Shown here: positions 1 through 23,577 of the stretch, piece by piece
Position numbering within the stretch: position 1 is the first letter of the stretch
Layout: each line of letters starts with the position of its first letter
Source of the DNA: a virus
IMG/VR virus record: IMGVR_UViG_3300005515_000057
Coordinates: 1-23,577 of that record
Reading direction: 5' to 3' (one strand)
Length of the DNA stretch: 23,577 nucleotides
The notes under the pieces: model-generated
What the model was told of the DNA's origin: nothing
The model's database searches: none
What the model saw: the letters and a program-made list of their open reading frames with translations, nothing else
Position numbers and translations under genes: made by a program

Positions 1-117
1 CTGGGGTGCGTTTCGCACACCGTACTGCCACAGGACGACACCAAACGGTGAGCTAAGCATGTAGAACTGGGGATGGAGTGCCTTCGGACGGCGGTTCAAT
101 TCCGCCCACCTCCACCA
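1..117 (+). ncRNA. ssrA: tmRNA, 3' portion (5' end outside window)
   Basis: The segment ends in the tRNA-like domain of tmRNA: a T-arm GGCGG-TTCAATTC-CGCC, the 3' half of the acceptor stem and an encoded CCA (115-117). The upstream stretch containing AAACGGTGAGCTAAGCATGT matches the conserved 3' region of bacterial tmRNA. tmRNA with SmpB rescues stalled ribosomes. The tag-coding part and 5' half lie before position 1. A P4-type integrase follows 165 bp downstream on the same strand, the usual arrangement for elements inserted in ssrA; the 3' end may therefore be the copy supplied by the phage attP. Confidence 0.93.
92..117 (+). other. probable prophage attachment site in the 3' end of ssrA
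   Basis: This is inferred from the adjacent integrase and from the common use of the T-loop to CCA segment of ssrA as attB/attP identity. The core would run from the T-arm to the CCA end. The second copy that would prove it must lie beyond the right edge of the window, past the head, lysis and early genes. Exact core limits cannot be set from one end. Confidence 0.6.
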
Positions 118-142
118 TTAGACGGTCCCACAAGGACCACAG

Positions 143-183
143 AAAGCCGGAACCTCCCGTGAAAGAAGGGGTTCCGGCTTTTT
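143..183 (+). terminator. intrinsic terminator of ssrA
   Basis: The inverted repeat AAAGCCGGAACC / GGTTCCGGCTTT (143-154 with 170-181) is followed by a run of T. It lies 26 bp after the CCA end of the tmRNA, so it is the natural ssrA terminator. It also separates ssrA transcription from the integrase. Confidence 0.9.
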
Positions 184-184
184 T

Positions 185-204
185 GTTGTCCGGGGTTGTC
201 CGGG
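185..204. repeat. perfect 10-bp tandem repeat between ssrA terminator and integrase
   Basis: GTTGTCCGGG occurs twice head to tail (185-194 and 195-204) without mismatch. The position beside the att core and before int fits paired arm-type integrase or excisionase sites. That role is inferred from position only. Confidence 0.6.
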
Positions 205-231
205 CTGTTCCGTTGCAGCCTATGAGACGCT

Positions 232-280
232 GGGGGTATATCTAGGGGTATCCGCCCTACCCCAAAACCCGATACCCCCC
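232..280. promoter_or_regulatory. GGGGTAT motifs, two direct and one inverted, before integrase
   Basis: GGGGGTAT (232-239) and GGGGTATC (245-252) are followed by the inverted copy GATACCCCCC (271-280), which ends one base before the integrase ATG. The 245-252/271-278 pair is a perfect 8-bp inverted repeat. The cluster covers the integrase translation start, where no Shine-Dalgarno sequence is visible. It could be an Int/Xis binding array or an mRNA hairpin limiting Int synthesis. The role is not proven. Confidence 0.45.
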
Positions 281-281
281 C

Positions 282-1499
282 ATGCCTCTGACCGACGCTG
301 CCATTCGTCGCGCCAAGCCTGCCGCCAAGCCACAAAAGCTGGCTGACGGCGGTGGCCTGTTCCTCTTCATCACCGTTGCCGGCGCCAAGAGCTGGCGCTG
401 GAAGTACCGCGTCGCCGGGAAAGAGAAGCTGCTAACCCTCGGCCTGTACCCGGACGTGAGCCTGGCCAAGGCGCGGGAGGCCCGGGAAGATGCTCGGCGA
501 CTGCTGGCCAGCGGCGTAGATCCCAGCGAGCAGCGCAAGGCCGCAGCTGCCACGAAGGCCGCCGACCGTGTCGAGAGCTTCGAGGTCATCGCGCGCGAGT
601 GGCTGGCCGGGCGGCCATGGGTGCCGGGCTATCAGAAGAAGGTCGCCGCTTGGTTCGAGAAGGACGTGTTCCCCTTCCTGGGCTCACGCCGCGCCGCAGA
701 TCTCAAGGCGTCGGACTTCCTACAGGTCGCCCGCCGTATGGAGGCCCGTGAAGCCTTCGAGTCGGCCCATCGAATCATGCAGAACTGCGGCCAAGTCATG
801 CGTTATGCCGTGGCCACCGACCGAGCAGAACGAAACCCGGTAGCCGATCTGCGCGGCGCCCTCGTCCCGCCTCCGGAGAAGAACCACGCTGCGGTGGTGG
901 ACGCGGTGCAACTCGGCGGCCTGCTGCGCGCCCTTCAAGGCTACCACGGCACACCCGTTGTCCAGGCCGCACTGAAGCTGGCGCCGATGCTGTTCGTTCG
1001 CCCAGGCGAGTTGCGGCAGGCGGAGTGGACAGAGGTGGATCTGGATGCAGGCCTCTGGAGCATCCCGGCTGCGCGCATGAAGATGCGGCAGGCCCACATC
1101 GTGCCGCTGGCACGACAGGCGGTCGAAGTTCTCAAGGAGCTGCAACATGTGACCGGTCACGGCCAGTACGTGTTCGCCGGCGGGCGTAGCGAAAAGCGAC
1201 CCATGTCAGAGGTGGCAGTGCTGGCGGCCCTGCGGGTCATGGGTTTCGACAAGAACACCGTCACCGGCCACGGCTTCCGGGCGACCGCTCGCACCCTGCT
1301 GGATGAGGTGCTGGGCTTCCGCCCGGACATCATCGAGCACCAGTTGGCGCACGCGGTGAAGGATCCGAACGGGCGCGCGTACAACCGCACCACGCACCTG
1401 GTGGAGCGGACGAGGATGATGCAGGAATGGGCGGACTACCTTGACCGGCTGCGCACCGGCAACGTGGTGCCGCTACGGCCCGGTCAGGCTGCGGCCTGA
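282..1499 (+). CDS. int: P4-type tyrosine integrase
   Basis: This is a 405-residue tyrosine recombinase that would integrate and excise the prophage at ssrA. Residues about 1-85 (LTDAAIRRAKP..., then LADGGGLFLFI) form the DUF4102 arm-binding domain typical of P4-like integrases. About 100-195 is the SAM-like core-binding domain, and about 205-385 is the catalytic domain. The catalytic set is visible: R240 (LFVRPGELRQ), a beta-hairpin lysine K267, H330 and R333 (HGFR), H357 (LAHA) and nucleophile Y367 (GRAYNR). Length is normal for the family and nothing is broken. It reads away from ssrA, and the next gene downstream is convergent with it. The ATG at 282 has no good ribosome-binding site; the start is chosen because DUF4102 begins immediately. 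Confidence 0.96.
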   Translation: MPLTDAAIRRAKPAAKPQKLADGGGLFLFITVAGAKSWRWKYRVAGKEKLLTLGLYPDVSLAKAREAREDARRLLASGVDPSEQRKAAAATKAADRVESFEVIAREWLAGRPWVPGYQKKVAAWFEKDVFPFLGSRRAADLKASDFLQVARRMEAREAFESAHRIMQNCGQVMRYAVATDRAERNPVADLRGALVPPPEKNHAAVVDAVQLGGLLRALQGYHGTPVVQAALKLAPMLFVRPGELRQAEWTEVDLDAGLWSIPAARMKMRQAHIVPLARQAVEVLKELQHVTGHGQYVFAGGRSEKRPMSEVAVLAALRVMGFDKNTVTGHGFRATARTLLDEVLGFRPDIIEHQLAHAVKDPNGRAYNRTTHLVERTRMMQEWADYLDRLRTGNVVPLRPGQAAA

Positions 1500-1699
1500 T
1501 CGTCCCAGGCGGGTTCAAGACGGTTTGCGATCCCGTCGAATCGAGCGGCCTCGGCGCGCAGCCGCGCCGCTCCCCTTCCCCGCTGCGCCCGAGCACGCCA
1601 GTCGCCACTGCGATCAAGGTCCAAGGCGTCGGCCTGCTCCCACAACGAAGCGGCCCGTGAGCGCGCCCAGCGCGCCTTGCCCTTCTCTGATTTCGTCAT
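1484..1699 (-). CDS. small hypothetical protein
   Basis: This is a 71-residue, Arg/Ala-rich, probably helical ORF (MTKSEKGKARWARSRAASLW..., ending EPAWDDQAAA). It is convergent with the integrase and overlaps its last 16 bases. Codon choice looks coding (third positions rich in G/C) and the amino-acid pattern is not random, but no ribosome-binding site precedes the ATG at 1699. I do not recognise a family. It could be a small phage protein or a chance ORF antisense to the integrase tail. Confidence 0.45.
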   Translation of the reverse strand: MTKSEKGKARWARSRAASLWEQADALDLDRSGDWRARAQRGRGAARLRAEAARFDGIANRLEPAWDDQAAA

Positions 1700-1856
1700 G
1701 CAGCTATGGTGAATTGGTAGCGTCGCACCAGGTGCGCCGGATCCAACCTTGGTTGAACGCGCGTCCCGTTAGGCCACTGGGAAAAGGGAGCGGCTTGTCG
1801 ACGCCATCCACTTGATCCTCCCGTCGCCCCGTTGGCGCGGCCACCTACCCCTGATT

Positions 1857-1891
1857 CTGCCTGCGGCCGACTACTCGGCGGCCGCAGGCAG
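1857..1891. other. strong 13-bp hairpin downstream of the KilA-C-like gene
   Basis: CTGCCTGCGGCCG (1857-1869) pairs perfectly with CGGCCGCAGGCAG (1879-1891) around a 9-nt loop. It begins 11 bp past the stop of the minus-strand gene 1903-2331 and faces the end of the integrase unit, so it is placed like a terminator. Neither side has a proper T-run, so it may instead be a transcript-end stabiliser or a Rho-assisted terminator. Confidence 0.55.
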
Positions 1892-1902
1892 GAAAATCAC
1901 TT

Positions 1903-2331
1903 CTAGCCGTCAAGTTGTGCCATGACAGTCTCCTTCCACTTCAACTGCAGCACGTCCGTGCCTGCCAGCTGCTTCTTGTGGACCTGCAGCAGCACACCGA
2001 AGGCCTTGCCAACCTCAGTTGGGCACCACTGCCCGTCCCGCTTTTCCTGCAGCCCGCGTTCGGCCAGGAGGCGGTTGAACTGCTGCGGAGAGAGACACCT
2101 GCGGCGGCCCAACTCGGTGGGCGTGTAGCACCTAACGCCGTCCACGTGCACGGCGACAGGGCCGGGCGACAGAGAAGGTGAAAATGGTCGCTGTGGAGCT
2201 TGGTTCGCGGCGGCCAGAAGGCCGGACACTGGAATCTGCGTGGCTTCACTCAAATGAGACAGTGAAACCTGTTCCAACTTGGGAAATTGCGTCAGGTCGA
2301 TAGTTGGACTAACTTCATGATTTTGCTTCAT
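1903..2331 (-). CDS. protein with KilA-C / phage antirepressor-type C-terminal domain
   Basis: 142 residues from the ATG at 2331, which has CGGAG eight bases upstream. The open frame continues to a TTG at 2403 with no signal. Residues about 68-142 resemble the KilA-C domain of phage antirepressors: a CYTPTELGRR segment, then LSPQQFNRLLAERGLQ, QWCPTEVGKAFGVLL, and LQLKWKETV. In the family this domain accompanies Ant/Rha-type proteins that bind DNA or oppose repressors. The N-terminal 65 residues are unrecognised and Pro/Ser-rich, and there is no BRO or KilA-N domain. A regulatory role in the phage is inferred. It is divergent from a strong promoter at 2373-2400 and ends at a hairpin. Confidence 0.72.
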   Translation of the reverse strand: MKQNHEVSPTIDLTQFPKLEQVSLSHLSEATQIPVSGLLAAANQAPQRPFSPSLSPGPVAVHVDGVRCYTPTELGRRRCLSPQQFNRLLAERGLQEKRDGQWCPTEVGKAFGVLLQVHKKQLAGTDVLQLKWKETVMAQLDG

Positions 2332-2372
2332 TTCTATGGCTCCGAGACACGGAGACATGAACCACCAAGGCG

Positions 2373-2400
2373 TTGACGTTATTATGAAACTAGATAAGAT
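2373..2400 (+). promoter_or_regulatory. predicted sigma-70 promoter driving the candidate sRNA
   Basis: TTGACG (2373-2378), a 16-bp spacer and TAAGAT (2395-2400) lie in a locally AT-rich patch of otherwise GC-rich DNA. Expected start of transcription is near 2407. There is no good ORF downstream before a strong terminator at 2521-2559. A -10-like CATAAT lies on the opposite strand inside the spacer (2386-2381) and could serve the divergent KilA-C-like gene, so the two units may compete. Confidence 0.6.
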
Positions 2401-2406
2401 CAACGT

Positions 2407-2562
2407 CGTCCCACACTGCCGAAGACTCGGCGGTCTAGGACGGAAGCACAGATCGATGTCGAGTTGATCTGCGCTTCTCTTGGCGGCAATGCCGCCGCTT
2501 CAACTGTGGTCGAATTGCGCAACCCTGGGGCAGACCTGCGAAGTAGGCCCCAGGGTTTTGCG
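2407..2562 (+). ncRNA. candidate structured small RNA (~155 nt)
   Basis: It is bounded by the promoter at 2373-2400 and the terminator at 2521-2559 and contains no credible coding sequence. Three further hairpins can be read directly. The first is 2416-2422/2427-2433 (GCCGA-AGAC-TCGGC core). The second is CAGATC/GATCTG, 2449-2454 with 2466-2471. The third is GGCGGC-AAT-GCCGCC, 2482-2496. Promoter, three local stem-loops, terminator and lack of an ORF are the signature of a trans-acting or regulatory sRNA. It starts about 75 bp from the divergent KilA-C-like gene. I do not recognise a named family, and the target is unknown. Confidence 0.55.
2521..2559 (+). terminator. intrinsic terminator of the candidate sRNA
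   Basis: AACCCTGGGGC (2521-2531) pairs perfectly with GCCCCAGGGTT (2547-2557), followed by TTGCGTTTTG. The T-rich tail is only on the plus strand, so it ends plus-strand transcription, although the nearest plus-strand protein gene upstream is the integrase, more than 1 kb away. This supports a separate short transcript. Confidence 0.82.
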
Positions 2563-2805
2563 TTTTGTCGGCAGTAGTAACTTGTGGTTTCCATAACCGA
2601 CAGCCACAAGATAGTGACCCTCTAGGGGGCCGTCAACGCAAAATGTAGGGAATTTGGCGAACCCCTTGCGCCGTAAGGATTCGCTGCAGACGGCGTCCGA
2701 CGAATGGTCTAGACCAGCTTGAAAGCCTTGCGCAGTCAAGGTCTCGGGGGACCACTATGCTGCGACGACGGGGCTCGAAAAACGGAACAGTGCCCTGGCG
2801 AACGC
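2563..2805. other. stretch without a supported gene
   Basis: I see no convincing gene here. A minus-strand open frame (2500-2739, TTG start) has a protein-like middle (FCVDGPLEGHYLVAVGYG) but runs through the terminator hairpin and has no ribosome-binding site; it may be a gene remnant. A perfect 12-bp palindrome, TGGTCTAGACCA, lies at 2705-2716. Composition is less GC-rich than the structural genes. Confidence 0.4.
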
Positions 2806-3138
2806 TTAAGCTCTCCCGCGCTTCGCAAGTGTCTTTTCGACACGTAACCGATCAATCTCTGCCCGGAGACGATCCTGGTGCCGGATGACCCACAACTCCG
2901 CGCCGATGACGCCCTGCCCGTAACTCGTACATTCTCGCGTCGTCCAATGGCTCCGGTCGGAACGATGCGTGTTGAGGTCGGCGAACCACCCTCCCCCGTT
3001 GATGCGCTCGCACAGCCGCAGCACCTGCGTGCCGTCGCTGAAAACGCTGTCGTCCTTCCCGTCAGGGCGGGAGGCCACGGAGCGCCAGTGGAAGTCGGGA
3101 GGGAGCATGGCGCGGAATCCTACGGGTCCGGCTCTCAA
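2806..3138 (-). CDS. hypothetical protein, start uncertain (possibly 5'-damaged)
   Basis: 110 residues if started at the TTG (3138), or 100 from the ATG at 3108 (MLPPDFHWRS, AGGA ten bases upstream). Visible features are a Trp/Gly/Asp-rich middle (INGGGWFADLNTHRSDRSHW) and a charged C-terminal helix (DRLRAEIDRLRVEKTLAKRG). No family is recognised. The same frame stays open upstream, through about 3300 and into the end of the BLUF gene. It encodes protein-like sequence (SITGETPPTGG, then LQLDAARIRRAG and DFLRIREADIPKPP) but has no ATG, GTG or TTG. An ATA at 3273-3271 followed by ACG GGG GAG sits where a start might once have been. It lies downstream of the BLUF gene on the same strand and may share its transcript. 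Confidence 0.5.
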   Translation of the reverse strand: MRAGPVGFRAMLPPDFHWRSVASRPDGKDDSVFSDGTQVLRLCERINGGGWFADLNTHRSDRSHWTTRECTSYGQGVIGAELWVIRHQDRLRAEIDRLRVEKTLAKRGRA

Positions 3139-3170
3139 ATCCTGCGACGGCGGCTTGGGAATGTCCGCCT

Positions 3171-3227
3171 CGCGGATCCGCAGGAAATCAGGCCGAATGT
3201 GGTGACGCCCTGCCCTGCGGATCCGCG
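3171..3227. repeat. 14-bp inverted repeat with palindromic arms
   Basis: CGCGGATCCGCAGG (3171-3184) is repeated in inverse as CCTGCGGATCCGCG (3214-3227). Each arm contains the palindrome GCGGATCCGC, with centres 45 bp apart. In the open minus-strand frame both arms read CGG ATC CGC (Arg-Ile-Arg), so a coding explanation is possible. Otherwise the pair resembles two operator half-turn sites. Confidence 0.4.
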
Positions 3228-3338
3228 CCGCGTCCAGCTGGAGTCCACCCGTAGGTGGTGTCTCCCCCGTTATTGAGTAGAAATCTGCGCCGGGTAGCGT
3301 GAAGCTTGCGAGAACGCTGCGAGGCCTCTGGCGCCGAG

Positions 3339-3761
3339 TTACACCAAGTAAGGAGCGGCCAGGGAAGCCAGCCTCTCGACCCCGTTTGGGGAAGTCCTAG
3401 ACCCCGCCTTACGCCGGGTCAAGTTCGTCCAATCGCTGAAGGCGGCCTCCTTCAACTGCGTGTCCTCCACTGGTATCCAACGCATGGACCAGTAAGGCAT
3501 GCGGCGCTGGGAAACGCTGCCCCGCGCGAGCTCGATCACGTCGGTGTGCAGACGGGAATAGACGATGCGGGAATAGATCACCGCCAAGCCGTCGTCCGGC
3601 CCCTCGATGTACTGAAGGAACCTCCTGCCGTCGAACAGCAGAAGGCCAGTCACACCCGCCAACTGGTTATGGGTGATGGACCGCTGAACCATTCGCTCGA
3701 GCCCGTCCGTGCCCAAGTCAGGGACCGCCTCACTGGCGTACGCGATTGCTTGCAGCGCCAT
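3339..3761 (-). CDS. BLUF-domain blue-light sensor (single domain)
   Basis: 140 residues from the ATG at 3761, which has AAAGGAG eight bases upstream. The open frame runs further upstream, but only this start begins with the BLUF fold. Residues 1-95 form a BLUF domain, which binds FAD and switches its hydrogen bonding in blue light. Diagnostic residues are present: Y8 (QAIAYASE), N32 (HNQLAGVTGLLL) and Q50 (FLQYIEG), plus W91 and M93 at the end of the domain (YWSMRW). About 45 residues follow with no recognised effector domain, so it would act through a partner, as short BLUF proteins do. It is divergent from the SRAP gene across a 136-bp spacer. Carriage by a prophage suggests a light-linked conversion trait, which is inference. 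Confidence 0.9.
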   Translation of the reverse strand: MALQAIAYASEAVPDLGTDGLERMVQRSITHNQLAGVTGLLLFDGRRFLQYIEGPDDGLAVIYSRIVYSRLHTDVIELARGSVSQRRMPYWSMRWIPVEDTQLKEAAFSDWTNLTRRKAGSRTSPNGVERLASLAAPYLV

Positions 3762-3897
3762 GCCGGCTGCTCCTTTGCTGGTTGGTCCCCCCCGGGGAGT
3801 TCGACGGTACGCCCAAGAAAAGAAACATGGCGTGATCGACCAGCATTGTGCACGGCGTGCGAACGCCGGTGGTGCGCCAGTGGAATATGGTGACGCC
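3762..3897. promoter_or_regulatory. divergent intergenic region between BLUF and SRAP genes
   Basis: Both genes are transcribed outward from this 136-bp spacer, so both promoters should lie here. It holds a perfect inverted repeat CGGCGT-GCGA-ACGCCG at 3853-3868, 29 bp before the SRAP ATG, a plausible operator. I found no convincing -35/-10 pair and no LexA box by eye. A C-run/G-run (3787-3796) precedes the BLUF ribosome-binding site. Confidence 0.4.
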
Positions 3898-4563
3898 ATG
3901 TGCGGCCGATTCGTCCAGACCCCGATCCGAGACGCCGCCAGCCTGGGCTTCCCCCAGCTGGTGGGCGACCTGCTGTCCATGCCGGCCAGCTACAACCTGG
4001 CGCCGACGCAGCGCGCAACCGTGGTGCTCGATCGCGGCGAGGGCCTGCAGGTGCAGCGGCTGGCCTGGGGCCTCCTGCCGTTCTGGGCAAAGGCGAAGGG
4101 CCTGCAAGGTTCGACCATCAATGCCCGCATTGAGACCGTGGCCACGAAGCCGGCGTTCCGCAGCGCGTTCAAGGCGCGCCGCTGCCTGATTCCGATGGCG
4201 GGCTACTACGAGTGGTCCGTGAACCCAGACGACAACGGCAAGGACCCATGGTTCATCCACGCAGCGACGCCGCTCTGGGCGGCCGGCCTATGGGAGGACG
4301 CCAGCAAGCTGCTCGGCCCCGACAACCTGGGCACCTTCACCGTGATCACGCGCGACAGCAGCGGCGTCTCGGCTGATATTCACGACCGCATGCCGGTGTG
4401 GCTGGCGCCCGGCCAGGCCGAGGAATGGATGAAGGCCGACGCCGACGGCGCCATGGCCATGTTGCTGGCCAGCGAGCCGCCGGCGATGGAGGCCTATCGC
4501 GTCAGCCGGGCGGTCAACACGCCGCGCTACAACGCCGAGGAACTGCTGCAGCCGGTAGCGTGA
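3898..4563 (+). CDS. SRAP-family abasic-site processing protein (YedK/HMCES-like)
   Basis: 221 residues from the ATG at 3898. The start is fixed by MCGRF, because the family requires C2 at the new N-terminus after Met removal; upstream codons of the long frame are spurious. SRAP proteins crosslink to abasic sites in single-stranded DNA through a thiazolidine on C2 and shield replication forks. All key residues occur at near-canonical positions: C2, N33 (YNLAPTQ), N75 and R77 (INARIET), E105 (GYYEW) and H162 (DIHDRMP). It is therefore probably active. The ribosome-binding site is weak (GGTG). It is divergent from the BLUF gene and upstream of a secreted-protein gene on the same strand. It could be host-derived cargo or protect phage DNA. 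Confidence 0.95.
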   Translation: MCGRFVQTPIRDAASLGFPQLVGDLLSMPASYNLAPTQRATVVLDRGEGLQVQRLAWGLLPFWAKAKGLQGSTINARIETVATKPAFRSAFKARRCLIPMAGYYEWSVNPDDNGKDPWFIHAATPLWAAGLWEDASKLLGPDNLGTFTVITRDSSGVSADIHDRMPVWLAPGQAEEWMKADADGAMAMLLASEPPAMEAYRVSRAVNTPRYNAEELLQPVA

Positions 4564-4632
4564 CCGACATTCATGGCGCCGAAATGCGAATGCTTCTTCA
4601 ACAGGCGATGGCCGTTTTCCGGCGGTAGTCTG

Positions 4633-4651
4633 GTGTTGTTCGCAACAACAC
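4633..4651. promoter_or_regulatory. perfect 8-bp inverted repeat before the exported-protein gene
   Basis: GTGTTGTT-CGC-AACAACAC is a perfect dyad whose right arm ends five bases before the GGAGA ribosome-binding site of the gene at 4666. It could be an operator or a hairpin in the 5' leader. No T-run follows, so it is not an intrinsic terminator for the SRAP gene. Confidence 0.45.
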
Positions 4652-4665
4652 ACATGGAGAGCGCT

Positions 4666-5097
4666 ATGCGCGCAGTGCTGATCACCACCATCCTCGCCCT
4701 CGCCGCCGGCACCGCCGCGGCTGCCGACACGGGCATCATCCACGGACGCACCGTGGACCTGTACGAAGAACAGTCGAATCCGGGCGAGAGTCTGGACGAA
4801 TTCGTGGTGCGGATCGCGCCGCGCGCGGTTGACGCATCGAAGTCCGCCCGGGCTACCGTCTGCGGGCAGGTGGAGGGCAGCGGCCCGTACCTGGTCAAGG
4901 TTAAGACCGACGGCTTCCTGAGCACCTGCGACCTGCCGAAGGCAGCCACACCCTACGTGCTGGTCAACGGCACTGCGGTGGACGTGCGTGAGGACCACTT
5001 CTCCCAGGTCAACTGGCAGCGCGCCGGGTATCTGGTCACGCCGTGGTCGGTGAAGTATCAGGACGGGATTCAGAAGCGGCCGCGCCGCGTGCGCTAG
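4666..5097 (+). CDS. small exported (periplasmic) protein of unknown function
   Basis: 143 residues from the ATG at 4666, with GGAGA five bases upstream; the longer frame to 4573 lacks a signal. Residues 1-20 are a clear Sec signal peptide: MR, a hydrophobic core (AVLITTILALAAG), then TAAAA with likely cleavage before D21. The mature part has two cysteines, C66 and C88, which could form one disulfide, and a basic tail (KRPRRVR). There is no lipobox and no further membrane segment. The family is unrecognised. A lone envelope protein beside the phage tail genes and on the opposite strand is typical of lysogenic-conversion genes, for example superinfection exclusion, but this is inference. Its stop overlaps the convergent tail gene stop by 3 bases. 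Confidence 0.78.
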   Translation: MRAVLITTILALAAGTAAAADTGIIHGRTVDLYEEQSNPGESLDEFVVRIAPRAVDASKSARATVCGQVEGSGPYLVKVKTDGFLSTCDLPKAATPYVLVNGTAVDVREDHFSQVNWQRAGYLVTPWSVKYQDGIQKRPRRVR

Positions 5098-5801
5098 TAG
5101 TTGCGCATGTCCAGGACCTGAGCGAGCAAGTTGCGGTTACCCATCAAGCCGGTGGCCGGGGGCGTTCCTTGGCCTTCCTGCGTGCTTGCGGCCAACTGGA
5201 TCAGCCCGACGCTCACAGTGCCGTTCGTGTTCGTCCGGATGCCCGCCACATAGCCAGCTCGCTGGATGAACCAGAACCCGGGGGTAGTCGACCCGCCGAC
5301 TACCGTCGTGTAGAAGCCGGAATTGCTGATTGCTACTGCATAGCCCGAAGTCAGGGGTATGGCCACGTCCACAGATCCGGTGCCAGCGTCCATGTTGATC
5401 ATCTGCAATATTCGCATGTACTTGTAACGCGAATCGAACAGCACCCTGCCGTTCGACGAATTGCGAAAGCGCATGCCCTTGGTGGTGTTGAACGCCATCT
5501 GCGCGACGTCGGTCGTGTCGAATATCCAGTAGTCGACCGTGGCTCCGGGAACGCTTGTCACCAGCGTCCAGGTGAAGGTGGCCCCCGACTGGGTTTTAGA
5601 CAGAATGCCGACGAAAGAGCCATTTGACCTGACCGCGAGAATCGGCTCGTTGCACCCGCCAACAGTGATCGTTCCGCGCCCGGTCGAGCCGTTGACAGGA
5701 CACACCACGGAGCCCAACGTTTTCATCGCCAGGCATTCCCATGTCGGGTCGATCTGAATCAACGAGCCATCTTCAGGCCTGATCCGCACGCCCGCGACCA
5801 T
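5094..5801 (-). CDS. tail-tip accessory protein (DUF6453-like)
   Basis: 235 residues, the last gene of the late operon, two bases after the preceding stop. It starts MVAGVRIRPEDGSLIQID and is rich in beta-strand residues (Thr, Gly, Val, Asn), with a conserved-looking RFRNSSNGRVLFDSRYKYM segment. Proteins of this kind lie directly downstream of J-type tail proteins in many siphophages and are listed as DUF6453; I assign it by that resemblance. It probably decorates the tail tip. GC and codon use are lower than in the head genes. It is convergent with the exported-protein gene, overlapping stop to stop with no terminator between. Confidence 0.7.
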   Translation of the reverse strand: MVAGVRIRPEDGSLIQIDPTWECLAMKTLGSVVCPVNGSTGRGTITVGGCNEPILAVRSNGSFVGILSKTQSGATFTWTLVTSVPGATVDYWIFDTTDVAQMAFNTTKGMRFRNSSNGRVLFDSRYKYMRILQMINMDAGTGSVDVAIPLTSGYAVAISNSGFYTTVVGGSTTPGFWFIQRAGYVAGIRTNTNGTVSVGLIQLAASTQEGQGTPPATGLMGNRNLLAQVLDMRNY

Positions 5802-5803
5802 GC

Positions 5804-6103
5804 TCAGTACCTCCCGTAAACGAGGACGCCACCGCGCTGGTATAGCGGATTCGGCGACACATACTGCCAGCTGATCCTATTGGCGCCGTCGTAAGTGAAG
5901 ATCGGTGACGTGTTGTAGTCTGGCTGCGAGGTGTCAGCATTGAACCAGAACGTCGCCGGGTTATTCCCCATCACCGGAACGTCTACGAACCCGCTCACAC
6001 CTGGCGAAAGCGTCACACGACCGATGATCTTCGGAAGCCTGGAGGTTACATCGACGAGAATGGCCCCGGTGTTCGGATCGCGCTGTCGGATTCCACGCGC
6101 CAT
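5804..6103 (-). CDS. small tail-tip accessory protein
   Basis: 99 residues from the ATG at 6103, which overlaps the J stop as TAATG; upstream alternative starts would overlap J further. The N-terminus (MARGIRQRDPNTGAILVDV) has the same pattern as the next gene (MVAGVRIRPEDGSLIQID), so the two may be paralogous tail-tip proteins. The rest is beta-rich with several Trp/Tyr residues (FWFNADTSQPDYN, ISWQYVSPNPLY). Translational coupling to J and operon position indicate a virion or tail-assembly role. Confidence 0.68.
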   Translation of the reverse strand: MARGIRQRDPNTGAILVDVTSRLPKIIGRVTLSPGVSGFVDVPVMGNNPATFWFNADTSQPDYNTSPIFTYDGANRISWQYVSPNPLYQRGGVLVYGRY

Positions 6104-9100
6104 TACAGAAGCTCCCCGAACTCGCAAATCGCGATGGTGCCCGCCGGGTTCCAGAATCGAATTGCCTGGTCCGAAAGGTCCATGAAGCCGCTGCCGGCGC
6201 TTGCCCCTCGCATTGTCAGCGTGCCGTTTTTGTCGAGCTTCCAGCGTGGCAGCCCGCCTGCACCCACTGCCGTGGACTGGATGACGTCGCCGATCATCGC
6301 GTTCTGGATCCAGCCAGTGCCGATGAGCGCCTGGCTAATGAAGGTCTGGCCACCTTGGATCACGAAGGGCGACGTGACGTTGCCGTTGACGACGTTGATC
6401 ACCGCGAACCGGTCGGCCTGGAAAAGCGCTTGGGATTGGTAGCTGCCGTCCGGCTGCTGTTCAACGCCGAGACCCATGCCGGAAACGTAGATTTGCCCAC
6501 CCGATGCGACCTGCGCTCGAATCGTGTATGTGGCGCTCACCTTTCCATTGAGCGTAACGACCGCTTGGGAAACCTGCGACACAGAGGCAGTCGTCTGCTG
6601 CAGGTCCGAGTTGGTCTGCTGCAGGCTTGCCTGGACAGTGGTGATGTTCTGGGCTAGTGCGGAGTCACCGGTCACGCGAGCGAGCGATTCCTGCTGCACC
6701 GTAGCGCTGAGGCCCGACAGGCCGGCGTTGACCTGGTCCACGCGCTTGGCTTGAGCAAGGTCGCCGGAAGCAATCACCGACTGGATGGTGATCGTCCCTG
6801 CATAGATGTCCGCATCGCCTGCGCCCCAGTCCGTGTCGCCAGCAGCGTTGACGTCGAGCTGGACAAACAGGCCGTCAAGCTTCTGGCCCTGCGCGGTCAC
6901 CTGGCCATCGATGTTGGTGATATCCAGCTCTATCTGGTCTACCCGTCCGACCAACGCGCCGGCTTCGCTGATCGCAACACCGACGTCCAGCCAGCTCGTG
7001 CCCGGGGGTTCCTCGTTCCCCGGCTCGGCCCCCTGCCAAGACCATATTTTTCCTTCGTGGATGACTGTCTGGCCGGGCTGGTACGTTGCGTCGGGGTCCC
7101 ACACAAGCGGCACTATCTGATCGATCGAGTCGATTTTCTCAAGAAGATCTTGGCCTAGCGCGCTCTCCGAGATCTTCCCGGAGAAGTACTCGTCGTACTC
7201 GGTCTGGTCGGTACTGGCCTCCCCCATCACGCCCGCACCAGCGGGATACCATGGCCCCACGTTGCCACTCCGATCGACCAACCGGCCCCAGAAATAGAAC
7301 CGCGTTCCGGCGGCAAGCCCGTTGATCTGGTGCCGATTCTGGGGGTAGGCGAAGTCGCCCAGCTTGATGGTTGCCGGTCCCTCCCGATCTGGCGTAGGCC
7401 CGTACCAGATCTCCGTGCGCTGTGTATCCGTCGCACCCGCCGGGAACGCCCACCCCAGCGCGATGGCGAACACCTGGCTTGCGGTCGTCAGCGAGCTCAG
7501 TGCCGGGGGCGGATCGGTCTTGCCTTGAATCGTGGTCAGCGCGCTCATGGCCGGCATGGAAACCGCATTGAGGGCATTGATTGCCCGGACGCGGGCCAGG
7601 TACGCGCCGGCGTAGATCCCGCGCACTTCAACGCTGCTGGTCGACACCCGCTCGGTCCGCACCCAGTTCAGGTCGTCCCTGCGCCACTCGACGTCGTAGG
7701 CGATGGCCTTGTCTGCCGCGTCCCACGCGATGGTAAGCACGGGGGTTGCGATGCCCTGATCGATGATCACATGCGACGTCAGGACGACGTTGGTCGGTGG
7801 CGGCTGGACGCTCGGCGGCACGATGCTGATCGGCGGTTGCTCCAGGCGCGTGCCGTCATCGATTGCCGCGAACTTGCCTGGAACATGCTTGAGGGCCGTG
7901 ATCCGGTAGGTGAGCCCTTCCTCGCCGCTGACGGGATTCTCGGCGACACCGAGGACGCGGAACTGCTGCAGCGCAAGCTCGGAACTTTCCACCGCCCAGA
8001 TCGACTGCGCCACGGGAACCGCGGAGAAAGGTGCGGTGGCCGTGATCGTGGACCCATTCACGGCTTCTACCGTACGAGCTTCTGTGCGGCCTGTGGGTAG
8101 TGTCACGCGCAGGGTGTCGCCAGGTGAAACGCCCTCGGGCATCTTGTCGACCACGACGGTGTCGGCACCCGCACTCCGGATGCGCCCGGCGTTGCGGCGG
8201 CCGGCTCGGTTGGGGTCCGCAATCTCGATGATGTCTCCGGGCATGCAGATCAGAGCATCCAGCCCCACGCCAAAAGACACCGTTTCCGTCTCCAGGTTCT
8301 CGGTGTAGAGAATGTGGTTGCCGATGCGTACCGCCTGTGACCGAGAATGGCAGCCCACGGCGGTGACTTCGGTCTGCTGGATGCCGTAGCGCTGGATGCC
8401 GGGCAGGTACGGGACTGGTTCAACCTTCTGCCGACCGAAGTCGTCCGGATCGGTCCAAGACACCAGCGCGACGGTGTGCCGCATCTTCCTGGTGCTTCCC
8501 TCGTAGACAAATCGGCCGCCGACGACGTTTGCCTGGGAGAAGGTCGCGACCGGATCCGCAGGCATGTCCGCCGACGCCATGACCTGCCCCGCCGCGTAGA
8601 AGCTGATGCCACGGAAGATCGACGCCATGTCCTGAAGCACGCGGTAGGCGTCGGATCGCGTCTGCAGGTACAGGCTGCAGGTGAAGCGCGGCTCCTGCCC
8701 GCCTTGCCCATCGCTCACCAGCTGGTCGCAGTACTGGGCAATCTGGTAAAGCCGCCACTTGTTCACCCAGTCCAGCGGGATGCGGTTACCGAGACCGAAT
8801 CGGTCGTTGGTCACGATGTCGAAGAACGGCCATACGGGGTTGTTGGTCCACGCCGACTTGAACGTGCCGTCCCAGGCCCCGTTGGTGGTGCCGGGCCCGG
8901 TTGTGGCGTAGACGCGCGTCAGGGGGTCGTAGTTGGCCGGGACACGGACAATTCGACCCCAGATTCGATACGAGCGCGTTGGGACATTCTGGAACTGGCT
9001 CGCGTCAACCTCAATGGCGGCCAGCGCGCAGTTGGGGTAGCGCAGCTTGGCGTCGATGACCTCCGTCAGCGAGAGCACGTTGACCCGGTCGGTAATCAGG

Positions 9101-9756
9101 CCACTGCTTGAGTCCGGGGTGAGCCGTCGAACACGGATCTGCCATTGCGAGCCGGCAGGAAGGTCCACACGGTGGCTTCGCTCGTACTGGGTAGTCGTCT
9201 TGCCGCTGAAGGCGTTGGTCAGGACGGTGCCGTAGGGGCCGCTGTCGGTGGAAAGGTCGATTGCGTAGCTGACCGTGTAACCGTTGGTGTCCCCGTTCTC
9301 GCTGTTGATCTGCTGCAGGGCGGGCAAGCCGAAGCGCACTCGCAGGGCGGACAGCTCAGAGCCGGTGGCGCCGCGCACAACCGGACTATCGCTCCGCAGC
9401 TCCACGTTGACCGGTTGCTCGTTCTCGATCGACGGGAAGCCGGCGATATGATCCTGATCCTGCGTGCCGGACCGGGTCTCTACTCGGACGCCCTCAAAGT
9501 TGAAGCTGCCATCGGCGTTCTGGATTGGCACTTGGTCGAGGTAGATCGATTGGTTCCCGGCGACCAAGCCACGAATCTCACCCTCACTGACCAAGTCCAG
9601 GATCCGCGCACGCGCTATCGAGTGAAGGCTGTCGGGAGACTCCACAGGGGTGCGCGCCCCGCCGCCGCTCTTCCCGCCAGCACCCACCAGATCTTGGCCA
9701 GCCCTGATCAGCGCCAGCTCGGTCCCGGGATGCTGGTACACGACCGGAAGGTTCAT
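6103..9756 (-). CDS. J: tail tip/host-specificity protein J
   Basis: 1217 residues, close to lambda gpJ in size and in the J position. It forms the central tail tip and fibre that contacts the receptor. Residues about 40-640 are the conserved J core (SIARARILDLVSEGEI..., VWPFFDIVTNDRFGLG, then QDMASIFRGISFYAAGQV). Two fibronectin type III-like domains follow at about 652-745 and 748-845. A short CBM5/12-like carbohydrate-binding module lies at about 885-926 (WDPDATYQPGQTVIHEGKIW, W922). A coiled-coil-like Gln-rich stretch spans 935-1070, and a DUF1983-like C-terminal region spans about 1085-1165 (GLGV..., then LFQADRFAVINV). The start overlaps gpI by ATGA. The end is specific and shows no truncation. 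Confidence 0.95.
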   Translation of the reverse strand: MNLPVVYQHPGTELALIRAGQDLVGAGGKSGGGARTPVESPDSLHSIARARILDLVSEGEIRGLVAGNQSIYLDQVPIQNADGSFNFEGVRVETRSGTQDQDHIAGFPSIENEQPVNVELRSDSPVVRGATGSELSALRVRFGLPALQQINSENGDTNGYTVSYAIDLSTDSGPYGTVLTNAFSGKTTTQYERSHRVDLPAGSQWQIRVRRLTPDSSSGLITDRVNVLSLTEVIDAKLRYPNCALAAIEVDASQFQNVPTRSYRIWGRIVRVPANYDPLTRVYATTGPGTTNGAWDGTFKSAWTNNPVWPFFDIVTNDRFGLGNRIPLDWVNKWRLYQIAQYCDQLVSDGQGGQEPRFTCSLYLQTRSDAYRVLQDMASIFRGISFYAAGQVMASADMPADPVATFSQANVVGGRFVYEGSTRKMRHTVALVSWTDPDDFGRQKVEPVPYLPGIQRYGIQQTEVTAVGCHSRSQAVRIGNHILYTENLETETVSFGVGLDALICMPGDIIEIADPNRAGRRNAGRIRSAGADTVVVDKMPEGVSPGDTLRVTLPTGRTEARTVEAVNGSTITATAPFSAVPVAQSIWAVESSELALQQFRVLGVAENPVSGEEGLTYRITALKHVPGKFAAIDDGTRLEQPPISIVPPSVQPPPTNVVLTSHVIIDQGIATPVLTIAWDAADKAIAYDVEWRRDDLNWVRTERVSTSSVEVRGIYAGAYLARVRAINALNAVSMPAMSALTTIQGKTDPPPALSSLTTASQVFAIALGWAFPAGATDTQRTEIWYGPTPDREGPATIKLGDFAYPQNRHQINGLAAGTRFYFWGRLVDRSGNVGPWYPAGAGVMGEASTDQTEYDEYFSGKISESALGQDLLEKIDSIDQIVPLVWDPDATYQPGQTVIHEGKIWSWQGAEPGNEEPPGTSWLDVGVAISEAGALVGRVDQIELDITNIDGQVTAQGQKLDGLFVQLDVNAAGDTDWGAGDADIYAGTITIQSVIASGDLAQAKRVDQVNAGLSGLSATVQQESLARVTGDSALAQNITTVQASLQQTNSDLQQTTASVSQVSQAVVTLNGKVSATYTIRAQVASGGQIYVSGMGLGVEQQPDGSYQSQALFQADRFAVINVVNGNVTSPFVIQGGQTFISQALIGTGWIQNAMIGDVIQSTAVGAGGLPRWKLDKNGTLTMRGASAGSGFMDLSDQAIRFWNPAGTIAICEFGELL

Positions 9757-10337
9757 TGCTGGTCCTCGGCCAAGATGCCGCCACTGATCACGGCCGAGCC
9801 GACCATCATTCCCTTCTCGTCATCACCGCCGTAGGCAAGCGGCACGGGGTTGCCTTGTGCCTGCGTGTTGACCGTGCCGTTCATGCTGTAGCTCGGCCGG
9901 TTCTCGACGCTGTCCTGCGCGCCCAACCCTTTTGGCTGCGGCGAGAGCATCTGCACTACGCCGCCCACGACGAGGCTCACACCGAGCTGCGTGGCCGGCT
10001 GGAAGCCGGTGTAGACGCCTACAACGATCAGCACGATTCCCAGGACCGTCTGCAAAATGCCGCCGCGCTTCGACCCGACCAACACGGGAGCGATGCGGAT
10101 ATCTTCTTTGCCAGGCGGGTCTCTGAGCTGGTCTTCGGACAGGTTCTTCTTGCCCACGAACACGGCGAACTGGATCCCCTTGGCCTTCGCCTCCCGCATG
10201 AACGTCCTAAAGCCAGGCACCATCACGCTCAGCGCGTAGGCCGCCTCGCGTGGGCTGTTCACGGCCAAACGGAACTCTCGCCCGAAGCGGGCGCCCAGAA
10301 CGCCATACAGGCGCACGGTGCGCAGCTGCTCAGTCAT
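9753..10337 (-). CDS. I: tail assembly protein I
   Basis: 194 residues from the ATG at 10337 (MTEQLRTVRLYGVLGARFG), chosen over an upstream alternative because the family begins here. Residues 1-85 look like the beta-grasp N-terminus of lambda gpI. Residues 92-131 are strongly hydrophobic (GGILQTVLGIVLIVVGVYTG), and 146-170 carry the typical NRPSYSMNGTVNTQAQGN segment and PLAYGG. gpI acts in tail-tip initiator assembly with K, L and J. It overlaps K by 8 bases and J by ATGA. Confidence 0.93.
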   Translation of the reverse strand: MTEQLRTVRLYGVLGARFGREFRLAVNSPREAAYALSVMVPGFRTFMREAKAKGIQFAVFVGKKNLSEDQLRDPPGKEDIRIAPVLVGSKRGGILQTVLGIVLIVVGVYTGFQPATQLGVSLVVGGVVQMLSPQPKGLGAQDSVENRPSYSMNGTVNTQAQGNPVPLAYGGDDEKGMMVGSAVISGGILAEDQQ

Positions 10338-11070
10338 GGCGCGCCTCCCGGTGGCGGACGACATAGCGCGTTCGCTCAGCCCACATACCGCCATAGGGCA
10401 CGCGCTCGGACAGCCTGCCGTCCATGTGGTGCAGCATCTGGCCGTCGCCGAGATAGATGCCGGCGTGGTTAGGGACAGGCGACCGGATCTCCATCAGGAT
10501 CATGTCGCCGCGCTGGAGGTCGCCGGCAACCGGCTCGAACCCTTCCGCCTTCAGCCGTTCGATGCTGTAAAGGTCCTGGCCCTTCTCCCACCACCTATCC
10601 TCCCGCTCGTACCGCCCCAGTCGGATGCCGAGGTTCCAGGCATAGAAGTCCTCGACCAAGCTGTAGCAGTCGAGAACGCCATGGGCGAACTGACGCCCAA
10701 CCAGCGGGGCGAGATAGCCGCAAGGCCGGATGGTTTGCAGGTCGTGGCACTCTGGCTCTGAGCCGACCACCTGGCCCACGCTCACGATGTGCCAAGTCAA
10801 CCCGCTGGCCTCGCACATGACACGGTCGGCATCAGATGGAGTCGCTGCAGCGTTCGGGTGGCTGTGTACCAGCGCTATAACCTCTCCGAGATCCTCAGCT
10901 CCCGCGTAGTCCTCACCGGGCAGTCGGAAGTGCTCGCTCGCGTTCTCAGCCGCGTTGCGGCAGGCGACGTACTTCTCGCCTTCCTCTGTGGCCACGACGA
11001 GTCCACAGCACTCTCGCGGGTACTCGGCGACGGCATGCGCTTGGATCGCCTGAAGGGTGTTCTGTTCCAT
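10330..11070 (-). CDS. K: tail tip protein K: JAMM peptidase plus NlpC/P60 hydrolase
   Basis: 246 residues from the ATG at 11070; the longer frame upstream is the L-K spacer. It has two domains. Residues 1-115 are a JAMM/MPN+ domain with E20 (YPRECCGL) and the metal motif HxH-x7-SxxD complete (H69, H71, S79, D82). Residues about 125-245 are an NlpC/P60 cell-wall hydrolase with C135 (VLDCYSLVEDF), H202 (NHAGIYLG) and H214/H215. Both active sites look intact. In lambda-like phages K is a tail-tip protein that may cleave peptidoglycan during entry. A strong terminator-like hairpin lies just before this gene. Confidence 0.94.
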   Translation of the reverse strand: MEQNTLQAIQAHAVAEYPRECCGLVVATEEGEKYVACRNAAENASEHFRLPGEDYAGAEDLGEVIALVHSHPNAAATPSDADRVMCEASGLTWHIVSVGQVVGSEPECHDLQTIRPCGYLAPLVGRQFAHGVLDCYSLVEDFYAWNLGIRLGRYEREDRWWEKGQDLYSIERLKAEGFEPVAGDLQRGDMILMEIRSPVPNHAGIYLGDGQMLHHMDGRLSERVPYGGMWAERTRYVVRHREARHD

Positions 11071-11080
11071 ATCTCGCCCA

Positions 11081-11107
11081 TAGAAAAGGCCCGCGTTCGG
11101 CGGGCCT
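11081..11107 (-). terminator. intrinsic terminator-like hairpin inside the tail operon, between L and K
   Basis: On the minus strand AGGCCCGC (11107-11100), a 5-nt loop and GCGGGCCT (11094-11087) are followed by TTTCTA. It lies in the 80-bp gap between the L stop and the K start, the widest gap among the tail-tip genes. It should reduce K-I-J expression unless an antiterminator acts; it also ends only about 11 bases before the K ribosome-binding region. Confidence 0.75.
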
Positions 11108-11150
11108 GGTGGTGCTGCGAGGGCAGCGAGAAGATGCGGTGGTAAGGGAA

Positions 11151-11846
11151 TCAGGTTCGCAGCAAACCGGCAGCTGGGAAGCCGCCGTAGGGCAACGGGT
11201 TGTTCTCGCCGAAACGAAGCTTGCAGCTCTTCAGCCGTCCCCCGCACTGATCGCGCGACGGATCGTCCGTTGGATTGTCGTCTGCATCGGCCACGGCCGG
11301 GCCGTTGTACCCGCAGTACGGCCCGCGATACCCGCCGCGGATGATCCAGCCGCAGTTACCTGCGACGATCTGACGGCCGGGAAGCTGCTCACCGTTGAGG
11401 TCGATTGCCGTCGTCAGCTCGAACTCGACGGTTTCGAAGTCCTCGGACGCTTTGCGCTCGATGAACCAGATTTCGTCCTGGAAGTGCTCGTCGGGGTCGG
11501 CGGTCGGGTTGCCATCGGCAAAGTTGGCCGAGTCCAGATACTTCACCAGTGTCTGCCGCCGGATGATCCTCGCACCCACCAGGTCATCGAACATCAGGCA
11601 CAGCGCACCGATGCGGCCATCGACGTTGCCGACCCGGAGCCGAGGGCTCGGCGGCTGGTCACTGGTGCGCTCGAAGCCGCTCGCCTCGATTGGCCAGGCA
11701 CCGTATTCCTGGCCCTGCCACCAGATTACCCCAGACTGCAGGTGCTGGTGAAAGAACAGTTGGTCGGCGCCGAAGCTGCTTGCGTCGAGCTCATACACGG
11801 TGATGCGCCCACCCGGCTCGAGCTGTTGTGCGTCTGCGGTGATCAT
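11151..11846 (-). CDS. L: minor tail protein L (iron-sulfur type)
   Basis: 231 residues with the features of lambda gpL. The C-terminal domain carries four cysteines, C165, C178, C201 and C208 (CGWIIRGGYRGPYC..., then DQCGGRLKSCKLRFG). They match in number and order, with the last two intervals (23 and 7) equal to those that ligate the [4Fe-4S] cluster in lambda gpL; the first interval is 13 rather than 9. The N-terminal part (VYELDASSFGADQLFFHQ) is typical of the family. It is a tail-tip component binding M, K and J. The start overlaps the upstream gene by ATGA. Confidence 0.92.
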   Translation of the reverse strand: MITADAQQLEPGGRITVYELDASSFGADQLFFHQHLQSGVIWWQGQEYGAWPIEASGFERTSDQPPSPRLRVGNVDGRIGALCLMFDDLVGARIIRRQTLVKYLDSANFADGNPTADPDEHFQDEIWFIERKASEDFETVEFELTTAIDLNGEQLPGRQIVAGNCGWIIRGGYRGPYCGYNGPAVADADDNPTDDPSRDQCGGRLKSCKLRFGENNPLPYGGFPAAGLLRT

Positions 11847-12304
11847 TCCAGCGGCACACCAGCCTCAACGCCCAGAGGCAGCTCGACCTGCGCTGGCCAG
11901 GCGTAATGCTCGGGCTGCGGGAGTATAGGCATGACCTGTTCCCATGTTTCGATGCCGTCGGGCGGTGCCACCACCAGCGCTTCGAGCGCCTGGTTGATGT
12001 CGTCGCGCCACGCGATCATGGCCATCGCCTCGGCCCTATATCGCGGCACGGTGCTGTTGGCATAGCTGCAGCAGCTCTCCACTGAGTCATATCGCCGTTC
12101 CTGCACGTACGCCGTCATCCATTTCCAGGCTGCCTCGCGAATTGCTGCGTAGTGCTGTGGGCTGTGCAGCACGTAGGGAGGCAGGGCTGGGGCTGGCGAG
12201 TTGGAGACCAGCCACTCTGCGGGCCAGTCCCGGTGTCCGCGTGGGATCCACGCATCGGTCTCCACGCAGAAAAGGATGTCGGGGTCACTGGTCTGTCGAT
12301 ACAT
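11843..12304 (-). CDS. fibre-associated protein, possible assembly partner
   Basis: 153 residues from the ATG at 12304, one base after the fibre stop. The central segment (REAAWKWMTAYVQERRYDSV, then SYANSTVPRYRAEAMAMIAWRDDI) matches a helical pattern common in phage proteins placed after or fused to tail fibres: RR-YDS, C-SYA, AEA-A-I-W-R. No catalytic motif is seen. The C-terminus is Pro/Glu-rich. Position between the fibre and L suggests a fibre assembly or attachment protein, which is inference. Confidence 0.62.
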   Translation of the reverse strand: MYRQTSDPDILFCVETDAWIPRGHRDWPAEWLVSNSPAPALPPYVLHSPQHYAAIREAAWKWMTAYVQERRYDSVESCCSYANSTVPRYRAEAMAMIAWRDDINQALEALVVAPPDGIETWEQVMPILPQPEHYAWPAQVELPLGVEAGVPLE

Positions 12305-12305
12305 G

Positions 12306-13364
12306 TCAGAACTCCGCGTCAGCTGTGTAGTGGAAGGATGCGCCGTATTGACCGGAGCCATTGACGTAGGTCACCTGGAAACCGTTTTGCCCCACCGCTC
12401 CAAGGCTATTGATAGCCACGTTTGTACCGCTCGCCTGCGATACCGCGTTGGCCTGCCCGTTCTCCGATGCGTATACCGCCAGTGACGGCGTTGCTCTCTT
12501 CATAACGGAGAATCGTTGCACCCAAGAGTTTGCGGTGTTCCGTGGGTTCACGCCCAGAAATTCGCCGCACCGCCCGAAGCCGGACCCCGTCCCCGGGAAC
12601 ACCCCGATGTCATAACTCTTCTCGTAGTAGCGCATGCAGCGTTGCAACTCATCGCTTGCGAATGGGTACTCAAAGTCGGTGCGGTCGGCGCCTTCTTCGA
12701 GCTGCACACCCACGATCCAGTAAGTAGTGGCCGCCAAGAAGTCAAAGATGATCTGCAGACAGTTGTTTCCGCCAATTGTCTTGCCCACGATGCTCGGGAC
12801 ATTCAGCGGGACCGTGTAACGAACCCAGCTGGTAGTGAGTGAGATGTTGCCTCCGCCTACCAAACTGGTGTTTGCGCTGCCTCCGGAACCGAACACCTGG
12901 GTACCTCGCGTGCCAAGCACAGCCCCCGCGGCATTCGCACGCGCCCAGAACGACAGGGTTGCTGCGCGCCCGCCTAGGGTGTGCACACCCTCAATGGACT
13001 GCCGCATGTTGACGCCGCCGCCCACCGCAGAGATTCCTATGGCCATGGACCACGGGAACAGGTCAACCTCGCCAAGGGCCATCTGGATTCGGTTTACAGT
13101 CGCGTTTACCCCAGCGCCGGTGTTGAAAAGCCACCGGTCAGCGGTGTACAAACCGGCACTGGCTGGTAGTGCGAAGGAGATCTGACGCTGCCAGACGTTC
13201 ATGGTGCCGTTGATCAGCTTGTTCTTACCTGAGCGTGTGGCGAGCCGACCCTGCAAGTCGTACAGCTCAGCGAAGTTTTCGTTCACCTTGCCGAAAGCCA
13301 CTACCGCTGGGTCGCCGATATACGCTCCATTGTTTGTCGTTGTGTCGATTACTTGGCGTGCCAT
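12306..13364 (-). CDS. tail fibre protein
   Basis: 352 residues with a good ribosome-binding site (GGAGAG, five bases before the ATG). It starts with a segment common at fibre N-termini (NNGAYIGDPAVVAFGKVNEN, 11-30) and NKLINGTMNVWQRQ (48-61). The middle is a beta-rich, carbohydrate-binding-like fold ending in VQLEEGADRTDFEYPF and a CMRYYEK motif, a hallmark of many phage fibre/appendage proteins. The C-terminal 100 residues are variable, Ser/Gly/Asn-rich and probably contact the receptor. GC and codon use are lower than in flanking M and L, pointing to horizontal acquisition. In lambda M is followed directly by L, so this is an inserted cassette with the next gene. Confidence 0.85.
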   Translation of the reverse strand: MARQVIDTTTNNGAYIGDPAVVAFGKVNENFAELYDLQGRLATRSGKNKLINGTMNVWQRQISFALPASAGLYTADRWLFNTGAGVNATVNRIQMALGEVDLFPWSMAIGISAVGGGVNMRQSIEGVHTLGGRAATLSFWARANAAGAVLGTRGTQVFGSGGSANTSLVGGGNISLTTSWVRYTVPLNVPSIVGKTIGGNNCLQIIFDFLAATTYWIVGVQLEEGADRTDFEYPFASDELQRCMRYYEKSYDIGVFPGTGSGFGRCGEFLGVNPRNTANSWVQRFSVMKRATPSLAVYASENGQANAVSQASGTNVAINSLGAVGQNGFQVTYVNGSGQYGASFHYTADAEF

Positions 13365-13373
13365 AGGCTCTCC

Positions 13374-13703
13374 TTACGGCTGGAATGTCTGTTCGAACGT
13401 GGCGGTGACGGTGTGCGTCAGCCCGTTGGGAAGTGGTTCGGTGTGGGTGTCGCAGGTGTAGAGCGCAGTGCCGCGAGGACCTGTCCAGAAGAAGGACCGG
13501 CCCACGTGCGCGTCGAGGAAGTCGATGATCTGGTCGATGCGCGCTTTCGTACCTGTGAAGGTGAGCTGGTAGCTGCGGCTGCGTGGGTTGATGCCTTCCG
13601 GTGCCCGCTGGGTGTAGCCATCGCCGAATGCCGCCTTGCGCACAGCCGCATTCGCTGTCGCTGCGCCGCTGCTGGTCGGCTTCCAGATGAAGGTGTCCGT
13701 CAT
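13374..13703 (-). CDS. M: minor tail protein M
   Basis: 109 residues, the usual length for lambda-type gpM. It begins MTDTFIWKPTSSGAA and has the family pattern AAFGDGYTQRAPEGIN followed by RIDQIIDFLDAHVGRSFFW and a beta-strand end. M helps start the tail tip under the tape measure. The start overlaps the tape-measure stop as ATGA, and the stop is 9 bases before the fibre gene. Confidence 0.93.
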   Translation of the reverse strand: MTDTFIWKPTSSGAATANAAVRKAAFGDGYTQRAPEGINPRSRSYQLTFTGTKARIDQIIDFLDAHVGRSFFWTGPRGTALYTCDTHTEPLPNGLTHTVTATFEQTFQP

Positions 13704-16700
13704 CGGCGTGCCCCCGCCATGTGGAGCGCTCCGCCCGGGCGCATGTCCTTCAACTGCAGCTCGCGGTACTTGCTCTCCACGAATCGGCCAAGTTCCTGCC
13801 CGAACTGCTGCATGAGCGAGGTGTCCCCGTTCGTCTCGGTGGTTCCGTCGCTGTTGACGATCACCTGGACGTGCACCGCGGCGCCGCCGCCGGCGGATGC
13901 GCCGGCACTCGCTGCAGGCGCCGCAGGTATGACGCGGCCGTCGTTGCCAGGGATGAGGTAGGTACGGCCGCTGCCGTCGTCAAAGAGCTCTGGCCGGCCA
14001 CCCTCACCCACTTCGTACAGCGTCGAGCCGCGCACCGGACCGCCCATGGCTCGGCCGCCGCCGAAGTTCACGCCCTCATTGAGCCAGCCGGTGTTGTTCC
14101 CGAAGCTCTGTGCACCATAGGTGGACATGCTCGTTCCGCCACCACCGCCCCACGCCGAGGCCACCGCGTTGATGATGCCCACGGCGGCCTGCTTTGCAGC
14201 GATGCGTGCCAGGTCAGCAACGATGGAGTTGGCCAGATCCTTGAACGACAGCTTGCCGGTCTTGGCGAACTGCACCCATGCGTCCTCCCACCCCGACAGC
14301 GCCGTGTTCATCAGGCTGCTGGCGTTCTCCATGGCGTTGTTGGCTGCGAAGGCATAGTCCTCCCATGCCCGCCGTGCGCCGGCACGCCAGTCGCCCAGCA
14401 TTGCCAACCGTGCTTCCTGGAACACCCTTTCCTTGGCCAGCTCCTGATCCCGGAAGGAAGCCGCGTTAGCGGCCATCAGGTCCCAAGTCTCCTTGTCCTT
14501 GGCCACATCACGGCTGCCCAGCCGCTTCAGCTCGTCTTGGTACTCCCGCTGGATGTCCAGCTGCCGGCGCAGCATAGCCACCGCATCGCCGCCCTTGCCC
14601 ATGCCCATCAGGTCCAGCTCGTTGGCACGGTCGCGGTTGCTGCTTGCCTGGTTGAGGATGGCCTGCTGCCTGGCCAGCGCCTCAGTGGCTTCCCGTTCCT
14701 TCTGGTACGCGGCTGCCTTCTTGCCGGAGGTCAGCAGCTGCTCGCGCTCGGCCACCAACAGCGCCCGGGTGGAGGCCGTCATGGTCTTGGTCTTGTCGTC
14801 CAGCTCCTGCTTGATCTTGGCGGCCAAGCGCTCGCTCTCCGTCACCTTCACCCCGGTGTCGACCAGCTGCTTGTTGGCCTCGATCTGCCGCTGGGCGTTC
14901 GCGAGCATGGTCTGGGCGGCGGTATCGTCCGCGTTCCGCTTTCCTACGCCCTCCCGGCGATTGAAGGTCCTGTCCACATCTGCCTGGGCCTTCGCGATCA
15001 ACCTCTGCATGGAGCCGTCGAAGTGCCGCGCGTCGTTGTCGGCGAGCCGGTTGTACTGGGCAATGATCTTGAGTCGGGCAGCCTCCTTGGCCATGGCGCG
15101 ATCGAGCCCGGCAATCTGGGCATTGATGGCCTCGGATGCCGTCTGCTCGGCCGTGGCGCGCTCCTGGCTCGCTGCTGCGAGCTCGCGGGCCGTCTGCGGA
15201 TCCAGTGCACCGCCCTCATCGATGGGCGTGGGCATCCGGGGCATACCGCGCATGCGGGTCGAAAGCCCGTTGAGGGCTTCCGTAAGCGACGGCAGGCCGA
15301 GGTTCTTGACCAACGTGCCTCCGACTGCTCCCAGCCCCAGCATGTCGCTGAGACGCGGCAGGCGGGCGAGGATGCCCCACTCCTTGGCCAGGTCGGTGAT
15401 GGCACCGGTAACGTTGCCGATGGCGCTCCAGGCGCCGCCGATATCGTCCTTGAGGTCCCGCCACCACTTCGACATGCCGGGCATAACAGCCTCTGTGCGA
15501 TTGGCCACTTCATCGAGGTGCGTCGCGTAGAGCTGGATTGCCTCGTTGGCGGCCTGCTGGGTGCGGCCCTCTTCCTCCAGCGCGGTGATGCGCGCCAGCT
15601 GCGCAGCGGTCAGGAAGCGCTCCGCGTCGTTGAGCTTCAGCAGGCCTTCCACCGGGCCCTTGGCGATGGATTGGAAGGCGCTGACGGTGGCTGATGCGGC
15701 ACGGCCGGTGGATGCCTCCATTCGCGCAGCAGCAGCTGCCACCAGCTCGAACTGCTCGCCGGCGAAGCGGCCAGCCTTCGCGGTCTCGGTCAGTGCGGTG
15801 ACCGCACCACCGCGCGACACGCCATCCAGGCGGTCGATGCTGGTGGCCAGCGCCTCAAAGCCGTCCACCCCGATCACCGCGCCCTGCCCGCTCAGGATCA
15901 GCTGCTTCTGGAACTGGAACAGCTCGTCCTGGCTCTGCTTGGCCGCTAGCGCCATGGCCGTCAGGGCAGCAGCAGCGATTGTCAGCGGGTTCACCAGGCC
16001 GATCACGTAGCCACCCACGGCGCGGGCAGCCGGGCCGATGCCGCCGAACTGGTCCTTCAGCTGTCCGCCCTGCTGGATAGCCACCATCCACGCCGGCTGG
16101 CCGCTGATCAGGCTGGTGGTGATGTCGGTCACCTGCATCGGCACCATCCGCAGGTTGTTCTGCAGCTGCCGTGCGGACATGCCCATGCCGTTCTGCGCAT
16201 TGGTCGCATTGAGCACGGACGTGCGCATGCCCTCGATCTTGGTCTGGTACTGGTCGAACACGCTCGCATTGACCAAGCCGGCCTTTTGGGCCCGCTCCAA
16301 GCGGTCCTCCATGGCAGCCAGCCGGTTCAACGCCGCCACGGTCGGGTCGATCTGGCCCAGTAGCTGCTGCAGGTTGATCTTCTGCGCCTCGGCCGCCGCA
16401 GCTGCCTGCCGCTGCTCGTTCGCTGTCCGGGCCTCAGCCTCCTGCAGGGCTTTCGCACGGGCGGCCAGCCGCTCCTGCTCGCTACCTGCAGACGCCATGG
16501 CACGCGCCTTGTGGTCGATGCCCAGCGCAGCGTCGCGGGCGGCCTCAGCCAAAGCACGTTCCGACAGGTTCGCCGCCTGGTTGCTCTGGGTCCATGCCAT
16601 CGCCTGCTGTGCCACCGCTTTGTAGCGGGCTTCCTGCTGGCTCAGCTGCTGCTCCAACTGCTGGCTGGCCGTCGCCACCTGGGCCGTCGATGCGGCTGCT

Positions 16701-17047
16701 GCGGCGCCGGCGGCACCGTAGGCCTGCACCTGCCCGGCGGTGCTGGCCAGCTTCCCGTCCAGAGCCCCCAGCGATGCCAGAATCTCCGCATTGGTCCGGT
16801 TGAGCGTCTGCAGCTCTTCAATGACCGCGCCCGTTCCGGTGCCGATACGGTCAAGGGCGCCGCCGAGCCGGTCACCAAGAACACTGGAGGAGCGCTCAAC
16901 CGTCCTTGCCAGCGCCTGGTAGTCCCGGTCCAGACGATCAGCAGCCCCACCGGCGCGTTCAGCGGCCGCCGCGTTCTCGTCCAGCGCCTTCGTGCCTTCG
17001 ACCAGGCCACTACTGTCGACCTTGTAGCCAAGCTCGGCGATATCCAT
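13700..17047 (-). CDS. H: tape measure protein
   Basis: 1115 residues; AGGAG six bases before the ATG. The N-terminal 280 residues are Ala/Gln/Glu-rich helix, probably coiled coil. Residues about 288-385 hold the conserved tape-measure segment (SARQLQNNLRMVPMQVTDIT, then GQPAWMVAIQQGGQLKDQFG) and two hydrophobic stretches (GGYVIGLVNPLTIAAAALTA, 345-364). The C-terminus has the lambda GpH-type domain at about 890-966 (WEDAWVQFAKTGKLSFKDLA). At the family rule of about 0.15 nm per residue the tail would be near 165 nm, which is an estimate. The protein is exported through the tail at infection. No frameshift is seen. Confidence 0.96.
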   Translation of the reverse strand: MDIAELGYKVDSSGLVEGTKALDENAAAAERAGGAADRLDRDYQALARTVERSSSVLGDRLGGALDRIGTGTGAVIEELQTLNRTNAEILASLGALDGKLASTAGQVQAYGAAGAAAAASTAQVATASQQLEQQLSQQEARYKAVAQQAMAWTQSNQAANLSERALAEAARDAALGIDHKARAMASAGSEQERLAARAKALQEAEARTANEQRQAAAAAEAQKINLQQLLGQIDPTVAALNRLAAMEDRLERAQKAGLVNASVFDQYQTKIEGMRTSVLNATNAQNGMGMSARQLQNNLRMVPMQVTDITTSLISGQPAWMVAIQQGGQLKDQFGGIGPAARAVGGYVIGLVNPLTIAAAALTAMALAAKQSQDELFQFQKQLILSGQGAVIGVDGFEALATSIDRLDGVSRGGAVTALTETAKAGRFAGEQFELVAAAAARMEASTGRAASATVSAFQSIAKGPVEGLLKLNDAERFLTAAQLARITALEEEGRTQQAANEAIQLYATHLDEVANRTEAVMPGMSKWWRDLKDDIGGAWSAIGNVTGAITDLAKEWGILARLPRLSDMLGLGAVGGTLVKNLGLPSLTEALNGLSTRMRGMPRMPTPIDEGGALDPQTARELAAASQERATAEQTASEAINAQIAGLDRAMAKEAARLKIIAQYNRLADNDARHFDGSMQRLIAKAQADVDRTFNRREGVGKRNADDTAAQTMLANAQRQIEANKQLVDTGVKVTESERLAAKIKQELDDKTKTMTASTRALLVAEREQLLTSGKKAAAYQKEREATEALARQQAILNQASSNRDRANELDLMGMGKGGDAVAMLRRQLDIQREYQDELKRLGSRDVAKDKETWDLMAANAASFRDQELAKERVFQEARLAMLGDWRAGARRAWEDYAFAANNAMENASSLMNTALSGWEDAWVQFAKTGKLSFKDLANSIVADLARIAAKQAAVGIINAVASAWGGGGGTSMSTYGAQSFGNNTGWLNEGVNFGGGRAMGGPVRGSTLYEVGEGGRPELFDDGSGRTYLIPGNDGRVIPAAPAASAGASAGGGAAVHVQVIVNSDGTTETNGDTSLMQQFGQELGRFVESKYRELQLKDMRPGGALHMAGARR

Positions 17048-17061
17048 CAGGGGCTCCTGTT

Positions 17062-17415
17062 CTACTGCTGCTGTGCCCGCTCACGCGCGGCTTTCTGGTC
17101 TTCGCGCACCGCGCGGAGGTACTGGTCATCCATCGCCAGGAGCATCTGCACCTCCTCTGGCAGGAGGTCGATCTGCAGCAGGCGACTCCATTCGCCCACG
17201 TCAGCAAACGTCAACGCCTCCGGACCGCTGTGTCGGCGGCCGGAGAGCTGCCAGAACCAGTCCCAGACGTGGGTAATCGCGTCCGGGACGTCCAGCTCTG
17301 GCGACTTGGCCTCGAAGCGCTCGTTGCGCTGACGCCGGGTTTCGCCGTTCTCATCCGCCATGTCGTAGCGGACGGCAATGTAGGTGGCCTCAGCCGCCTG
17401 CTTCAGCAGGTCCGC
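17062..17415 (-). CDS. T: T segment of the tail assembly chaperone G-T (made by frameshift)
   Basis: This frame has no ATG/GTG/TTG before the internal ATG at 17361, yet is open and protein-like upstream of it (ADLLKQAAEATYIAVRYDMA), back to a stop at about 17440. The natural product is a G-T fusion of about 239 residues: 122 from G, then 117 from this segment after a +1 slip at TTCTTTC (17422-17416). The segment has a Trp-rich core (ITHVWDWFWQLSGRRHSG) and a charged C-terminus (REDQKAARERAQQQ). In lambda, G and G-T coat the tape measure and recruit tail-tube subunits. The ATG at 17361 alone would give 99 residues, and separate initiation is less likely. Confidence 0.78.
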   Translation of the reverse strand, partial: ADLLKQAAEATYIAVRYDMADENGETRRQRNERFEAKSPELDVPDAITHVWDWFWQLSGRRHSGPEALTFADVGEWSRLLQIDLLPEEVQMLLAMDDQYLRAVREDQKAARERAQQQ

Positions 17416-17782
17416 GAAAGAACGCCGGACGGTCGTTCAGCGCTGCGTCGGCCTGTTCCCCCACCCACGGCAGCTCCTTCAGCAGGGTCTTGAGGGTCTG
17501 CTGGTCGAACGCAGGCTTCTCGCCATGGAAGGTCAGCTCCCCCTTCCACTCCCAGCCACTGATCGACGCGGCCAGCATCGACAAGCGCACGGCCTCCAGC
17601 TGCTCGGCCGTCACCTTGCCGCGGTGGCCCATGCGCTCGTTGAGCGTCTTGCGGGAAGCGGCCTTCACCTGCGGATGGCTGTCGGGCAACAGGATGAGCA
17701 CCAGGCCTACCGGCTCTTCGGTGGCCGGGTGCAGGATTTCCAGACGGCGTTCTGCCGCCACGATGTTGGTCAGTTCGGTCAT
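17390..17782 (-). CDS. G: tail assembly chaperone G
   Basis: 130 residues, with AAGGA eight bases before the ATG. It lies between the tail tube and tape-measure genes, the fixed place of the G gene, and has the size of lambda gpG. It begins MTELTNIVAAERRLEILHPA and contains WEWKGELTFHGEKPAFDQQT, a pattern common in siphophage tail chaperones. It ends FFRGPAEAGG and overlaps the T frame by 26 bases beyond the proposed slip site. Most ribosomes should make G, and a minority the G-T fusion. Confidence 0.86.
   Translation of the reverse strand: MTELTNIVAAERRLEILHPATEEPVGLVLILLPDSHPQVKAASRKTLNERMGHRGKVTAEQLEAVRLSMLAASISGWEWKGELTFHGEKPAFDQQTLKTLLKELPWVGEQADAALNDRPAFFRGPAEAGG
17416..17422 (-). other. 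putative programmed +1 frameshift site (TTC TTT C)
   Basis: In the G frame the codons read GCG TTC TTT CGC. A single Phe tRNA can move from TTT to the overlapping TTC, changing the next codon from CGC to GCG and entering the T frame. The allowed window is bounded by a T-frame stop at about 17440 and the G stop at 17390. No lambda-like GGGAAAG heptamer lies in the overlap; the needed shift is +1 (or -2), not -1. Confidence 0.55.
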
Positions 17783-17812
17783 GTCGTGATCCTTGTTGCG
17801 ATCCGAGAAGGA

Positions 17813-17871
17813 ACCGGCGGGGAAGCTGTCGGATCAGGCAGCCTTTCAGGCGCGCGCCCTACCCCGCCGGT
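17813..17871 (-). other. 10-bp inverted repeat between tail tube and G genes
   Basis: ACCGGCGGGG (17813-17822) and CCCCGCCGGT (17862-17871) are perfect complements 39 bp apart in the 95-bp spacer. On the transcript this makes a long-loop hairpin between the highly expressed tube gene and G. Without a T-run it is more likely an mRNA-stability or attenuation element than a full terminator. Confidence 0.45.
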
Positions 17872-17877
17872 ATTCGG

Positions 17878-18348
17878 TTACGGGGTGACGGGAGCCGGCA
17901 CCACCACCGGGGGCTGGTTGAGGCCCAGGACGTAGGTGTTGAGCACGAAGTCCTCATTGCGGCCGCCCGGGGTGTTCGGACCGGCCACCAGGCCGCGCAG
18001 GTACTCGATGGAGCCGTCCGCACGCTCGACCTTGAAGGCGTAGGCGTCCGGGACGTCGGGCGCACCAGCGGCACGCATGGCGATCTGGCCCGGGTCGGTC
18101 AGATCCTCGGCCACTTCCACCGGAGGGTCACCGGCATTGGTGATGCCCTTGCCCTTCAGGGCCACCAGCGTGTCCCAGGTGTCGTAGGTGACGATGTTGG
18201 TGTTGATGCCGCGCTCACCGACGCTGCCGACCTTCTTTACCTGAATATATGCCAGCGCTGCGAATTCGGTGGCGGTGAGGTCTTCGTTCTGGGGGGTAAC
18301 GCAGATGAACAACTTGGAACCTGCGTTGGTCTTTGCTTCAGCGGCCAT
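17878..18348 (-). CDS. V: major tail tube protein
   Basis: 156 residues, with GAGGAG nine bases before the ATG at 18348. It begins MAAEAKTNAGSKLFICVTPQ and has a beta-rich body (YIQVKKVGSVGERG, then NIVTYDTWDTLVALKGKGIT) of the type found in lambda/HK97 tail tube proteins, which stack as hexamer rings around the tape measure. Its place directly before G, G-T and the tape measure supports this. The C-terminus ends in a Pro/Val-rich tail (PPVVVPAPVTP). The gene symbol is by analogy with lambda. Two tandem terminators lie directly upstream. Confidence 0.85.
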   Translation of the reverse strand: MAAEAKTNAGSKLFICVTPQNEDLTATEFAALAYIQVKKVGSVGERGINTNIVTYDTWDTLVALKGKGITNAGDPPVEVAEDLTDPGQIAMRAAGAPDVPDAYAFKVERADGSIEYLRGLVAGPNTPGGRNEDFVLNTYVLGLNQPPVVVPAPVTP

Positions 18349-18374
18349 AGCCGTGGTCTCCTCGCGATGGGCGT

Positions 18375-18399
18375 AAAAAAACCCGCCACGGGGCGGGGT
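18375..18399 (-). terminator. second of two tandem terminators before the tail tube gene
   Basis: On the minus strand a CCCGCC/GGCGGG stem (18397-18392 with 18387-18382) is followed by seven T. It lies 27 bp before the tail tube ATG, within the late operon, and only 11 bases beyond the first terminator. Confidence 0.82.
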
Positions 18400-18410
18400 C
18401 GTTGAAAAGC

Positions 18411-18435
18411 AAAAGACCCGCTGGTTGGCGGGTCT
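18411..18435 (-). terminator. first of two tandem terminators, after the repeat-protein gene
   Basis: On the minus strand AGACCCGC (18435-18428), a 6-nt loop and GCGGGTCT (18421-18414) are followed by TTTGCTTTTC. It lies 23 bp past the stop of the repeat-protein gene (18459), so it would end that gene's transcript before the tail tube gene. Confidence 0.82.
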
Positions 18436-18458
18436 CCGTTGATCTTGTATAGGCTCGT

Positions 18459-18710
18459 TTAGTTCGAACCGTCACCGATGTAGGTGCCGTCCGGACACAT
18501 AATCGGCTTACCCCCGACAAACGTGCCGTCCGGTGCCATTGTTGGGCGCCCACCGACAAATTTTCCATTCGGAGCAAGTTGTGGCGTGCCCGAAACAAAC
18601 GTGCCTTCAGGCGTCATCTGAATCGCCCCTTGGCCTACGAAGGTGCCATCGGGTGCCAACTGCGGATTGCCAAAAACGAAAGTTCCATCTGGTGCAAGTC
18701 GAACGCTCAT
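18459..18710 (-). CDS. small protein made of six 13-residue repeats
   Basis: 83 residues; AAAGGA lies about eight bases before the ATG at 18710. After MSVR the whole protein is six copies of a 13-14-residue unit with consensus (L/M)-A-P-D-G-T-F-V-G-G-x-P-x. Examples are LAPDGTFVFGNPQ, MTPEGTFVSGTPQ and MAPDGTFVGGKPI, ending MCPDGTYIGDGSN. The units differ widely at synonymous positions, so the pattern is kept by selection rather than recent duplication. PDGT turns and F-V strands suggest a small beta-solenoid or hairpin ladder. The family is unrecognised. It lies between the 80-residue gene and two tandem terminators, like a moron in the structural operon. A virion-decoration or host-interaction role is possible, not shown. 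Confidence 0.75.
   Translation of the reverse strand: MSVRLAPDGTFVFGNPQLAPDGTFVGQGAIQMTPEGTFVSGTPQLAPNGKFVGGRPTMAPDGTFVGGKPIMCPDGTYIGDGSN
18471..18698 (-). repeat. six degenerate 39-42-bp coding repeats
   Basis: The repeats encode the six (L/M)xPDGTFVGGxPx units. The unit length is 39 bp, with one unit of 42 bp (LAPDGTFVGQGAIQ). Codons for the same residues vary between units, for example GAT/GAC for Asp and ACT/ACC/ACG for Thr. Confidence 0.75.
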
Positions 18711-18743
18711 GACTACTTCCTTTCTGCTGGGTAATCGTCAGGC

Positions 18744-18986
18744 CTACTTCGCCGTGGGTCCAAGCTTGGCCGCCACCAGTTTCAGCGCTTCGGCTGGCTT
18801 GAAACCAGCTCGGATGTACTCCTCATACTCGTTGCGGACCCAGACGGCCTGCTCCTTGTTGAACTCGTACATCAGGCTGCGGGATGCCTTCATGCGGTCG
18901 ACGGAATCGCGCAGCTCTTTCAACGCTCCCTCGCTGAGGGGGCCATCGCTTCGCACCAGGTGCAGGTTGGGCGTCTTGGGGCTCAT
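18744..18986 (-). CDS. small hypothetical protein in the tail operon
   Basis: 80 residues from the ATG at 18986 (MSPKTPNLHLVRSDGPLSEG); the longer frame upstream overlaps the tail terminator gene and is rejected. It is mostly helical and charged (ALKELRDSVDRMKASRSLMY, then EYEEYIRAGFKPAEALKLVA). The last part, 'AGFKPAEALKLVAAKLG', resembles a short helix-turn segment common in small phage proteins. It follows the tail terminator gene by 10 bases and precedes the repeat-protein gene. Function is unknown; a structural or tail-assembly role follows only from position. Confidence 0.65.
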   Translation of the reverse strand: MSPKTPNLHLVRSDGPLSEGALKELRDSVDRMKASRSLMYEFNKEQAVWVRNEYEEYIRAGFKPAEALKLVAAKLGPTAK

Positions 18987-18996
18987 GGGCCGGAGT

Positions 18997-19407
18997 CTAC
19001 CCCGAAACGAAACCCCTCCACCGGATGGTGACCGGGTGCATGACCCGCTCCGGATCCTGAATGATGCTGCTGGTGGAGGGCCGCTCGTAGACAGCCATGC
19101 CGCCGAAGCGGGTGCCCTTGGCGAACGCAGCGATGATGGCATCCGTGATGGGCGTGCCCACCATGATCCCCTTCCCCGGCCGGTAGCAGGCTGCCAGCTG
19201 GCCGAACCCCTGCATCAGGGACGGGCCGTCGTCGGCCAGGCCGTAGTTCTGGGTCCGGTTGGGAAACCACTGGAACTCCAACCACCTGGCATCCTTGCCG
19301 GTCGGCGGGGTGAACCCAATTCCGGGATACGAGCAGGGCAGTCCCTGCGCCGCCGCGAATGAAGTGACCAACTTGGTGAAGGCGTCGTAGATCTCGGTGT
19401 CTTTCAT
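18997..19407 (-). CDS. tail terminator-like protein (DUF4128 type)
   Basis: 136 residues from the ATG at 19407, which overlaps the gp10-like stop as ATGA; the longer frame is a shadow. The sequence has the pattern of the phage tail-terminator-like family: MKDTEIYDAFTKLV, PGIGFTPPTGKDARWLEFQW, FPNRTQNYGL, and a GKG segment (YRPGKGIMVG). Such proteins cap the tail tube and join it to the head, like lambda gpU. Position between the gp10-like protein and the tube gene is the expected one. Confidence 0.85.
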   Translation of the reverse strand: MKDTEIYDAFTKLVTSFAAAQGLPCSYPGIGFTPPTGKDARWLEFQWFPNRTQNYGLADDGPSLMQGFGQLAACYRPGKGIMVGTPITDAIIAAFAKGTRFGGMAVYERPSTSSIIQDPERVMHPVTIRWRGFVSG

Positions 19408-19829
19408 CGCATGCGGCTCCTGATCTCGGCGGTGACCTCGGCCACGATGAAGTCCCAGCGCTGCGCCGCCGCCCTGGCAAAGCCCTTGCCGGCCTGCGCA
19501 TAGGTCCTGCCCTTGCTGTCCTCGCCGTAGAACCCGTGCTCCATGCGCATGGCGTACTTCGCGGTCCACCCGGCCCATACCGTCTGGCCCAGGTCCATGC
19601 TTGCAAACACCAGCGGCGGATCCGTCGCGCCACCGGTGGGCATGCCCTCCAGGGAGGCCGCAACCGAGTTACGCAGGAACCCGGTGTCCACTGGCATACG
19701 GCCTCCCATACCCTCCGGCGTGTTGGCCTCCTCCATCAGCCGCTGCGACGATTCGCGGAACACAGCCAACTGCATGCCCTTGGCCTTCTCGGCGAAGGCA
19801 CGGACCTGGCTGCCAAACTTATTGGCCAC
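19404..19829 (-). CDS. HK97 gp10-like tail completion/neck protein
   Basis: 141 residues from a GTG (19829) with GGAGGTG at proper spacing. It carries the family signature PVDTGFLRNSV (46-56), followed later by YAMRMEHGFYGED and a helical C-terminus. HK97 gp10-type proteins, related to lambda gpZ, act at the head-tail joint. It overlaps the Mu-F-like gene by 11 bases and the tail terminator by 4, suggesting translational coupling. Confidence 0.9.
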   Translation of the reverse strand: MANKFGSQVRAFAEKAKGMQLAVFRESSQRLMEEANTPEGMGGRMPVDTGFLRNSVAASLEGMPTGGATDPPLVFASMDLGQTVWAGWTAKYAMRMEHGFYGEDSKGRTYAQAGKGFARAAAQRWDFIVAEVTAEIRSRMR

Positions 19830-20895
19830 GCTGCACCTCCGCTGCCATGTCCACCCGGTAGGTCTTGGTGCACCGGCAGCCGATGGTTTCTTCCGCCGGC
19901 GCCCCGAGCGCGGTGTCGCCCGGGAACCTCATCAGCGCACCGCCCGGCGTCTGGAACGGCTCGCCGAACCGTCGCTTCTGGCCGTTCATCGCCTTGTGGC
20001 TATGCCGCGTGCGGTCATCACCGGTGGCAGACCAGCCGCAGGTGACGTTCTCGGGGGCCAAACGGCCCGATTCGATCTGCTGCCGGTACGCCTCATCGCG
20101 GCCGGCGTTCATTGCCGTCAGCGATTCGGTCCTCGCGATCATTTCGCCGCGCAGCGACAGCAGGCGGTCGGCGTAGCGGCCGGCAATCTTCTCGATGTCC
20201 GCCGCCGCCACCGGCTTGCTGCCCGCGATCGCGCGCTTGACGATACCGTCCAGGCGCTTGTCCCGGCGCTGCCGGTCAAAGTACGCCGCCATCTGTTTGG
20301 GATCGCCGCTGGCCAGCTGCTGCCGCACGTTTGCAACGTACTGCGCCTGCTGTGAAGTCAGGCCCACCACCCCGCCGGCGCGACGTCCGGTTTCGCCTAC
20401 CCGGCCGACGAGCTCCAGCGCGCTCTGGCGCGGATTCTGTCCGGCGGCCATGCCGCGCACCAGGTGCTGCCGCACCATCTGCCGCTGGTCCTCCACGATG
20501 CCAACGATCAGGCGCGACGAGTTCTCCTGCAGCCAGCCTTCAGCGCCACGGTTGCGCATGTCGAATCGGAACCGCAGCGTCGGCGTCTCGACGGCCGGGT
20601 TGTAGCCGCCGCGCACCTGCTGCCGCATCGACAGCCGCGGTAGCTCCTTGATACCGGCATCGCCACCGGCAACGAAGGCCTGCCGCACCGATTCCGCCAT
20701 AGGCGAGAAGGCTTCCGAATCGAAGCCCAACGCCTCCAGGACCATGTCGACCTGGCCAGCGCGCAGCAGCTCTGCCAGGTGATCGACCTGCGCCTGGTTC
20801 CGCATGCCGGCGACTGCCTGCTCGAAGGAGCGGCGGATGGCCGGCTCCAGGCGACGTGCCAGCAGTTCCAGTTCGCGTGGGGTGAGGTAGTCCAT
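19819..20895 (-). CDS. Mu F-like minor head morphogenesis protein
   Basis: 358 residues. Residues about 225-345 resemble the Mu F/SPP1 gp7 minor head domain: MIARTESLTAMNAGRDEAY (252-270), W288, the charged GDDRTRHSHKAMNGQ stretch (292-306) and a final GCRC (339-342). The Cys (286, 340, 342) and His (298, 300) set could bind a metal. The N-terminal half is helical and unrecognised. In many phages this gene follows the portal; here it lies after the capsid and connector genes, next to the gp10-like gene. Its start overlaps the upstream gene as TGATG. Confidence 0.83.
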   Translation of the reverse strand: MDYLTPRELELLARRLEPAIRRSFEQAVAGMRNQAQVDHLAELLRAGQVDMVLEALGFDSEAFSPMAESVRQAFVAGGDAGIKELPRLSMRQQVRGGYNPAVETPTLRFRFDMRNRGAEGWLQENSSRLIVGIVEDQRQMVRQHLVRGMAAGQNPRQSALELVGRVGETGRRAGGVVGLTSQQAQYVANVRQQLASGDPKQMAAYFDRQRRDKRLDGIVKRAIAGSKPVAAADIEKIAGRYADRLLSLRGEMIARTESLTAMNAGRDEAYRQQIESGRLAPENVTCGWSATGDDRTRHSHKAMNGQKRRFGEPFQTPGGALMRFPGDTALGAPAEETIGCRCTKTYRVDMAAEVQRGQ

Positions 20896-21251
20896 CAGCG
20901 GCGGGCGTGGAATTCGTAGAGCAGGACCTGGCCGCCCGGTGACAGCGGCTGAACGTCGATGAAGTGGTACATCTCGCTGCCGAGCAGAATCCGATCATCC
21001 TTGCCGGGAACGATGTCGATCGCGGTGGAGATCAGCCCCAGCTTGTCCCCCTGCAGCACCAGCGTGGCGTCGCGGTCCGTCAGGCTGTACTTGATCTCCA
21101 CCACCTTGCAGTCGTGCTCCGTGGGTGGCCCCGGCTGCGGATTGTGGGGCGGCCCCGTGGGCGCGCCTTCGCGCTCCAGCTGCGTCCCGTAGCCGTAGCG
21201 CTCAATCAGGCGCTCAGCCGTGGCCTGCATGCGGTTGTAGAACCGGCTCAT
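20895..21251 (-). CDS. neck/head-tail joining protein (hypothetical)
   Basis: 118 residues, starting MSRFYNRMQATAERLIERYG, a pattern common in small siphophage neck proteins (short helix, then YG). Next come a Pro-rich linker (GPPHNPQPGPPTEH) and a beta-rich C-terminus (VVEIKYSLTDRDATLVLQGD). It lies between the gp6-like connector and the Mu-F-like gene, overlapping both by ATGA/TGATG. A head-tail joining role is inferred from position and resemblance. Confidence 0.68.
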   Translation of the reverse strand: MSRFYNRMQATAERLIERYGYGTQLEREGAPTGPPHNPQPGPPTEHDCKVVEIKYSLTDRDATLVLQGDKLGLISTAIDIVPGKDDRILLGSEMYHFIDVQPLSPGGQVLLYEFHARR

Positions 21252-21757
21252 ACGACGCGCACCGCCGGGCCGACCGCAGGCGTGCGCAGCAGCGGCGCCA
21301 GGATCTCGTCGATCGCAGGGATCACCGGCCGATTCGGCTGGCCATCAGCGGCAGCATCGGCGTAGGTGACCTCGATGGGGCCGACCTTCTCTCTCGTAAC
21401 CGCCTCGCTGGCCAGGAAATCCGGCGACAGGCTACCGGGGGACGCCAGTTCACGCAGCGCCGCCTCGTAGGTTGCCCGCTCCACTTCCTCCGGGATCTCA
21501 TCCGGCTGGATCGGATCGCCGTCGTAGTCCGTGGCACCGGTGCGGGGCCATTCGTTGGCCTGGCCCCGCCCGGCAGTACGCACGCCAGGGAACATCGACG
21601 ACCAGCGGCCGGATGCGAGCAGCACCCGGTACCGGCCATCGATGTAGTCCGTGGCGCGGACCAACGCGCCGATGCGGGCATCGTCACTGCCCGCCGCCCA
21701 GGCCGCGTTGCCGCGCGCCTGGTGATAGCTGTCCGCGCCTACTAGCGTGCCGTACAT
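21248..21757 (-). CDS. gp6-like head-tail connector (annotated elsewhere as DnaT-like)
   Basis: 169 residues, beginning MYGTLVGADSYHQARGNAAW, then RIGALVRATDYIDGRY, and a helical segment (PEEVERATYEAALRELAS) ending with a DEILAPLL strand/helix. This is the layout of the head connector family often called 'DnaT-like ssDNA-binding' in phage annotations, and resembles HK97 gp6-type adaptors. It lies two bases after the preceding stop and overlaps the next gene by ATGA. A connector role is much more likely than DNA replication because of the operon. Confidence 0.8.
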   Translation of the reverse strand: MYGTLVGADSYHQARGNAAWAAGSDDARIGALVRATDYIDGRYRVLLASGRWSSMFPGVRTAGRGQANEWPRTGATDYDGDPIQPDEIPEEVERATYEAALRELASPGSLSPDFLASEAVTREKVGPIEVTYADAAADGQPNRPVIPAIDEILAPLLRTPAVGPAVRVV

Positions 21758-21759
21758 GG

Positions 21760-22332
21760 TCAGCCCTCGCCCTTCTTGGCTTCGGCGGCCGCGATGGCTT
21801 CCTGCAGCTTCGGGACGCCCCAGGTTGCCTTGGCGGCGATGCCGAGCGCCTTCGCACGGGCGATCAAGGCATCCTTGTCCGCCGCGGCATCCGGCTTTTG
21901 GTTACCGGTGGTGGTTGGGGTGCTGGTGGTGACCTCGCCCTTCTTGGCTGCGGCCTCACTCGTCAGTTGCTGCACGGACGCGGCCAGCAGGGCCTCACGG
22001 GCCTCGCTGTCCAGCTTGTTCCAGTCCTCGACGGACAGGCCCGATGCCGAATGCGCGTGCTGGACGATATGCCCCAGCGGAACCGTGGTGTCGTCGACCA
22101 GCAGCACCTGCGAGGGCAGAAGGTCCGACCCGAGCAGGGAAGGTGCAGCCGGCGGCGGCGAAGTGGCCGCGGACGCGCCGCCCACGGAGATGATTTTCCC
22201 GCCCAGCCAGCCCTTGACGACCGCGTTGTTCTTGAGGCTGTCCCAGGACGCGACGGGCGTGGGCACGCCAGGCGGCAGCACAGTGCCGTCGGGCAGGCCG
22301 ATGGGTCCCTTGTGGTGATTGGTGATCTTCAT
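21760..22332 (-). CDS. head-associated protein with SAP/HeH-like C-terminus
   Basis: 190 residues; GGAG seven bases before the ATG at 22332. The N-terminal part (MKITNHHKGPIGLPDGTVLP, then VVKGWLGGKI) resembles small phage head/decoration proteins. A Pro/Ser/Ala-rich linker and a Thr-rich stretch follow. The last 39 residues (KDALIARAKALGIAAKATWG, then VPKLQEAIAAAEAK) match a SAP/HeH/LEM-like helix-extended-loop-helix, a fold that often binds nucleic acid. It sits directly after the major capsid gene. A link between capsid and packaged DNA is possible but inferred. Confidence 0.72.
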   Translation of the reverse strand: MKITNHHKGPIGLPDGTVLPPGVPTPVASWDSLKNNAVVKGWLGGKIISVGGASAATSPPPAAPSLLGSDLLPSQVLLVDDTTVPLGHIVQHAHSASGLSVEDWNKLDSEAREALLAASVQQLTSEAAAKKGEVTTSTPTTTGNQKPDAAADKDALIARAKALGIAAKATWGVPKLQEAIAAAEAKKGEG

Positions 22333-22347
22333 GCTTCGCTCCAGTGA

Positions 22348-22370
22348 GGCCCCGGAACATGGCCGGGGCC
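22348..22370 (-). other. stable GC hairpin after the major capsid gene
   Basis: GGCCCCGG / CCGGGGCC (22348-22355 with 22363-22370) form a perfect 8-bp stem around a 7-nt loop, 8 bases past the capsid stop. No T-run follows on the minus strand. It may stabilise the 3' end of abundant capsid mRNA or limit read-through. Confidence 0.5.
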
Positions 22371-22377
22371 GTTGCGA

Positions 22378-23310
22378 TCAGATGCCGTCCAGGTAGACGA
22401 CTTCCTTCGGCAGGCGAACGTCCAGGCCACCGAGGCGCATCACGCCCGGGATGTCCCACCGCAGCGGGCCACTCTGGTAAGCCGGCAGGAACCGGTGCGG
22501 CATCGGCATGTGTAGCTTCAGCACCTGCGGATCGTAGCGGTAGGCGACCAGGCGGGGCACGCCACCCACACCGGCGGTGTCCAGACCACGCTGACCGCGT
22601 ACCGTCAGCTGCTGGCCGGTCTGCACGGTGTAGACGTTGTTGGCCAGGAACCACTGCAGGATGGTCATGTCACTGTTTTCGCTCATCTTGCGAGTGGCGA
22701 TCAGCAGATAGCGCGACCACGGCAGCAACAGGCGATCCGCGATCGACGCGGTGTTGGTGCCATTGAACACGTTCAACAGGGACTGGTTCATGTCCGCCGT
22801 GATCTCGTCCGCAGTAGCGTTCGCCCAGTCGCCAGTCGGAGCCGCCACCGGGGTCACGCCGGCAGCGTTGAACAGGCCAGTGAACCCCTTGTTGGCATCG
22901 CCAAGGAGCGCGACGCGATCCACCATTTCTTCGGACGCACGGCGCGCAGCAGCAGCGTCTTCAGTCGACAGGTTGATGCCGAGCATCTGAGCACGACCGA
23001 TCTCCTCCCAGCCGAAGCCGTAGCCGATGCCGGCGGTGTAGACAGGCGTCTCAAACTTCGAGCGCACCGTCCCGGCCTTGGGAATGTCGTCGGCGTTGCC
23101 GTTGATCCAGTCAGCCTTGCCGTACTGATCCTGCGAGAAGTAGGTCACCGAGGTGGCGAACTCACTGCCGGAGGTATCCACCGGCACCAGCGAGCGGTAC
23201 TGGATGTCGGGGTAGACGGTGCGGTAGATGCCCGGCTCGATGATCGAGGCCTGGGCGATCACGAAGCCCAGTGCAGCCTGGGCGTCGATCAGGGGAATTG
23301 CTCCATTCAT
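22378..23310 (-). CDS. major capsid protein (DUF2184 type)
   Basis: 310 residues with AAGGAG eight bases before the ATG. The sequence is that of DUF2184-type major capsid proteins, HK97-fold shell proteins of siphophages: YGFGWEEIGRAQMLGINLST (97-116), a helix with RRASEEMVDRVALLGDANKG (123-142), GLFNAAGVTPV, and a late LMPMPHRFLP-like stretch (HMPMPHRFLPAYQSG). No long N-terminal scaffold region is present, so any scaffold would be a separate gene outside the window. It directly follows the cement protein gene. Confidence 0.9.
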   Translation of the reverse strand: MNGAIPLIDAQAALGFVIAQASIIEPGIYRTVYPDIQYRSLVPVDTSGSEFATSVTYFSQDQYGKADWINGNADDIPKAGTVRSKFETPVYTAGIGYGFGWEEIGRAQMLGINLSTEDAAAARRASEEMVDRVALLGDANKGFTGLFNAAGVTPVAAPTGDWANATADEITADMNQSLLNVFNGTNTASIADRLLLPWSRYLLIATRKMSENSDMTILQWFLANNVYTVQTGQQLTVRGQRGLDTAGVGGVPRLVAYRYDPQVLKLHMPMPHRFLPAYQSGPLRWDIPGVMRLGGLDVRLPKEVVYLDGI

Positions 23311-23322
23311 GGCGTTGGCTCC

Positions 23323-23577
23323 TTAGCCGAGACGGACGACGGCCAACTGGCCGGCGGCGGTGGTGCTGGTGTCCCAGCTGGCACCGGGGATCGCGGTGTT
23401 CCCGGTGGAAACGTTGGTGAAGGCGCCCGCGGCGGTGAGGTACACCGCATCGCGCGCCGCGACAGCGACGGAGGCGACCACCCAGATGTCGCCCTTGGTG
23501 CGGATACGGCCCGACTCGCCGACGCCGAAGGCATCCGCGGCCCGGCCGGTGACCTGGCCGGCCGTGACCGTGAGGCC
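23323..23577 (-). CDS. capsid cement/decoration protein, C-terminal part
   Basis: The minus-strand frame is open from the window edge to a TAA at 23323; 84 residues are visible and the start is outside. The sequence (GLTVTAGQVTGRAADAFGVG, then IRTKGDIWVVASVAVAARDA, ending QLAVVRLG) has the Gly/Ala/Val-rich beta pattern of phage structural cement/decoration proteins (DUF2190/gp24-like). It lies 12 bases before the major capsid gene, their usual place. Confidence 0.78.
   Translation of the reverse strand, partial: GLTVTAGQVTGRAADAFGVGESGRIRTKGDIWVVASVAVAARDAVYLTAAGAFTNVSTGNTAIPGASWDTSTTAAGQLAVVRLG

Follow-up and report, generated by a model that had tools for sequence, protein, structure and literature searches.

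A structured RNA of Stenotrophomonas prophages that may act as a cis-encoded antisense repressor of an antirepressor-like gene

Comparative sequence evidence confirms that Stenotrophomonas prophages encode a structured small RNA (sRNA) with a predicted length of about 160 nt. We regard it as probable, from sequence comparison and folding models, that this sRNA (2407-2566, plus strand) is a cis-encoded antisense RNA which represses the antirepressor-like KilAC gene next to it (2331-1903, minus strand), and that this gene is thereby probably kept off. Comparison between related phages supports the fold of the sRNA, its strand, its promoter and its terminator, as well as a copied promoter on the minus strand, a hairpin at the ribosome site of the gene and a covarying long-range helix. 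The sign of the control we infer from modelling, and an input by NrdR from resemblance.

The whole stretch of DNA analysed here, hereafter the window, comprises the 23,577 bases of a virus record and begins with the following feature.

1-117, plus strand: 3' end of the host tmRNA gene (ssrA), the attachment site, with the exact prophage junction at 117/118

Bases 1-117 have the same letters as the tmRNA 3' end in a Stenotrophomonas genome and the sequences diverge exactly after base 117, which indicates a prophage inserted in ssrA. The ssrA end is followed by an integrase gene (282-1499, plus strand), a small minus-strand gene and then, also on the minus strand, genes for tail and head. A BLUF (blue-light, FAD) domain protein is encoded in the window (3339-3980, minus strand; Pfam E 1.8e-19) and in the relative L024 (1943-2449, plus strand; Pfam E 6.4e-21). 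The window also contains a 110-aa ORF (2806-3138, minus strand) which has a look-alike in L029 and is without Pfam or NCBIfam match. In relatives, the DNA-damage genes SRAP (SOS-associated peptidase) and UmuC-like polymerase flank the module (L002 1591-2523, plus strand; L019 2124-3374, plus strand).

The sRNA, its promoter and its parts are located as follows; type A denotes the RNA of the window and of the relatives which carry the same RNA.

2373-2400, plus strand: sigma-70 promoter of the sRNA, TTGACG-16-TAAGAT (GTTGAC...ATAAGATCAAC kept in 10/10 type-A records)
about 2407-2566, plus strand: predicted type-A sRNA, recognised by its fold z, the same fold in homologues, covariation, G-U bias and model match
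2407-2442, plus strand: P1/H1, the basal helix with H1
2443-2477, plus strand: H2
2480-2497, plus strand: H3
2516-2566, plus strand: terminator hairpin

A preliminary description of this DNA had proposed a near-consensus promoter, three stem-loops and a strong terminator. The promoter is present, and with 9 of 12 consensus bases "near-consensus" was slightly generous; two promoter-like sites were found in the 1.6-kb region versus 0.2 expected. The stem-loops and the terminator lie where they had been placed. The minimum free energy of the sRNA is -82.6 kcal/mol (z = -6.2), a value as low as which was reached by none of 200 shuffles, and the strong terminator stem is conserved in all relatives. 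The U tract of 2516-2566 is interrupted (UUUUGCGUUUU), for which reason a simple terminator scan missed it. Rfam returned no family at gathering score and none in 2300-2720 even at E<=5, only the tmRNA on the whole window, and no match to the RNAs of the relatives. This Infernal/Rfam covariance search, proposed as a check, agrees with the earlier statement that no named RNA family was recognised. The stretch, described earlier as free of protein genes, indeed holds no known protein family: two ORFs, of 69 and 79 aa, span it mechanically on the minus strand, and a family search with the 79-aa ORF gave no match. A small ORF inside the sRNA was considered and rejected, since plus-strand ATG ORFs of at least 18 codons are not common to the relatives, in line with the earlier view that the stretch holds no credible ORF.

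With the neighbouring minus-strand protein as query, five viral contigs were found, four of which carry a homologous RNA; DNA identity to these contigs across the sRNA region is only about 71%. Further relatives were collected among viral contigs and bacterial genomes using a conserved block downstream of the sRNA as probe. Type A comprises nine further records (L002, L003, L004, L005, L011, L014, L018, L019, L025), and the comparison within it rests on only 8 distinct, related sequences. All nine homologues have both promoter and terminator, in agreement with the proposed phage-borne sRNA with signals of its own. Three contigs (L006, L013, L015) and a S. geniculata genome (L037, listed with one of them as L015/L037) carry at the same place a different RNA of similar four-hairpin architecture, type B. 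A third, shorter and unrelated RNA of about 90-110 nt, type C, is found in L016, L017, L024, L026 and L029. Each type-C RNA has a promoter and a terminator, the promoter reading TTGACA-17-TATGAT in most.

With a covariance model of the type-A RNA, 10/10 type-A records were matched at E<1e-25; five loci of types B and C were also tested and none matched. Across 91 genomes of Stenotrophomonas species the model gave two weak, coding-sequence-like matches only, and the type-A RNA thus appears to be phage-borne and rare. Searches of phage and plasmid collections and a protein search of genome contigs gave no match. A scan with the promoter pattern alone picked out five viral contigs without block and without sRNA, which were judged to be chance hits.

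Nine type-A members folded singly show the same order of elements: basal helix with H1, H2, H3, linker and terminator. Aligned, 97.3% of cells are paired and seven pairs show double (compensatory) changes, with a covariation score reached by 0/500 shuffles; the alignment of related prophages suggested in the preliminary description as a search for compensatory changes hence came out in favour of the RNA. Within the conserved helices, plus-strand G-U occurs in 60 cells versus A.C in 3, which argues for selection on the plus-strand RNA.

The gene beside the sRNA had been called KilA-C/antirepressor-like, which its fold supports and its sequence supports weakly.

1903-2331, minus strand: KilAC-like (antirepressor C-terminal) gene, 142 aa, weak by sequence and better by fold

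Weak matches to the ANT/KilAC domain occur in 8/8 aligned members (best E 9.4e-4) and to PHROG Ant with a best E of 2.8e-4. Residues 61-142 form a predicted C-terminal domain (pLDDT mostly about 90) which has a fold match to viral antirepressors at E 4.8e-4; KilAC has a winged-helix-like fold. Sequence and fold searches of the PDB gave no significant match. An in-frame upstream start is possible at 2358. The gene at this place is KilAC-like in types A and B, and a KilA-N domain gene in type C (checked in L029). Antirepressor activity of a KilAC domain without KilA-N or the Ant N-terminal part is putative.

On the far side of the sRNA lies a promoter which points back across it towards this gene.

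2608-2636, minus strand: promoter TTGACG-17-TATCTT, nearly a copy of the nrdA promoter of the host and predicted to transcribe the KilAC-like gene
2637-2650, minus strand: NrdR-box-like element A, on the upstream side, CCCTACATTTTGCG (in the host CACTACATTTGGCG), found at the same position in host nrdA promoters
2604-2616, minus strand: NrdR-box-like element B, overlapping the -10, CACTATCTTGTGG

The conserved block is found upstream of nrdA (class I ribonucleotide reductase) in chromosomes of Stenotrophomonas and Luteimonas, for example in L036. Phage block and host nrdA promoters are 79-84% identical over about 160 bp, and -35, -10 and NrdR-box-like elements agree almost letter for letter. 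The promoter of the KilAC-like gene therefore appears to have been copied from the host chromosomal nrdA. As in NrdR-controlled nrdA promoters, for which two boxes 14-17 bp apart at the promoter are the rule (PMC12051234, PMC4409342), two 16-bp box-like elements of a sequence common to host nrdA lie 17 bp apart in the window, one of them over the -10. A DnaA-type box lies upstream in most relatives (6/9 type-A members checked); the window has none within one mismatch. Unlike the host promoter, the phage copy faces a KilA-family gene, and most type-A relatives retain only half of one of the NrdR boxes. By this resemblance, the promoter may be active in the phage, NrdR may bind the box-like elements, and NrdR and DnaA may control it. 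A literature search on NrdR with prophage and Stenotrophomonas found no paper.

Since this nrdA-like promoter lies beyond the sRNA and points at the gene, the KilAC-like mRNA should begin near 2601; between sRNA and gene no conserved promoter was apparent by eye. The sRNA sits between the promoter (2636-2608) and the gene, its whole complement is contained in the predicted leader, and it would thus be antisense to a leader of about 270 nt. The sRNA had been described as divergent from the KilA-C gene, which is not simply so. The near-copy of the nrdA promoter, the antisense leader and the mimicry by H3 described below are absent from the preliminary description.

Three elements of the predicted leader bear on the start of translation.

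2479-2498, minus strand: anti-H3, the leader segment complementary to sRNA hairpin 3, forming a covarying 19-pair helix with 2350-2369
2350-2369, minus strand: initiation region imitated by H3 (CUUGGUGGUUCAUGUCUCCG), including an upstream AUG at 2358
2332-2362, minus strand: hairpin hiding the ribosome-binding site (CUCCG-loop-CGGAG), immediately 5' of the start codon

H3 resembles the initiation region of the KilAC-like gene (CUUGGUGGUUCAUG...), and the two change together: L018 has CUUGAUGG and L019 CCCGAUGG, each at both sites. As local alignments between H3 and the initiation region are individually weak, the case for mimicry rests on covariation. Within the minus-strand mRNA, anti-H3 and the initiation region form a helix of 19 pairs with one bulge, in which 90.8% of cells are paired and six pairs show double changes; none of 500 shuffles reached its score, and pairing drops to 23-49% when the partners are slid by 1-3 columns. 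Where H3 and the mRNA copy differ, G-U pairing in the mRNA is kept 17 times and broken 4 times. Beyond type A, the leader helix stands out in the type-B contigs L006 and L015, not in L013, and is weak in type C. Direct duplexes between sRNA and initiation region did not exceed shuffles, but the windows used ended at -40 and so did not contain the motif.

The ribosome-site hairpin is found in 7/7 distinct relatives with a sequence differing in each, and 0-5 of 300 shuffles were as stable. The long-range helix occupies its 5' arm. When the antisense region was blocked to mimic the sRNA, every member was predicted to adopt the hairpin. In 9/9 members the ribosome site of the free leader is predicted to be at least as accessible as that of the sRNA-bound leader, with small margins in the window (0.33 free versus 0.30 bound) and similarly in L005 and L019; these predictions, on which the direction of control rests, come from energy models without pseudoknots or kinetics.

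These findings suggest the following mechanism. Without sRNA, the long-range helix of anti-H3 would open the ribosome-site hairpin and the KilAC gene would be translated. With sRNA, H3 as a copy of the initiation region would tie up anti-H3, the hairpin would re-form and translation would stop. Made steadily, the sRNA would contribute to maintaining the lysogen and, should a related phage enter, could silence that phage's copy of the gene; a surge of leader transcript may overcome the sRNA.

The sign could also be the opposite, which we consider unlikely: the leader alone would hide the upstream AUG and the initiation region by means of anti-H3, and binding of the sRNA would free them and activate the gene. 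Indeed, the CUUGGUGGUUCAUG initiation region pairs with anti-H3 in most free-leader folds, and the upstream AUG is somewhat more accessible with sRNA bound in 8/9 members. However, the main ribosome-binding site is less accessible when sRNA is bound, the long-range helix reaches into the arm which hides this site, and in L003, L011 and L018 the upstream AUG opens only a frame of 7-8 codons; the window, L002, L005 and L019 have this AUG in the reading frame of the gene.

Action in trans, with the sRNA mainly targeting a host or phage mRNA or binding a regulatory protein and the antisense overlap being incidental, seems still less likely. Like trans-acting sRNAs, this sRNA does have a promoter and a terminator of its own, and its loops vary on a conserved scaffold, but H3 covaries specifically with the initiation region of the neighbour, both changing together in L018 and L019, and the position beside the same gene is kept. 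Where prophage control or regulation of a host target had been proposed, the evidence now favours a cis-antisense switch over a host target.

We think it improbable that the inverted repeat of H3 and initiation region serves, instead of as an RNA element, as an operator in the DNA, recognised by a phage repressor or by the KilAC protein. Inverted repeats that change together between phages would fit operators as well, as would the winged-helix-like fold of KilAC; yet in the sequences examined the best further occurrences of the repeat are scattered matches with 3 mismatches, G-U tolerance of the differences is confined to one strand (17:4), and one of the two copies falls within an RNA hairpin which is strand-specific. 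Chance structure in non-functional intergenic DNA is hardly credible given z = -6.2 together with covariation and conservation in phages which are only about 70% identical here.

The cis-antisense reading most likely combines the logic of Inc RNA and repZ of IncI-alpha plasmids with a function like that of P22 sar or P1 c4. In the repZ leader (ColIb-P9 type), too, an antisense RNA from the opposite strand is fully complementary to a long leader; translation can start at a downstream ribosome site only with long-range pairing in the leader, and the antisense RNA disrupts this pairing when it binds (PMC9977716). Here, pairing and hairpin covary, with a small predicted effect on access in the window; as for repZ, the predictions include an upstream reading frame and a concealed ribosome site. 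The systems differ in that the target here is KilAC-like and not a replication initiator, the module is prophage-borne, and the four-hairpin sRNA has no sequence match and no plasmid match. The sar RNA of phage P22 is a small phage antisense RNA which represses an antirepressor gene at translation (PMC12197685), but it measures 68/69 nt, whereas the present RNA has about 160 nt, four hairpins and a leader overlap, and no Rfam match. The c4 RNA of P1/P7, a structured phage RNA, acts around the ribosome-binding site to repress synthesis of the antirepressor; it varies from phage to phage and determines heteroimmunity (PMC12197685). Unlike the present RNA, with its own promoter on the opposite strand and no Rfam match, c4 has 77 nt and is listed as trans-acting. 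The antisense RNA STnc6030 of prophage BTP1, from another phage and host, is a precedent for superinfection exclusion by a prophage antisense RNA (PMC7067206); exclusion is a possibility here.

Tentatively, and as a doubtful extension of antisense repression, the module may be a two-key induction switch. A captured host nrdA promoter would link the antirepressor-like gene to the host dNTP/replication state, paired with an exchangeable antisense RNA, of three kinds at the same spot, which imitates the initiation region. Such a switch would sense DNA-synthesis stress and carry RNA-coded immunity specificity.

Enterobacterial phages, P22 and P1 among them, already provide examples of antisense control of antirepressors. 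Stenotrophomonas phages apparently possess an independent version, built like plasmid copy-number control, with a mimic of the initiation region and a host-derived nrdA promoter. If true, nucleotide supply and prophage induction would be connected in a way open to direct testing, and immunity would have an RNA-coded specificity readable from the sequence.

Follow-up and report, generated by a model that had tools for sequence, protein, structure and literature searches.

The gene located at 18459..18710 on the minus strand of the window (the whole stretch of 23,577 nucleotides analysed here, positions 1 to 23,577 of IMG/VR virus record IMGVR_UViG_3300005515_000057) is very probably a horizontally acquired passenger gene, or moron, lodged in the tail operon, at a slot of variable content. 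The observations that lead to this reading are the variability of the slot, the presence of other genes at this position in close relatives, a deviant codon composition, purifying selection, and a leaderless phage clade with a member located behind int in phage 186. The product is an 83-aa protein for which homologues have been found in phages and bacteria.

The repeat gene starts with ATG, preceded directly by a ribosome site recognised by eye (AAAGGAAG), and the encoded protein is almost wholly built of six PDGTFVGG-type units, described by the motif P[DEN]G[TK][FY][VI], which start at residues 7, 20, 34, 47, 60, and 73. The first-pass annotation of this DNA had described a six-fold 13-residue repeat; the six units are confirmed, but the successive spacings are 13, 14, 13, 13, and 13 residues, so that one unit has 14. 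The same spacing pattern is seen in the DNA for five copies. Shuffling the residues of the protein gave at most one unit motif in 20,000 shuffles, against the six observed. Comparison of the units with each other gives a mean pS of 0.81 and a mean pN of 0.26, in agreement with the earlier proposal that codons have diverged while residues were kept by selection. The span initially attributed to the feature, 18375-18710, is wider than the protein, which takes up only 18459-18710, the remainder including terminators.

The slot is bordered upstream by the tail terminator protein gene (18997..19407, minus strand; phrog_179, E 3.8e-22; PF13554, E 1.1e-18) and downstream by the major tail protein gene (17878..18348, minus strand; PHROG phrog_158, E 2.5e-18). 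The repeat gene is separated from the tail terminator gene by ORF80 (18744..18986, minus strand), a conserved small gene of 80 aa for which no family match was obtained in PHROGs, Pfam, or PADLOC. The repeat gene follows ORF80 after 33 nt, on the same strand and inside the tail operon. Two intrinsic terminators detected by a terminator scan, T1 (18412..18437, minus strand) and T2 (18382..18397, minus strand), precede the major tail protein gene, as had been claimed from the sequence at the outset.

Viral contigs were scanned with both border proteins, resulting in 61 and 25 loci, mostly identical contigs that were counted once. For the comparison, 59 loci were taken, 58 of them with both borders, and 55 distinct intervals were obtained after dropping L060, in which the tail terminator gene is missing, and L070, L096, and L103 (duplicate intervals). 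Left out were L107, with a major tail protein 82% identical and no tail terminator match, L108 and L110-L113, which lack a border or whose major tail protein does not exceed about 53% identity, and L122, with no major tail gene. Eight of the 55 intervals are empty, having only 65-69 nt, and 47 are occupied by ORF80 (present in 33/55), by other short genes, or by both, with the exception of a few occupied intervals of 218-251 nt (L092, L093, L100, L109) that lack a convincing ORF. The largest cargo cluster contains six members of 121-131 aa (L064, L065, L068, L089, L099, L123), with one N-terminal membrane-like segment as judged by eye, and its L123 member has no match in PHROGs, Pfam, or PADLOC. 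Coiled-coil-like genes, beta-rich genes, two lipoprotein-like genes (all of them labels given by eye), and singletons complete the contents of the slot. PADLOC returned no match for the window protein, ORF80, or eight slot companions, and a single weak match, LmuB, for four further companions. A tRNA cargo, suspected from the reading frames, was discarded, with 0 tRNA genes in 13 loci. There is also a second cargo position, upstream of ORF80 and after the tail terminator gene, in L068, L069, L071, L072, L073, and L105, where genes of 121-179 aa, coiled-coil-like by eye, are found.

The repeat gene itself occurs in three of these 55 intervals (L053, L062, and L013), of which L013 (Stenotrophomonas pennii) was fetched because the repeat gene was present. 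In L053, the cargo was missed in the interval tally due to a longer spurious frame that overlaps it, and the repeat gene was seen in the ORF comparison; this locus is identical to the window and is perhaps the same virus population. The copies of L062 and L013 show 65% and 67% identity, respectively. L054 has border proteins that are 97% and 96% identical, yet a different ORF, of 59 aa, occupies the position of the repeat gene. In the 297 genomes of the family to which the S. pennii genome belongs, the major tail gene was found in four and the repeat gene in one, that same genome. Absence from related phages had been regarded beforehand as an argument against the first interpretation of this DNA; the gene is literally absent from most of them, and a moron reading predicts precisely other genes, or nothing, at this place.

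Codon composition points in the same direction. The GC3 of the repeat gene is 0.536, versus 0.798-0.876 in the other nine of the ten genes compared, ORF80 (0.815) included, and the copies of L062 and L013 also have a lowish GC3 (0.607 and 0.595). Overall GC counts rather against import: that of the repeat gene, 0.560, is low but is equalled or undercut in 67 of 2,333 window stretches of equal length, and the 186 copy is unremarkable in this respect (0.512 versus 0.506 for its locus).

With respect to the terminators, T1 is present in 42 of the 47 occupied intervals, also where ORF80 is the sole gene, and in none of the eight empty ones, whereas T2 is present in all 55, empty ones included. Thus, T1 goes with cargo in general and T2 belongs to the core. 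Four terminator-like sites were counted in the region 17000-20000, where shuffled sequence gave 1.9 on average (sd 1.3); this number by itself is unremarkable, and what supports T1 and T2 is their conservation in relatives. As T2 precedes the major tail gene also in intervals that hold no cargo, late transcription presumably reads through it. A promoter scan limited to the sigma-70 type gave 0 sites in 17000-20000, and the repeat gene could be transcribed solely with the late operon. The typical moron layout with tandem terminators, as first described, is therefore kept in part: T1 tracks cargo, but T2 is also found in empty intervals and no promoter was found.

The closest named relative of the window protein is Orf69 of phage 186 (U32222.1/NC_001317.1), with 66% identity across the full 83 aa. 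Both proteins have 83 aa and six units, both are leaderless, and both start with MSVR, have a second spacing of 14 residues, and end in GDGS, three features that are shared by five phage or prophage copies (window copy, L062, L013, 186, and L007). In a tree of 23 chosen rows, with leaders trimmed, these five copies constitute one clade with support 96/93. The 14-residue spacing and the GDGS end occur in some bacterial members too. Within the clade, pN values are 0.11-0.26 versus pS values of 0.54-0.87, and, judging from these substitutions, the five leaderless copies are under purifying selection.

Unlike the window gene, 186 orf69 is outside the tail operon; its annotated position follows cI and int and immediately precedes attP, in a stretch called the lysogenic operon, and the record gives no function for it. 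In L007 the order is as in 186, with int 92% and cI 63% identical. A query made of 186 int and orf69 matched 57 of 5,426 E. coli genomes (some weakly, and in int only), none of them over 80% of the query, and 137 phage records, over 80% only in the two of 186 itself; the E. coli genomes gave no match to 186 orf69 by megablast or to the L007 copy by blastn. Five relatives were inspected at this place: in two of them, Erwinia phage EtG and Salmonella phage BIS20, no gene is annotated after int, and the remaining three, which are E. coli prophages, have other genes there. Downstream of int in 186-type E. coli prophages, L140 2812-3717 and L141 2822-4069 gave a weak HEPN-like match (in Pfam, below cut-off) and a DzbB-like match (in PADLOC, with E 5.6e-8), respectively, and these genes are candidates for a role in defence on the basis of such similarities. 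For Orf69, PADLOC gave 0 families, and no paper on phage 186 orf69 was found in the open PMC literature.

Beyond this clade, scanning bacterial genomes with the alignment led to 40 loci belonging, by their record titles, to several phyla. According to a hydrophobicity score read by eye, a hydrophobic leader precedes the repeats in 34 of 48 loci, nine are leaderless (the five copies of the phage clade plus L017, L037, L045, and L050), and in five the leader is cut or unclear (L015, L028, L036, L042, and L052). Most relatives in the family carry, then, a putative signal peptide. The bacterial APDGSYVGG-repeat proteins, such as those from Klebsiella ColRNAI plasmids and Caballeronia pSBC2-3, have the same unit, often six times, and differ from the window protein in this hydrophobic leader; where annotated, they are named 'hypothetical protein'. 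A leader-bearing copy also exists in a viral contig of 279 kb for which PHROGs gave matches to a DNA polymerase and an endolysin (L009 4938-5243), which was included in the tree and placed outside the phage group.

Neighbours of the bacterial copies, 106 ORFs in total, were compared all against all; this covered 28 of 45 loci, the other 17 (13 of them with the repeat ORF) having been dropped by an overlap filter, and near neighbours in common were found only for two Klebsiella plasmids, together with one remote pair (L025 and L039). In the Klebsiella plasmid records, leader-bearing copies of six units (L005 2250-2570) and three units (L049 2267-2482) are accompanied by two identical neighbour ORFs, which indicates that the number of units changes quickly. 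A leaderless copy of six units in a Desulfobulbaceae bin (L017 4986-5240) is flanked by nickel hydrogenase genes on one side and by genes for hydrogenase maturation on the other.

Searches in family libraries gave 0 matches for the window protein in NCBIfam and PADLOC, only RsgI_N in Pfam (E 0.036, below cut-off), with no PD40 match, E values of 0.012 and 0.15 in PHROGs, and a best E of 0.13 in a PDB sequence search. In the open PMC literature, no paper on the repeat motif peptides was found. Two apparent relationships were considered and rejected. Orf69 reaches 26.7 bits summed against the WD40-like Pfam family PD40 (cut-off 20.9, E 5.3e-6), but no single stretch passes, the best one having 11 residues, and the score was put down to the short PDG turn. 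The Klebsiella plasmid protein matches phrog_29931 with E 4e-5; the best stretch covers residues 4-36, leader included, and fails alone. By these comparisons, the repeat family has no convincing name in the libraries searched.

Structure prediction with AlphaFold2 gave, for the window protein, one model with a mean pLDDT of 84 and four near 37, and that single model is weak when taken alone. For 186 Orf69, three of the five models exceed 92 (best pLDDT 94) and two have 66 and 46. The strands listed are equal in the models of the two proteins, with two short strands per unit. In Foldseek, no PDB match fell below an E of 0.2, and in VIA-align none reached a Z of 2. The best fold-library matches, all non-significant, were C-LytA choline-binding repeats, fibre shafts (E 3.3), and a duck adenovirus fibre (E 0.21). 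Triple-spiral or hairpin-ladder folds are to be taken as leads only. The models speak for a protein of beta repeats, but not for a solenoid in particular. Of the small beta-solenoid suggested by the first-pass annotation, what stands is the prediction of paired short strands; the solenoid itself is unproven, and no solved structure was matched.

The best explanation for the whole set of data, to which we assign about an even chance, would be that of an imported moron encoding an intracellular protein that helps the prophage, most likely through exclusion. In this proposal, the moron sits between the tail terminator gene, followed by ORF80, on one side and the major tail protein gene on the other, T1 accompanying the cargo, and would give rise to a small protein that lacks a hydrophobic leader and for which a ladder of short beta-strand pairs is predicted. 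This protein would be dispensable for the virion and would act inside the cell, either in the lysogen or in the infected cell, where its binding to a host or phage protein may help the prophage and hinder competing phages. That phage exclusion is the actual function of the repeat protein is put forward more tentatively, as something short of an even chance. The end of a lysogenic operon is a usual place for genes of this kind. Exclusion is preferred because variable prophage loci often hold such genes, as described in excerpts of PMC9122126; exclusion genes of a Pseudomonas prophage appear in excerpts of PMC9936078. On the other side, none of the slot proteins scanned could be assigned a named role in defence, and the copy in the hydrogenase cluster and the many leader-bearing copies suggest functions other than phage exclusion.

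Other explanations have to be weighed against it. The position of the gene inside the tail operon, on the same strand and shortly after ORF80, the failure to find a promoter in 17000-20000, and the occurrence of T2 in empty intervals, according to which late transcription presumably passes such terminators, would all suit an intracellular factor expressed late, read with the tail operon in lytic growth, whose targets would be the host or co-infecting phages and whose action would be confined to the dying cell. However, the 186 homologue stands behind cI and int in the lysogenic operon, and the order in L007 is alike, so this alternative is considered unlikely. A cytoplasmic protein coming from the bacterial family and increasing host fitness (lysogenic conversion), unrelated to phage exclusion, would agree with the existence of bacterial relatives in several phyla, with the leader in 34 of 48 loci, and with Klebsiella plasmids among the carriers; against it, none of the five phage clade copies has a leader, and in the 28 of 45 loci compared no conserved neighbour points to a metabolic role, which makes it rather improbable. 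Decoration of the virion, proposed initially, or a tail accessory role, in which the beta ladder would be fixed on the tail or the capsid, could be sustained by the adjacency of the major tail protein gene and by the non-significant likeness to fibre shafts. Nevertheless, 52 of the 55 intervals keep the same tail genes without the repeat gene, the homologue in 186, an unrelated P2-like phage, is outside the tail operon, behind cI and int, and there are bacterial homologues, all of which make a virion role very unlikely.

Together with the preferred reading of an imported moron that helps the prophage, a broader proposal can be formulated, although it is a doubtful one: there would be an unnamed family of 13-residue PDG-YVGG repeats, with its own small beta-repeat fold, present in several phyla and mostly exported, from which a leaderless clade would have been recruited by unrelated temperate phages for exclusion, moving between at least two cargo slots. 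If this is true, Orf69 of phage 186 becomes a testable type member of the PDG-YVGG repeat family. In any case, phage 186 is a ready laboratory system for testing the function of the repeat protein, and an orphan gene of a model phage has been tied both to a repeat family widespread in bacteria and to the cargo slot of a phage group that is unrelated. Moreover, the slot also holds other small genes without known function, and it is thus a good place to seek new prophage functions.

The gene for gp15 of phage HK97 is placed in the tail operon. This protein is a moron product with superinfection exclusion (Cumby 2012, as cited in excerpts of PMC9936078 and PMC9122126). As in gp15-type morons, the window gene is an extra gene among virion genes, missing from relatives and provided with a terminator; unlike them, no promoter was found for it. 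The likeness proposed concerns gene layout. In P2-like phages, excerpts of PMC9122126 describe a small variable cargo locus with high gene turnover between gpA and gpQ. The slot of the window resembles it in being a small, high-turnover locus between two conserved genes, which, unlike those of the P2-like locus so described, are the tail terminator and major tail protein genes.
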